Part shown: positions 1 to 64,000 of the stretch, piece by piece | How positions within the stretch are numbered: position 1 is the first letter of the stretch | Layout of the letters: each line of letters opens with the position of its first letter | From: Eremomyces bilateralis CBS 781.70 | Taxonomy: Eukaryota; Ascomycota; Dothideomycetes; Eremomycetales; Eremomycetaceae | Assembly (NCBI RefSeq): GCF_010015585.1 | Contig: NW_022985068.1 | Location: 1,371,406 to 1,435,405, forward strand | Length of the DNA stretch: 64,000 nt | Direction: 5' to 3' | Notes under the pieces: generated by a model | Told to the model about the DNA's origin: nothing | Database searches by the model: none | What the model saw: the letters and a program-made list of their open reading frames with translations, nothing else | Made by a program: the position numbers and the translations under genes

Positions 1-336
1 GATGTACGTGACGATGTGCGTGTGGCCCTTGAGCTTCTTCATCGTCTCGACCTCAGTGCGCATGTTCGCGAGGGCTTCCTTGTCGGATACGGCGACGCGC
101 TTGAGGACCGCGATGTCGTGTTTATTAGGCGCCCCATCGCGCGGTACGCGGACGACGTAGACGTGGGCGAAGCCGCCTTCGGAGAGGTATTTCTCGATGA
201 TGACGCGGTGGGCGCCGACGTGGACTTTGGTGCCAGAGGAGAAGGTGCCTGGAGGTGCGGAGGCGGTAGAGGTGGGGGGGTAGGGGCGGGAGAAGGTGTG
301 GGAGGAGGAGTGGGAATGGTGATAGGTGGAGGACAT
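1..336 (-). CDS. ark1: Ark1/Prk1-type (NAK family) protein kinase, 5' end only
   Basis: The first 112 codons of a kinase that runs off the left edge. After about 30 Ser/Pro/Thr-rich residues comes the start of a kinase domain: the glycine-rich loop reads SEGGFAHVYVV (residues about 52-62), and the ATP-site lysine follows in AVLKRVAV. The helix C region (EALANMRTEVETMKKLKGH) and HIVTYI follow in order. This spacing and the EGGFA loop are characteristic of the Ark1/Prk1/AAK1 (NAK) family, which regulates actin patches and clathrin endocytosis. The ATG at 336-334 is chosen because the reading frame is continuous from it and the leader length suits the family. No intron is seen in the visible part. 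The catalytic loop lies outside the window. Identity to family is firm; the exact orthologue among Ark1, Prk1 and Akl1 is not. Confidence 0.85.
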   Translation of the reverse strand, partial: MSSTYHHSHSSSHTFSRPYPPTSTASAPPGTFSSGTKVHVGAHRVIIEKYLSEGGFAHVYVVRVPRDGAPNKHDIAVLKRVAVSDKEALANMRTEVETMKKLKGHTHIVTYI

Positions 337-3263
337 GGTGGATGGAGTGGTGGAGGTGAGATGTCGGCGGAGGAGTTGGAGATGGGGGCAGTCCTGGAGG
401 AGGAGGCGGGATGGAGGGTTATGATGTGGTGGAAGAGGACACGTAGGATGTAGCCATTCAAAGGAAGGGGAATATACCAACAAATTGTCGCGAATTGGAG
501 GGTGGAAGGATGGGAATTGGGATCTGAAGGTGTCGGGAAACTGGAAAGTTGAACAGTGACGAACTGACGATGAAGGCGGTGCAGGCGGTGGTCAGAAGCA
601 GGGGTCCCATGACAGCCATCGTGAGCCTCTATTGACTATTTACCGTAGCAAGGTACCGTATTATCTGGTCAGATATTCGGAGGCTGAAACATCTCAGCAT
701 CTACTATCTCTCCTTCAATAAACATGATTCAATAATATCCCTTCAAGCAAGTCTCGGAACAGGGATATTTTGGTAACCATCTCTATCAACACCTCAACCC
801 CGATTCTAGACCGAGAACCGTGTACGAAATAGTCCAGCCTCTATTAGGTAGGATGGTCACTAGGCAGCCCAGTTTCAACATCGCAGATAGAGTGGACAGT
901 ACGTAGTCCCAGCAGCATCCATTTAAGTATTCCTCTATAGGCCTTCCATAGGCCTTGCATCATTCCGTTATTATAAGATCTTAGGTCTGATTGCCGCCTA
1001 GCCACGCCCACGGCCAATCTGCACCCTCCTGATCAGCTGGATATGAAGGCCAAAGATGAAGACAGGGAAATTGATGTTGAGGACCAGCGGCTTCGATGAG
1101 CAGCATTGCCATTCATAGACGTGGTTCAAGCTATTCGAAAATCCAAGCTAAAAAGACAAACCCTTGCAATACGAAGGATGCAAAGAATCACTGCCGGTAT
1201 GGAGTCCATCGAGACCCCTCGTTTTTGTTGCACTCCAAAATCCATATTCGGCGTGATATTATAGCAACTCAATCCCTGGAATTATCCCAGTGGCTTTGTG
1301 CTCACTGCTCAGAGATATTTAGCCAAAGAACCGTTCTCGATCCAGCCAGCCGATATATCTCCCCTCACCACAGCGTCACACCACCATCCTGTCCGAATTT
1401 CCGAGGTTGAACAGAACCATCGATGTCGACCCGGTTCAAACCGTTGAAATTCGCGTAGGTCGGAATGTACGCGTGGCGATGATCGTCAGCCAAAGGTGAG
1501 TGCGCCGCTGCCACTTCATCCGGGCGGTGGGCGTCTGTCAGGGCCTCAGGGGACGGTTCATGATAGGCCCAATGTGCGAATTGGGTTGAAGGAAGTCGGT
1601 CGCATGGACGAGGAGGGGTAATGTCACATGTTTGTGATACCCACGATAGGTTGGAACTTGGTTCAAGGAGAATCGACGAAGACCAGGCTTGGGGAGGGTT
1701 TGTTAATGGTGGGAAATCTGGGATTGCGTAGGTATAGTACCACTATGGCTGCAGTAGACTCGAAGATTTGATCAAGGCACAGGATTTGGAACCATTGATT
1801 ATAATGAAGGACTGTGAAGTTGGTACAACATATGGCTTGTTTGGGTTGGGACGGGTTTGAGCGAAGTAAGAAATGTAGGTACCTCCGTATCTGATCATAT
1901 TGATATTCAATACTACTTTGGACTGCTAAGTGCTGGAGTGAAGAAAAGCACTTGATGATCTTTGAAGGGTACCTATCCCTGAGGCGTCGAATACCCTTGA
2001 ATGTTAGCTGGTTTCGCCTGATATGACTTTGCTAATGATAGAATTCCACCAACTAACTTAGTTATAACTATTTCATTTAGTTAGTATGAAATACGACTCT
2101 CCATTTCCGTAGGCTAGAGGAGGATGTTAAAGATGAAGGACGTTCAAATTCCTCCTCCGGTTACGGCGCAATGCGTTCTTCTCCAAAGTCTCAATCGGGT
2201 CCCAATCACTGCCTGGCACCGGACCAGGATAACCCAGGTGAATTTCCGAGACGCGCTTTGTATCGGAGGATCGACATGGGAACCAGGAGGATGGAACGGG
2301 CATTTCAGACCGTTGATGCAAGAGTCCTTCCTAGAAGACTGTTATGACGCGTCCCATTGACTGGATTGCGATCGGGTGATGTATGCTGAATGTATTGGGA
2401 GTATGCAAGGCTGGGATTTGAGAATGTTTTGGAAACTGTGCATCGTCATCCTAGAAGAACGACGGATCATAAATCGAGGAGGAGGATCGGGAGCGGAATT
2501 GGAGAACAGTTGCAGCTGCAGCTGGGATCATGTGATGTGATCATGTGATGTGCATCTGCGGATGGAGGGAGGGCTTTAAGGCAAGACGGCAGGAAAGGGA
2601 GCAAAGGCTGCCAGGCTGTTAGACTCTCCAGCCAATCATCATTCATAATCGCCAGGAATTCCGGCCGTCATCGTCACTGGGCGCATTCTTGGCGTTTGCG
2701 GTCCGCCAAAACCAACATCACCACTTTGGCTGCCAGTATTTCCAACCTCCGCGGCGATATCTTGACCATATTACCCTCATTATCTCCCCATCATATGCCA
2801 TATTCTCCTCCCTAGGCCCTGTAATTTCCCCGAGAATCACTCCAACCTGCTATTCCTCACCTAGATCACCGCTCTTGCTTCAGAACCTCCTCTCACCTAC
2901 CCCAGCAGCTTTCCTTTCAGTAAGCACAAGGCTGCTTGCAATGCCGCTTTCCTCATCGCGACGATAATCCCCCGTTTACGTCTCCCCATTGCCTAAGGTC
3001 ATACAGGTGCCTGCATCTCTGCGGTATCATCTCCAGCTGGAATTCACTTAGATACAGTGCCGCGTGTGCCTGCCTCAAGGCTCCGCTTGCTTCCCCGACT
3101 TCAGCGGTGCTTCCTCATCATCACTTATATTTCCCCTCCTCTCACTTAAATACAAACGACATAACAAGGCTTGGTTTCCTCAACCGTATCCTCGCGAATC
3201 CTACGTACCCCTGCCGGTGGCTCTCACTTTGCCAAAACGTCAGATATACCACCTGCCGACAAC
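337..3263. other. 2.9-kb divergent intergenic region, no gene recognised
   Basis: This lies between the Ark1-type kinase (minus) and the grrA-like gene (plus), so it should hold both promoters and the grrA leader. Open frames are short and resemble nothing I know. From about 2700 to 3260 the plus strand is pyrimidine-rich, as expected of a long fungal 5' leader. A 14-bp tandem duplication lies at 2527-2552. I see no tRNA or transposon ends. Confidence 0.6.
2527..2552. repeat. Short tandem repeat (GATCATGTGATGT-like unit, 2 copies)
   Basis: Two adjacent copies of a unit reading gatcatgtgatgt about 700 bp upstream of the grrA-like start codon. The unit contains CATGTGATG, so a regulatory protein site is possible but not shown. 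Confidence 0.6.
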
Positions 3264-6100
3264 ATGGTGCGAATTCCACGCCCCCGCCGCTTTTCCACCG
3301 GCGCAACCTCCGACACCTCATCCTCCACGTCACCGGAACGGGGCGCCGACGACGACAATGACTCCATCATGATTAACCCCAACGATTCCATCTCCTCGCT
3401 CGCCGCATCGGTCGAGCACGACCGCGACGCCGACATGGAGGATCGCCGCCCCCTCGCTCCCATCGAAGCCCTCCCCGCCGAGCTGATGATCGCAATCTTC
3501 GCCCGCCTGTCCTCCTCGCCGCAGGACCTGCGCAGCTGCATGCTCGTGAGTCGCGACTGGGCGCGGAACAGCGTGGCCTTGCTCTGGCACCGACCGCAGA
3601 CCAACAATTGGAAGAGCTTGCAGACCGTAGTGCGGACCATCTCCAATAAGTCCACCTTCGACTATCCGCAGCTCGTCCGGCGCCTGAACCTCTCCACGTT
3701 GAATAATCAGGTTAGCGATGGCACGTTGATGGCGTTTCGGGAATGTAAGCGCATCGAACGCTTGACCTTGACCAACTGCACCCGCCTGTCGGACCAGAGC
3801 GTCAAACCCATGATTGTGGGGAATCGGAGCCTGCTGGCGCTCGATGTCACGGGGCTGGAGGGAATCTCATCAGACACGATGCTTGAGGTGGCGAAGAACT
3901 GCTATCGACTTCAAGGACTCAATATCACGAACTGTCGCCTCGTCACTGATGAGGGTCTTGAAGCCATCGCTCGTAGCTGTCGACATATCAAGCGTGTATG
4001 TACCCTCATTTCCTCCTTTTGTAGAATATGCTGACCACTTTCACAGCTCAAGTTTAATGGCTGCAACCAAATCACAAGCAAGGCTGTTCTAGAGTTTGCG
4101 GCCGCCGCCCAATATCTGCTCGAGATTGACCTCCACTGTGTCCACCTCCTTGAAGACGATGCCGTCACTGCACTGCTGTCAAATGGCAACCAGCTCCGCG
4201 AACTGCGTCTTTCCCACTGCTCTCGCATTACGGATGCCGCCTTTCTCAACCTTCCGACCAATGCTCAGTACGAGTCCCTCCGCATCCTCGACCTGACGGA
4301 CTGCATCGAATTGCAGGATGCCGGTGTCCAGCGCATCGTGACCGCCGCGCCCCGACTCCGGAACCTGGTGCTCGCCAAATGCCGACAACTGACCGATCGC
4401 GCCGTAATCGCGATCACGAGATTGGGCAAGAATCTACACTACATCCACCTCGGCCACTGCGCACGCATCACCGATGCCGGTGTGCTTCAATTGGTCAAAC
4501 TCTGCAATCGGATCCGCTACATTGACCTGGCCTGCTGCAGCCAACTCACCGATCAAAGTGTGCACATGCTGGCGACCCTCCCGAAACTCAAGCGGATCGG
4601 GTTGGTGAAGTGTGATAACATCACGGATCGAAGTATCTACGCGCTGGCGAAACCGAGAAACGCGGGAAATGCTCCGAATATTCCACCGCTCTATGCACAA
4701 GCAAATTTCATCCCTGGGTATAATACTCAAAATGCGATGAGCGGGGCTACACCTAGCAGTTTGGAGCGAGTTCATTTGAGCTACTGTCGGAATCTGACGC
4801 TTAATGTGAGTTCAACGTGTTCACTATGTGTGCTTCTACCCAGTTTACTGACGCGTATTCCAGGGCATCCACGCTCTCCTCAACAATTGCCCTCGTCTCA
4901 CCCATCTGTCCCTTACAGGCGTCCAGGCATTCTTGAGAGATGATCTTCTCCGCTTCTGCCGTGCAGCTCCTCCAGGTAAGCTCTCAATTCTTCTGCTATT
5001 CCTGTTTGATCAAGGATTGACGGGTTTCAGAATTCAACGAGCACCAGCGCAACCTGTTTTGCGTTTTCTCCGGCCATGGCGTCAAGGATCTTCGCACCTT
5101 TCTGAATGAGGATACCCATCTCCAACCTCCTTTCGATCCGTCCGAAGACGAGGGGGACGATCCAGCGCTCCCTGACCATGCTGCTTCCATGCCAGCACCA
5201 AATCAGGATGGCACCATGTACAATGATGGAGACGATGACGATGCCATACCACTCATTCAACATGGTGCTCCACCTTTGGCTTCTCTGCCTTCTCAACTGC
5301 AACCATCGAACGGCCTCTCGAACATGTTCCCGGTCATTACGCCGCCGGCCGCCCAAGGGTCTCAAACCACCTTAAACACCGGATGGGTACCCAGCACGAT
5401 CTTGCAGGCCCTACACGGGAACCCATTCGCGTCGCAATCGACCCAAACCCAGGCTCCGACCCCATCGACCTTCAATTTCTTCCAACAGCAACCCCAGGCA
5501 CCCGCTCCATCGACGGCCCGGCAGAACCCCGCGCCTCCGCCCTTCCCTCCCCAGACTCAACACCACGCCACCCAACATACTGCCCCCTNNNNNNNNNNNN
5601 NNNNNNNNNNNNNNNNNNNNNNNCCCCGCCCCTCCTCTGCCACCCAATCTTCCTCCACCAGCACTCCCCACCGCCTCCCCCGCATCCCCGCCTCCCAGCC
5701 CCGCCAACGAGCCCCAAACGCCTGGTCACCCACCACGGCGCCCTGGGCGGACGTCGGGCCGTCCACGGCGACTGCGGGACCCAGTACAGGCGGCGGCGTC
5801 GGATCGATGACGGTGTTTGGCATCGGGGGGGGTGGAAATGGTAATGCAGCGGGCGCGAGCGCGGAGTCGGTGGTCGATCAGAGGAGGCATAGCGTGCCGA
5901 GGATGCCGAGTGCGTTGAGGCATGTGACGAATAGTGGGGGGAGTGGGGGCGGAGGCGGGAATGGGAATGGGAATGGGAGTGGGAATGGAGAGGTGACGCA
6001 GTTGATGGGGACGGTGGGGTTGGGTGATCGAGAGAGGAGGACGAGTGGGAGTGGAAGTGGAGAGGCGAGGGAGGAGGATGTGGAGATGCAGGACGGGTGA
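3264..6100 (+). CDS. grrA: GrrA/Grr1-like F-box leucine-rich-repeat protein (SCF ubiquitin ligase subunit)
   Basis: Exons 3264-3995, 4047-4805, 4864-4975 and 5031-6100; introns are 51, 58 and 55 bp with GT-AG ends, and every junction keeps frame. The product has about 890 residues. An F-box (LPAELMIAIFARLSS..., about residues 68-110) is followed by a run of about 12 AMN1/Grr1-type leucine-rich repeats with the recurring LxxCxxITDxxL pattern, then a long Pro/Gln/Gly-rich tail. Grr1 orthologues select phosphorylated targets for SCF ubiquitin ligases; the Aspergillus orthologue GrrA is needed for ascospore formation. The ATG at 3264 fits family N-termini; an in-frame ATG at 3171 would add 31 unrelated residues. 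The tail is longer than in the Aspergillus protein I recall and contains a 35-N gap, so its true length is uncertain. The domain order makes the identification strong. Confidence 0.93.
5589..5623. other. Run of 35 N bases (assembly gap) inside the grrA-like coding region
   Basis: The gap falls in a C-rich stretch coding for Pro/Ser/Thr, which is hard to sequence. The reading frame is open on both sides in the same frame, and 35 is not a multiple of three combined with the flanking codons by design, so the true gap length may differ. It affects only the low-complexity tail. Confidence 0.99.
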
Positions 6101-9100
6101 GAGTAGTGATGAGTCGAACGAGCCATGCACAACGACCGGAAAACCATCGAAAGGATCGAGGGTAGAGAATTGGAGTTTGCGAAAGGTGAAGAGAAGCAGA
6201 GGCGAAGCTTCACGCCTCGCATTATGGATTACACACGATATCACGTCCGCACGAAGTCATGTTTTTTGAATCGCGCTTCCCTCCGCCATAGCGAGGCGAG
6301 GTGAGGCGAAGTTGATACTTTCAGCATTGTTAGGGAACAGCACCGCAGGATCACGTCGGTGTCTGTCGTGTTTACAGGTATGCAGAGATGGGGATTTTCT
6401 GCTTTTCTAAGGGTTTCTTTATCTGGTTTCGTTGGCTCGGGATGTTGCGAGCTTTGAGGAATGAGGCTGATTTGCGGCTGGGAGATGTTAGGGGCAGGAG
6501 GTTTCGTAGATGATACCAAATTATGAGTTTGCTTTGTTGCTTGACGATGCGGTCGCGAGGCTTGGTTGGTGTTCCGTCATTCGCCCCTTTCGAACCTTTC
6601 TGAAGCCCACATCGACGAGAGGATCGGTAGCGCTGTCCGAATCAACCGACACCGGAGAAACCAGACATGGTTTCTGGAGTTTTCTGCAAGAGTGACCGTT
6701 TCGAGGGGTAATTGTCCACGACCCACGACGGAAGAGGGGCTATTAGCAAAGAGTTCCTCGATCGTGACGTATATCGTTGTCAAATGGACAGAATATCCCG
6801 TGTCTTAGAAACACATCTCCGCCGCCAGTATCTTAGATCGTGCAGCGTATTCCATATTAACCATGATTTCCACGTGGATTCCACCCGTGTCACTCTCCCA
6901 AACAAGCGAAAAACAACCCCCGCAGATACAGTAATAATTAGTGCCCATTTCCAATTTTCCATCAAGCCATCTCTAACATCCCACATTTAAGCCTCGATTA
7001 CCCGAACCGAACCCCATGAAATGAGTCAACCTCCCGTCCGCCGTTTGTCCCAGCGTTGGAGCCTTTACCCCATCGTGACCCTTTACCCCATCGTGACCCC
7101 TCGCAACCACCTAACCATTACCTTATACCTAGGTATTCATACCCCACGATTACTTGAGAGAAACCTCTAGTCTCCCGCCTCTTGCTTGATGCTTCATTGT
7201 CCCCATCTATCCGCCTCGGACGGACTACCGCTCGGTTGCCGATGCGTGACGTCCTTTTGCCGAGAAGGAAATTTTGCTATCACGGTGGCTAGAGACGGGT
7301 TTCCGGCTGTTCCTCGGAGATAGTGGAGGTGGATTGGGAGATAGTTGGAGGCAAAGGTAGTAGGTTGATGGTCCTGACTTTATGAATTACGACACGATGG
7401 ATGGGAATTAGGGAAGGGAGTTAACTATGGCGGGTAGGACCGCCGCATGCTGTATGCAGTTATTCTTTAGGAGCCACAATCTGGATTGCGGGTAGAGCCG
7501 AGGGGGCTAAGGTAGGGTACCAGTACCTGAGAGGATGGGGGGACGTTCAGTATTTTCTTGACTTGAATACGTTAATAACTTCACATGAGACTAATATGTA
7601 GGAAATCCGGGAGAGAAAACATGTCACCAGCAATATGACGTTTAGGGCTAAATATAATCGGTCTGCGGATGGATGGTTCCCACTACGACTTTGGAGGCAT
7701 TTGCAAGCTTTAAGAAGTATAGGTACTCCGTTGGTACCTATAGCACTGACGAAGCATACGACTTTGTATCAGGGTGGGAATTGCTCACATCATGCAACAG
7801 GGTCGAGCAAGCATCTTTAGCAGCCCAGCTGGCAGAGAGTGTCACAGAAAAGCTCGATAAATATAAAATCAGAAGCGGTGGAGACCATTCAGGAACGCCC
7901 GCATCCCAGTCCACCCACGGGGTCGATCCATTGGATTTTGATGCACATCCGCTCAACCTCGCTTCATGACAACTTCACAAGGGATATTAAACAATGTCGA
8001 AGCACATTTCACATTTTACAGGCATAAGCAAAACCTTCTGTCATCGTAACTCTCTTTTGAGGTCTGTGACACCGCTGGTTGACTCAGGTTGAGCATTTCT
8101 CAGAGCACGCCATCCATCGCCATCGGCTTTAGCATCCTCAGCTGGAGGACGACGCTAACGATCTGGAAACGCTGAGCGACAGAATGCTGTATCTCCGAAG
8201 CTTCCAGTCGCAAATGCGGTGTAGATGATTCTCGATTCGCACAACTCGGGCTCCCGACGCTGGCGTTTCGATATCGCTCCTTACCCTCTCGCCCTATCCC
8301 AAGGAAGCCGATCCCTTCCTCCTCCGGCGTGAAGGTTGACCATCATCCCAGCGCTCCGGGTCCGACCTCTTCAGCCGTCCTCAATTGCCCACATCGGCTC
8401 CGGTGTGGCGTTTGGTGGCATCTTTTCACGAGTTCGCCGTGCCCGGTAGCGGTAGTCTCAACATGAACCGCATCTGTGATTCCAGATTTCAGATTTCAGA
8501 TTTTTTCTTTTTTTGGCGGTGATGCTTCGTTCTTGCTAGGGCGCCACATCGAATCAATGTGGAGCGGAAAGATCCCAGGTTGCAGGGCAGGGACCGCTGC
8601 GGCATGCGCACTGACGACAAGTGCGCAGTGCATCCGATCATATATCTGTGAGGTAATGCCATTATGTAACTCGTGATGGTTGTGCAATATCCGCAGCGAT
8701 GATATAATTTTTCGGTTTCCAGGAGTTTGGTAATAATTAGATGACACAGAGATAGGCCGAGTTCAAGGCAGTGCGTGTGCATGTGGAGATTTTTGCGGCA
8801 GAGGCGGTGAGGATTATTGACGGTCGGCCCACCATCAAGGTGAAAACAGGGGATTCAGGGGATAATGGAAAGTTGCTCGATATCTTTCGTTGATCATACA
8901 TGGCCCTTGAGTGATGAGTGTCAAGTGGTCGAACTCGTCACTGTCAGGGGTAAAAATCAGTGGTGAGACTGGAAAAGGAAATAGAGGAAAGAGGGAGCAT
9001 GATTCCTCGGTTCTATGTAGCGGTGGGACCAACAAAGGATGCCCACAGCGTCTAGTGTGTCGAATACCAAGTTCGACGAAAGGAAAACCATAGCTAGCAG

Positions 9101-9368
9101 ACATGTTTCCAGCTCTTTCAATGAGAATCTGCTCGAGGACCTCTTGCTAGGGAACCTCGTAAACTCCTGTGTATATGCCCTCGGGATAGGAAAATCGGTA
9201 CACATCTAATAGGAAAATCAACGCGCTCAAACGCATATCGTAGCGCTCCCACAACTGATTCGGTAATATGAGCGCCTCAAATGGGGTATTTCAGAAAACA
9301 CATAGGAAAACCGGAAATCTCACGGCTTTTGTAAACCGGCACGTGGACATCACCCATCACTCCAATCA
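6101..9368. other. 3.3-kb convergent intergenic region, no gene recognised
   Basis: This lies between the 3' ends of the grrA-like gene and the coiled-coil gene, so no promoter is required here. It contains an 18-bp tandem duplication at 7062-7097 and one protein-like open frame at 7673-7969 (98 codons, plus) that I cannot assign. Other frames are short and compositionally random. No transposon ends or RNA genes were found. Confidence 0.55.
7062..7097. repeat. Exact 18-bp tandem duplication
   Basis: The unit cctttaccccatcgtgac occurs at 7062-7079 and again at 7080-7097 with no mismatch. It probably arose by slippage and has no clear function. Confidence 0.9.
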
Positions 9369-11276
9369 TCATCCCATATAATGCTGCCCCTCTCCATATC
9401 CGCTGTGCGCCGCCGACTGCTGACTCGACTCCGACTCCTTATCCTTCTTATGCCCAAACTTCGGCACCTGAATCTTCCAATCATGATAGCTCACCGGCAC
9501 CTTCTGCTTGCTCACGCTCGTCGCCTTTCGCTTCGTCCGCCCCGCTGGCACGTACTTTGGCCCGCTCGTCGGCGCCGGCACGCTGTGGTTCGAGCTCCCG
9601 CTGCTCGACACCGCCGAGTTCAGGTTTGGCTGCGAATGCTGGGTGCGGAGCCGCGGCCGCTTGTCCTGGTGTTGGTCGTCGCGCTGGAAGATGTCGAACG
9701 AGCGGACGCTGGCCGCCACGATGCGCGAGGCGCGCGGTTGGTAGACGTCCGACATGGTGGAGTCGGCATAGCCGGCGGAGGCGGAGGTGCGGATGGAGGC
9801 GGCAGAGGAGTGGGTGCTGGCTTGCTCGCTCATCTCGCCAAGGGCGGTGCCGGCGAGGAGGTCGAGACCGGTGGGGGTATTGCGAGGATGGACGGTGGAG
9901 GCGTTCGCTGCCCGGTCCATGCTAGAATAGGGGTGAGTATTCTGAGAGCCCAACGGGGTGGGTGGGTGGTAAGGCGGTGGCGAGCCGTACAGTGATTCAA
10001 CGATGGACGCAGGACCGCGTGGGGTGTGGTACGGAGTCTTCTGGTACTCAGCGTCCATGCTGTCCGGGGACAGCAGAGTGGTTGTGGTGGAGAAGCGGCT
10101 TTTCTCAAGGGGATGGCCATCAAGTTCTAGGTCATCTTCCCAGCACGACTCGTCTGAATTTTGGGCAGCGGGTGGAAGTGCGCGGATCTCATTCCAGCTC
10201 AGCTCGTGCCGTTGCAGAGCGATGAACACCGCTTCGCCAATGCCTTTCAGCGCTGCTACGCAGTTGTCGCTTAGGAATGTATGTTCCCATATTTGCGGCT
10301 CCAGGTAACGATCTTGGAGCCGGCTCAGAGCCCGATCTTGGGAACTGACACAATATAACGGCATCCAGTCCCGGCCTTGGAAGACTTGAGCGAAAGCCGT
10401 GGTGACGCATCGGACAAAGGTCTCGCTTGTCCTGTCCTCAAAGCTCAGATGCTGGTTGAGATTCCGCGATGAACACCGGCGCTCGGCAAGAGTCCCCTCT
10501 TTAAATGCAAAGCTTTGGTGCTTGCTCGGGACCAGAATGATATGGGCACTCCATTGCTGTGGTTGTTTTCGGTCTATGCGAAGCGGGAGCTCTGATACGG
10601 ATGGCAGGGTTATACGCTCAGGTTGGACTGGTTGGGCTGTGGGTGTGGCTGACTTTGACCAGCGTCCTGTCTCGAGTTTGCGTTCCAGTTGCTCTAATCG
10701 GTCCTCGAAGGTGATATGAGCCTCATCGATAAGGTTCACTTTGGTCGAAATGTCGTTGATGCCATTCGTTCGGTCGACAACTGCCTCAACCCGATCCTCC
10801 AAGCTGACATGTCTCTTGTTGAGGTCCTCACATGCCAGCTCTACGTCCTTCGCCAATCTAGTCCACCGTTCTTCCAAAGACTTGTCCACGTAGAACTTCA
10901 ACTGGGTCATGTTCTTGTACTGTCCCATGACCTGCTTGTGAATCTTCTCCACTGCCTCTAAGCTCCTCTGTCGCTCTTCCTCCAGCTGCCGATGGAGCTG
11001 CTCGACTTTCCCAACCACGTCGGCATAGTCATCAGCGGAGACTGCACTACCCGACGGATTCGTCTCATGAACCCATGCCTGATGTCCACATCCGCACTTT
11101 GATCCTGGCACCTCCCTATCTAGCACGAAAGACATGCATGGACACGGTGGTCGAGGGCCCGATGAGTCTGCTGGATACACGTATCGACATGATCCGCGAG
11201 GGAGCTGTGGATCTGGGCTCGCCGGTTGGATTCGTGGGAGGTGGACCAAGGTTTGGGGATAATGATTACCGGACAT
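9369..11276 (-). CDS. Uncharacterised coiled-coil protein with N-terminal Cys/His motif
   Basis: A single-exon frame of 635 residues. Near the N-terminus (about residues 45-70) is a compact metal-site-like motif, CPCMSFVL followed by SKCGCGHQAWVHE, i.e. CxC...CxCGHxxxxH. Residues about 80-215 are rich in Glu, Leu and Arg with heptad spacing (KVEQLHRQLEEERQ, FEDRLEQLERKLE), which suggests a long coiled coil. The middle (about 230-370) looks globular, and the last 250 residues are Ser/Pro-rich and end in a basic segment (GRTKRKATSVSKQKV). The ATG at 11276 gives the motif close to the N-terminus. I recall similar CGCGH openings in unnamed Pezizomycotina proteins but know no function. The frame is intact and long, so it is a real gene with good confidence. 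Confidence 0.8.
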   Translation of the reverse strand: MSGNHYPQTLVHLPRIQPASPDPQLPRGSCRYVYPADSSGPRPPCPCMSFVLDREVPGSKCGCGHQAWVHETNPSGSAVSADDYADVVGKVEQLHRQLEEERQRSLEAVEKIHKQVMGQYKNMTQLKFYVDKSLEERWTRLAKDVELACEDLNKRHVSLEDRVEAVVDRTNGINDISTKVNLIDEAHITFEDRLEQLERKLETGRWSKSATPTAQPVQPERITLPSVSELPLRIDRKQPQQWSAHIILVPSKHQSFAFKEGTLAERRCSSRNLNQHLSFEDRTSETFVRCVTTAFAQVFQGRDWMPLYCVSSQDRALSRLQDRYLEPQIWEHTFLSDNCVAALKGIGEAVFIALQRHELSWNEIRALPPAAQNSDESCWEDDLELDGHPLEKSRFSTTTTLLSPDSMDAEYQKTPYHTPRGPASIVESLYGSPPPYHPPTPLGSQNTHPYSSMDRAANASTVHPRNTPTGLDLLAGTALGEMSEQASTHSSAASIRTSASAGYADSTMSDVYQPRASRIVAASVRSFDIFQRDDQHQDKRPRLRTQHSQPNLNSAVSSSGSSNHSVPAPTSGPKYVPAGRTKRKATSVSKQKVPVSYHDWKIQVPKFGHKKDKESESSQQSAAHSGYGEGQHYMG

Positions 11277-14200
11277 CTAGAGAAGACGAGACAGGAGGCT
11301 CGTCAAGGTGATATCGATTCGCCGTGAAGAGTAATGGCATTGGACGGTTAGGTGTTCCGTCTAGGCAGCCAGAGACAAGGGACAATAGCGCCAGGAACCA
11401 GTGGGTTGGAAAGAAATGGCAATGGAGGGGGTATGCAGGATATAAAGCCGATCGTGGAACTAGTCAAAGCCATAGACGTGCTGAATTGGGCATGCCCCCA
11501 AATATAGAGGTCGCAATAAGAGACAACGAGCAGTGCGGTCAGCAGAGGCTCAGCGATAAGGTGAAAGCGATGAGTATGAGGTGTCCAGACAGTAAGCTAG
11601 GATGGGATCGACTAGACTGGGTGAGGAACGGGAACGCCCGCAAAAGTCGGTATGATTGGGCCGGGGAGGACGAGAGGACTGAACAGAGGACAAGGCGGGG
11701 ATAAAGAATGGGTTGAAACCTTCTCAGTAGGGCCGAAAGACGAAATGCAAAGAAAAGTGGATGTGATCGTGGTGGAACTGGCGAAATCGGACTGTCCGTG
11801 TAGTGAAGCCGTGGAGTAAAGAGTGAGCGGCCAGTGGAGAGTCCTCAGCTACACCACGACTGAGAGTGGGATCGGTGTTACTTGAAGGCAAGGATCCGCA
11901 AGACAAAGTATGAGTGGGATGGGGGCAGTGAAACCGTATCAGCGTCTTGGAAAGATCAGGCTGTGGTTATGCCATACGAGGGCCTGCTGAGCGGCAAGGC
12001 GTCGTCGTTGATATGAAGGTCAATGATGAGATGGAGTGGGAAAATGGCGATCTTGGATTGTTGCGCTCAGACACCTGGCATTTGTTGAAACAGGTTGAAA
12101 AGACAAAAAGGAACGGAAAAAGGACACTTCAATCCATTGCAAACTCCAAAAGCCCCTCCGAACTCAGCGGTCGGACATCATGTCAATGACAGGTTGTAAT
12201 GACGGTGTAACTTTGAAGTGGTCCCGAACATAAAACGGAATAATGCTCCCTGTAAGGCGACAACACCGCCACGCGGGTCATTGATTGCTTGAGAAATCTC
12301 TCGGAGTGCGTGCTTTTTGGGGGCCACCATGGGGCGCGGATGGCTTCGATGGGCATGCAAGAATGACAGAAACGTCGAGAATGGGATTTACCCTGGTCCG
12401 TAGGGGTTGAAAGGGAGCAGGGACAGGGCTCGCCCCGTGCATCTCTCTTGATTCCATTGATAAGACCACGAAATTCTAGAATGTCCCTGACCAGCCTCGA
12501 AGACCCCGGTCGCGCTGATAGATTTAAAACCATATTATCGTCCATCATGCCTCTGAGATAAAGGGAGATCATCTTTCGCTCCCACGGGTTATCTTCAACT
12601 CTCCATACTACCCAAATTGCTTTAGTGACTACCACCAGCTTATCGGCAAAGGCAGGCTCTTAGATGGCAGATGGCAGCTGAGAAGCAAGCCTGTACTGGT
12701 GTCATCGACTCCATAATCTGATCCAGCAGGATGGTGCTGTACTGGGTACATATCAGTACTCGCCTACTCGGGGAGGTGCTAAGCTTTCCGTGATTTGTGC
12801 AACCCGGGCACGATAAAGTTTCGCCACCAGACGGTCTGAAACTGGTTTCTGTCGAACTCTCGGATTGATCCTCGGTGCTCATAACGCACAACTTCGCAAG
12901 GCTCTGCGATTGTACAGATTAAACAGTGCCGCATACGCCAATGACGGAGGGGTCTGACCGATTCTGGCAATCTGAATTCTTATCAAATGCAGGTTGTAAT
13001 CCTTGTCCCCACCCCCACAGTATCTGTGCCCACATTTCCGCCAGCCCAGGGACCACCGGCAAGGATTTGGATAACCTCCCCGCCAATCAGAATCTACCGG
13101 TCATCCCTTGAATGGATGGCTGCGAGCCCCTGTCCGAGGCTGGGGTCGTCGATGTATTGTGGTGATAATGTGTATGTAATGGTGTGTGTATCCCGACTTG
13201 TCTTGCAACTTTAGAGATCGCATCCGTGAACAGAATCAGTGCGAGCATTTATTCGCCGTTGTATAGAAACCCTGATATTCGATACTTTTACACGGTCGAC
13301 GGCGTGGTATCGGTATCACTGGATGCAGGCGTGAAATCGGATTCAACACTGCATTGATCCTCCGACGTCATATTCCCCGAGCGGGCGGGAGAATATAATT
13401 CAATCTCAGTGGTTGGATAGGAACCAGATAGATATTCCAGACCCACGATAGTCTCACGCGATCACCCGGGAGGAATGTCGCTCGATGATAGCGGGAGAAA
13501 ATCAGTGTAGAGCTGTCGATCTATCCTAGTAGGTCATAAAGCAAAGCAAATATTCGATACTTGCCTCGGAGCAGGTGTAGAAACGGTTGTCTCCTCCGCA
13601 TGGACAGTAAATATGGCATGGGATCATTTAGATGGCAAGCCGTTGCACTGATTGGGAAGATCTTCGCTCTGGGAGGATCCAGCTCTATCGTAAAGTCTGT
13701 GTGGTAATTGAAAAGAGTTGTCGTTCCGATCCCCGAAGACTCCAACATGCTTGCATGTCCGCCGTTGAGTAGATCTTGTTCACAAAATTCCATCTCCACT
13801 CGTGATGTAGAAGACTAGTAAGGTCAGATATGTCTCTTGTTGGATTTGACTGCACCAATACTTCGCCTGCCGTATAGTCTAGGTAGGTTTTAAAGCTAGC
13901 CCCATCGCCTAGAAGATGGGTGTCGACTTGTAACGGTGAGGCTAACTTAAAGCGATTCGTCTGCATGGCCTGGGTAACACGAGCCTGGAGCAGAGATCAA
14001 ACTGTTCCATTGGTGCCTCGACAAGAATACACGCTTGAGTACCACATTTCATCCATCACATGAAAATCTGTCAAATTCTCGGTCATATTGGCAACGTGCT
14101 ATGCTTTTGACCTGAAGTTGGAGCCTGCAAGTGATAGGATCCGGAGGATGCAAGAGAACTGCAAAGTCCCGTAAACTGAGGATTTGGAATTATCATCCGG

Positions 14201-17186
14201 CGCGGGGTTCCAAAGACAGAGAAACGATCGGAGTAGATCCTATTGTTCCGAACCTCTACCGATTTCGAGCCGCATATGTTTGTCAGCAGGCGATGTCATT
14301 GATTCTAGAGTTGAGATCGGGAATGACGATTAGGATGAAAAGAGCTGGCCAGCAGGTGCAGAACCGGAGGAGGCTAATAACGTCAGTCAGCTTCAAATGG
14401 ACCCCAGGGTGTTCTAAAAACCTAGTAGAATCGGCCATATCCCGCCATTATGTCTGCTTTTTTCACGAGGCCGTTTGATGGCGCGGGTCATCCAGAATAT
14501 ACCTATCAGAGAAGCGTCACAACGCCAACTTTCTTAAATGGCAGCTCTATCTTCCACGCACATTCTTCATTAGTTCAAGCCAGTTTCTTCCAGGTTTCAG
14601 CATCATTTATGATGCTGTGATAAGTTCCATAGATGGCCCGCTGGATTCCCTCGTACCCGACCCTTGGGCCCCTGATCGTTGGATCTTTGATTCTCGTCGG
14701 GGCTGAACAATGAGATGGGTCTTCCATGTTCCATATCTTGGGTGTGACAAAGGTCCCCTTTTCTGAAAGTCTCCGAGCTCTATGGCCTTCGCTTTGTCCT
14801 GCCTTCTGAAGAGCATCGCGAGTCAGTAGACCTTTGACAATGTAGCTGCAGAGGAAGCACAGAGTGGGAAGAAGGGGAAGACACCCTGATTTTCCTGTGA
14901 AGGATCTGTGAAGCGATAAGTGGTGAAAAGTTCTCTTTTCCTGTGACTAGAAACCGGATTGTAGTAGAGTATAAGAATCCAAACATGAAGTGAAGGAGAA
15001 TTGACAGAAGGTCCGCAGCAGTGATGAGCTTCTACTGTGAACTTCTCGGACAAAAGATGATGAAGCGGTTATCGAATTACCACCAAAGTCTTGAAAACAC
15101 GCTCAAAACCATGTTTGCTATCGTCGTACTGACAATGGACATGTAACTGTGAAGTTGGGATGGCTACAATAGACATGTTCGTTGCGCAAAGCAGGCGTGC
15201 CAGCAGGAGTCATGAAATCTCGAGATATGCAATGCAGTCCTGCTCGCCTACTGCCAAGTTAATTCCCTTGGAACATTAAGAAACATTGCACAATACTTAT
15301 TACTTTGGTTAGGACGATGTGAGATGAAGGAGAGTTGATTTTGGAGGATTGGATTCAGGTTCTGAATCTCCAGTCTCACGTGCCTCTGCTGACTCCACCA
15401 CATATGGTACCATATTATGGATACCATACAGCCCACCCTTAATTTCCTATGTTAGAAGCAGATACATAGAGAAGATAGAAGGAGATAGAAAAATGGGGCA
15501 CAAGGCCACAAGGCACCAACGCATGTAATTAGTCAGCTTAGGTAGTTCCCCACATGGGGCCATGGGCCTCGCTGAGAGGCCTGACGGGCGTATGAATCTC
15601 TCTCTCTCTCTCACAGCCCACCCTGACAACCACACAATGAGCATCAACCCCGCCTCTTCTTCATCCATTTTTCATCAACGGTCAGTATCGTCATTTCGGC
15701 TTTGGGCCTCGGGACCACAAATTACTCTGAGGTTTCTTGATTGGTCTTCGTGACTTCTCTCACCGGTCATGGGCACCAGAACAATGATCCTCAACGCCTG
15801 GGGCAAGTCATTATGGAACTCCGCCACGAGAAGTTCACGATACCGATTGTTAACTGGATTCCAATTTTGAAGGCAACGACGGAGCATCCAACTAAATACA
15901 GTGTTATACGTTCGTGTGACGTGGTCAAGCAAGACAGAAGCTCGGGCATTGATAACGGTTGTTCGCCGTCGAGACTAAAAGGCAACTGTATTGCCTTAAT
16001 TCCCAACGTGCAACCTGTTTTTGGGCAGCAAGAAGAGAAGATGACATTATGCCTAGCATTATCTAGGTTGATTACAGATACCAAGTATTGCGGCATGTAT
16101 AGTTCATATTCCTTAGAAACAGTGTCTTTGTCCTTAACTGTTGTATCACTCAAAAGAGGCAATGAGGAGTATATCCGGGTTTAAATAATATCAGGCACTG
16201 GAGCGTAAGCTAGAGCTTGACACTCAATGTTACATTACTACAATGTACCAGGCATAGCAAGGTCTTGATGTCTATCGCGAGGCCGGCGGCTTTAACTATC
16301 CCCACGCTTGAATCGCCTCATCTTTCCTCACCAAACCACTGTCACGCGCGCTTGCGTTTAGGTTGCACGCTCGGTTTCCTTGATTTGCCCATCGAGTACC
16401 CTCTTGTTATCATTCGCTATTATCGCTACGGTGAGCTTCATAAGGTATCAAGTGACCTCTCTACTTTTAACCTTATTGCAGGTCAACGTATAGATACTCG
16501 GATTGAGCACTGTTCCGGCTTCTTTGGTGATACTGGGTCAAGTTTCCCTTGCTCCTTCTTTCATCATTGTCTAATGCCACTGTGGCTGAGCCGAGGAAAC
16601 CTGTGCTAATATGATTTGTTCGTGGTATTATTCCTATTTCCGCCTTGTTTCCTTGCTCATCGTCAGGCCATTGTTCTCCTTAATCCTCACTAGAGGTTCC
16701 TCATTTCTCCTTCTCACTCTTGCCTTTACTCACAGTAGCTCCGTTCGGTCAACGGCCTAGTATGGCTGTGCCACGGTCTAACGGGAGTTCCGATTCTTCC
16801 TACTCGTGCGAGGCATCGTGGACCCCACTCAGGAGCGAAGAACATCCTCATATGATCCCCAAACAGACGGCCTCGGGTTACAGAGATGAAAGACAAGAGG
16901 GAATCTGCCGGTGTCAGACAGTTGGCATCGTGAACTCCGAACAGGCAAGTTCTTCGCCTTTGAGCGAGGAATTGGAAATCTCCTACTTCTCGAAGTATTT
17001 AAATCCCCCGTGGACAGTCATGTTCTTCGTCTCTTTCATCATCCAGCTCAGCAGTACCTTCAGCAGATATCGCTTCACTTCTACACTCTCCTTGACCACT
17101 ATTAGGATCTTCAGTTGCATTGCCAATTTCCTCATCTAGACACCCTGTCGTGGTTATTCCCTCCAGATTTATGAACCATCTTCATC
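11277..17186. other. 5.9-kb gene-poor interval
   Basis: No recognised gene. Many open frames of 60-150 codons exist on both strands, but none carries a motif I know and none joins to a neighbour by clean splicing. The cluster of minus-strand frames at 12183-12970 and 13521-13966 looks faintly protein-like and could be decayed coding sequence. A (TC)n tract sits at about 15597-15612. The right end, about 16700-17186, is pyrimidine-rich and probably serves as leader or promoter for the small cysteine-rich gene. Confidence 0.5.
15597..15612 (+). repeat. (TC)n microsatellite
   Basis: About eight TC units in a gene-free stretch. No further significance is evident. Confidence 0.8.
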
Positions 17187-17426
17187 ATGGCTACATCCGT
17201 CTTCTCCGCCCCAGTATCTTTCGTCAATGATGTCTGGGTTTGCTGCAATTGTGGCAGTGCGAATCTCGATGCCAATTGTCCTGAGAAGTGCGGTGGCAAT
17301 TGCGACCACATTAAGTGTGGTGGGTGCTCGTCCTAGTACCGTGACCTTCCTCCTTACTGCAATATAAGAGACCCAACTGACGACCCATTAGACGAATGCG
17401 AAAAGGAGGAGACCGGTTGCATGTAA
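17187..17426 (+). CDS. Small cysteine-rich, zinc-ribbon-like protein (55 aa, two exons)
   Basis: Exon 1 is 17187-17319 and exon 2 is 17392-17426; the 72-bp intron opens GTGGGT, has an AACTGAC branch site and ends TTAG. The joined product has 55 residues. From residue 17 it reads WVCCNCGSANLDANCP, then EKCGGNCDHIKC, then DECEKEETGCM. The first part matches half of the RanBP2-type zinc-finger pattern (WxCxxCxxxN); further Cys/His pairs (CxxxC, CxH, CxxC) could complete one or two metal sites. There is no signal peptide or membrane segment. Small Cys-rich proteins of this layout are common and unnamed in Pezizomycotina genomes. If the intron is retained, the frame stops after KCGGCSS at 17336, which also supplies a final CxxC. 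Codon phase, branch site and motif agreement support a real gene; function is unknown. Confidence 0.72.
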
Positions 17427-18306
17427 CCCGTTCAGTTCACGACTCGATTCGAACACCGTCTCCCCAGCATCCCTTTCTATGCCGGTCATTCCCACTCTTC
17501 CTTCAATCTTCGAGACCAACCCGCCCTGCTTCAGAGGTGGTATAGACTTTCGCTTTGTCTTCTTAGCTACTCCTCTGTTACGATTACGACTCGATCCCAC
17601 ATTTTACTTCGACTGAACTCCTTCGAGCTCGCACCACGCTGTCCCGATTGTTACTTTTATATCATCTTTTTGTCTCCTACCCCGTTCATTTAGTCATCCT
17701 ATAGCAATTTATTCTCCTCTGGAGCAAATCAAGCTTCATATTGGCATTATTCCGTACACAGACACCAACATTATGCGATGTAATATGATATATACCACCT
17801 ATCAAGTACCAGCCACACGGCGCTAATATTCCACACCCTCTCTAATAGTCTAATAAGCTCCCAAGCGGGCCCCCAAGGCAATCCTTTGAGATGGTGGCCA
17901 CATACCAGACCTTGATAACACTATCATCAGCCTGAGATGTAGTTTATAGGAATAGCTTCTCATTCCAATTTCTCTGAATGCCCTGTGGCTCCCTGTTGTA
18001 GTTTCGACAAGAGAGACTGTGATACATACCGCATGATTGACGCGAGACTGATTGGAGCGCCCGTCTGTCCACCATCCGTGCTGCTCTTTTAACTATGCCG
18101 ATCTTCCTTTGAGGATTTGCATATGGCATTATTAGTGTGCTGAACTAGAGATTCCACGTAGCTCTGTACGTCACCTAAGGGTGGAGCGCTAGACTACAAA
18201 GGGCTTCCTTGGGTGCGTGGTCGGTGGTCCTAAGGTCTGGACGTTGATATATTACTGACGAGTTATAAGTGCATAGTTACTTCATCGGACATCTCACACA
18301 TTCTAA
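17427..18306. other. Intergenic, no gene recognised
   Basis: Between the cysteine-rich gene and the transporter relic. Only short frames are present. The missing N-terminal half of the transporter would be expected here, but I cannot recognise it. Confidence 0.5.
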
Positions 18307-18745
18307 ATGGTCCGCAAGTTGGAATATCGGTACACTTTCATTCTGGCGCTCTTCGTCTACTACATTTAGGCCATGATATTCTGGCTCTCTGCCGTCAACC
18401 GCACATTTGGCAACTTCTCTAGTCCCGTGTTTATCATCGGTTCTAGACTTTCGGTACTTGAGTCTTCTATGAAGCTATACCTTGCTGTTGGTAATACGTC
18501 AAGTGGTTTGGGTTCCATCTCAAACTTCCCCAGAGTGTCCAGTCCGCCGCTTCAGTCTTGTCTCTAGGACTTGCTTCATATGTTAAGTTATTTTCAAGCA
18601 GCTCGCCGTCGATGACAAGGACTTAACCAATATTCAGTCCACTGATCTGGATATTGCTGCTTTCGTTGCCTTGATCGTCGCCGTCTTCTACTTCGCTCCA
18701 ATCCCTGAGATCACTGATGCGGAATGCCGGGCCATACAAGGATGA
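18307..18745 (+). pseudogene. Decayed fucose-permease-type MFS sugar transporter (C-terminal half)
   Basis: Fragments in shifting frames line up in order with the C-terminal half of fungal FucP/GgpA-like hexose transporters: KLEYRYTFILALFVYYI then AMIFWLSAVNRTFGNF, FIIGSRLSVLE, LYLAVGN, GLASYVKLF, and finally DDKDLTNIQS with FAPIPEITDAE, the typical last loop of the family. An in-frame TAG separates the first two pieces (about 18370), and frame changes occur near 18560 and 18605. The N-terminal half is absent or unrecognisable. A working copy would be about 450-500 residues with 12 membrane spans, so this is a dead copy. It sits just upstream of the P450 gene and may be a former neighbour of that gene set. 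Confidence 0.75.
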
Positions 18746-19036
18746 CCACCACTGCCACTAGCGGGATTGAAGGGCCTACGCCCAAGCAACGCAACGTATA
18801 CGTACAGTCAATACGAATAGCTATTTAATCCAAGGCACCGTTCAAAAGGGCCCTTTACCCTGTCAGAACTGTGCGAGATCCGTTCATTCCTATCAGATCT
18901 AACTAATCAACTCTTTTCGTCACTACTCATCCCTCTTCCGCCCACTACCTTCACTTAGTATTGGGCGCTTCGCTACATTTATCGGTTCGAAACCCATCTC
19001 AACTGTCTGCAAAATCAACAACATCATTCTGTTACC

Positions 19037-20458
19037 ATGGCGGAAAATCCGAGCCCCAAGATCCCTGAAGGTCAAGCTTCTGTTTTCGGTGGTCTTTCTC
19101 AAAGTCTTTCATTCCATTCCTCCCCCGAAGACTTCATCGCATCCCGCATTCAAGTCGTGGATCAAGCTCATCGAGCTGGCCCAGCTGTCATTCGCGCGAA
19201 GATTCTGAATAGAGACGTTGCCATAATTTCTTCCCACAGGCTGTGCGAAGGTGTTTTGCGAGATGGAAATCCAGATGATCCAGTAATCACAACCCAAGGG
19301 AGGATTCCACATCGAAACACCTTTACTGCGGGGTCGGCGTATCGACAACTCATGGCTGACTTCTTTCCCCCCCCTAATCTACTCCTAATGGACTATGACG
19401 ACCACTCAGTCAAGCGAGAATCCTGGGAAAAACATCTCTCATCATTTCACTCGGATGTTACTCCAACAATACACGACATTACAAACGACCACATCTCCAG
19501 TTGGACCAACAGCAGTCCAATTGATTTGTATGATTCACTGAAAAGTCTCTCTTGGCGGATTATTCTAGGCATCTTTCTCCAGCTTCAGCCAACAGACGAA
19601 TTGTACCCAACTATTCAATCGCTTCAGGAAACGCTACTACGAGGCCAGTTCTCACTACTCCCGATAGCCCTTCGAACTCCGTTCTGGCACTCCCCGCGTG
19701 CAAAAGGTCTCGAAGCACGCCAGAAGCTCCAGGCCCTACTCAAGGACCACATCGTCACACAGAGCACAGAATGTCCGTTTTCAAAGCCAGGAGATATCTC
19801 AAAAGACGAGTTAGCCACGCACAGTCTTCTTTTTACCAGTTCACTTTCCGTCAAGGCGCTGGCATCGCTTCTCACCGCAACCATTTTAAACTTGTTCATT
19901 ATGCCCGGTGAGTCGTCGTTGGCGTCTCGCGTTCGAGCTGAGGTTTCAAATGATTCTGCCCAAAAGCTTTTGAGAAGCATACTTCTCGAAACGGAGAGAC
20001 TGAGTCCTCCCATCGTGGGGGTAATGCGTCGAGTAAATCAAGAGGTGATACTCTTGGATCCACACAGCCAGCCGCCCTCCCGCATCCCAGCCGGATGGGA
20101 CGCGTGGTTGTATTTCAGCGGCGCCGCTCGAGATAGGACGGTTTATCCGGAGCCTGATACCTTCATTCCGGAGCGATATCTTGAGCCCGACATGACCAAA
20201 CCGGGATTTGCATTCGGACATGGGGCCAAGACTTGTCTAGGCAAACCCCTCGTTCAGCAGATTGTTATGACGGTGGCCCAGGCGATTTTGCAATCAAACA
20301 TCCACCTTGATGGGAATGTTCATGCCGCAGGCGTTCGAGGGTGGCTAGGTTGGGAGTCTGGAGTCAGTGCGGATGCTTTCGCGAGGGATTTGAAACAATT
20401 ACCTTGCCAGAGGCCAAAGGATCCGATTCATATTCATGTAGTACGTGATCAGATATGA
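19037..20458 (+). CDS. Cytochrome P450 monooxygenase
   Basis: An intronless 473-residue frame. The haem-binding signature FAFGHGAKTCLGKPL places the axial cysteine at residue 400. The K-helix ExxR is E318-R321 (ETER), and the PERF-like segment EPDTFIPERY lies about 45 residues before the cysteine. The N-terminus has no obvious membrane anchor, unlike most fungal microsomal P450s, and the enzyme is slightly short. The I-helix oxygen-binding motif is not canonical (residues about 255-275), so the reaction could be atypical. The gene opens a five-gene block with lipid-type enzymes and converges on the TLC-domain gene (230 bp between stops). The substrate is unknown; the neighbours suggest a lipid-like or long-chain molecule. 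Confidence 0.9.
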   Translation: MAENPSPKIPEGQASVFGGLSQSLSFHSSPEDFIASRIQVVDQAHRAGPAVIRAKILNRDVAIISSHRLCEGVLRDGNPDDPVITTQGRIPHRNTFTAGSAYRQLMADFFPPPNLLLMDYDDHSVKRESWEKHLSSFHSDVTPTIHDITNDHISSWTNSSPIDLYDSLKSLSWRIILGIFLQLQPTDELYPTIQSLQETLLRGQFSLLPIALRTPFWHSPRAKGLEARQKLQALLKDHIVTQSTECPFSKPGDISKDELATHSLLFTSSLSVKALASLLTATILNLFIMPGESSLASRVRAEVSNDSAQKLLRSILLETERLSPPIVGVMRRVNQEVILLDPHSQPPSRIPAGWDAWLYFSGAARDRTVYPEPDTFIPERYLEPDMTKPGFAFGHGAKTCLGKPLVQQIVMTVAQAILQSNIHLDGNVHAAGVRGWLGWESGVSADAFARDLKQLPCQRPKDPIHIHVVRDQI

Positions 20459-20687
20459 TTGTTCGGGCTGACGAGATATCTTTTATGGTAGAGAAGAGTC
20501 CAATCTAGAAATTGAGGAGATATTCCATTAATTACTCTATCCTCGCAATCGAAGTAAGAGATGAATAATCTTGACTGAGCTGATTAAGGTTTCCACAGTA
20601 GAGGCAAATTTCGAGCGGCTGCATCTTCTGGATATACATTATTTTCACCGGCAAGAAAAAATGAGTCTATTGTTTGCTGATTTTTAG

Positions 20688-21618
20688 CTAGCGTACAAGA
20701 TACCGTCTACCAAAGTTTCTAATACCCAGAAGCAGCCATATTGTATTTGTGATGCCTATTGCACCTGTGCCAAACTGGCATGACCGGTGAAGGTGAAGAT
20801 AGGCATCGACAGCTGAACGTCCCGTTTGTCGGCCAAAAGCGTACAATATCCAATAAATAAGGTAGACACGGCACAAAGCATAGACAGACAGATAGAGAAA
20901 GTGCGATAAAGCTATGGTTCTAGTTCGAGAGGGACTGGATTTGACCAAGTACCAACGCAAGGTTCCAAAAGGGGTCCTACCGAGAAAGTATTAGTCTACT
21001 TTAGTAGATGTGCATGTAGGAAACTCAAGCAACGTACGACGCGTTCATAACCATCAGCATTAAGATGATTAGTATACCCTTCTCTTTCCCCCGGGCAATA
21101 TACCACTGCAACATCCCCAGTCCAACTAGGAGTCCACCATGGTGGTATCCCAGTATTCGCCAGTTGATTGCCTTGGTCAAACTTCCTTTGCCACACTGTT
21201 GGCTACGTAGGTACGCACCAATCAATAAGATCACAGAATCTTGGGCCAAGTATGCAGTCTCGATGGTAACCAGACTGTTTGCCAGTGTGGACCGCGCGGT
21301 AATGATGGAGGAGGAAGATCCACTTGAAATTTTGTTGATATTTTCACCGGAGATGTCAAGGCCAGATAGGTTCCCTATGGAGTCTACGGAGGAGCTGTTG
21401 GGTGGCATCCATTTATCGCGCTGTTTGTAGAGTTCATATATTGATGCGAGGGCCACGAAGGAGCAATGCAAAGCGGAGACAGCTTCCCGGGATTTGGAGA
21501 ATTGCAACGGAGAGGGTTTTCGGGGAAGAAGCAGACGAAAAGCAAGAGGGTAAATCAAGAATGATGCCAAAAACGATGTTGATTGAGAAACATTCCAAGG
21601 TTGAACTGAAGTGGCCAT
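20688..21618 (-). CDS. TLC-domain multi-pass membrane protein
   Basis: Exon 1 is 21618-21038 and exon 2 is 20976-20688; the 61-bp intron opens GTACGT and ends GGTAG. Joining restores ...MNASTPFGTLRWYL..., a TLC-type signature loop. The product has 289 residues with about six hydrophobic spans. A paired histidine in ILGYHHGGLLVG fits the position of TLC-fold histidines, but the ceramide-synthase Lag1 motif (HDxSD) is absent, so it looks more like TLCD-type proteins than a true ceramide synthase. The ATG at 21618 (MATSVQPW) is preferred over the upstream in-frame start at 21858, which would overlap the neighbouring gene. It runs in the same direction as, and 167 bp downstream of, the CDP-alcohol phosphotransferase. 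An ER lipid-modifying or lipid-sensing role is inferred, not shown. Confidence 0.78.
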
Positions 21619-21785
21619 TTCCTCCGATATTCTTTTGAAGAGGCTGTTTTGCCTTGCCCGGAGGTGGAGCGCAAAGTAGAATTGAGGAAAAATAAGACAG
21701 CCGTGTTCTCTCGAGAGGCTCTTGAAGTCAAATCGAGGAGTTTTAATTAATCCATGTCCATTGGTCCTAGCGAGAAACCACCACC

Positions 21786-22400
21786 CTACTTCAAGGATGA
21801 TACCAGAAATCGTACTCGCTGAGCAATGCCGAAAGCCACAGCTAAGCTCATGATCCATGACAAGTTACCGACCCATCCCGGCCATATAAGCATTATAGAA
21901 AACAATATACCGCTCTCAAAACCCTCGACCAACGCCGGGTACATAGAAACACTCGTCAACTCATCCGCTTTCGGTGTTCCTGCGGCAGCGGCATAAAACA
22001 GAACGAAATTATTGATGTGGAATGAGGTCTCGAGAACAGCAACAGCCAACCAGTCAAGATGAGTGAGTGTGTTACGCTGCTGGAACGCGATTGCAATTGG
22101 TAGAAGTGAGTAGACGATAAAGTCGCAGAGAAGATCAATGAAGCCGCCAAGTTCTGAAGCAATTCCCCTGCTCCTGGCCAGAGATCCGTCGAGGCTGTCA
22201 AGGGTTCGATTCAATAGCCATAGAACAATGGCGCATGGAAGTCGGTCTTGGGTGGTTGATAGTGACTGGGCAAGACAAGACCCTAATCCACAAGCAAAGG
22301 CAAGAAGTGTGAGAGAGTTTGGAGTTAGAAATGACGGGACTAGGGCACAGACTGGTTTGGCGAGAGTTTCTTTAGTGTGCCTCAACGCAAGGTCGAACAT
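21786..22400 (-). CDS. CDP-alcohol phosphotransferase
   Basis: An intronless 204-residue integral membrane protein. It carries the complete family signature D68-xx-D71-G72-xx-A75-R76-x8-G85-xxx-D89-xxx-D93 (in DSLDGSLARSRGI and ELGGFIDLLCD), the metal-binding site that moves a phospho-alcohol group from a CDP donor to an acceptor hydroxyl, releasing CMP. About six membrane spans follow the usual pattern. It is small compared with cholinephosphotransferases (about 400) and matches the size of phosphatidylglycerolphosphate- or phosphatidylinositol-synthase-like members. It is divergent from the adjacent hydroxylase, with 306 bp between start codons that contain a 10-bp repeat array. Primary-metabolism enzymes of this class are not normally found beside a P450 and a transporter, which suggests a specialised role. 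Confidence 0.88.
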   Translation of the reverse strand: MFDLALRHTKETLAKPVCALVPSFLTPNSLTLLAFACGLGSCLAQSLSTTQDRLPCAIVLWLLNRTLDSLDGSLARSRGIASELGGFIDLLCDFIVYSLLPIAIAFQQRNTLTHLDWLAVAVLETSFHINNFVLFYAAAAGTPKADELTSVSMYPALVEGFESGILFSIMLIWPGWVGNLSWIMSLAVAFGIAQRVRFLVSSLK

Positions 22401-22706
22401 AGTGTGAAATTTGACTTTTGAGAGGTGATTCTGTTGAGAATCAAGATACCTCGATGTCCTTATGACGCTGATAGCCCCGCCGCTAGCCCTGCCTACAGCA
22501 AAGCAATAACTACTAGCTTACTGGTAACTATACGCCCCCTGTCGTAAGCATAATGCAGCAGCCGGGGATAGGAATCCTTCTGATTAGTCATATTTGCGAT
22601 TTATCCCTGACTATATTTTTCTAACATGGAAATCCACCTGCACTGAATTGCACTGAATTGTACTGAATTTCACTGAATTCCATCACGTACTTCGAAGAAC
22701 ACCATC
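22401..22706. promoter_or_regulatory. Divergent promoter between CDP-alcohol phosphotransferase and hydroxylase genes
   Basis: This 306-bp interval must contain both start regions. It includes a fourfold 10-bp direct repeat at 22641-22680, only 27 bp before the hydroxylase ATG, plus an A/T-rich stretch TGACTATATTTTTCT at about 22608. Shared control of the two genes is a reasonable inference. Confidence 0.6.
22641..22680 (+). repeat. Four head-to-tail 10-bp repeats (CACTGAATTG unit)
   Basis: The four units are cactgaattg, cactgaattg, tactgaattt and cactgaattc, so ACTGAATT is invariant. The 10-bp period places each copy on about the same face of the helix, as expected for a multimeric regulator site, although slippage could also make such an array. 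Confidence 0.85.
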
Positions 22707-23771
22707 ATGATAATAGACAGTTCACCACTATGTCCATCTCAATCAGTATCATCCCTCTTTACCCTCCGTATCATTCTATTATTATTCCTGCTCACTACAA
22801 TCCTTATCCCTTGGCTGTATGATCGAATTCTCTCAAATGTCTACAGCTTCCTCGCTCAGTCAACCTTATACCGACTATCAATCTTCGAGACTCTGGAGAC
22901 TGTCTTCTGTTATGGGTATATTGAAGCCTCATTCATAACCCAATTCGTCCGCAACCCTTCTCTTCGCATTGATATCCGCCGTACATCAAAGGGAGCCGAT
23001 TCCGGATCCACACTCGAACATCCAAAACGACCACGAATGCGACGTCCATCTCGGCGCCTTTCTGAAGTTGTGCTTTATGTCGCCCCACTCTTGGTGCTGG
23101 ACTTCACCCTCGTGAAAAAATATGCCAATGTAAGCGTTGCAGACATTCGGCGCAGTGGCGGGTATCCGTCATTTCATGACTCCGTTGGCAGCAATTTCCT
23201 CGCCCCCAGCTTCCACAAGTTCTCCTTAACTTCTCCGCTCCAGCTATGGCGAGCGCTTCCCACGGAACCCCCAAGTAGCCGCAGACTTGTACTGGAGCTC
23301 ATCACTGCTGTCTTCATCTATGACGGGTTGTTTTTTTTCGCCCACCTTGCCTTTCACCGCATACGTTTTCTGGCATATTTCCATAAGCCACATCATCAGC
23401 ACGGCGAAATCCATCCACAAGTCACAGACCAGCTATCGGTTGTGGAGCGTCTCACGCTAGTCTTGCTCGCAAACTTTTCTCTCAATATCATTGGCGGCCA
23501 TGTTCTCACACGCACCATCTTCATTCCCGTCTTTGTGTACCTTCTCATTGAGATACACTCGGGGATGGATTTACATTTTGGATTTGAAAAGATACTACCA
23601 CAAGGCTGGGCTACCGGTGCTAAAAAGCATGCTCAACATCATCGAGAAGGGGATGGTAGCTTCGCGCCCTTTTTTTGTTGGTGGGATTATGGGTTAAGCA
23701 TTTGGGACGATTTTCGAAGAAATGTGCATCATGTAAAAAGACGACAGAAGAGGACTCTATCTTCAATATAG
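22707..23771 (+). CDS. Fatty-acid hydroxylase / sterol desaturase superfamily membrane di-iron enzyme
   Basis: An intronless 354-residue frame. It has three histidine clusters of the superfamily in order: HLAFH (H213, H217), HKPHH (H226, H229, H230) and HAQHH (H308, H311, H312), which bind two irons and insert oxygen into a C-H bond of a lipid substrate. Hydrophobic spans lie at about residues 20-42, 100-112, 195-215 and 240-275. A single His (HSGMDLHFG, about 285-293) also fits the family. The ATG at 22707 is the first in frame and gives a first membrane span at a normal place. C-5 sterol desaturases, sphinganine C4-hydroxylases and cholesterol-25-hydroxylases all share this layout, so the substrate cannot be read from sequence. 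The neighbours suggest it acts with the P450 on a common lipid-like product. Confidence 0.88.
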   Translation: MIIDSSPLCPSQSVSSLFTLRIILLLFLLTTILIPWLYDRILSNVYSFLAQSTLYRLSIFETLETVFCYGYIEASFITQFVRNPSLRIDIRRTSKGADSGSTLEHPKRPRMRRPSRRLSEVVLYVAPLLVLDFTLVKKYANVSVADIRRSGGYPSFHDSVGSNFLAPSFHKFSLTSPLQLWRALPTEPPSSRRLVLELITAVFIYDGLFFFAHLAFHRIRFLAYFHKPHHQHGEIHPQVTDQLSVVERLTLVLLANFSLNIIGGHVLTRTIFIPVFVYLLIEIHSGMDLHFGFEKILPQGWATGAKKHAQHHREGDGSFAPFFCWWDYGLSIWDDFRRNVHHVKRRQKRTLSSI

Positions 23772-24071
23772 GACGATAGTGAGTTATTTGTTCTTGTGAA
23801 TTTGGACGGAGATATATAGGTCATGCTCCGAAAAACAAGGGCGATGAAGACTTCATGCGAACTATATACGATTGAATCCATACCAACTTACGCTGAACCC
23901 TCGATCATCTGTGATTACAAACCCCGGGCCAGCTGCTGTATTCCTGCCTTAATATTTTGAAGGTGAACATGGTTGAGCTATCGTTCTTTTGGTGCGATTT
24001 CATATGTATCCAAAAATATTCAGGGGTTGAGTGACGCTGTTGAACTTTTGAATTCAGGTCGCTGTCTGCTA
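23772..24071. other. 300-bp convergent spacer
   Basis: This separates the 3' ends of the hydroxylase and the transporter genes. No feature is recognised. Confidence 0.6.
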
Positions 24072-25598
24072 TTATATTTTGTATACTAAGTTAAGAGTGA
24101 AAAGGACAATAACAAGCACTATCAGCACTCCAACCCCTATCCAGTGATTTCTCTTCCTTGATGTCTCTCTTCCTTCCATACCAGCCATGGAAATTGCGGA
24201 CCTTTTGATATCTGCCTTAACCAACGGAATGCATAAAGCGAATCCGATAGAGCTCAGAATATAGCCAAGAGGGATGATGACAGCAAGTATAATCTTTAGG
24301 CTCTGCGCATAGTTTTCGCTGTCCGGGTTCACTCCATCCAGTGCCAGACCAACAATCTCCGGGCCAGAGGAATAGATGAGCACCACAATTGCCGAATAAA
24401 TCGAAAATGCGAAGGTCTTGTACTTTGGAGGAAACAAAATGACTAGCAATCCATTTACTGGACCAAGCCATAGCTCCGCAGTAACGTATGCTGCCGCAAG
24501 GGTACCGTAAAGGACCTTTACGCCTGACTCTTTGTCTCCGACAAGTTCTCGTGAGAACACCATAAGAATGACAAAGACGCTGCTGAGCACTCCGCCCGCC
24601 GAGACGAGATAAAGTGGGGTAAGCTTCGTCTTGGGCCAGAGCGCTGACGTGACCAGGCCGCCAGAGAGGGATGTGGCAGAACCAACGACACCAACGATGA
24701 TGCCGTAAACCGAGGTGAGATTTTTCGTCTCGGGGTAAAGTTGTTGGAGATACCCGGGCATGTAGTAACCAAACACAACGCCTGACAGCGTCCGGACTCC
24801 CGCAGCAAGCGTATAGAGCCAGAAGGACCTCATAGATATGACGTAGTTCAGTGTGTTCCGAAACGATGTTCCCTGGCCATTTCCTTCTCCTTCTCCCTCG
24901 TCAGTCAGACTCCGTGCGATAGCGTCACGCCGTCGAGGTTCTTTCCACATGACCACACGTATAACAATTGCTAATCCGATTCCGAAGATGCCGACCCCCT
25001 TTAAAGCCCAACGCCAACTGGTCCCTGTCCTGCGGAAAACGGTCGAAATCTGACCACTGATGGCTTCACCGACATAGATTCCCATGTAAAGGACGCCTTC
25101 CCCCGTAGAGACGTATCTCCTTGGGCCCATCAAGTCGGAAATCAGGCTCACAGTCAAGGCTTCGACCGCACTTTGACCGATTCCCATTGATACCCGAGCA
25201 GTGGCTATTTGCCAGTAATTATGAGCAAGTCCTTGAAACACGACAGACAAGGACCACCATGCGATAGACAAGGTGAGTATCCACAAGCGCGCTTTAGAGC
25301 GATCGGCGATGGAAGCCAGAGGAATGGAAAGAATGGCAAATGATATTCCAGTGGCGTAACCCGAAAGAATGGCATATTCACTTGATGATATGTTAAGTTC
25401 AGTTGTGAGTGGGAGCTGAAAGTATGAAAGGATAAACCGATCGTACTGGGCGAGAAAGAAAGCCGTAAAGAGTAGTGCAACCGATATAATGGTATAAACC
25501 TGGGATAGATAGGAGGGATTCCTTGCGTCTCTCTGGACGCTGCTGTTAGGGGAATAAGGCAAGGCCATGCCACTTTGGTAAAGCTCCGATTTACCCAT
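24072..25598 (-). CDS. Spinster-like MFS transporter
   Basis: An intronless frame of 508 residues from MGKSELYQ, with about 12 hydrophobic spans. The first span is preceded by a short polar tail. The loop-2 sequence SIADRSKARLWIL is an MFS motif A, and YDRFILSYF, GIGQSAVEALTVSLISDL and WSLSVVFQGLAH correspond to conserved Spinster-family positions. Members include the sphingosine-1-phosphate exporter Spns2 and lysophospholipid carriers. A longer in-frame start at 25919 would add 107 residues unlike the family, so 25598 is preferred. As the only carrier beside four lipid-type enzymes, it is a likely exporter of their product or a self-protection pump; this is inference. Confidence 0.87.
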   Translation of the reverse strand: MGKSELYQSGMALPYSPNSSVQRDARNPSYLSQVYTIISVALLFTAFFLAQYDRFILSYFQLPLTTELNISSSEYAILSGYATGISFAILSIPLASIADRSKARLWILTLSIAWWSLSVVFQGLAHNYWQIATARVSMGIGQSAVEALTVSLISDLMGPRRYVSTGEGVLYMGIYVGEAISGQISTVFRRTGTSWRWALKGVGIFGIGLAIVIRVVMWKEPRRRDAIARSLTDEGEGEGNGQGTSFRNTLNYVISMRSFWLYTLAAGVRTLSGVVFGYYMPGYLQQLYPETKNLTSVYGIIVGVVGSATSLSGGLVTSALWPKTKLTPLYLVSAGGVLSSVFVILMVFSRELVGDKESGVKVLYGTLAAAYVTAELWLGPVNGLLVILFPPKYKTFAFSIYSAIVVLIYSSGPEIVGLALDGVNPDSENYAQSLKIILAVIIPLGYILSSIGFALCIPLVKADIKRSAISMAGMEGRETSRKRNHWIGVGVLIVLVIVLFTLNLVYKI

Positions 25599-26450
25599 AT
25601 TGCCTATTGGATAGATGCACAATAGAGCAGTGTTGTAAAAGTGTGACGAAGGACGTGGAGACAAATGGGAAGTTAAGACTAAATACTTATCATTTACTGT
25701 CGCAGCGTTACGGTCACAGCATAGCTGCATATTGGAGAGAGAAGTTGGTGCAGGGCACGCAGGAATGGGATGATTCATGACTCTCGATATCGGCGACGAA
25801 GATACAAGGATCAAAAATCTACCGTGTACGATGTCCTCAGGCCGAACAGCCGGAAGCTGGCCGATGAAGAGCTTGAAGGTTGCGGTCTGCGGACAACTCG
25901 TGTCCCCCGTCCGAGCCATTTCGCCGATGAGTGGCCCGACTCATGACATCAATGGCCCAGATCAGACGGAAATCTCGTTCTGATCAATGGGAAAGTGATA
26001 TCGTGGCATCTTGGCTTTAGTTGATTCTTTCAAATGAAGGTTAGCGCAACCTTTAGTTAGAAGGAATACGTTATGCGCCCCTGGGACCTGTAGAGGAATA
26101 TGACCCTGGTTAGAAGGAATGAATAATACGCCCCTGGTCATGACAGAATTGATACGTGTGGGTCGGTCCCAGCTACGCGGGGAACAGGCGGGTCGGGGTC
26201 TGATTATCCTATTCCGGTCAGTGTCCATTTACGTTGGGACTAGGAAGGGAGGCTATCACGATCACAGGCTGACAGGCGGGAGAGGCCATCCTTTGGCGTT
26301 TGGACATGTCCCTTGGAAAAAACAAGCCATCGAGAAATTGTTGACCCTCTCGAAAGTCGAAACCTGTTCCACATGCTGATTCACAATCGGTTCACATTTG
26401 GATGCCAGCTGCCAAACTGCTCACTAACTATAGTTAGAGTAAACTAACTA
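25599..26450. other. Intergenic upstream of the MFS gene
   Basis: This should include the promoter of the transporter. CTAACT/AGTTAG words are frequent near 26430-26450, next to the MITE insertion point. No gene is recognised. Confidence 0.5.
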
Positions 26451-26874
26451 ACGTATTCCACAAGCGAGTGGCCCATACAAGCGAGTGGCCCAGCTCATTT
26501 TACTAGTAAATTCGACAAAATTCGATATCAATATCTCAACAACCACTGGGTAATATAGTCTGAAAACTTAGAATTAGGTTTTCCTATCGATTTCTAGCTT
26601 ATTATTAGAATCTTAGAGCTTTATCTTTTAAAGTTATAAAGATATAGAGATTTGGTCTCTAAATCTTGCCAAGAAGTAGGTATCTCTATACCTGTAAAAG
26701 CTAGGGCTTTAATATTTCAATAGTAAGCTAGAAATGGCTAGGAAAACCTAACTCTAAGTTTTCAGACTATATTATCCAGTGGTTGTTGAGATATTGATAT
26801 CGAATTTTGTCGAATTTACTAGTAAAATGAGCTGGGCCACTCGCTTGTATGGGCCACTCGCTTGTGGAATACGT
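26451..26874. mobile_element. 424-bp MITE, pogo/Fot1-like (Tc1-mariner superfamily)
   Basis: A near-perfect terminal inverted repeat of about 150 bp at each end (about 26451-26600 and 26725-26874), flanked by TA on both sides (26449-26450 and 26875-26876), the target duplication of Tc1/mariner elements. The outermost sequence is ACGTATTCC. Each arm holds two direct copies of CAAGCGAGTGGCCCA, a subterminal arrangement like that of the fungal Tan1/Vader family, which also begins ACGTA. The short A/T-rich centre has no transposase, so the element is non-autonomous and would fold into one long hairpin. The arms differ at only a few positions, suggesting a fairly recent insertion. Confidence 0.88.
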
Positions 26875-26980
26875 TAGGTACAAGCATGTTGACATTGCCG
26901 TTAGACAACATTAAAATAGTTAGAGGTTGAATAAATTATATGTAGGGGCGGCTAGCTAGCTACAGTCTCTCAATAATTAG

Positions 26981-27433
26981 CTATGGGTTTTTAATTGTAA
27001 GGTTGACCACTTTTTCCTCCCCAGCCCGCGTTTCCAAGAGTTGCAGGAAGTCCTCGTGATTCTTGCGTACACGAGCCAGATCCTCCCTCGTCAACAACTC
27101 CCTGAAGCCACCCTCTCCGGCAACAGAAACGACCACACTTGGCGAAGGCACTTTGTTCTCGCGCGTCCAAGTCTTCAACTCGATGGGCATTTCATCGCGG
27201 TGTACCTGTTGAACCGCAACTCCGTCGATTCGCGCTCTCGTCTTGACCCAATCCGACGACTCTTTCAGACTGAGCGATGGGCCGTGAGTGAGTTCGCAAG
27301 CGGCGCAGGCTGGGGATTCGTTTGGGTCCGGGCAAGTGACTTTGCGCTTCACGTAGGACAGCTTGCCGAGCATCGTGGAGTCGGCGTTGTAGATAATGTA
27401 GAGCGATTGGGAGGTGGTGGTACTGGCGGCCAT
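26981..27433 (-). CDS. Conserved hypothetical 150-aa protein
   Basis: An intronless frame of 150 residues. The opening LYIIYNADSTMLGKLSYV and the following CPDPNESPACAACELTHG resemble a widespread small family, in fungi and bacteria, of unknown function that shares the pattern YNxxxTxxGKLxYxxxK followed by CxxCxLTHG. The cysteines (C34, C43, C46) could bind metal. The C-terminal part is charged and helical (EDLARVRKNHEDFLQLLE). No signal or membrane segment is present. The start at 27433 is the first ATG. It is transcribed away from the GHKL-ATPase gene across a 1.5-kb divergent region. I do not know its role. Confidence 0.75.
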   Translation of the reverse strand: MAASTTTSQSLYIIYNADSTMLGKLSYVKRKVTCPDPNESPACAACELTHGPSLSLKESSDWVKTRARIDGVAVQQVHRDEMPIELKTWTRENKVPSPSVVVSVAGEGGFRELLTREDLARVRKNHEDFLQLLETRAGEEKVVNLTIKNP

Positions 27434-28944
27434 AACTTTTAGTGCTGAAGCTTGATTGATGAGGATTTTGTCTGGGTTGTGCGGGCGTTTTCCAAGGTTG
27501 GATGTGAGGTTTCAATGTTTTGGGGGGTAAACTGAAGTATATCTGGATCTGGGGACAAGTGATAAGAAGCAACTAGGTATTTATATCAAAACATGAGCGT
27601 CCGGTGACTGCGTCTTCGGGTGATTAGAATCTTTCCATTTGGTCATACGTCATAAGTTGCTGCTGCGCACAGTAAGACGCCTTTCAATATGTACTAATTC
27701 TTCAGCTTCTGAAACCCGACGAACGGATTCTATGGCGAGATGGCCTCTGAAAGGTAATGGTGGGAAGTGTAGTAACGGCGGCTATGGTTTTAGCAACTCG
27801 TCATGCAGAATCCAGCCTCACAGGACTAGGCGGATTATCCTATCCTAAATCCTGATCAGCCTCTGTTTACGGATACGTATACGGAGTAGAGTAATGCTGT
27901 GATAGCCTTCGTGCTCGGTATTCGCAGCTTGGTGGTGGATTACGTTAGTTAGCTGATATGATTAATAACTAACAGGGCACGCAGGTTGGCCTAGAGCAGG
28001 CCGCTCGTGATTGGCCAGTTAACGATAGAGCTCTAGGTATTCAGCACTTTCTCCACTCTGTACAACCACACGCGACACCACACGCGACATCATAAATCCG
28101 CGTTCTGCACCTGTCATGTTTCTATCGTACAATTCTGGAATAGATATTTTTTAATGATTAATCTTTATCTCATGCTTCAGGTACTCGCTAATAAATGTCC
28201 GAGACTGTGCTTTACAATGCTGCTTTCCAAAGGTTTCAGCGATGTCGCGTCTCCTCCTATCGCCTGATTGCTCCCAGTACTCTCAGGCTATATTCAACAT
28301 ACGCCCCTTTTTCTGCTCAGTCCATCGTCAGTCAATGTGTTCCATTAGGCTTCTATTTGTGACTTGAGCTTGCTTGTTCATGTTGACAGAGGAGTTTTTG
28401 AGTCAAGCGCCCAGGGCTCATCAATGTGCCCGACGCTCTGGTCGGCGCCCCAAAGGTCGGCGCCAAAGTCTACCTTGAATTGTCTTCACCAATGGAATCA
28501 GCCACCGAGATGGTTGTCCTCGGTGAATCGCCTGAAATGGGAAACCTACCACTACCTGAAACACTATCAACACATCGGATGTGCTGGAGGCCTGGAATAT
28601 GTCCCTCAGTATGTGTCTCACAGCCTCGATCACCGACTTGAGCCTCTCTTCTGTCTATAGAATCGATCGATATGGGAGTTGTAGGATTCGTAAAAAGTGT
28701 ACCCTTACTGTCAAGCCTCCTTCGCCTGCATAATGCATACAGCTCAGATGCCTCGCCGCAATCATGAAATATTGCAAGTCTAGATTTAAATAACGTACTG
28801 CCCAACTTGCTGATTTGAGATGATATTGCACATTTTCCATCTACCTCTTTTTGTTGCATGCATTTATTACTTAGTGGATAATTCCTTCTCTGAAACATAT
28901 TTCATGAGCATCTTTAGCGGAGACTGAGTCGTCCACCGTTCACA
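27434..28944. other. 1.5-kb divergent intergenic region
   Basis: This holds promoters for the small conserved protein and the large GHKL-ATPase gene. Overlapping frames at 28364-28660 (plus) and 28470-28898 (minus) are open for about 100-140 codons but carry no known motif. They might be remnants of another gene. Confidence 0.5.
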
Positions 28945-31900
28945 ATGGCAACCATTTCAAGGAAAGAGGCTGATCAGTTCATCAAAAATCTGCGAACGAA
29001 AACTGGAGGGATAACCCAAGATGATCGAGATTTCTTGAAAAAGCATGATAGGCTTGATTTACTGGAGGTGATACTCACCCTCAGACGGAGATTAGGGGCG
29101 TCGACAAGAACGTACGTTGATTTTCAACCGCCCTTTGCAACACATACCGATCGAACGGTCGGTATTTGCACATGGTTTATAAATACTCACGCGAAATAGG
29201 CTTGCTACCAATCTGTACGCCAAAGATACTCGATTCGTTTTCGAGCTTATTCAAAATGCGGAAGACAACAAATACTCGATCGCTGAGAGCGCTCTCGAAG
29301 ACCCCTTTCTTTCGTTCACTCTGGAACGGGGCCAAATCATCATTGATTCGAATGAGGATGGGTTTACAGAACAGAATATACAAGCTATTTGCTCCGTCGG
29401 CGAGAGTACAAAGGCTAACAGTCAGGGTTATATTGGCGAGAAGGGCATTGGCTTCAAGTCTGTCTTCAAAGTTGCTCGGAAAGTTCATGTTCAGTCCGGC
29501 CCGTTTTCCTTCTCATTCGAGTACAACCATGATGATGATGAAGCGGGTCTCGGGATGGTCACGCCAATACTTGAAGAGCATCCTAAACTCCCGGAGTCAG
29601 TGAGGACCCGCATGATATTGTCCCTCAGCGAAGACTGCGACTGGCAAGCACTACGAGGTGAATTTCTGGGTTTGCCGGACACTCTGCTGCTCTTCCTGAA
29701 GAAATTAAAGAAGCTCAAAATCGCTGTACCTGGACGGGGCTTTGGGGGATACACTGAAAGCATTGAGTACGAATTGACGTCCTCGCGTCACCGCGCCAGC
29801 ATCACCAAACGGATGCTGAACCCCGACTCCATCCAGAAGCAAGATTATTGGATCACGAAAAGAGAAGTGAATGACATGCCTAGAGACAATGCTCGCAGAA
29901 ATATCACTCGCAGCGAAGTCCTCCTTGCTTTCCCGCTGGACGATCAAGATATTCCTATTATTGAAGTACAGCATGCGTTTGCATTTCTTCCTCTGCGAAA
30001 GGCTGGATTCAAGGTTCGTTCATAACCAAAGGTGCTCGTTCTGGTCATTAATCTCACAAATCCCTAGTTTCTGATACAGTCCGATTTCATCACCCAAGCA
30101 AGTCGCGAAGACGTCTTCGACTCGCCCTGGAATCGGCATCTGCTTGCAGAGGTTGCCTCTGCCTTTGTTAACAGTACTAATGGGTTTCTCAAACATCCGA
30201 AGCTAAAGTACCACTGGGTACGATATGTTCCGACGGAAAGCATCCCTGATGATTTCTGGGGCCAACTTCAAACTCAAATCCTTGCCACCCTCAAGAAAAA
30301 ACATGTGTTCTTTGCTAGAGATGATAACTCCCTATGGCGCGCAAACCAGATGCTCTTCGTTGGCAAGGAGTTCAAAGATGAACACGGGCAGCCACTTCTT
30401 CCTGCATATCATTCTGGACCAAGCACACCAGATTCCGAAGCTTACGCGTCCGAAGAATACGATGACAGGCTTAACCGCCAGGCTCTGAAGAGCTTGGGAG
30501 CCCGGAATTTGTCTGTCGCAGGTTTCCTCAAGATCGTCCAGGACGACTTGACTCGACGATCGTCGAAAATACGGTCCACCCCCTACTCGTCAACCTGGCA
30601 TACGAAGGTGGCGGACCTGCTGAACGAGGCGATCGAAATGCACTCAAAGCTTCAGGCTGTCATGGCGCTCCGGATTGTTCCTCTGAGCACTGGCAACTGG
30701 GCGAGCCCCCAAAATGCAAGCATATACTTCCCGTTCTCGGAAGGAGTCGAGATTCCAGATGATCTGCCTCTGAGCCTGGTTGATACACTTTCACTGAGCA
30801 ATGAGAGCCGGAAGGTCCTATTTACACGCCTTGGGATTACCGAATGTAAACCGGAGCTTGTATTCCCGCTCATCAACCAGCAATACCAGCGTGCTGGCAC
30901 AACTCGATCACAAGCCCTGTCACACATTAAGTTTGTTTTTTGGCATAACAGATATCTCCAACCGAACCAGCTAGGATCCATTCGTATTCCACCGCAATTT
31001 GGAAACCATTGGCTTGACATCAACAGCAGCAGCGTGGGTAGGTGGGCCTATTGTCCTCGCTCCGAACATGCCTATTCAATGTACAAAGTCCTTGAATCCA
31101 CGATGCCGGCTGAGTTGGAACAGAAGACCTTCTTTCCAACCATTTCTTGCTACAAGATGCTCGAACAACTTGAGCGTCGCCACAACTTGACAGGCATTGA
31201 GTGGTTCAGAGGATTCATCGAAGCCAAGGAGACACCTCAATTTAGTAAGAGGAACAAGACAAAGGTTTTATCCGCTGAGATAAAATACGTGGTGGATCAT
31301 TCGAGCCATTTCTTGCTCGGTGCGCTTGAAGCCTGCCAGAGTCAATATCCGCCGCAGTCATCGACGGAAGCTTACAGCTACTTCAAACAGGCGTTGGTCC
31401 CTATACTTCGCTCCGAACAACGCAGGCCACTTAAGGATACACGACTCCCTTTACCTAAACTTCGCAGCATCGTAGCTCGACTTGGGCTAGAAGAGGGGTT
31501 TGGGTTCTGCGCGGAGCTTGAAGGAATTACGGATGATGAAATCACTAAATGGAAATTTCTTAGTACGTTTGGAGTCATCGTCGATGAGGATGTATCCTTC
31601 TGGATTGCGCTTCTGGATCAGGCTCGGATTCAATCCACTGAACCCAGAGTCATCTTCGAGATCTATTCAAACTTGCAGAGGTACTTCGAAGATGGTGACT
31701 GGGGAAAAATTGCGTAAGTGTCTATATAATGCCTACGATATGGGGCTGATAGACTGACTGAAACGTATCAGAAATGCCTTCGGGGGTGGAGATAAAGTCT
31801 TCATTCCTTCAGGAATGCCTGACGGCCGCCCTTGTTGGACTACGTTGGAGACCTGCGTATGGGATGCCCCAGATTGGTTCTCATTTAAGAATCGACTCGA

Positions 31901-34175
31901 AGCCATTGATGGATATCAAACATTGCACATCCTTTTCGGCCTAACCCTTGGGGTAGAAAGCGCGAGTGTTGATGACTTTCTGGCCAACTTGGGTCACATC
32001 AAGGAAGCCACGGGAAATATGCCGGAAGAGGAATCGAAGATCCCTTTGCTGTACCAAGAGCTCAGCAAAGAGTCGAAGGAAGCAGACACTGCCAAGGATG
32101 CCATCAGGTATGTAGCAAAGTATCGATGTTTGGGAAGCAGAGCATTGATATGGTGGCAGATCCCAATTCGAAAGCGACCAGCTGGTTTACCACCCTCAAA
32201 CCCGATCATGGCATGCACCATCAGCGTGCATTTGGGCTGAAGAACGGATCCATCTCCCAGGCAAGGTCTCTATTGCGACCGCATATAAAGGGCACACTTC
32301 CTTTTTCTGCAGCCTTTTGAAAGTGCCGAAGCCGGACCTGGATATGCACATAGCCGCTCTCCAACAGAAGACACTGCACAATCCTGATAGACAGAGCATC
32401 CTGGAGGAGGTAATCAACATCTGTGCTTTAGGTCCAACCCCACACGCACTCGAAAGCCTTTCTGCGACCAAATGTTTTCCGGTTAGGCGTAGCTTGGGGG
32501 CCGTCGAATGGGTCAACCGGGAGCACCAATTCGTAGTCGTTGACCGGAATGAACTTGCCGAGCTCTTTGCTGGAAAGGCCGACATGCTTGACTACTCGTT
32601 GGAAGAATCCCACAGCATTAAGCCGTTCCTGCTGGGTATGGGCCTGCAAAATCGCTCCATATCCCGCATGGTGAAAGAAAAGACTACCGTCCAAGGAGGG
32701 TCTCCCGCGCCTGAGCTTACACGAAATCTGAGGAAGATAGCATACGCGATATTTCGGTAAGTCTTCGGCCGTGATAATGTACCGTCGATGATCGATCTAA
32801 TCTTATCAGTTACGCTGCCCATTTTGGAGGCAGATCGACGCAACAGGAGCCTGCAGCTGCATACGAGCGTCTACAGACTATGGAGATCCTTACGAGTGAC
32901 GGTATCTCGCAATCTGTTTCACTTCCTCCCCATGGACCATCGTCTACCGTTCAGACTGATCATGCATATTTCCATCTCGACCACCAGGAAAATGTCTTGA
33001 AGCTCTACGTTCCCAAGGACAAGGAGGACAGGGAGATTTGCCTTTCGACCGAACTTCCCATAGCGCTACTTAAACACCTTGGCGTCGAAGACCATGAGCA
33101 AGGAAGGGCCCTTGGAACCGTCATCACGGCATCTTCGCTTTCTGTGGTAGAGAAGATCCTTGAGCACCAGGGTATAATCAGTGTCGAAGGCATTACTCGG
33201 CCGCAGGAAGAGCTGTCGCCCGAGCCAGAGGCACGCGAGACGGTTTCTACACCCATCAGCAGGCTCTTGTCTCGTTCAGAGACTCCTTCGACCCTAGCAA
33301 GCGGGATACAGTCACCTTCGGAGACTCTGTGGCGTCGCGGTGCGGGCTTGCACTCGACACCCGATCCAGTACCGTCTGATTGGGACGACGATGTGTTCTC
33401 GACACCAGGAACGTCTGTATATGGTGTGCCGCCGGGCCGCCCTGAGCGCCTCACCCTCTACCGAGACCTCCTGGACGGTGTGATTCGACAGGCAGCAAAC
33501 CTATCTGACCTACCAGTGGCAGGACAGATTCTGCAATCGCCTTCAGTTCCACATATGGTTGCAACGTGGGATGCCATTGCCTCATCATACTTCATGGAAA
33601 CGGATTTCAAGATCGGGGTCGCTGGGGAACTTTTCGTACGTTATGAACCCCCCGCGACACAAATTCCTCAGGATGATACTAATGACAGGCAGGTGTTCGA
33701 ATTATTGCAAAGCCTCGGCCTACCAGATTTTGGACGCCACAACTGGCAGAGCACTATACGTGGTCGAGCGAAGGTACATAAACGCTACTCAGATATTCAG
33801 AACTGGGCCGGCTCCGAAACTGCGGATATTGTCTATCAAGACCGAGATTGCACACTCACGAAGTTGCTGGTTGAAAAGGGATATCTGCGAGCCGATGTCT
33901 GGGCTGACCATTCGCCAGAATATTACATCGAAGTCAAGACGACTGTATCGACTCTCAAAACGCCATTCTATTGTAGTCAATTGCAGTATGATCGAATGGA
34001 AACAATGAGGTTGGTCGGGAACATCGCGTCGGATAAGATCTATCTGGTTGCGAGAGTCTTTGCACTTGGCGATTCTGGCATGGGATTGAAGCTGTATTTG
34101 GATCCAGCGACGCTCCGAAGCGAGAGGCAGTTGGACTTCAGAGCGGAGAAATACAGTGTGACACCGTTGGCGTAG
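28945..34175 (+). CDS. Giant GHKL (HSP90-like) ATPase protein with NO VEIN/DUF3883-like C-terminal domain
   Basis: Seven exons: 28945-29111, 29200-30013, 30068-31713, 31772-32107, 32160-32756, 32810-33635, 33693-34175; all six introns (52-88 bp) keep frame, giving 1622 residues. After a short helical N-terminus comes a Sacsin/NO VEIN-type GHKL ATPase: ELIQNAEDN (N75), the DSNEDGF loop, and GYIGEKGIGFKSVF as the glycine-rich ATP lid. A large helical middle follows. The C-terminal part (about 1440-1580) has NWQSTIRGRAK, ADIVYQD and YYIEVKTT (E1542, K1544), the core of the DUF3883/NOV_C fold, related to restriction-type nucleases. The last intron is 57 bp and stop-free, so retention also gives an open frame; homologous spacing (GELFVFELL) favours splicing. 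In plants NO VEIN acts in vesicle traffic and cell fate; the fungal role is unknown. Confidence 0.88.
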
Positions 34176-34583
34176 ACATGGCGCAGATCTTTCGGATTAA
34201 ATGTCGGATGAAATCTAGGGTATTTTTGGGTTTTCTTTATGAAATATATAGGATCTTATTGTGAGATACACAAGTATTTACTTACTAAGGATACTATCAC
34301 TGCTGAGTGCTGACGGTCATGGCATTCTGATGAATGGCAATGTTGTTGTTCAGACCTCAGTCCTGTTTCGCACCATTACGTCACCAAGATGGCTCTGGCC
34401 ACTTCCATGGATGTAAAAGCATGTGAACTCTATCACGAGTACACGACCGTAACGACATAACCATTGCGCCACCAATTATCACGGAACCTTCAAATACCAG
34501 AATCCTCTTCCTTTACTATATTTATTGGAACCCTCATGGGCAATTAGACAACCAACACAATCTTTAATTCAAAAACCTCAGCC
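34176..34583. other. 408-bp intergenic spacer
   Basis: 3' flank of the ATPase gene and promoter of the FIT/Scs3 gene; nothing specific is recognised. Confidence 0.5.
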
Positions 34584-35606
34584 ATGACAACCAATCGACG
34601 AAAACCCCCCAAAAACGAGATGAACGGTCGTCCACCTTCCCTCCATCCCACCACCAAACCCCCCTCACCGCCTCCAATCCTCAAAACTCCCCTCCTCCCC
34701 ACCCCCAACGAGCTCCTCCTCCTCTCCATCTACCCCATCACTCTCCTCCTTGGCCACCTCTATAGCCTCCTCTCCCCCACCACCCGCCACCTCCCCTACG
34801 ACCCTGTCGCGCAATCCCACCCCGCCGCCCACGCCCCCTCCTACTTCGCCCGCAAAAACAACCTCCTCAACCTCCTCTTCGTCAAGCTCGGTTGGCTGTG
34901 GACCACCGTCGTGCTCGCGCTGTTCGTTGCCACGCACCCGCGGTTCGGCGTCGGGGGGCTGTTTACCGGCGGGGGCGTGTTGACGGCGCGCGAGGGGGAG
35001 GCGGCGCAGACGAGGGGGTTGCGGAGGGCGGGGCAAGTGGTGCTGAGGTGGGCGGGGAGTACGGGGGTGTGGTATCTGGTTACGCAGTGGTGTTTTGGGC
35101 CCGGATTGGTGGATCGGAGCTTTGCGTTGACGGGGGGGCGGTGTCAGGTGTTGAAGGATCCGGTGGCGATGGAGGAGATGGGGAAGGCGGGGGAGGTGTT
35201 TACGAGGGTGGCGTGCAAGGCGGCGGGGGGGCAGTGGAGGGGAGGACATGATATTTCGGGACACGTGTTTATGCTGGTTTTGGGGAGCGCGATGGTTGCG
35301 GCGGAGGTGGCGCCGGCAGTGGTGAGCTGGGTGAGGTTGGTTAGGGATCGGAATGGCGTAACGACTACGATGGGGTCGGACGGTCAAGAGACGGATGATA
35401 GTGCAGTAAGCGGCTTGGGAGTCAAGGCCGCAGCGGTGTATCTGGCTTTGAGCTGGTGGATGTTATTGATGACGGCGTTATACTTCCACACTTGGTTCGA
35501 GAAGTTGACCGGCCTCATCATTGGACTTGCTGGATTCTGGCTCATTTATTATCTCCCGAGAGGCATGGCGCCGGTTCGAGCCATCGTTGGAATGCCGGGA
35601 TTATGA
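34584..35606 (+). CDS. scs3: FIT/Scs3 family ER membrane protein (acyl-CoA diphosphatase, lipid droplet biogenesis)
   Basis: An intronless 340-residue frame. Two catalytic histidines of FIT proteins are visible: GGHDISGHVF (H222) and FHTWFEKLTG (H302), separated by hydrophobic segments. FIT2 hydrolyses long-chain acyl-CoA at the lumenal ER face and supports lipid droplet and phospholipid homeostasis; yeast homologues are Scs3 and Yft2. The N-terminal 45 residues are Pro/Thr-rich and disordered, then about six membrane spans follow (LLSIYPITLLLGHLY first). GC content is high in the middle third, which also opens long shadow frames on the other strand. The ATG at 34584 is the first in frame. 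It lies between the ATPase gene and Rab5, converging on the latter. Confidence 0.88.
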   Translation: MTTNRRKPPKNEMNGRPPSLHPTTKPPSPPPILKTPLLPTPNELLLLSIYPITLLLGHLYSLLSPTTRHLPYDPVAQSHPAAHAPSYFARKNNLLNLLFVKLGWLWTTVVLALFVATHPRFGVGGLFTGGGVLTAREGEAAQTRGLRRAGQVVLRWAGSTGVWYLVTQWCFGPGLVDRSFALTGGRCQVLKDPVAMEEMGKAGEVFTRVACKAAGGQWRGGHDISGHVFMLVLGSAMVAAEVAPAVVSWVRLVRDRNGVTTTMGSDGQETDDSAVSGLGVKAAAVYLALSWWMLLMTALYFHTWFEKLTGLIIGLAGFWLIYYLPRGMAPVRAIVGMPGL

Positions 35607-35752
35607 CGAGGCATTAGGTCTTGGAATTACGGGCGCTACGGATATCGCATCCCGTGAATATACAACAGACTAACTAGAGTCACCCTTTGGCCTCACGAAA
35701 CGCCCGTATTCAGAACTATTAGTAAAAATCTTTCCAACGCTTTCATAATCGC

Positions 35753-36592
35753 TCAGCACGCACATCCTTCCTTCGGCCCCGTCTCCCGTGGTCCCGCTAA
35801 ATTCACCCGTGCGCCATCGTCCCGTCCCAGATTCGTTTGCCCGCCGACACCTCTTGGCCCTTTCAAACTTGACTCGGGGATCGCATGCGCGATCGCGGTG
35901 AACACCTCGGCGACATATTGCCCCGTCTTCGCACTCGTCTCGTAAAACAACAGCCCCTCTTCCTCCGCATACGCCTTGGCCTCCCGCGTCGGCACCTTCC
36001 TCGCATCCGACTCATCCTGCTCCGCGTCCGCGTTGGCCTCGACGCCGTCCGCGTCGTCGCCTGGGGCGGGGAATGATCCGGGGCTGGCGAGATCGGCCTT
36101 GTTGCCGACCAGCGCGATCACGATGCCGGGGCTGGCTTGCCGCTGCAGCTCGGCGACCCAGTGCTGGGCTTTTGTGAGGGACTGGGGTTTTGTGATGTCG
36201 TAGACGACGAGGGCGGCTTGGGCGTTGCGGTAGTACATCGGGGCGAGCGAGGCGAAGCGTTCTTGGCCGGCGGTGTCCCAGATTTCGAACTTGATTGTTC
36301 GGTTGGGGAGGTTGCATTTCTGGGTGAGGAAGGCGGCTGGAGGACCTAGGGTCAGCTTAGATCTTGAAAGGGTTGTCGATGCGCTACGTACCACCTATCG
36401 TCGGCTCCTTATTTTCCTGGAAGTCGTTGTTTACGAACCGCATCACTAGTGACGACTAAGAAGAGACATGATTAGCCTACGACCGAGAGTGGTTGAACGA
36501 AGACATACTTTTCCTACGGCTGCTTCACCCAGCAGAACCAGTTTAACGCTACTACTAGGCCTTGGCGTAGGGGTTCCCGTGGACTCCGCCAT
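35753..36592 (-). CDS. rab5: Rab5-type small GTPase (early endosome)
   Basis: Exons 36592-36509, 36455-36392 and 36336-35753, with introns of 53 and 55 bp, give 243 residues. G1 is GEAAVGKSSL, the switch region TIGAAFLTQK is Rab5-specific, G3 is [10 protein letters not shown]4 is GNKADL and G5 is ETSAK. The tail ends in CAC, a geranylgeranylation signal. For the second intron, a TAG nine bases upstream is a competing acceptor, but only the CAG next to 36336 gives AAFLTQ. Between G4 and G5 there is an acidic insert (about 25 residues, [18 protein letters not shown]) that most Rab5 proteins lack; similar inserts occur in some fungal Rab5 paralogues. It is expected to drive early-endosome fusion. 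Confidence 0.93.
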
Positions 36593-37182
36593 TCTGATTT
36601 CTGATAGAGATGAATATTCTCGGAAGATGTACGGGGGAGTTCAGATGGTCGCCGAGAAGGCGGTCGGTTTCGCAAGGTGTCGGATGGTGTGTGAGTCTGT
36701 GGGGGATATCGATAGGATTTTCCCGTGAGGATACCGGTATTTATTGGATTCGAGTGTTCAGGGAGGTTGGTTTGTTCTAGAAGGGGGGGTGGTTAAGGAA
36801 TATGAGCAGTGAGCAAGAGCTGGAGTCCTGGAGATGCAGCGACGTCAACGGGGATATGTTGGAGCCTGAGGTTGAAATTTTGGGTTCACGTGATGTGGCT
36901 GGTGATGTGCGTTGATCGCCACATTTGTTGAACCCTTTCGTTCGTTCCTTCCTTCTGTATTCCGTAAAGTGAGTTCTGTTGGTTCCTCCGTTGTGGCGCA
37001 GCTCACCCTCTGCACTCCAGTCCGCTTCCATGACCCCCAAATCCAACATCGTCCAAGGAGGACTCCAAGCAACTGAATTCAACGTTTCGATCGCATCCTA
37101 TTCTGCGCGTGTATACGCGTCACATGAGTTTCTGAATCCCTTCCGTCTGAGTTTGTGGCCTTTTGTCGCCGGGAAATGGGCT
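36593..37182. other. 590-bp divergent promoter region (Rab5 / ING gene)
   Basis: This holds start regions for both neighbours. The ING frame remains open upstream to 36979, so a longer N-terminus cannot be excluded. No other element is recognised. Confidence 0.55.
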
Positions 37183-39700
37183 ATGATGGCTGTGGACGCC
37201 CATCCCGATGCGCAGGCCACGGTGACAGACTTCCTGGACTACACGGAATTCTTCCCGTCAGATCTGATCCGGTCTCTCTCCCTCGTCAGCAAGCTGGATG
37301 AAGCCTACAAGGCCAGCGCTGCACGAGCGCATGATTTGTCCGCCCTCTATGGCTCGATCCCCGACCTTCCTGAATCTGAACGCCCCGACCCACATGATCT
37401 GAGAACACAGGTTGCGCACGCCGTTGACTATGCGCTTCACTGTCGCGAGTGCGCTCACGCAGAGGCCGCAAGGCTCTATGATATTGCGGAGCGGCACGGT
37501 GCGCGACTGACGGTCATCAAGAAGAAGCTCCAAGCCCTACCGCAACCACCCTCCCGAGACCCAACCCCCCCACTACACGCGTCACCTCAGCTCTCACGGA
37601 TCCGCAAGGCAGAGGCAGAGAAGACAACGCGCCTGAAATTGACGCTCGATGGAAGACGTGCGTCGACCTCAACGTCAAGGAAGCGCAAGAAGGACAGTGT
37701 TCCACCAGAAATCCTGCCTCCGGAGGAGATCCCTGAGAGTGACGTCGTTGAAGATGAATCATCATCAGTGCAGTCGGAAGGGGAAGAAGAAGAGCCTCAC
37801 ATGCCGATTGAGACGTCTCCGCAACCGCAGCCACGAGTACATCCCACGTCGGGGCGGATCATCAAAATTTCCAGCACGCCGAAGCTACCCAAAACACCGA
37901 GGGCCCCCAAAACGCCTGGCCAAGGTTCCAATATTCGCAGCGCGGTTGCAGGAATCTCCACCAGCAACGCTCTCGCGAAGCTTACTCCGCCACCGCCGGA
38001 AGCCCAACCAGGAAGTAAGTGGCTCCCGTGGCATAAACTCACAGAGTTCGAGATGGCGAAGTTGAGGAAGCAGATGAAGAAGAACGCAATCTGGACACCG
38101 AGTGAGACTATGATTCGACGCGAGCTGGACAAGTACGGTCGCGGTTGGGAGAATTATGTGAAGGCTAAAGCTCATGCAGAGGCGACGGGTGAGCCATTCT
38201 TGGACGAGGATCCAGTAGACCCCAACAAACCAATCCTGGCACCCGGCGAAGTCACGTTCAAAGCGATGGGCGACGACGAGTTGAAATTCGTCAACCGAGG
38301 CATGAAGCTCAACGATGCGAAGAAGCGTAAGAAGGAGCTGCTGGCTCGCGAAGCGCACAATTCCCAGGATCAAGTGGAGATGGAGGAAGCCAGCCGCAAG
38401 ATGCTGCAAGCGGGTAATCTAATCAAGAACCTCTTTGCTCGATATGGTCACGATTTCTCACCCAGCCGCCAAGAACCCCCTTCGTCGAAGAAAGACACGA
38501 AGAGACCGTCCAGAAAACGAAAACGATCGCCAAACGCTACGCCAACCGTCGACAGCTCATCGCTTCCTCAGGCACTACAAGACAGTCTTCAAGGCCAACC
38601 GAAGAAGATCAAGCTCACCAACCTTCCCTCCACATCAGCCACGCCATCCTTAACCTCCCCACCAATCGCCGGGCCATCGACGACCGTCACGAGGACCACT
38701 CAAGTACCACTTGCACCAGCTGGGCCTTCGGCATCTCCCCCGGCTTCATCTACTAGAGCATCGACGACCACAAAGTCCACCCACAGCATATCCCCTATGG
38801 AGAGCAAGAAATCCATGCTGCCTTTCGTCACAGCCGCAGCCAGTCGTCCACGCCGTGGATCCGTTGCGAGGACCTCACAAGGGGGTTCGGATATTGTGGC
38901 TTCTACAGAGACTACTACACCAGCAGGAAGCACCAAAGGAGCGGGTGCCGCGCCGGCAGGAAAAGTTCCAGCGATCGCTCCATCCACTCGGACAAGCGCA
39001 CGTCGTGCCGCCCATCCTCACGGCGTATTCTCCACGCCTTCCACCGCCGCGGCGAGGAAAGACAGCATGAAGGCTGCCAGCGCCGAGCCGCCGACCAAGT
39101 TCCCCAAAATCACCATCCGATCTGATCGGCGAGCCTCGAACGCCGGCCTCCCTCTCGGGCTCCGATCAAGCGGTCGTTTGACCGGTCGCCAGCGCGAAGC
39201 CCCCGAGCCAACCACCACGACACGGCGAGGACAAGGCAGGCGACCGGTGCCTGGGCTGGTTCTGGATGAGGAGGGCGCCACAGGCAAAGGAAAGATCAGT
39301 TTGGGTCGCCGGATCGCTGCGCCGACGAAGAAAGGGCAGGCGAAGAAACTGGCGGCGGGTGCGGCTGGGAAAGCGAGCAAGGCGGATGAGGTGGATTATG
39401 AGGCCGAGAATATCGATCCGGATGAGCCACGATATTGTATCTGCAACGACGTGAGCTGGGGGACGATGATTGCGTGCGAGAACGACGATGTAAGTTCATG
39501 TTTTATAATGCCGCAAGCGGGCAGGCTGACTTGACTTTTTGTAGTGCGAAAAGGAGTGGTTTCATCTACCATGTGTCGGCCTCGAGCAAATTCCTCCAAG
39601 GAGGATCAAATGGTACTGTCCGGACTGTCGCAAAAAGCTCAAGATCGATGAACGCGGAAATCCGACAACATCGAGTGCTGTGCGGGCGAAGAGCCGGTAA
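37183..39700 (+). CDS. ING-family PHD-finger chromatin protein
   Basis: Exons 37183-39489 and 39545-39700 (55-bp intron) give about 820 residues. The N-terminal ING helical domain (DFLDYTEFFPSDLIRSLSLV, about residues 13-115) is followed by a long disordered Ser/Pro/Lys-rich linker, with a conserved-looking charged block at about 285-430 (LRKQMKKNAIW, GWENYVKAKAHAEATG). The PHD finger at the C-terminus reads YCICNDVSWGTMIACEN, then CEKEWFHLPCVGL and KWYCPDC, the complete Cys4-His-Cys3 set with ING aromatic cage residues that read H3K4 methylation. The intron splits the finger between DD and CEKEWF. ING proteins are subunits of histone acetylase (Yng) or deacetylase (Pho23/Rpd3L) complexes; this long form most resembles Pho23-like members, but I cannot settle it. 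The start at MMAVDAHPDAQ fits family length. Confidence 0.9.
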
Positions 39701-40074
39701 GATACGATGAACACGCACACATCCTTCCCAGAGTGTCGATATGAGAGTCGCGGCCCCATCGAGTTGCTAGGCGTTAACCTGATCGTTTAGCAACTCATAC
39801 CTCCCCTCTATGGCACCTCCGACGATCTATGACACAATCAAGCGTCGCAGGCGCTCAGATTGACCGGTCGCCGGCCGGTGTTGAGGTGGTTTCTTTGGGG
39901 GCTGGTCAGAGTATTGTTTATGGTATACATACATTTGTTTCAGACAGTGGGAGGCATGGAGTTTATTGCGGGTATACCCAACTAGGTAGCATTGACACTG
40001 GGTTCTTTATAGATACATGCACACAATTCATAATGCACGTCGATATTTACAGTTCGTACTCCGTATGGTGTCTC
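39701..40074. other. 374-bp convergent spacer
   Basis: This contains the 3' flanks of the ING and acyl-CoA synthetase genes. No feature is recognised. Confidence 0.6.
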
Positions 40075-42224
40075 CTACTCCAACCCTTGGCCCTTTTCGA
40101 GCAGATCGACACCTATCTCCCGCAGCTTGAACTTCTGAATCTTTCCCGACGCCGTCTTCGGATAGGTGTCCACCCAAAAGACAAATTTCGGGACTGCACA
40201 CCGTCAGTATTTCTTTCCAATGCAAGACACCAACCGAAAACTTACCCAAATGATGACTGAGCCTCTCCTTCACCCACTCCCGTACCTCGTCTGCGCTGAC
40301 CGCCGCCCCCTCATGCCTCACTACAAACGCCGCCACCACCTCCCCATACCGCTCATCCGGCAACCCTACTACCGCCACCTCCGCCACCGCCGCATGCGCA
40401 AACAGGCAATTCTCCACCTCCAGCGGATGAATGTTCTCCCCCCCCTTGATGATCAGATCCTTGATCCGCCCCGTGATCCGCACGTACCCCTCCGCGTCCA
40501 TCTCCCCTTCGTCCCCCGTGTGCATCCACCGCCGCCCCTCCTCGTCCACCACCAGCACTTCCGCCGTCCGCGCCGCGTCGCCCCAGTACCCTGTCATTAC
40601 GTTATATCCGCACACAGCGAGTTCTCCGCGCTCCCCGACGTCGAGCGCGCGAGTCCAATCGCGTGGATCGACGATCTTCGCTTCCACGTGCGGGAGCAGT
40701 CGGCCTACGGTGTCGATGCGCTTCGCGATCGGGTCGTCGGTCGTGGTCATGCAGCTGACGGGGCTGGTTTCCGTCATGCCGTAGCAGATGGTCAGCTCAG
40801 TGAGGTTGAGGACGCGGTGGAGCTTGCGCATCATCTCGGCGGGGATGGAGCTGCCGGCGGCGATGCCGGTGCGGAGGGAGGAAAAGCCGCCGGGGGGGAG
40901 GAGGGAGGGGTTGGCGGCAAGGAGCTCGAATTCGGCGACGAACATGGTGGGGACGCCGTAGAGGGCGGTGCAGTCGTAGGCGGAGAGGCATTGGAGGGTG
41001 GCGAGGGGGTGGAAGGTTTCGGCGGGGAAGACGATGGCGCTGCCGTGGGTGGCGGTGGCCATGTAGCCGAGGATGCAGCCGAAACAGCTGTGGAATGTCA
41101 GCTGCGATGCTTTTCAGGGGGGTTCTGGGACGTACTGAAATAGTGGTGGTGGGCAGCAGACGACGTCCTTTTCGGTCAAGAGCATGCGGTCTCCGATGCT
41201 ATTCCCGTTGTTGAGGATGCTCCGATGACTCAGACACGCAGCCTTTGGCATCGATGTCGTCCCGGACGTAAACTGGATGTTAACAATATCGTCAGGATGG
41301 AGCCCCTGATCAGGTAGAGCACGCCCTAACATCCCTTCTTCAACCACCTGCGGATAGGAAATCCCTGCTTTAAAGACCGAGGTATCGATCCGGCCGTCAG
41401 AGTTGTTCACTAATACTAGGCCTTTTAACGATGGGACGATCTCGGACTGTAGCCTGGTGCCTTCGAGATTCGGGATCAGTTCACGAAGCAGCGGAACGTT
41501 GGATCGTGGCTCTTTCCGGGGGAGATTGGTCTCTGCCCCTATGATCAGGTGGGACGCTTCCAGATGATTCAGTGCGGATATGACTTGGGGAGAATTGAAG
41601 CCCGGGTTTAACGGGACCTGTTGGAGGGGATGAGCCACTGGAGTAGATGTATCTGGAGCACTCCATGGAAGTGTCGCTCACCAGGATTGCGCCGAGTTTA
41701 AAGGCGGCATATGTTGCCTATATCGAATCAGTAATAGTTCCAAAAGCGGGCTGGAAAGAACTCCTACCGTGGCGAATTCGACATTATTCCCAAGACTCAC
41801 GGCGATTCGATCCCCCTTTTTCACGCCCTGTTTTATGAGACCAAGCGCCAGCGCGTTGCTGTCTCGGTCGAGTTGATCGTACGTGACTCTAGCTCTTTGA
41901 TGATGGGATATAACCCTTTAGTATACAATCCAGTTGCCGTTAGAATCATTATACTCGATCAATACAGATGTCCGCAACCACTCACGCCGGGCGATCTCCA
42001 TGCTGTCTAACCACCGAAGCGAATTGCTCGCCTACGGTTTGCTCGAGGAGCGGTGGCTACATGTAAATCAGCATTTGCTTCCCACTTATATATCTAAATT
42101 CTTTAGAAGTAAATACCTCTGACGGCCCCTTCGCCCACGCCTTCGTCAGCAATCCTCGACAGGTCTGCCGAGTAACCGGTCGAGGTCCACGCAACGCCCA
42201 GGACAGCCGCGACGCCTGCCACAT
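40075..42224 (-). CDS. ACSF2-type medium-chain acyl-CoA synthetase, probably mitochondrial
   Basis: Seven exons: 42224-42117, 42056-41986, 41915-41768, 41717-41682, 41617-41136, 41087-40246, 40193-40075. The introns are 48-70 bp and all frames agree, giving 601 residues. The AMP-binding P-loop reads FTSGTTSMPKAACLSH (237-252). Later motifs are YGMTETSPV, GYWGD, HTGDEGEMDAEGYVRITGR and the C-terminal PKTASGKIQKFKLRE with the adenylation lysine. The enzyme activates a carboxylic acid with ATP and CoA. The N-terminus (MWQASRLSWALRGPRPVTRQ) is basic and free of acids for 35 residues, like a mitochondrial presequence. The third exon start needs an AAAG acceptor at 41916 to give AVISHHQRARVTYDQL, which fits the family better than the later AAAG. 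The 36-bp fourth exon is small but required (ATYAAFKLGAIL). Confidence 0.88.
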
Positions 42225-42859
42225 GGTTTAAACAGCGCCGGTCGCATGGAGAGGACCGAGGCCGCGGAATATGAAGACGTTAAAACCCCAAAATGTCCTG
42301 ATTTCTCGCATCCAATGTCGTCTCTGGATGATCGGAGGTCGAGATTCTGTCGGCGGGGTTAGGGACCGAGGACACAGTGAATACGAGAAGCTATGCCCGC
42401 GGTTTAGACGCTGGCAGGCCCCACACTCGGCGTCACTCGACGACCCACGTGCCCCCCGCCACCTCAGTTGGCGTTCCCCGCGTTCTGGTGCTCCATGTCG
42501 GGAGTTGAGATCAACTTTTACCCCATTGACACTTTGCATGTACCACAGTGGAGCGAAAGCGTCCCTTATACTGACGATTGGAAATTCATAAATGCATTAC
42601 TCCGGTTCGATGAACGAGCAAGCTCCCCAAAGCACTTGGGACGATGTACCTTGGTGCGACTGCCCGTTGTGCCGGAACTTGAGGGTCCAGTTCCAACTCC
42701 GCTGACCATGCGGCACCCATCCAGCCTGTGTCGAAATTATAACAAAGGAAAATATGGTTGGGGAAATTCCCACGGAGCACATGGAGGAGAATTCCTCGCA
42801 ACCTATTTCGACTCGTCCGCCTCAGGACTCTCATCCGGACTTTCCTCCTTCGAACCGCC
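42225..42859. other. 635-bp intergenic region
   Basis: Upstream of the acyl-CoA synthetase and downstream of the small pseudogene. A plus-strand frame opens here (42468) and runs through the pseudogene in antisense; I regard it as a shadow. Confidence 0.5.
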
Positions 42860-43187
42860 TTACCTTTCCCCCGTCTTGGATTCATATGGCTCCTCCTCCT
42901 TCCCAGCAGCCTTCTCGATCGGTAATAGACTGCCTTCGTGGGGATTCTCCAAAATTTGCCTGAAGAACCACGTAAGCGACTTTACGACTGGCGTGACAAG
43001 TTAGTCGCTTGTTTTCCAGGTCGGGGTGTATGGCAATCAGCAGGGCGATGAGAACAACGAGGATGCGGCAGAGAACGTAGAGGAAGATGGCGATTCACAT
43101 GATTGCGGCGAAGGGGATTCAGATGTTCCGGGCTGTTTGCAGTTGGTCCAACGCATTGTTGATCTCTTTGGAGTATGGCATCCCCAT
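42860..43187 (-). pseudogene. Decayed small conserved membrane protein of Ascomycota
   Basis: Read on the minus strand, one frame gives MGMPYSKEINNALDQLQTARNI, interrupted by TGA, then IPFAAIM, a second TGA, and IAIFLYVLCRILVVLIALLIA with HPDLENKRL. A one-base shift at about 43000 then opens LVTPVVKSLTWFFRQIL and a charged tail ending SKTGER at 42860. I recall an unnamed family of about 100-120 residues with the same order: a PYSKEI start, a single long membrane span, NPDLE, then LVTPV. A short stretch after NALDQ is also missing. Two stops and one frame change mean it is unlikely to be translated. The tail remains open, so decay is probably moderate in age. Family identity rests on memory. 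Confidence 0.62.
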
Positions 43188-43270
43188 GATGAGACACGGA
43201 AGGACAACGAAGAGGAATTGAAGAGATATTTCTAGAGTTTCAACGATTGTGTCTAGTCGCGATGTATCCC

Positions 43271-43585
43271 TTCGCCCATCATCAAAGTGTGCACTAAACT
43301 AGAATAGGTATGGCGCCCTCTTGCGGCGTGGATCCCATCATCCAACCCACTTTTCTACCAAATCGCGTCGCTTGTAACGCTACTGCGTCGACATCGTTGT
43401 CGACAAATTTACAGTGTGTATAGAATGCTGGAATAGCCGCTACAATGGGTTTAGATAGCGCAATTAAGAGCGTATTTAGCAATATCGACGCAGTTGCGTT
43501 CCTACCAACGCAATGGGTTAGATCCCTTCCGAAAGAGCGCGCCGTCCCTATTCTGGTTTAGTGCACACTTTGGTGACGGGCGAAG
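43271..43585. mobile_element. MITE-like element with long imperfect inverted repeats (about 315 bp)
   Basis: A 46-bp arm at 43271-43316 matches the inverse of 43539-43585, starting CTTCGCCC and containing CAAAGTGTGCACTAAAC exactly in both. Four of the five clear differences in the arms are transitions. Weaker pairing continues inward for another 70-80 bp (ACTGCGTCGA is shared). TA dinucleotides lie a few bases outside each end but the exact duplication is not clear. No transposase is present. The family is not identified. Confidence 0.7.
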
Positions 43586-45529
43586 AGAATAGCACCTCGT
43601 CGTCGATATTTCCAAACCCTGTGCTCCCGATCGTGTCGAACTGGCCCAATTCATCTGTCAATAGGAGCGACAGCCTGACATGTTGATGCCTAAATCACAC
43701 GCGATTTACGACAGAGTGATTCTGTGGCAGGCTAGGACAAAGACGTTCATCCGTCCATGAATGAGGCTTTGTTTAGGACGCGTGGACCTCGTCCCTCAAA
43801 GCCTCAAAGCCGACAATTGGGTTCGTTGAGACATTTCAAAGACAGGGAATGAGCTTATTACCCTCGAGCAAAAATTAGGCTATGATGTTTGATGGCATAA
43901 CCCCTCGGGCAGAAGAAGAGATCCTGTTTCCCGCAGAAGCAAGTTGTTGAAGTTGGACGGTTGGTCAGAGAGTAACCGACGATCCCATTCTCACTATAAG
44001 CTCCAGTCATGTGATACTATGGCTGTGCAGTACATGCGCCACAGGTAGCGTTAGAGCCCATTGATTGGTCAACAGAATCGCGCGCAGAGACTCCACAGCG
44101 CGCAGGAACGGACCGTGAACCAATCATAGCTCCGACCCACGTTCGGCTTGAATCAACTCCGAAACCCTTCATCAACGACATGAATCTCCTCTCCTTCATC
44201 TCTCATGCTATTCTCCTCACAATTCTCCGAAATTATGGGTAAAGTGTGCATGAACTCCTCTCTCCACCACCAGATCTCTCATGATCTCCCGATGGTTCTA
44301 CGGGATGTGGTGCTAGCGTTGCATCTCCCGAATGCCCTGTTCTAGCCCATCCTTTGCTCCGTACGGAGGTGTTCGTGCGGCAGTGGTCGAAGCAGATTCC
44401 AGAACGATATGACATTCTCACCACTTGTTCTTCATCTACATTGCTGCGTGTGTTGATCTCTTAGAATAACTAACATGCCTTGTCTTTGTGTCCCACGTTG
44501 TTGCATCCTTTGTCCGTCTCGTTCAAACCAAGACAAATAACACGCTCTTTACGGAGCGGCTAACTTCAGGACTTTGTAACACGGCATGGTGTTGGGACTC
44601 TTCCTTGAATTTGTAGCAGACGGCCAGGCCCTTCAACTCATTTTTGGGCGGTTATGTCTGACGCCTCGAATCTCGATCTCTCGTCGACCCACATCTTAGC
44701 AGAGCCGCTTCACAGTCAAGCTTTTTGCGGTTTCGCGCCTTCACTCTCCATGGCCGTCATTGGCTGTGACGGGTCCATATGTTCGCGTCTGTAGCACTGT
44801 CGCGTGGGTGAGTCGTCTGTTTCAAGATGGTCCGTCTATATGTTTCTTCCTCCCCGATATTCAAGAAGGTGATCGTTCTGCAACTGCTTCTCTTCCTCGA
44901 CACGTTGTTCTGCTTGGGAGTCGTACTTTGTTCTTTTTGTCTTCGCTGGTCGTCTGCCTTTCTTCGATTCTCCGAGCGCTGGTCGCAGGGTTATTCACTT
45001 CTATTGCCATGCTGCTTGAATACAATGATTGCCTTTGTTAGCCGATCGAGTCATGAAAGAACGGGTGACAATAGACAATAGCTATTCACGGCTATTCACT
45101 TCTTCCACTATTGTTCTCGAGGCCTCAATAGCAACCCGGCTCCTATCTTTCCCTTCTGTATAAGTGCTTTCGATCTCCACATCATCTTTCGAGGACATCT
45201 TCATACTCACAAGACTCATTTACTTCACACCGATTTCAACCCACATAATTTTGATCTGCGTCAACGACGGAGAACACTCATACACACCCACCTCTCAGAT
45301 TCATACACGGTCTGATTTCAATTCCACTAGATTCAACCAAGCTGGTTCTTGTACTTTCGGATACACCGACCCATTCCGAGAACCCAATCCTTCCTGTCAC
45401 TTCACCTCCTGCGACTCATTACCAGGAAGCTCAGACTTCCCTTCGAAAGACACTTTTTAAAAGTCTAACTTCTTCCGGCCACAACTTGAAACCTTTTCTT
45501 CAAGGAATCAACTGGACACAACACCAGCC
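43586..45529. other. 1.9-kb intergenic region upstream of the LPMO-like gene
   Basis: No gene is recognised. From about 45160 the sequence is C/T-rich and looks like an extended leader of the next gene; a TATAAG at 45159-45164 is well placed as a core promoter but is unproven. Other open frames (44760-45081) are pyrimidine-driven and not convincing. Confidence 0.5.
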
Positions 45530-46693
45530 ATGCACACTAAATCTACTCTAACTGCCCTTTTCGGCACAGTCAGTCTTGCCTCTGCCCACTCGTGGGTTGA
45601 GCAGGCTCAAGTTATCAACAATGGCGTCTATGTTGGCGACCTTGGCTTCGCTCGAAGCTGGGGTATGCCTATGGACGACCGCAAATATCAAATCCCAGGT
45701 GCAGGGGCAAACCGCCCTAATCTCGCACCAGAGGATCTGCTGTGTGGTCCAAACGAACGTGCTTCAGTACAGCAAGGGTCCAACAACCCCCGCCTCCAGG
45801 CATCCCCAGGAGACTTCGTCGCGCTCAAGTACCGCGAGAACGGACATACTACGACGAACTACGAGCCGCTCAAGGTTGGCACGCTTTTCCTGTACGCGAC
45901 CGAGAACCCCAAGGAAGACCAAAAGCTTATGGACGCTTTGGACTGGACAAAGGACGGCTCTCTCGACGAAGGCCGACTTCTCAACGAGCAACCGTTCGAC
46001 GACGGACGGTGCTACGAGCATAACCCTGGCAGCACCGCCAACGCCCAACGCGCCGGGAAATTCCCAAACGACAACCAAGGTGCCAGCTGGCTGTGGTGCG
46101 AGTCCGACATCCAAGTCCCCACCGAAACCGCCACCGGTCAGCCCCTGACGGTCTACTGGGTCTGGAATTTCACCGCGCCGAACGGCGCCGCCGAGTGGTA
46201 CACCTCGTGCCTGGATTTTGACATCGTCGACAAGCCCGAAGTGCAACGCACCGCCAACGCGACTCCGCAGCCCGCGCAGCCGCTCCAGGACACCAACACC
46301 AAGGCGCTCGCGAACTACATCGAACGCGCCGGCGGCACTGAAGCACCGGCGAACACCGCGGCTCCTTCTGCGTCCTCTACTCCTTCTACCCCCTCTACCT
46401 CTGCTGCGCCCCCACTGCAATCCTCCGCCCCCCCCGCCTCCTCCCCGCAGGCCCCATCCTCCAGCTCCAGCTTCCGCCACTCGAATTCGCCCGCGAGCTC
46501 TCGAGGCCCCACGGGTCCGATGCGCTACCCAGGCTACACTCTGATCGGTAGGCCGACCAGCTTTCAGACCTCGTACAGGCCGACAGGTGTCCCTAGCGCT
46601 TCCGGCACTGGCAGTGGTGATGTAGCGGGACCGTTGACCATCACGGTTACGGAGATGGAAACGGTATATTTACCCTCGCCGACGGGGACCTAG
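45530..46693 (+). CDS. Secreted LPMO-like protein with N-terminal histidine
   Basis: An intronless 387-residue frame. The first 19 residues form a signal peptide (LTALFGTVSLASA) with cleavage predicted just before H20, so the mature protein would start HSWVEQ. An exposed N-terminal His plus a second His (ENGHTTT, about residue 105) is the copper His-brace pattern of lytic polysaccharide monooxygenases, and EWYTSCLDFDI near residue 225 could supply the axial aromatic residue and a disulfide. The catalytic-like region (20-235) is followed by a Ser/Thr/Pro-rich, likely O-glycosylated tail with no GPI signal. The HSWVE and GFARSW pattern resembles the fungal DUF7492 family more than AA9 or AA11, as far as I can judge. 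Activity on chitin or cellulose is possible; a copper-handling role is an alternative. Confidence 0.72.
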   Translation: MHTKSTLTALFGTVSLASAHSWVEQAQVINNGVYVGDLGFARSWGMPMDDRKYQIPGAGANRPNLAPEDLLCGPNERASVQQGSNNPRLQASPGDFVALKYRENGHTTTNYEPLKVGTLFLYATENPKEDQKLMDALDWTKDGSLDEGRLLNEQPFDDGRCYEHNPGSTANAQRAGKFPNDNQGASWLWCESDIQVPTETATGQPLTVYWVWNFTAPNGAAEWYTSCLDFDIVDKPEVQRTANATPQPAQPLQDTNTKALANYIERAGGTEAPANTAAPSASSTPSTPSTSAAPPLQSSAPPASSPQAPSSSSSFRHSNSPASSRGPTGPMRYPGYTLIGRPTSFQTSYRPTGVPSASGTGSGDVAGPLTITVTEMETVYLPSPTGT

Positions 46694-48050
46694 GGGTACT
46701 CAGATGTTGCTTGAGGTCCTTTTTGTAACAACTACATACTGCATAGCGACGGATTGGGGGAGGCGGTTCACTTGCTTCTTTGTATGATATTTCTTTCGAT
46801 TTGGATAGTTACAATGGTAGAATGTTAGGGATACCTTGGTATTGTGTTTGATCACGAGTAACTACGATGTTCCTCTAGGATTTTTCTAGTAATCTGGGTT
46901 TCTCATTAGTTCGTGATCGTCGACCGCTTCTCCGCTGTAGGCCTTTGGGTCGATGGGACTTGGTTTTCGATATGGTGCATATCATGGCTACTGTGGCATG
47001 GTTACTCGCAAGCTTGGGCAGTTGACGACCTAGACTCCAACCTCCAGCCAACCGCCGAGCTTGTTTATGTGAATATATAAACGTCAACACATATTTGAAC
47101 CATCATCTATCACTATGGATCTTTACGCTCGTATACTGTACCGTATAATTCACATCTACGATCTTCATGACTAAATAGCCCAACAACTCACAAAGTCACA
47201 ATAGTAGGGGATAGGGTTAATAATTCACTTCAATTGTCGATATATGAAGAGTGCTTGCGTGTGGTTGATCAATTTTACACCCAGAAGCAATAGAGATGAA
47301 TTGTTCCCATGCTCCAGTCGGTGATTTCGATCCATGTGGCTGCTGCCGCTATCATTCCTCGTACAATAGGACACCTATATTAGAGGTAATATGCGTCTTG
47401 AGATTCTCCATCCCGGGAATTTGAACCCGCAGATGAATGTTCACCGTCAAGGTACCGTATCCTGTGCGGGTGTTTCTAGGCACAGTTCAAGCTCACCGGC
47501 GTCCATAAGATTGTTTAACCCCGCAACACAAAGTTGGATTCGGGTTAGAAGGCATGCCGATGACATTGCTCGCTCTCCGCCTACGCACCTTGCCGTTGCT
47601 ATTATTATAAGTGTGCAGCATTCGGCGGGATAGGGCTAGACCAAAACCAAGACCCCAGAAATGCGGCAGTCGTGGCGTTCTTGGCCTCTGTGACCGCATA
47701 GCCGGATGACGAACTGGCGCTCCCATGCGGTTACTTGCGCGATGATGCACGATCGCCACCTGACCAGGGGCAATGCCACGCGGATGAGACGACGTGACCT
47801 TTCCTTTTGGCCATCCCCTGGGGGAATGACAACGCATTGCTTCTGCGATGAATATGTTGAGTTCCAGCGCCGGGGTCACTCATCCGTCGTTAAACCGGCT
47901 GGGTTCTTTCAGGGCGGTTTTCGGCTTCGAAGTCTGCGGTCGACGCCGAGTAGCGCCTAGTAACCTTAGTCGCTGATTGTTCCTCCGGACTCGATCGGCC
48001 CAGTCCCTTCGCAAAGTCAGCAACTAGTTAAAATTAGGAAAAAAGGGCGC
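46694..48050. other. 1.36-kb convergent intergenic region
   Basis: Between the LPMO-like gene and LicD 3' ends. A GGGAATTTGAACCC word near 47413 superficially resembles a tRNA T-arm but does not fold as one. No gene is recognised. Confidence 0.5.
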
Positions 48051-49124
48051 TTACGGGTCGATCAGCCACTGCTTGACGCGCTCATCGAACTTGTGGCCCA
48101 TGAACATCTTCCAGATCAGGCTTAGCGGGCCGTACTCTTCCTGCAGCAGTTGGGAGTAGGCGAAGGGGATTTTGGCGGGTTCGCCTTCGAACTTGGAGTC
48201 GCGGAGGGGGAAGATGTCGTCGGCGAGATAGCGGTGCTTGTCTTTGCAATACATGATTTTTGGGTTCGAGATGTTAGTTCGGAGCGTCGTGATGTCGATG
48301 AATAGTCCGGTAGACATGTCTAAAGGTCTGGTTAGAGAAAGGGAAGACGTCAAGCGGGAAGTGGCATACCGATCCATCTGCCATCAATAACATTCCACTT
48401 ATCGGCAATTGAGTCGTTCTTGTAGAATGGATTGATCTCCAATAAATATCTCCGATGCTGGACTCTCTCCTCCTCCATCATTTCCGGCTTATAATCCGGT
48501 ACCTTCAACCCACCGCCCAGCCCGCTGGCCACCTCCACCGTCCCCCCCGAAACATGCGGCAACGTCGTACCATCCGGACTCGATCCCTCCTCTCCCCACG
48601 GCGCCCTCGGTATCTGGAACTGATGCACCGTCATATTATAGTACCCCGCCAGATGCTCGATGCCACTCTCCGAGACCTGCACATCGATATCGGTGTCCCA
48701 TGGCATGATATGCCCATTCCACCACCACCCGAGCAGCGTCCCGTGCATGATCCAGGTCTCGGCGCCGAGATCGTCCATGGCGCGGAGGTACGTCTTGACG
48801 AGGAGGCGGAGGGTGTAGTGGCGCTCGGCTTCGAGGAGCTCGCGCGCGGCGAAGCGGCCGTCGTAGTGGTGATGGAACTACGGCTCGTGTTAGTGGGTTG
48901 CGGCATTGGGGAGATGGTCGGGGGGTTGGGGTTACCTTTGCTTCGTGGAAGTACTTCTGGCCGCCATCCGGAGTTGGTCCCCGGTCGCTGTTGTCTTCGG
49001 TTAGATATGTCCGTACGTTCCAGAAGTCGGCATCGCGCTTCTGGAGTTGCGGAATTGCGTGGACAAGTCGTATGGAGATAAATAGTACGGCGAGGATCAG
49101 CGTAACTCCACTTAGAACCGACAT
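48051..49124 (-). CDS. LicD-family (MNN4-like) phosphotransferase, type II membrane protein
   Basis: Exons 49124-48936, 48877-48370 and 48319-48051, with introns of 58 and 50 bp, give 321 residues. The N-terminus is a signal anchor (VLSGVTLILAVLFISIRLV). The LicD core follows: WIMHGTLLGWWWNGHIMPWD then DIDVQVSE, the DxD-type nucleotidyltransferase-fold motif, and GLFIDITTL in the last exon. LicD/MNN4 proteins add phosphocholine or mannose-phosphate groups to glycans; here it is most likely Golgi mannosyl-phosphate transfer. The second intron has two acceptors, and only the later one (CTTTAG) yields RWIDMSTGLFIDI. The stop codon overlaps a GTAAGC word, so a further 3' exon is possible. Confidence 0.87.
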
Positions 49125-49792
49125 GGTGAATGGCCGATCCCACTGTTGATCATCTAGAAGTTACAACACTCCATGGCAGGTCGCCCACAGAGCGTACTAG
49201 TAGCTTCAAAGAAAGATACCAGTCATCAAACATTGAATCACCAGGGGAGCATGGAGAGTGAGTTATCTATCCATCCAAACTAGAGGTCTTAAGGGCATGT
49301 TCCTTCAGGAAGCTCTTCCTCCCGCTCGTATTGATATCGCCATGGACTAGGAGTATCTAGCAGACCCTGGAACAACTCGATCATGATTGGTCAATCACAT
49401 ATCTTCAGTCCCCCCAGACGATAAGCCCCAGAGAATATCAACACCCGCAGATGTGGTCTGATATTGCATTCTCAGTCGGGATTCGAAGTAATAGTAGCTC
49501 CAAACGAAGAATCATACACCGAAACTCATCTCCGATGTTAGAAGTCACGTGCAAGAGGGGGAGTTGAGAGAATCAGGCAGAAATTTCTGGTCAGGCACCG
49601 AAAGACCCCTGCCAGGTTTGTCAGCCACATCGTCGACTTTAACGCCACATCCAGACTTCAGCGATGCTCGGAACTTTGCGTCGCATCGCATATCCTTCGA
49701 CCTCAAAGATCGACACCCTCAAGACACCGACGTCCAACTACCGCTTCCCACCTCTCCTTCATTCCAAAGCGCTTCCAGCACGTACCGCCATT
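49125..49792. other. 668-bp divergent promoter region (LicD / U2AF35)
   Basis: Promoters and leaders of both genes are expected here. An in-frame ATG at 49664 lies upstream of the U2AF35 start but would add residues unlike the family. Confidence 0.5.
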
Positions 49793-50580
49793 ATGGCCAA
49801 CTATCTCGCCTCCATCTTCGGCACCGAACAAGACAAGGCACGTCCACCCTCATCCACTCCATCCACCCACCCACTTACTAACCCCATCGCAGGTCAACTG
49901 CAGCTTCTACTACAAGATCGGCGCCTGCCGCCATGGCGACCGCTGCTCGCGCAAGCACGTCAAGCCATCGTACTCGCAGACGATCCTGCTGCCGAACCTA
50001 TACCAGAACCCGGCGTACGACCCCAAAGGCACCAAGATGAACCCGCAGCAGCTACAGAACCACTTCGACGCGTTCTACGAGGATATCTGGTGCGAGATGT
50101 GCAAGTACGGGCTGATCGAGGAGCTGGTGGTGTGTGATAATAACAATGATCGTAAGTGGCGCCGCGCCCCTCGCATCTTCATTTCCTTGCTCCTTGCGGT
50201 TGGTTTTCGCGTTTGGAGATCGTCGCTGACACGTTGAATCTTCTCGAACAGACCTAATCGGCAACGTGTACGCCCGCTTCAAATATGAAGAAGACGCCCA
50301 AGCCGCCTGCGACACCCTCAACTCCCGCTGGTACGCCGGCCGCCCCATCTACTGTGAGCTGTCGCCCGTGACGGACTTCCGCGAGGCGTGCTGCCGGCTG
50401 AACTCCGCCGAGGGGTGCGTACGTGGGGGCTTCTGCAACTTCATCCATCGCAAGGAGCCGAGCGCCGAACTAGATCGGGAGCTGGAGCTGGCGACGAAGA
50501 AGTGGTTGCGGGAGCGGGGGCGGGATCAGCGGAGCGCGACGAGGAGTGCGAGTCCGGAGCCGACGAGGAAGAGGGGTTGA
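49793..50580 (+). CDS. u2af35: U2AF small subunit (U2AF35), 3' splice-site recognition factor
   Basis: Exons 49793-49837, 49893-50151 and 50252-50580 give 210 residues. The N-terminus MANYLASIFGTEQDK joins VNCSFYYKIGACRHGDRC, the first CCCH zinc finger. The U2AF-homology domain follows (ELVVCDNNNDHLIGNVY, ARFKYEEDAQAA), then the second CCCH finger CCRLNSAEGCVRGGFC...H and a short RS-like tail. The protein binds the AG of 3' splice sites and partners U2AF65. The first intron (55 bp, branch TTACTAAC, CGCAG acceptor) begins GC rather than GT; the only frame-keeping junction is aag|gcacgt. The second intron is 100 bp and canonical. Confidence 0.94.
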
Positions 50581-50878
50581 TATGGTGGTGTTGGGGGGGT
50601 CCGCTTGTGCTATGAGGATAGTTGAACCAGGTCCACCTCGGATTAGCTGAGGTGGGACTACTGCATAGGGTTTGGAGTCTGGGAGTCACGGGTAATTTGT
50701 TCATCGTCTGTAGGAGGTAAAAAGGGATGATCTATTGCAATCGCTGCAGCGACCGATTCAATTGCGCTCCATTACTTAGTTAATACCAAACGTTTCGCAA
50801 GATCCAACGAGATTCAACGATGCGATGTGTATGAGGCCTTTGAAGTCAATTACAAATTATGGAATTTCAAGCCCATTA
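50581..50878. other. 298-bp convergent spacer
   Basis: 3' flanks of U2AF35 and the SET-domain gene; no feature is recognised. Confidence 0.6.
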
Positions 50879-52024
50879 TCATAGCTTCTCTTCCACCGGT
50901 GCTTCCCGCTCACACCTCGCACAACAACACTCGAACCCCCACTCCACCTTCAACCTCCCCTGCCTCTCTTCCCTCGTCATCTCCCCCTCCTCGCCCCCGA
51001 GATAACTAATACACAACTCCTCCCCCTGGCGCACTTCCCTCGCCGCCCAAAACCGCCACTCCCTCCCTACCCGCTCCTTCGCGACGTTCGGCTCGCACGA
51101 GTGGTTGAAGAAGCTCGCTTCAGGCCACAGGCCCCAGCCGAAGTACTCGGACCGGTCGGGGTCCTGCGCGACGGGGGGTCGGAGCCCGAAGGCGTTGCAG
51201 GCGGCGACGGCGGTGAGGGTGTGGGAGAGCTGGGTGGAGTCGTTGCGCGTGGTGAGGGAGCTGAGGTTGAGGAGCATGGCGAGTTGGAGGTGGGCAATGG
51301 TGTGGAGGGCGAGATCATGGGCGGAGGGGTAGGCGGCCTGGGACTGAGCGAGGTGACGGAGGCTGGTCTCTAGGGGAGTGGGGGGGAATGAGGTGAGGCC
51401 GTTCCCTGAGAGGGCATGGTGTCCTGAGGCGAGGAATGACAGCGTGTCGGGGTGGACGGTCGTCTTTGAGATAGCATGTCTAGCCCCGCGGGCGTCTTTG
51501 CAAGGTGGAAATATTCCGGGGCGAACCAGTGCCAATTTGGTGGAACACTCTTCCCAGGCGTTTGATATTTCCAGTGGCGAAGGGCGTCGATCGTCCGCGT
51601 TCGGGAGCTCGTCCAGTTCGGCTGATTTCCCATGTCGTTTCTTGATGTATGTCTCCAGCGGCTCCCACACCACCGTCCTTGTGAGTCCGTTCTCTAGATT
51701 CCACGCGTTTTGACAGGTGAGGGAGCAGAAGGAGAAGCCGGCCAAGGAGTTCCGGATCCGCAGATTCTTCCCATCGTCGTAGAGGAAGCAGTATCCGCAG
51801 ACTTCTCGACGATATTCCCGGTTGATGGTATACATCGGAACAAATGAAGTCGAGAGAAGTGCCGTCGAATCCGGCAGGTGCTGTAAGGCGAAAACGCCAT
51901 TTCCTGCCCCTGAGACTGGTTTGATCACCCAGAGAGGAGAAGTAGGGGGTAGTTGAGGGGCGTCTTCGGCTACCGGTAAGGAGTGGTTGTTGATTGACTC
52001 CGTCATGGTGTCTGTTGTGGTCAT
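50879..52024 (-). CDS. SET-domain (SMYD/Set6-like) protein
   Basis: An intronless 381-residue frame. The SET core is split as in SMYD proteins: an N-terminal part (VIKPVSGAGNGVFAL, about 30-45), a Cys-rich insert (CGYCF...CSLTCQNAW, about 80-110) in the place of a MYND finger, a helical region, then SFFNHSCEPNV (about 312-322) and CISYLG, ending with a post-SET CCCARC preceded by WGFE. The NHSCxPN motif binds S-adenosylmethionine. The product is expected to methylate lysine on a protein, histone or other. The ATG at 52024 is used because the in-frame GTG upstream is not a eukaryotic start. It most resembles yeast Set6, but orthology is not established. Confidence 0.87.
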   Translation of the reverse strand: MTTTDTMTESINNHSLPVAEDAPQLPPTSPLWVIKPVSGAGNGVFALQHLPDSTALLSTSFVPMYTINREYRREVCGYCFLYDDGKNLRIRNSLAGFSFCSLTCQNAWNLENGLTRTVVWEPLETYIKKRHGKSAELDELPNADDRRPSPLEISNAWEECSTKLALVRPGIFPPCKDARGARHAISKTTVHPDTLSFLASGHHALSGNGLTSFPPTPLETSLRHLAQSQAAYPSAHDLALHTIAHLQLAMLLNLSSLTTRNDSTQLSHTLTAVAACNAFGLRPPVAQDPDRSEYFGWGLWPEASFFNHSCEPNVAKERVGREWRFWAAREVRQGEELCISYLGGEEGEMTREERQGRLKVEWGFECCCARCEREAPVEEKL

Positions 52025-52978
52025 ATTCTCGGCCACTGGATTGCTTGACTCCGACTGACGACTGATGATGAGTGCTGATGAACGCGAAACTCGATAGTCT
52101 AGTAGACAATAGAAGAGAAGAAGAACAAAGTCGAAATAGAAATAGTTGCCCTAGGTCAGGACCATCATTGTACCTTATTCATGGTCTGTAGAGAGTCTAT
52201 TGGGAGGATGGGATTCACAGTAGAGACAATAGGGACAATAAGGAACAATGACCGGATCCCGACAATTGACTCCAAACTCGCAAGAGATGGGAAAGAGATG
52301 ATAAAAATCTCTTGGCTCTTCAAAACTTCCGATTCGGTCTCCTCAAACCCAAATCTGATTTAGTCTCTTCGATTCGTTTGGTTCCGGTTAGCAAAAGCGA
52401 AAAGATTTTCTAACTCATTCCACGATGGCAGGCCATCATACGCACGAGGAGATGGATTTCCTCCTGGACATCGCTCTAGGGAAAATCTCAGCCGATAAGG
52501 ACAAAGCTGAGAAAGTCATGAGGAATGTCACTAAGGACATTAGCGACGGGAGTTTGATTGGGCTGGTCCCCAATCAACCTACCGGCGCCCAAGCGACGTA
52601 TGGGGGTGATGCGAAAATCCTCAACGTCAGACAGTTCGCGCAGTTGCATCGAGGGCCTAGACCGCTGATACGTGATATGCTAAGGGCGTTCCGCCAGCAC
52701 GTGATAGGACGGAGAGCGGAGTGGGGTTTCTTGGCTGAGGACGAGCTCCGCTATGCCGAGGATCAGCCGACGGGGTGGAATCCAGGTCCGCCGCCAACCA
52801 GGAGAATCCTCCCGCGCAGCTGGTATCCCAACTCCCGACCTCCTCTACTACCACGTCCCAGGTACGACTTTCGCATAAGCACCATTGCCCGTCATTTGCA
52901 GCGATACAAAGACGAGGAAGAGAAAGAGCGAAAAGACGACAGACGCAAGGCCCAGCCTTCGCATGTCAGGAAGACATC
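52025..52978. other. Divergent region and rpdA leader, containing a 220-codon overlapping upstream frame
   Basis: An open frame runs from an ATG at 52425 to 53087, passing the deacetylase start at 52979 in another frame. Its product begins MAGHHTHEEMDFLLDIAL and has plausible globular composition up to about residue 110, then becomes basic where it overlaps rpdA coding. It could be a separate gene, a fused relic or a leader frame; I know no homologue. The first 400 bp (52025-52424) should be promoter for the SET gene and this frame. Confidence 0.45.
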
Positions 52979-55406
52979 ATGGCCGAAGAAAAGCTCGAAC
53001 CCATCGACGAATTCAACGTCCGTGAGACGAAGCCGAAGAAGGTTGCGTACTTCTACGACAGTGATGTCGGGAACTACGCGTACGTAGCGGGACATCCTAT
53101 GAAGCCGCATCGCATTCGAGTTGCTCACTCGTTGGTCATGAACTATGGCTTGTACAAGAAGATGGAGATCTATGTGAGTTCATTCCCTCCCTCATGGCGG
53201 GCTGCGGTGGATGCGCCTTGAACTCGCTTTCAATTAGCCTTTTGGATGAGTATGAACTGATGGAATGTCTTTCTCAGAGAGCGAAGCCAGCCACCAAGTA
53301 CGAAATGACCCAATTCCACGCCGATGAATACATCAACTTCCTCTCGACCGTCACCCCCGATAATATGGATAATTACTCGAAGGAGCAATCCAAGTACAAT
53401 GTTGGAGACGACTGTCCCGTCTTCGATGGTCTGTTTGAGTTCTGTGGCATCTCAGCAGGTGGCTCAATGGAAGGCGCTGCGCGTCTGAACCGACAAAAAT
53501 GTGACATCGCCATCAACTGGGCTGGAGGGCTACATCACGCGAAGAAGTGCGAGGCGAGCGGGTTCTGCTACGTCAACGGTGCGCTACCCCGATTTTCCAC
53601 ATGAGAAACCCAGCTAACACTCATTTCTAGACATCGTCCTTGGTATCCTCGAGCTCCTACGATTCCACAAGCGCGTCCTCTACATCGACATCGACGTCCA
53701 CCATGGCGATGGTGTCGAAGAAGCTTTTTACACCACCAACCGTGTCATGACATGCTCCTTCCACAAATACGGCGAATATTTCCCTGGTACTGGCGAGCTC
53801 CGCGACATCGGAGTGGGCGATGGCAAGAATTACGCCGTGAATTTCCCGCTCCGTGACGGCATCACCGACAAGACCTACAAGAGCGTTTTCGAGCCCGTCA
53901 TCGAAGCGGTCATGAAGTGGTACCAACCGGAAGCGGTCGTCCTGCAGTGCGGTGGAGATAGTTTGTCGGGCGATCGTCTGGGCTGCTTCAATCTCACGAT
54001 GAAGGGCCATGCGAACTGCGTGAGATTTGTCAAGAGCTTCAATCTGCCCACTTTGGTGCTTGGTGGTGGTGGCTACACGATGCGGAACGTGGCACGGACA
54101 TGGGCGTTCGAGACCGGAGCCCTTGTCGGACAACCAATGCCTACCGTCTTGCCTTTCAACGAATACTACGACGTAAGTGTCTTCTTCCTCCTATCCAACA
54201 CTGGGTTCCTCTAAACATGATGCAAAGTATTTCGCCCCTGACTACGAACTGAACGTCCGTGCCTCCAACATGGAGAACAACAACTCCCCCGAATACCTCG
54301 ACAAGATAAAATACCAGGTCATCGAAAACATCAAGCGCACTGCCTTCAACAACTCCGTGCAAATGACCGAAATCCCCGGCGAGCTCCGCCCGGGTATCTC
54401 CTCCGAAGACGACGACATGCGCGACGACGAAGACGAGGACGCCTTCCCGGATGTCCGCGTGACCCAGCACCGCGAAGACCAACGCATCCACGACGACCGC
54501 GAGTTCTACGATAGCGACAACGAGGAGACAGAGCGGCCCCGGGCGCGACGGCGCCTCAGCCACCTGGGCGGGCGCATGGTCCTGCAAGATGAGCACGAGG
54601 ACACCGAGTCCCGCGACGCTGTGATGGCCGACGGCGAGGACATCCTCGCGGAGATCGCCAAGGCCTCCGACGACATGAACGGAGACCCCGACGCCCTGCC
54701 CACCAACCACCCCATCGACCCCACCAAACCTCCCGTCGCCCCCATTAACGGTACCACCGCCCTCCCCACCCACAACGAACCCCTCGCCGACCTCCCCCCC
54801 GCCACCACCACCACCACCGCCGCCCTTCCCTCTCCCCCCACCGCCGAGGGACAGGAACCCCCCATCCTCCCCGCCCCCACTGGTACCCGCGCCGAGAACA
54901 AAGCCATCGAAGATTCCAAAGTCGCCGAAGCCCTCGCCGCCTCCCTCCCCACCGACCCCTCCGCCTCCCCCTCCCGCTCTCCACCCCCCGTCGCCCCACC
55001 TACCGCCGCCGAACCCGCGCCCCAACCGACAACTATCGTTGCCGAGCCCGTGCCAGAGAAGCCGACCACGGACGAGGACGGCGACGTGGCGATGGGCGAG
55101 GAGGACGCGAAGGACGCGGTTCCGGACGTGGAGACGGTAGAGGAGAAGCCGAGCGTGGCGAATGCGGTGGTAGAACGTGCGGACGCGCCGACGAAGGTGG
55201 TAGAGACGGGTGCGGACGCGGGGAAAGATACGGAGATGGAGACGGCGGAGACGGAGACGGAGCCGGTGGCTGCGGTAGCGGTAGCGGTGGCGGAGGCAGA
55301 GGCGAAGGTGGAGCAAGGGAGTAAGGAGGTTGCGAAGGAGGAAGTCGGGGAAGGGAGGAGGTCGGCGGAAGCGGAGGGTGGGGAGAAGGAGAAGGCGAGC
55401 CAGTGA
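52979..55406 (+). CDS. rpdA: RPD3-type class I histone deacetylase
   Basis: Exons 52979-53173, 53278-53578, 53631-54172 and 54228-55406, with introns of 104, 52 and 55 bp, give 738 residues. The catalytic dyad is GGLHHAKK (H151, H152), zinc ligands lie in [16 protein letters not shown], and [17 protein letters not shown] carries the late active-site tyrosine. Zn-dependent removal of acetyl groups from histone tails, as the engine of Rpd3 complexes, is expected. After the domain (about residue 400) the tail carries an acidic segment and then a long Pro/Thr/Glu-rich extension; filamentous fungal RpdA proteins need such a C-terminal extension for viability. This one is somewhat longer than Aspergillus RpdA (about 690). 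The ING protein at 37183 may belong to the same type of complex. Confidence 0.95.
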
Positions 55407-56930
55407 ATTCGAAGTCCGACAGGTCCGTTTTGGAATTTCTCCACCGTCATCTGAAGGAAGGGTCGATCGTTCTCGTTCCGGACCGCTTGGCAATGCGGGC
55501 GGTGCGGCGTCCCTACATCTATCCCTTCGGGGCTGACGGTCACGCATGTCCTTCGGTCGTCGTTGGTGAATTGATCGGCGGGATGGCAGGGCGTTTATAC
55601 TCGGGGCGTACAAAAGGGAGAGGAGTCATACCATCGTTTCGTGGCAGCGACAAGCATATAGGAATTATTAGGATGCATGCATGCGTGCATCAGCAAGGAG
55701 TTATGTTCTCGTCGGGTTCGTCCTCGCTGGCGGACTGACCGTTGGCTGGCTCGCTTACAATCGCCTCGTTTCAATTACATGCCGTTCGGATGCATTCTTT
55801 CGCGATATACGGACACGGTCTACAAGTTTAGATAGACGGAAATTCGAATGAACGAAGAATTCATCGGTATATTTGTGGCGTTGGGCTGCAACTCGCTTTG
55901 CTTTTTTCGGGGCGGCCTGATCGATTATTGTGTTCCCTCCCCACACACGGGACCGCACTGGCACTCTGCCGCTGCTGCTGCGTCCTTGTGCCGAACCGCG
56001 TCGACGACCTCTATCCCTTCGCTTCTCTATTTACATGTAATAATCCCACTTGGCCGCGCGATGCGTCACCCCGATCCGGACGAATTGTCTCGCTTTTGCC
56101 GCGATGGAGTTCCGTTGCCGCAGGCATGATCGCGCGCAAAAACTCCGCTCATTACCGTCCATCCACTCCTCCGCTCCGGCCTCTCTGTTCCAAATCCCAA
56201 AGTTTTGTTGCAAATTCACTAGACAAAGACGGCAGTGAGACACATCTCCTCTGCTCTGCTTCCCAGCGCCGAAAAATATGACCCGGACCCGGAGAAAACG
56301 TCCCTCAAAAGTCTGCTGAAAAGAAAAATCCGCGACAACCATCCCGTCCACGTCATGATGCGTGAAGGATATAATTGATTTTGCCTTCAATGACCACCAT
56401 GACCAACACAAAAGTACATTAGTCGGAGAGGAAAACAGAAGGGTTGACCAAACAAGTGTGCCTCGTGCTTTTGCTTCGAGGACGTGGAGAAGAGACAAGA
56501 AGTCGTCTCAGCTGGAGATGACGAAAGTCGGAGAAATTAAAAGAGTCTCCAGATCACCCCTCGCGTCCAACACATATATGTCCATGGAGTCGACAATCGC
56601 TTATGGTTGAACTCGGAGGGCTGACCTCAACATGAGAAGAATAAAAGAGCCAGAAAAGTGGCCGGATCTAATGGAGAAGACACGGGAAAGGAATTGCAGG
56701 AAACCCTGGGAGGAAATAACGCCGGACCCAATGACATGGTTTCGCAAAATCCGCGGAACCAAACAAGTAATGCAGTCTATTCTGGAAGGTGGGTCGACGG
56801 GTAGCCACACCGTGTATGGGGCGTCGCTACGTGATGGTGGCAACGTGGGAGTGTCTTGATCGAAATGTCCTCGGATCTGACGATGATTTCGACCGGAGAG
56901 GAAAGGAGATAGGATGGCGTTGCATGTCCC
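55407..56930. other. 1.5-kb convergent intergenic region
   Basis: 3' flanks of rpdA and the DUF3405 gene. No gene is recognised; frames are short. Confidence 0.55.
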
Positions 56931-59128
56931 TCAGTCCGTCGGGCCTCTCTCGAATTTGATGGGATGGAAGAGTGTGCTTCGCAGGCACATGCGTCCGGAG
57001 CCGCTCACCTCGGCCATGCTGCCACCCTCGTTGTTCTCCTTGTACCCGAACCAACGCCGCCAGAGCTGACCACTAAAGCCACTATTGTAGTAGAAGGAGC
57101 TGCCGAGCTGGTTGTGCTCTCCCCATCCGAACACGCTGTCCTCGACCTTCTTTGGCCGGTTGAACACTTGGTCCATGTAGTCCAGGTCCCAGTTCCGGTC
57201 GAAGAAGACGGGGTGCGGGGCGTACACGCCTTTGAGACCGTGGTGCAGGGCGCATGAAGGTGGCCACATTTCCGGGAACATGGAGTGCCTCATCTGGTAG
57301 GTCTCGTTGTGCATGTAGTCAAGAAGGCGTTTGGAGAGTCGGCTGACAGTGATGATGGCGACTCGGCGAGGTGGGGCCGCGGCGTCAAGGGTGTAGCCGT
57401 TGATATCGTTGCGGAAGACCCAGTTGGTTTTGGTTGGGTCGAAGAGAGGGTTGAAGGTGATAAGGTCGGCCTCTTCGCCGACACCCCATTCGTACTTGTC
57501 ATCGGCGTAGCTACGCGGCGGGAAGTTTTCGGCAGGCGAGGTGAGCATGCCGTTATTCGGGAAGACTGTGGGACCCCAGATGGGGGATTCTTGAGACAAG
57601 TTGGTCTCCTCTTCCACCATGCGGGCGAAGTCCGCCCAGCTGCCGTGCTTCTCGGGGATGTAGTAGCGAGCGGACCGCTCCCACATACCTTTGCGAGGTT
57701 GCTTGCGAGCCCAGTTGGCAACCTTGTCATTGAACTCGTAATAGTGGCCGGTGTAACGCAAGTCCATCTCCCAGTTCCAGTAATAGTCGTACTCAGGATG
57801 CTCCTGAGAGAACCATTGGAGAGCGAAATGAGCGCTGCGATAGACACTGTGCACCGGATGTTGGGACGGATTGTCGAAATTGTCCGGGAACGGTTCAGGA
57901 TAGTACAGACGCATCAGTTGCTCGGACCAGAGGGTTGCAATCCCCCAGAATTCCTCAGGAACGTTCTCTTCCAAGGTCTGCTGGTAGATATCCGCATCGG
58001 TCCATATCGGAATGCTCGTATCCTTGACGTGGACGAGGAGATGCACATCGTATTCACCGCCTGACTTGATGTTGAGCTCGTTGATCATCGCTCGAATCGT
58101 GAGGAGTTGATGGTCATCGTAGCGATAACCGGTCCAAGTGCGGAGAATGTAGGCTTGACGAGATACCCGCTTCTTCTTGGGATCGGCCTGTGGCTCGAAT
58201 CGAGCCTTGTTCTTCTTGGTGCATGCCTCCTGGGCCCTTCCCCAATTGACCTTTCGCCAGTCGGTCCCTCCAGCCATCATCTGATAGACTCGCTCGCTTC
58301 CCGCTCGCTCCGACTTGTCAGAGAGGCCAACACCGCCATCTCGGTGATCGTAGCCGTATCCGTACGGAGCAAATCGACCGAAACGCTCCCAGCAGACGTC
58401 TTCCGCCAGACCCAGCTCCTTGTAGGAACCGAAGAATGGAGCGGTCATGTTTTGAGGAACGCCAGGATAGGCATAAATGTCTGGAGGTGACATGGTCTCC
58501 GCCTCATCAAGGAAGCATTTTTGCATGGGCGAGTGGGCTTCGAGGTAGTCGTATGAGTCGTATTCCGGATACGGGTTGAAAGCAACCGGATCAAAAGGAG
58601 GCGTAGCCCCTGATGTTGCATCGTGTTTCCGTTCGGGCTCGGGAGCGGTCGCGTTGGATTGCTGTTCGGGGACGTAGTCTTTGAACGGCACGAGATTACC
58701 AACGCCATTCCAGTAACCGTTGAGTCTGTCAACACCAGTCAGCACGCCCGTTCAAGCAGCCTATTATACTCCAACTAAGGCTTTGCCTACCGGATAAATT
58801 TCTCCCACGGATAGGCTTGCCGTGGAGATGACTGCTGTGCTTGCCTTTGATGTCTCCTGTAGCCACCTGTCCCAACCAATCCCAGGAAAAACAGAACAAC
58901 CGTGATCAGGATGAGGAGCCGTTGACGCGACATACGTCGGAAGTTGAAGCGGTCGGACCGCGGACTGGGGGAGCGCCATCGGAGCTTCTTGAGCGAGTGA
59001 GTGAAGGGAGGAGCGCCATTGGGGTTGTCGAAGCCCGGTAGCCGCTGATAGTCGAATGCGGAGAGGTTGGAAGGGAGTTTTTCAAGGAATCGCTGAGGGA
59101 CAAAGTCCCCGACGCGTGGTGTTCTCAT
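56931..59128 (-). CDS. DUF3405 family type II membrane protein (glycosyltransferase-like)
   Basis: Exons 59128-58791 and 58725-56931 (65-bp intron, GCTGAC branch site) give 710 residues. A basic cytosolic tail is followed by one membrane span (LLILITVVLFFLGLVG, about 71-87) and a large lumenal domain. The lumenal part carries the DUF3405 features: AYILRTWTGYRYDD, YYWNWEMDLRYTGHYY with acidic residues like a DxD site, and SALHH-type contexts near the end (CALHHGLKG). The family is widespread and unnamed in Pezizomycotina and is thought to be Golgi glycosyltransferase-like. The start at 59128 (MRTPRVGDFVPQRF) gives a tail of normal length; an in-frame ATG at 59491 would add 121 residues from what looks like leader. 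Confidence 0.88.
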
Positions 59129-62100
59129 CTCTCGCCCCGGTTCTGTGTCTCTGGCATTACCGACGGTCGACGCTGTAGGGTCCAGCGTGTTCCCGTGCCT
59201 CGCGCGTGCGATGTTTAGGGAAGAGATGGCGATTATCGTGTCCTCTACGGTCTCTGGTGCGAGGCGAAAGGCGAGTCGCACAAGAAAATTCGCGTGAGAA
59301 CACGTCAAGGGTCGGAAGAATGGTCGGTCGGATGATGAGATGGAGATGGGAGATGGGATATTATTAGATGCGACCGAGAGGGCCAAAAATAATGTATTGA
59401 GTAACCGAGCAACCCCAACCAATCTCCAATGGACAAGCGAGATGAGATAGCGACGAAAAAGACGAAAGAATTGAAGAAAGTGAAGATGCAAAGAATGTGG
59501 GCAAGGCTTCTATCGTGATGGAAGTGCAGGAAGTCGGATGGAGATGGGCGGAGGAGAAGAGGAAGAGGAAGAGATGATCGGGACGAAGGATGGGAAGGAA
59601 AGAGCGAGCGACTGGGAGGTGGCAGTGACGGTGCTGATTGGACGGGTTTTGGATGGAGCCCAGTGTTATCTGGGAATTGAGGAAAGAAGGGGGAAATTCA
59701 AGAAGAAGAGGAAAGAGCGATTTCAGGTTGGTGCTGTGCAGGCAACAGGAGAGTGAAGGAGGCTGGACCGGGAATCTTCGAGGAAGGTGCGGCAAACAAC
59801 TACTGGATTCAACCAGATTCAAGCAAGCCCGATGATGGCAATGGAATGGAATTGGGGCGACTGGCCGAGACCGCGACAAAGACGAAGTCTGAAGAGCGAT
59901 GAGAGATGAGATGTGGCCAACTACCAATCAGAGGGCGGCAATCCTGGTGAGCACCCATCGTTGTCGTGGAGTCGTGGGTCTTTTGGGCTGAGCATAGTGG
60001 CATGGCACGCATGGCTCTGGTAAAAGGGGCCCGGCATGGGATGGATTAGAGGGGGTCAACTGTCATGTCATGTATTGCTTAGAATGAGGTAATCATCCAG
60101 GTTAGGCATGGAACCGGTGGCCCTGGTGACACAATCTGCAATACGCGGGTTTTGCACACCATTAGTAGAGAGATTTACAGCATTTGTTTCGATATTGCTG
60201 ACGCATGCGGTAATATTGAGCCATTGATTGGCCGATTTGTATTTTCCCTCCCGATATTCTCCTACTGCGTATACAGTTGTACTCCGTACTCATCTTTCGC
60301 TCCGAGTCCCACGCCAGCACGGGTCGTTCATCCATTGCCCTTCGTCATGATACCGAATTCGGGCATATCAATATTCAATGCCTTCGCCCCGAGAAAAATG
60401 TCTCATGACTTGGGAGGTGAGAATTCAAACTCCAAATGGCCATTCTGACGCTGATGCGACGAAACCACCCTCCGAATCAGCCGTTGGGTCATGGATGACC
60501 TCGTCACTTCGGAGTTCTAACCTCTGCTCGCAAGTCTCAGCTCCCCGTCTCCACTGATCATCTTTAGGCAAATGCCGATCAGTTTCGAACTGAAGGTTCA
60601 ATCCAATAATCTTTCATATTTGAGACCCGCTCCCCTTTTCCCGAGGGGCTCGGCGTTGTACAGAGAGTTATTTTGGATTATACAGATGTATTGCAGAGAT
60701 GCCATCGCCCGCGTTGAGAGGACAGATACTCCTGTGCGAGATCCATCTCAAGGTTCCTGTTGAGAGGAATGCAGGTTTGCGTGCAGAGAGTTATTGCCGA
60801 CGTGCAGTAGGCCAACGCCATCGTGGACACTATCTCCATTCAACCCGCCCACCATCTCGAACTCGCTCCACGCCATATCCGTCATCCGCTCGCACCAAAA
60901 CGACGGTTCGTCAACAGGTCCCAGAGCTGTCCCTTTGCCCCTGTCCCACTCTTCCCATTTCCAACCGCCTGCCACGCGTAAATATGGACGATTCAAGGCT
61001 ATAGGGCACCATGTCTGCATCATCGATTAGAGAAATTCGGACTTGGGAACCGCGCGGTGCCGGTGACGTCTCGTCGGGTATTTTGTCCATCGGCATGGAA
61101 TCCCTAATCGATAGTTATGGTATTATCGCCGTACCGCTCCAGGATACAGCGTGGCGCATCTGCATGCACGCCTCAACCCCTTGAAGATGTGAACATCTCG
61201 TCATTCGTCATCGACGACGCGTATCTAAGACCATGGTTGTTCTGTTATTATCGGACCGCCGAAACATGAATTACACCATCGTTCCCTAAATTCTAGTGCA
61301 GTGCTTAACTACTATCACCACGATAGATTGATGGAATTGAGCCCTGCATACAGTACAAGTAGGTACCCGATGGGGCGGTCGTGTCAGTATCTCATACCCC
61401 ATTCATCAATCCCTACAGGATCAACGTCTCCATCTACCATTGTCAAGTCTTGGTGCTAGGTTTCTCCAACGATCCAACCTCCAACTTCAAGGCGATGGCC
61501 GTTCTACAGGCGTTCAGGACGTGTTCTCTGCTAGGTGAAAGACCTTAAAGGTATCTGAGTCCGGATGTCACAAAGCATTCTACTTGACTATCATCACAAG
61601 AAGGCTGTTGTGTTTTCTCCAACAAGGCACAAACTACATGTAGCTCTCTATCACTACGTCTATGCAAGGACAACTCCAGGCGAATCTAATACCGTAACTG
61701 ACTGCGATTCCCTACCAGTGTCGGTAGTATCAATTCCATTTCCTGACTCATTTCGTACTTCAATCTCCACGCGTCTCAAGTCCATCGCAACTTTATTGCG
61801 ATCCCCACCGTATCCTTGATGCTTCTCAACCTCGATTCGTCCCCACTCAGCACGAGCGGAAAATCGACGTTTCTCACAGCCCATGTTCCGTCAGAGACGA
61901 AGCTGGATTGATATACCATTCCTCTCGCATCACGATCCTGAGGACCAGTTCTAGGAGCAACGTCCATCTCTTGATGAAAATTTTCATCGATGCCCCTACG
62001 ATGGTAACAGATCGTAGGTACTTAGTACCGCACTTAGTATGGCACTTCCCTCCAACAGACCACCGGAAGCGTCTTGCGTTCCAGTCGTACTGATACGAAA

Positions 62101-62460
62101 GGGGTATCGGTCAGTTCCTTAGCATGGACGCCCAGCCCCTGTCCCAGTTGACTTCGATTCTTCTTCCATTTCAGCTTTCGAAGTCTCATCCTCGATATCC
62201 TCTTCTCTTCTCTCGAATTTCGGCATCCCTTTCCCCTTTGGTCCCCATCAGCGGAGCACTACATGCCCTTAGTATCCCAGCCGGCCTCTTTCTCTTACTT
62301 ATCCCTCTCTTGCTTGCCCCTCTCATTCAAGCCCCTCTCCTTCAAGTTCATCTCTTTCAAGTCCATCTCAGAACTGCCAAACTCATTGAAAAGGGGAGCT
62401 GGATTTGGATTTAGGTGCTTCCTGCGCTGTCTTTATACTTGCAACTGCATGTTAAAATAC

Positions 62461-62481
62461 TCGATTCGATTCGATTCGATT
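62461..62481 (+). repeat. (CGATT)n microsatellite
   Basis: About four tandem copies of a 5-bp unit in a gene-free region. Confidence 0.85.
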
Positions 62482-63463
62482 ATTTTAGTTCTCATTTAAT
62501 TGTTCTTCGCTCCGCTGTGAATCCGTAGTAGCTAGAGCATTGTACTCAACCGAACGTTCGATCGGATAAATGCACCTGTCATGGTTCCTCTTGAAAATAC
62601 ATCCCCGTTGAAGGAAGGCCCATCTCATGTCTCAGTATTCTCTTACATAGATCGGGGGGTCTTCTGGACCCCAGGAGGCATTCATCACCGCCATTGATGG
62701 TCTGCTGTCTCCCCCTTCTATCTCCTCTATACAGCCTAGTAGGGCACGACTCCTGAGTAGAGTGGTTGGTTATAGGATTGAGATCAATGCTGGAACGGAC
62801 TTGAATGGACTAGAGCAAACGGTTCCTCAACAGCTCAAGTCTCCATGGCGGCCAAGTCTAAGGATGGGGAGCGGCTGCGAAGGGCACTGAATTGAATAAA
62901 AATAGCCCAATCTAAGGAGAGTTCGGGGTCCTTGAAAATGTCCTTGTATGACGGGGTCGCTTTGGATAGATTGACAATGTTCTGGAACAGCTTCGCGGTA
63001 ATGAGGTACGTTAAAACCGAAGGATTTGCGGGACCGTTGCGTCTTTGATCACTTTCATATTTTGATACTTTAGAAGCACTCCGCCATACTCTTTCAATCC
63101 GACATTCTCCTGGCCTCTGTCGGCGGAAATTGGTCTCCGCCTCAGTCCTCACCCCCAGTCCCAGTAGCACGGAGATTATTCAGTAAATACATAGCAAATG
63201 GCAATCGACATGTCCAGAGTTCCAGACTTCATGGTTCGCCTTTCAACTTCCGTTCAGTTATCGATTACTACGAACGGCTAGTTAGGAGGACTTTTCGCAG
63301 CCATAAGGTTAAGGTCGTTTCCGAAATGTTGCCAGAGACGGATATTCCCCTCTTTGGCGCTCGATATTAATAATATGACTGATCCTTCAATGTCCAGCAC
63401 CTTTTCTATCCAGCGAACGGCGTCTTCTATGAGGCATCTCATAACCATTTCCTATTCAATATT

Positions 63464-63479
63464 AATAATAATAATAATA
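63464..63479 (+). repeat. (AAT)n microsatellite
   Basis: About five AAT units; a related ATTAATAATA word lies at 63367. Confidence 0.75.
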
Positions 63480-63904
63480 CAGGATCACCGAGTGGCGAGC
63501 AGAGTACTGAGTCGGTAGCTTAGCAATTAGCACGTAATAAGCACTACATAGTTGGCATTTCAGTAATTAGCCCTAATTATGCCCCGACGTCAACGGTGAC
63601 TCCTCCGGGTTTTGGCGGACGAACTGCAACACTTGCGCAATTTGTATTAGGATTCAGTTGCGCCTTACTGACCTGAAGGCCATTCATAAGGGTCCGTTTC
63701 TGTAGATATATCTATATGAGAGAATGGATTATGAGCCGAAGAGCATTGGACATATCGACGCCAGATGGTGAACATTCGTACCGACGTATGTAACCTAGGA
63801 AAGGCAATCCTCACAGCACCCCCTCAAAAGGCCCTCCTTCACAGGACGAAACCACCGAACGAACTCCTCAGATTCCAACGTTCCACAGAACCTGATAACC
63901 AAGC

Positions 63905-64000
63905 ATGAATGACCCCTTCCAGCCATCTCAATATACCAATCCCGCCCTCCCTCAATTCCTCCCTTTGGACGGCATGCCCTCCATCAACCGTACCGAAGAC
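63905..64000 (+). CDS. 5' end of an unidentified gene
   Basis: An ATG at 63905 opens 32 codons to the edge of the window, beginning MNDPFQPSQYTNPALPQFLP. The composition (Pro, Gln, Asn, Phe) resembles disordered N-termini of fungal transcription regulators, and the long empty upstream region is compatible with that, but no domain is visible yet. The frame may also be spliced. Confidence 0.45.
   Translation, partial: MNDPFQPSQYTNPALPQFLPLDGMPSINRTED

Follow-up and report, generated by a model that had tools for sequence, protein, structure and literature searches.

Fungal gene groups that lack a signature gene have been described before, and one study of Dothideomycetes distinguishes 53 families of them (PMC7530617). 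The five-gene block described below resembles these groups in that it consists of adjacent metabolic genes without a PKS, NRPS or terpene synthase. It differs in that those groups were detected through linkage conserved across 101 genomes, whereas the linkage reported here comes from one genome. A backbone gene, missing here, is not required of signature-less gene groups. A second system for comparison is the basidiomycete mannosylerythritol lipid (MEL) cluster, which comprises five genes for a surface-active fungal lipid (PMC12421966). As a five-gene fungal cluster for a lipid-type product, it is like the cluster that our block may represent; the MEL product, in contrast, is a glycolipid. The MEL cluster is not known to contain a CDP-alcohol phosphotransferase, a TLC protein or a P450. 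Since both the signature-less groups and the MEL cluster are known, a locus of this kind is known as such; what would be new is its set of enzymes.

No paper on this gene set was found among the literature matches listed, supplementary files lying outside the scope of the search. A CDP-alcohol phosphatidyltransferase is named once in the gene tables of each of two papers, with no cluster in the passages concerned (PMC11719821, PMC7010643), and no paper naming YnjF was found in a whole-word literature search.

Results

Layout and setting of the five-gene block

The block occupies positions 19037-25598 of the window, by which we mean the whole 64,000-nucleotide stretch of Eremomyces bilateralis DNA that was analyzed. 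It contains five genes with open frames, all of which score above their Pfam thresholds (the TLC gene after removal of an intron). This bears out the preliminary description, which had placed five adjacent genes for a P450, a TLC-domain protein, a CDP-alcohol phosphotransferase, a fatty-acid-hydroxylase-type enzyme and an MFS carrier at this position. In that order, the intergenic gaps calculated from the gene coordinates are 229, 167, 306 and 300 bp. The TLC and phosphotransferase genes are arranged in tandem on the minus strand. The hydroxylase gene is transcribed away from the phosphotransferase gene, and 306 bp (22401-22706) separate the start codons of this divergent pair. A script located four tandem 10-bp ACTGAATT repeats, starting at position 22642, in this divergent promoter region, and the array is confined to this one of the four promoters compared. 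With regard to a shared regulator motif, no 8-base word is common to three or more of the four block promoters, and the block yielded no match to a transcription-factor family. The RIP composite index is negative across the block.

The GC3 of all five block genes is 0.473-0.521, and that of 9 of the 11 comparison ORFs of the window is 0.601-0.756. The other two comparison ORFs, both from the adjoining sacsin-like gene, have values of 0.53-0.54; thus, the low GC3 is common to the block genes but not special to the block. We interpret the compact layout and the common low GC3 as compatible with one unit, and not as proof of it. The low-GC stretch (approximately 12-32 kb) extends past the block and takes in the sacsin-like gene. 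Together with the lack of a common promoter motif and of a regulator in the block, this favors a chance neighborhood, in which unrelated membrane and oxidation genes would lie in a gene-poor, AT-richer island and serve separate processes with no joint product. This explanation is also helped by the fact that P450s and MFS carriers are plentiful in fungi, and is opposed by the direct succession of three membrane-lipid-type families, whose genes are separated by 167 and 306 bp.

To the right of the block, a hairpin with two 200-nt arms is found at 26445-26880. Outside the block, the closest gene of a lipid type that was found is FIT/Scs3-like (34587-35606) and lies past the sacsin-like gene. In the search for backbone enzymes, 97 of the 125 window ORFs with 115 codons or more were compared with Pfam at E ≤ 0.001; the remaining 28 overlap other ORFs, and a gene with short exons could escape the scan. 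No PKS, NRPS or terpene synthase is among the 22 Pfam families found in these 97 ORFs, and the absence of a backbone enzyme from the window, as proposed earlier, therefore holds for the ORFs scanned.

The phosphotransferase is related to bacterial YnjF

The central gene (21786-22400, minus strand) encodes a CDP-alcohol phosphotransferase of 204 residues (PF01066, 47.8 bits; cutoff 22), which contains the complete DxxDGxxARx8GxxxDxxxD motif at residues 68-93. A YnjF-type profile based on 85 sequences, all of them bacterial, matches the fungal protein with 155.6 bits and covers 198 of its 204 residues. General models give lower scores (47.8 bits for Pfam and 45.3 bits for the best NCBIfam model), and the best solved chain from another CDP-alcohol family reaches 49.7 bits against a YnjF-type profile with the fungal row included. 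Judged by its sequence, the fungal phosphotransferase is a member of the bacterial YnjF-type family. It shares with the bacterial enzymes a full-length match, the start Met, D3, the catalytic motif, Y97 and E162: in an alignment of 58 sequences it is 24-38% identical, over the full length, to the 57 bacterial rows, and residues M1, D3, R65, D68, D71, G72, R76, G85, D89, D93, Y97 and E162 are invariant. The family was found in seven bacterial phyla. A tblastn search with the phosphotransferase matched 61 plasmid records, a gene annotated as ynjF being among the rows. In GTDB, at least 529 of 589 candidate stretches were confirmed when scanned with a six-sequence alignment, and the 80 best of these were retained. 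To our knowledge, no function has been assigned to E. coli ynjF.

The AlphaFold2 model of the phosphotransferase (pLDDT 93.9) shows the six-helix CDP-alcohol phosphotransferase fold. Its Foldseek matches include PgsA1/PIPS, IPCT-DIPPS and AF2299. CDP-DAG-bound Mycobacterium tuberculosis PgsA1 is the top match (E = 3.2e-5). Within the top rows, no TM-score exceeds that of AF2299 (0.75), and human CEPT1 is found at rank 16. The predicted structure is similar to the phosphatidylinositol-phosphate synthases and AF2299 in fold (E = 3e-5 to 8e-4, TM-score 0.63-0.75) and in catalytic motif, and more distant in sequence, with only 16-20% identity. Since PgsA1 with CDP-DAG is the best match, AF2299 has the top TM-score and CEPT1 follows only at rank 16, CDP-diacylglycerol is favored as the putative donor, as far as the modeled fold indicates. 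Head-group transfer had been put forward as a possible core step of the block. The full catalytic motif and the confidently predicted fold, of a CDP-diacylglycerol-using type, lend weight to this proposal.

We calculated a phylogenetic tree from the one fungal sequence and bacterial sequences picked by their similarity to it. The fork in which the fungal row falls (support 95/86) comprises 10 Chloroflexota, 3 Acidobacteriota and 1 Gemmatimonadota, together with one unplaced row. The fungal branch has a length of 2.32, and the program flags a placement of this sort as unsure. With a single fungal sequence and similarity-chosen bacteria, the tree fixes neither the direction nor the time of any transfer, and the long branch, the unsure placement and the choice of rows do not establish a bacterial origin by transfer. 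For the P450 and the hydroxylase, no close bacterial source was seen in the genome, GTDB, IMG/VR and plasmid searches. The P450 has a match in 83 of 301 genomes of one phylum; since the best of these (E = 2.3e-12) is only 28% identical, they are generic distant P450s. It also matches four plasmid records (24-34% identity), and none of its 28 pattern matches in GTDB contigs was confirmed. The hydroxylase has a weak match in 39 of 199 genomes of one family (best E = 4.5e-8, 24% identity) and a match in 1 of 18 YnjF-carrying genomes. In IMG/VR, there were one, five and one pattern matches for the P450, the hydroxylase and the MFS carrier, respectively, none of them confirmed.

Bacterial neighborhoods of YnjF-type genes

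We examined 86 bacterial loci, some of them cut by contig ends, and found a YnjF-type ORF in 85. A complete YnjBCD-like ABC transporter is located within 6 kb of the YnjF-type gene in 45 of the 85 loci, a TVP38/FAD-type protein is encoded nearby in 42, and the two occur together in 34. In 32 loci, an ABC binding protein and a TVP38/FAD-type protein are both missing. The ABC transporter and TVP38/FAD neighbors are absent from the fungal block, in which the gene instead adjoins P450, TLC, hydroxylase and MFS genes.

A hydroxylase-type gene, of the "sterol desaturase family", is found within 100 bp of the YnjF-type gene in 5 of the 85 loci, all from Alteromonadales (L001, L069, L073, L076 and L083), with an 8-bp overlap between the two genes in Pseudoalteromonas. 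In place of a hydroxylase-type gene, three loci of Chloroflexi (L010, L014 and L022) carry a FAD halogenase-like gene immediately upstream. As in the fungus, a YnjF-type gene directly abuts a gene of the fatty-acid-hydroxylase superfamily in this operon, which argues against a chance neighborhood in the fungal genome; unlike in the fungus, ABC transporter and DUF547 genes take the place of the P450, TLC and MFS genes. The bacterial and fungal hydroxylases are 20% identical over 121 residues, and the fungal hydroxylase query matches only 3 of the 85 loci, at 18-24 bits. Thus, the Alteromonadales pairing is a parallel rather than a case of orthology. Queries with the fungal P450, TLC and MFS proteins gave no match in the 85 loci.

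The hydroxylase-type enzyme and the MFS carrier

The hydroxylase gene (22707-23771, plus strand) encodes a predicted di-iron enzyme of the fatty-acid-hydroxylase superfamily, 354 residues long (PF04116, FA_hydroxylase, 53.9 bits; cutoff 31). It contains three histidine boxes, HLAFH at residue 213, HKPHH at 226 and HAQHH at 308. No solved relative was found by sequence in the PDB, and the structure model, with a pLDDT of 48.9, is too poor for subfamily placement.

The last gene of the block (24072-25598, minus strand) encodes an MFS carrier of 508 residues (PF07690, 90.8 bits; cutoff 33.4). At E ≤ 1e-3, a single PDB entry matches its sequence, the bacterial Spinster 6e8j (E = 2.2e-9). Among the NCBIfam models, that of the D-galactonate transporter subfamily scores best, with 62.9 bits, far below the cutoff of 395. 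Weighing the 6e8j match against this sub-cutoff preference, we regard a Spinster-like carrier as plausible from the sequence. Spinster carriers are described in the literature as transporting lysolipids.

The P450 lacks the I-helix acid and the N-terminal anchor

The P450 gene (19037-20458, plus strand) is a single exon encoding 473 residues (PF00067, 51.9 bits; cutoff 22.8), of which the Pfam match is limited to residues 310-419. The ExxR motif (ETER, 318), PERY (378) and the haem loop FGHGAKTCLG (393) are present. The I-helix acid-alcohol pair is missing, as neither D nor E occurs between positions 258 and 292; an alignment places ALASL where three cyanobacterial P450s carry AGHET. The N-terminal hydrophobic anchor is also missing, with a hydropathy maximum of 0.41 over the first approximately 60 residues. 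The absence of both features makes an ordinary membrane-bound O2 monooxygenase unlikely, and the protein is probably not an ordinary monooxygenase. The closest solved relative, CYP120, is an ordinary P450, and this match speaks neither for nor against a monooxygenase role. Hydroperoxide-using P450s, as far as is known, likewise have neither the I-helix acid nor the N-terminal anchor. By analogy to known P450 classes, we infer that the fungal protein may use peroxide or carry out a rearrangement.

Such a P450 would suit an oxylipin-type pathway, in which it would rearrange a lipid hydroperoxide, the hydroxylase-type enzyme would alter the chain and the carrier would export the lipid signal, leaving the phosphotransferase and the TLC protein only to supply or recycle phospholipid. 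The resemblance to hydroperoxide-using P450s and the occurrence of CYP74A as a weak match in the PDB (E = 0.003) agree with this pathway. We nevertheless consider it improbable, given that the best match is to the ordinary P450 CYP120 and that no lipoxygenase or dioxygenase is among the Pfam families found in 97 of the 125 window ORFs.

The TLC protein lacks the aspartates of ceramide synthases

The TLC gene (20688-21618, minus strand) gave no Pfam TLC match as an unspliced single ORF. Removal of a 61-bp GT-AG intron (21037-20977, minus strand) joins exons 21618-21038 and 20976-20688 into a 289-residue TLC-domain protein (PF03798, 41.9 bits; cutoff 24.6) with an HH pair at residues 159-160. 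In CerS6, the acyl group is borne by the first His of such a pair, the second His is required as well, and Asp239 and Asp242 are reported as essential (PMC11919693). The fungal protein has no equivalent of this Asp pair. No Asp occurs in its residues 155-215, and we therefore do not file it as a ceramide synthase; acyl transfer via the HH pair is possible on the basis of the sequence. A sphingoid-like pathway, with the TLC protein acting as a ceramide synthase, could draw on the PF03798 domain, which is that of the ceramide synthase family, and on the HH pair, but is very improbable in view of the aspartates reported as essential in CerS6 (PMC11919693) and of the absence of a sphingoid-forming enzyme among the families found in 97 of the 125 window ORFs.

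The product had been suggested to be phospholipid- or sphingoid-like. The gene families agree with the lipid theme, and the sphingoid-like part finds no support, given the same two observations. The signature motifs had been reported as intact. This is borne out by the CDP-alcohol motif (D68 to D93), by the histidine boxes of the hydroxylase, three in number, and by the ExxR, PERY and haem loop of the P450, and not by the P450 I-helix or by the TLC protein, which retains HH without the aspartates.

Discussion

The best single reading, to which we assign a probability of roughly 0.4, is a small lipid-modifying cluster made up of the five genes, in which head-group transfer would be the core step. 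In such a cluster, the phosphotransferase would use CDP-diacylglycerol or another CDP-lipid to form a lipid with a phosphodiester-linked head group, and the hydroxylase-type enzyme would hydroxylate or desaturate a chain of this lipid. The TLC protein would transfer or move an acyl chain via its HH pair, and the P450, having no anchor and no I-helix acid, would perform a peroxide-dependent or rearrangement-type oxidation. The MFS carrier would export a lysophospholipid-like product. The order of these steps is a guess.

The gene families, the short gaps, the GC3, the profile score, fold and motif of the phosphotransferase, the Alteromonadales pairing and the transport of lysolipids by Spinster carriers argue for a lipid-modifying cluster. 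The lack of a common promoter motif and of a block regulator, and the low GC3 of the sacsin-like gene, argue against it, as do the restriction of the pairing to 5 of 85 loci from one order, the 20% identity of the hydroxylases and the lack of P450, TLC and MFS matches in those loci. We consider a chance neighborhood to be nearly as likely as a lipid-modifying cluster, and the oxylipin-type and sphingoid-like pathways to be less likely than either.

A bolder form of the lipid-cluster reading, which we regard as doubtful, is that a YnjF-type phosphotransferase was acquired by the fungus from bacteria and became the center of a pathway leading to an exported phospholipid-type metabolite, with no classical backbone enzyme involved. 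In that case, YnjF-type and hydroxylase-type genes would have been paired twice independently, once in the fungal cluster and once in the Alteromonadales operon, and these pairings would reveal the role of the YnjF type.

If the five genes act together, they would constitute a fungal lipid pathway with head-group transfer at its core, of a kind overlooked by backbone-based cluster finders. They would also provide a handle on YnjF, a family that was found in seven bacterial phyla and includes the E. coli protein.

Sequence features in and around the five-gene block

The divergent promoter between the phosphotransferase and hydroxylase genes contains a tandem repeat (window 22642-22679), which consists of four copies of a 10-bp unit containing ACTGAATT. 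Comparison of the four promoters in the block revealed no ACTGAATT-containing repeat in the other three. Just to the right of the block lies a hairpin (26445-26880) with two arms of 200 nt, showing 92% complementarity and separated by a 36-nt spacer. The hairpin looks like a MITE-type element, and a partial copy of its end is located at 27918-27952. A large sacsin/NO VEIN-like gene (about 28918-34175, + strand), characterized by a SACS domain (E 8e-12) and a weak NOV_C match, adjoins the block and is likewise low in GC3.

A FIT/Scs3-like fat-storage gene (34587-35606, + strand; PF10261, E 5.3e-71) is a lipid gene that is not part of the block. An AMP-binding acyl-CoA-ligase-like gene (40031-41677, - strand) is separated from the block by 14 kb of sequence that carries unrelated genes. 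Finally, an ORF with a partial match to the LicD family (48353-48877, - strand; E 4.6e-12), a family known for transferring phosphocholine or sugar-phosphate, is 22 kb away from the block.

Bacterial neighborhoods of YnjF-type genes

The phosphotransferase belongs to the bacterial YnjF-type family, for which we compared the gene neighborhoods of 85 bacterial loci (L001-L004 and L006-L086). The YnjF-type gene is accompanied by a YnjBCD-like ABC transporter in 45 of the 85 loci and by a TVP38/FAD-type protein in 42. Together these constitute a widespread gene set in bacteria, for the function of which we found no description. In three Chloroflexi loci (L010, L014 and L022), an FAD enzyme with a tryptophan-halogenase family match is encoded directly upstream of the YnjF-type gene, and this position hints at another redox partner for the YnjF-type enzyme.
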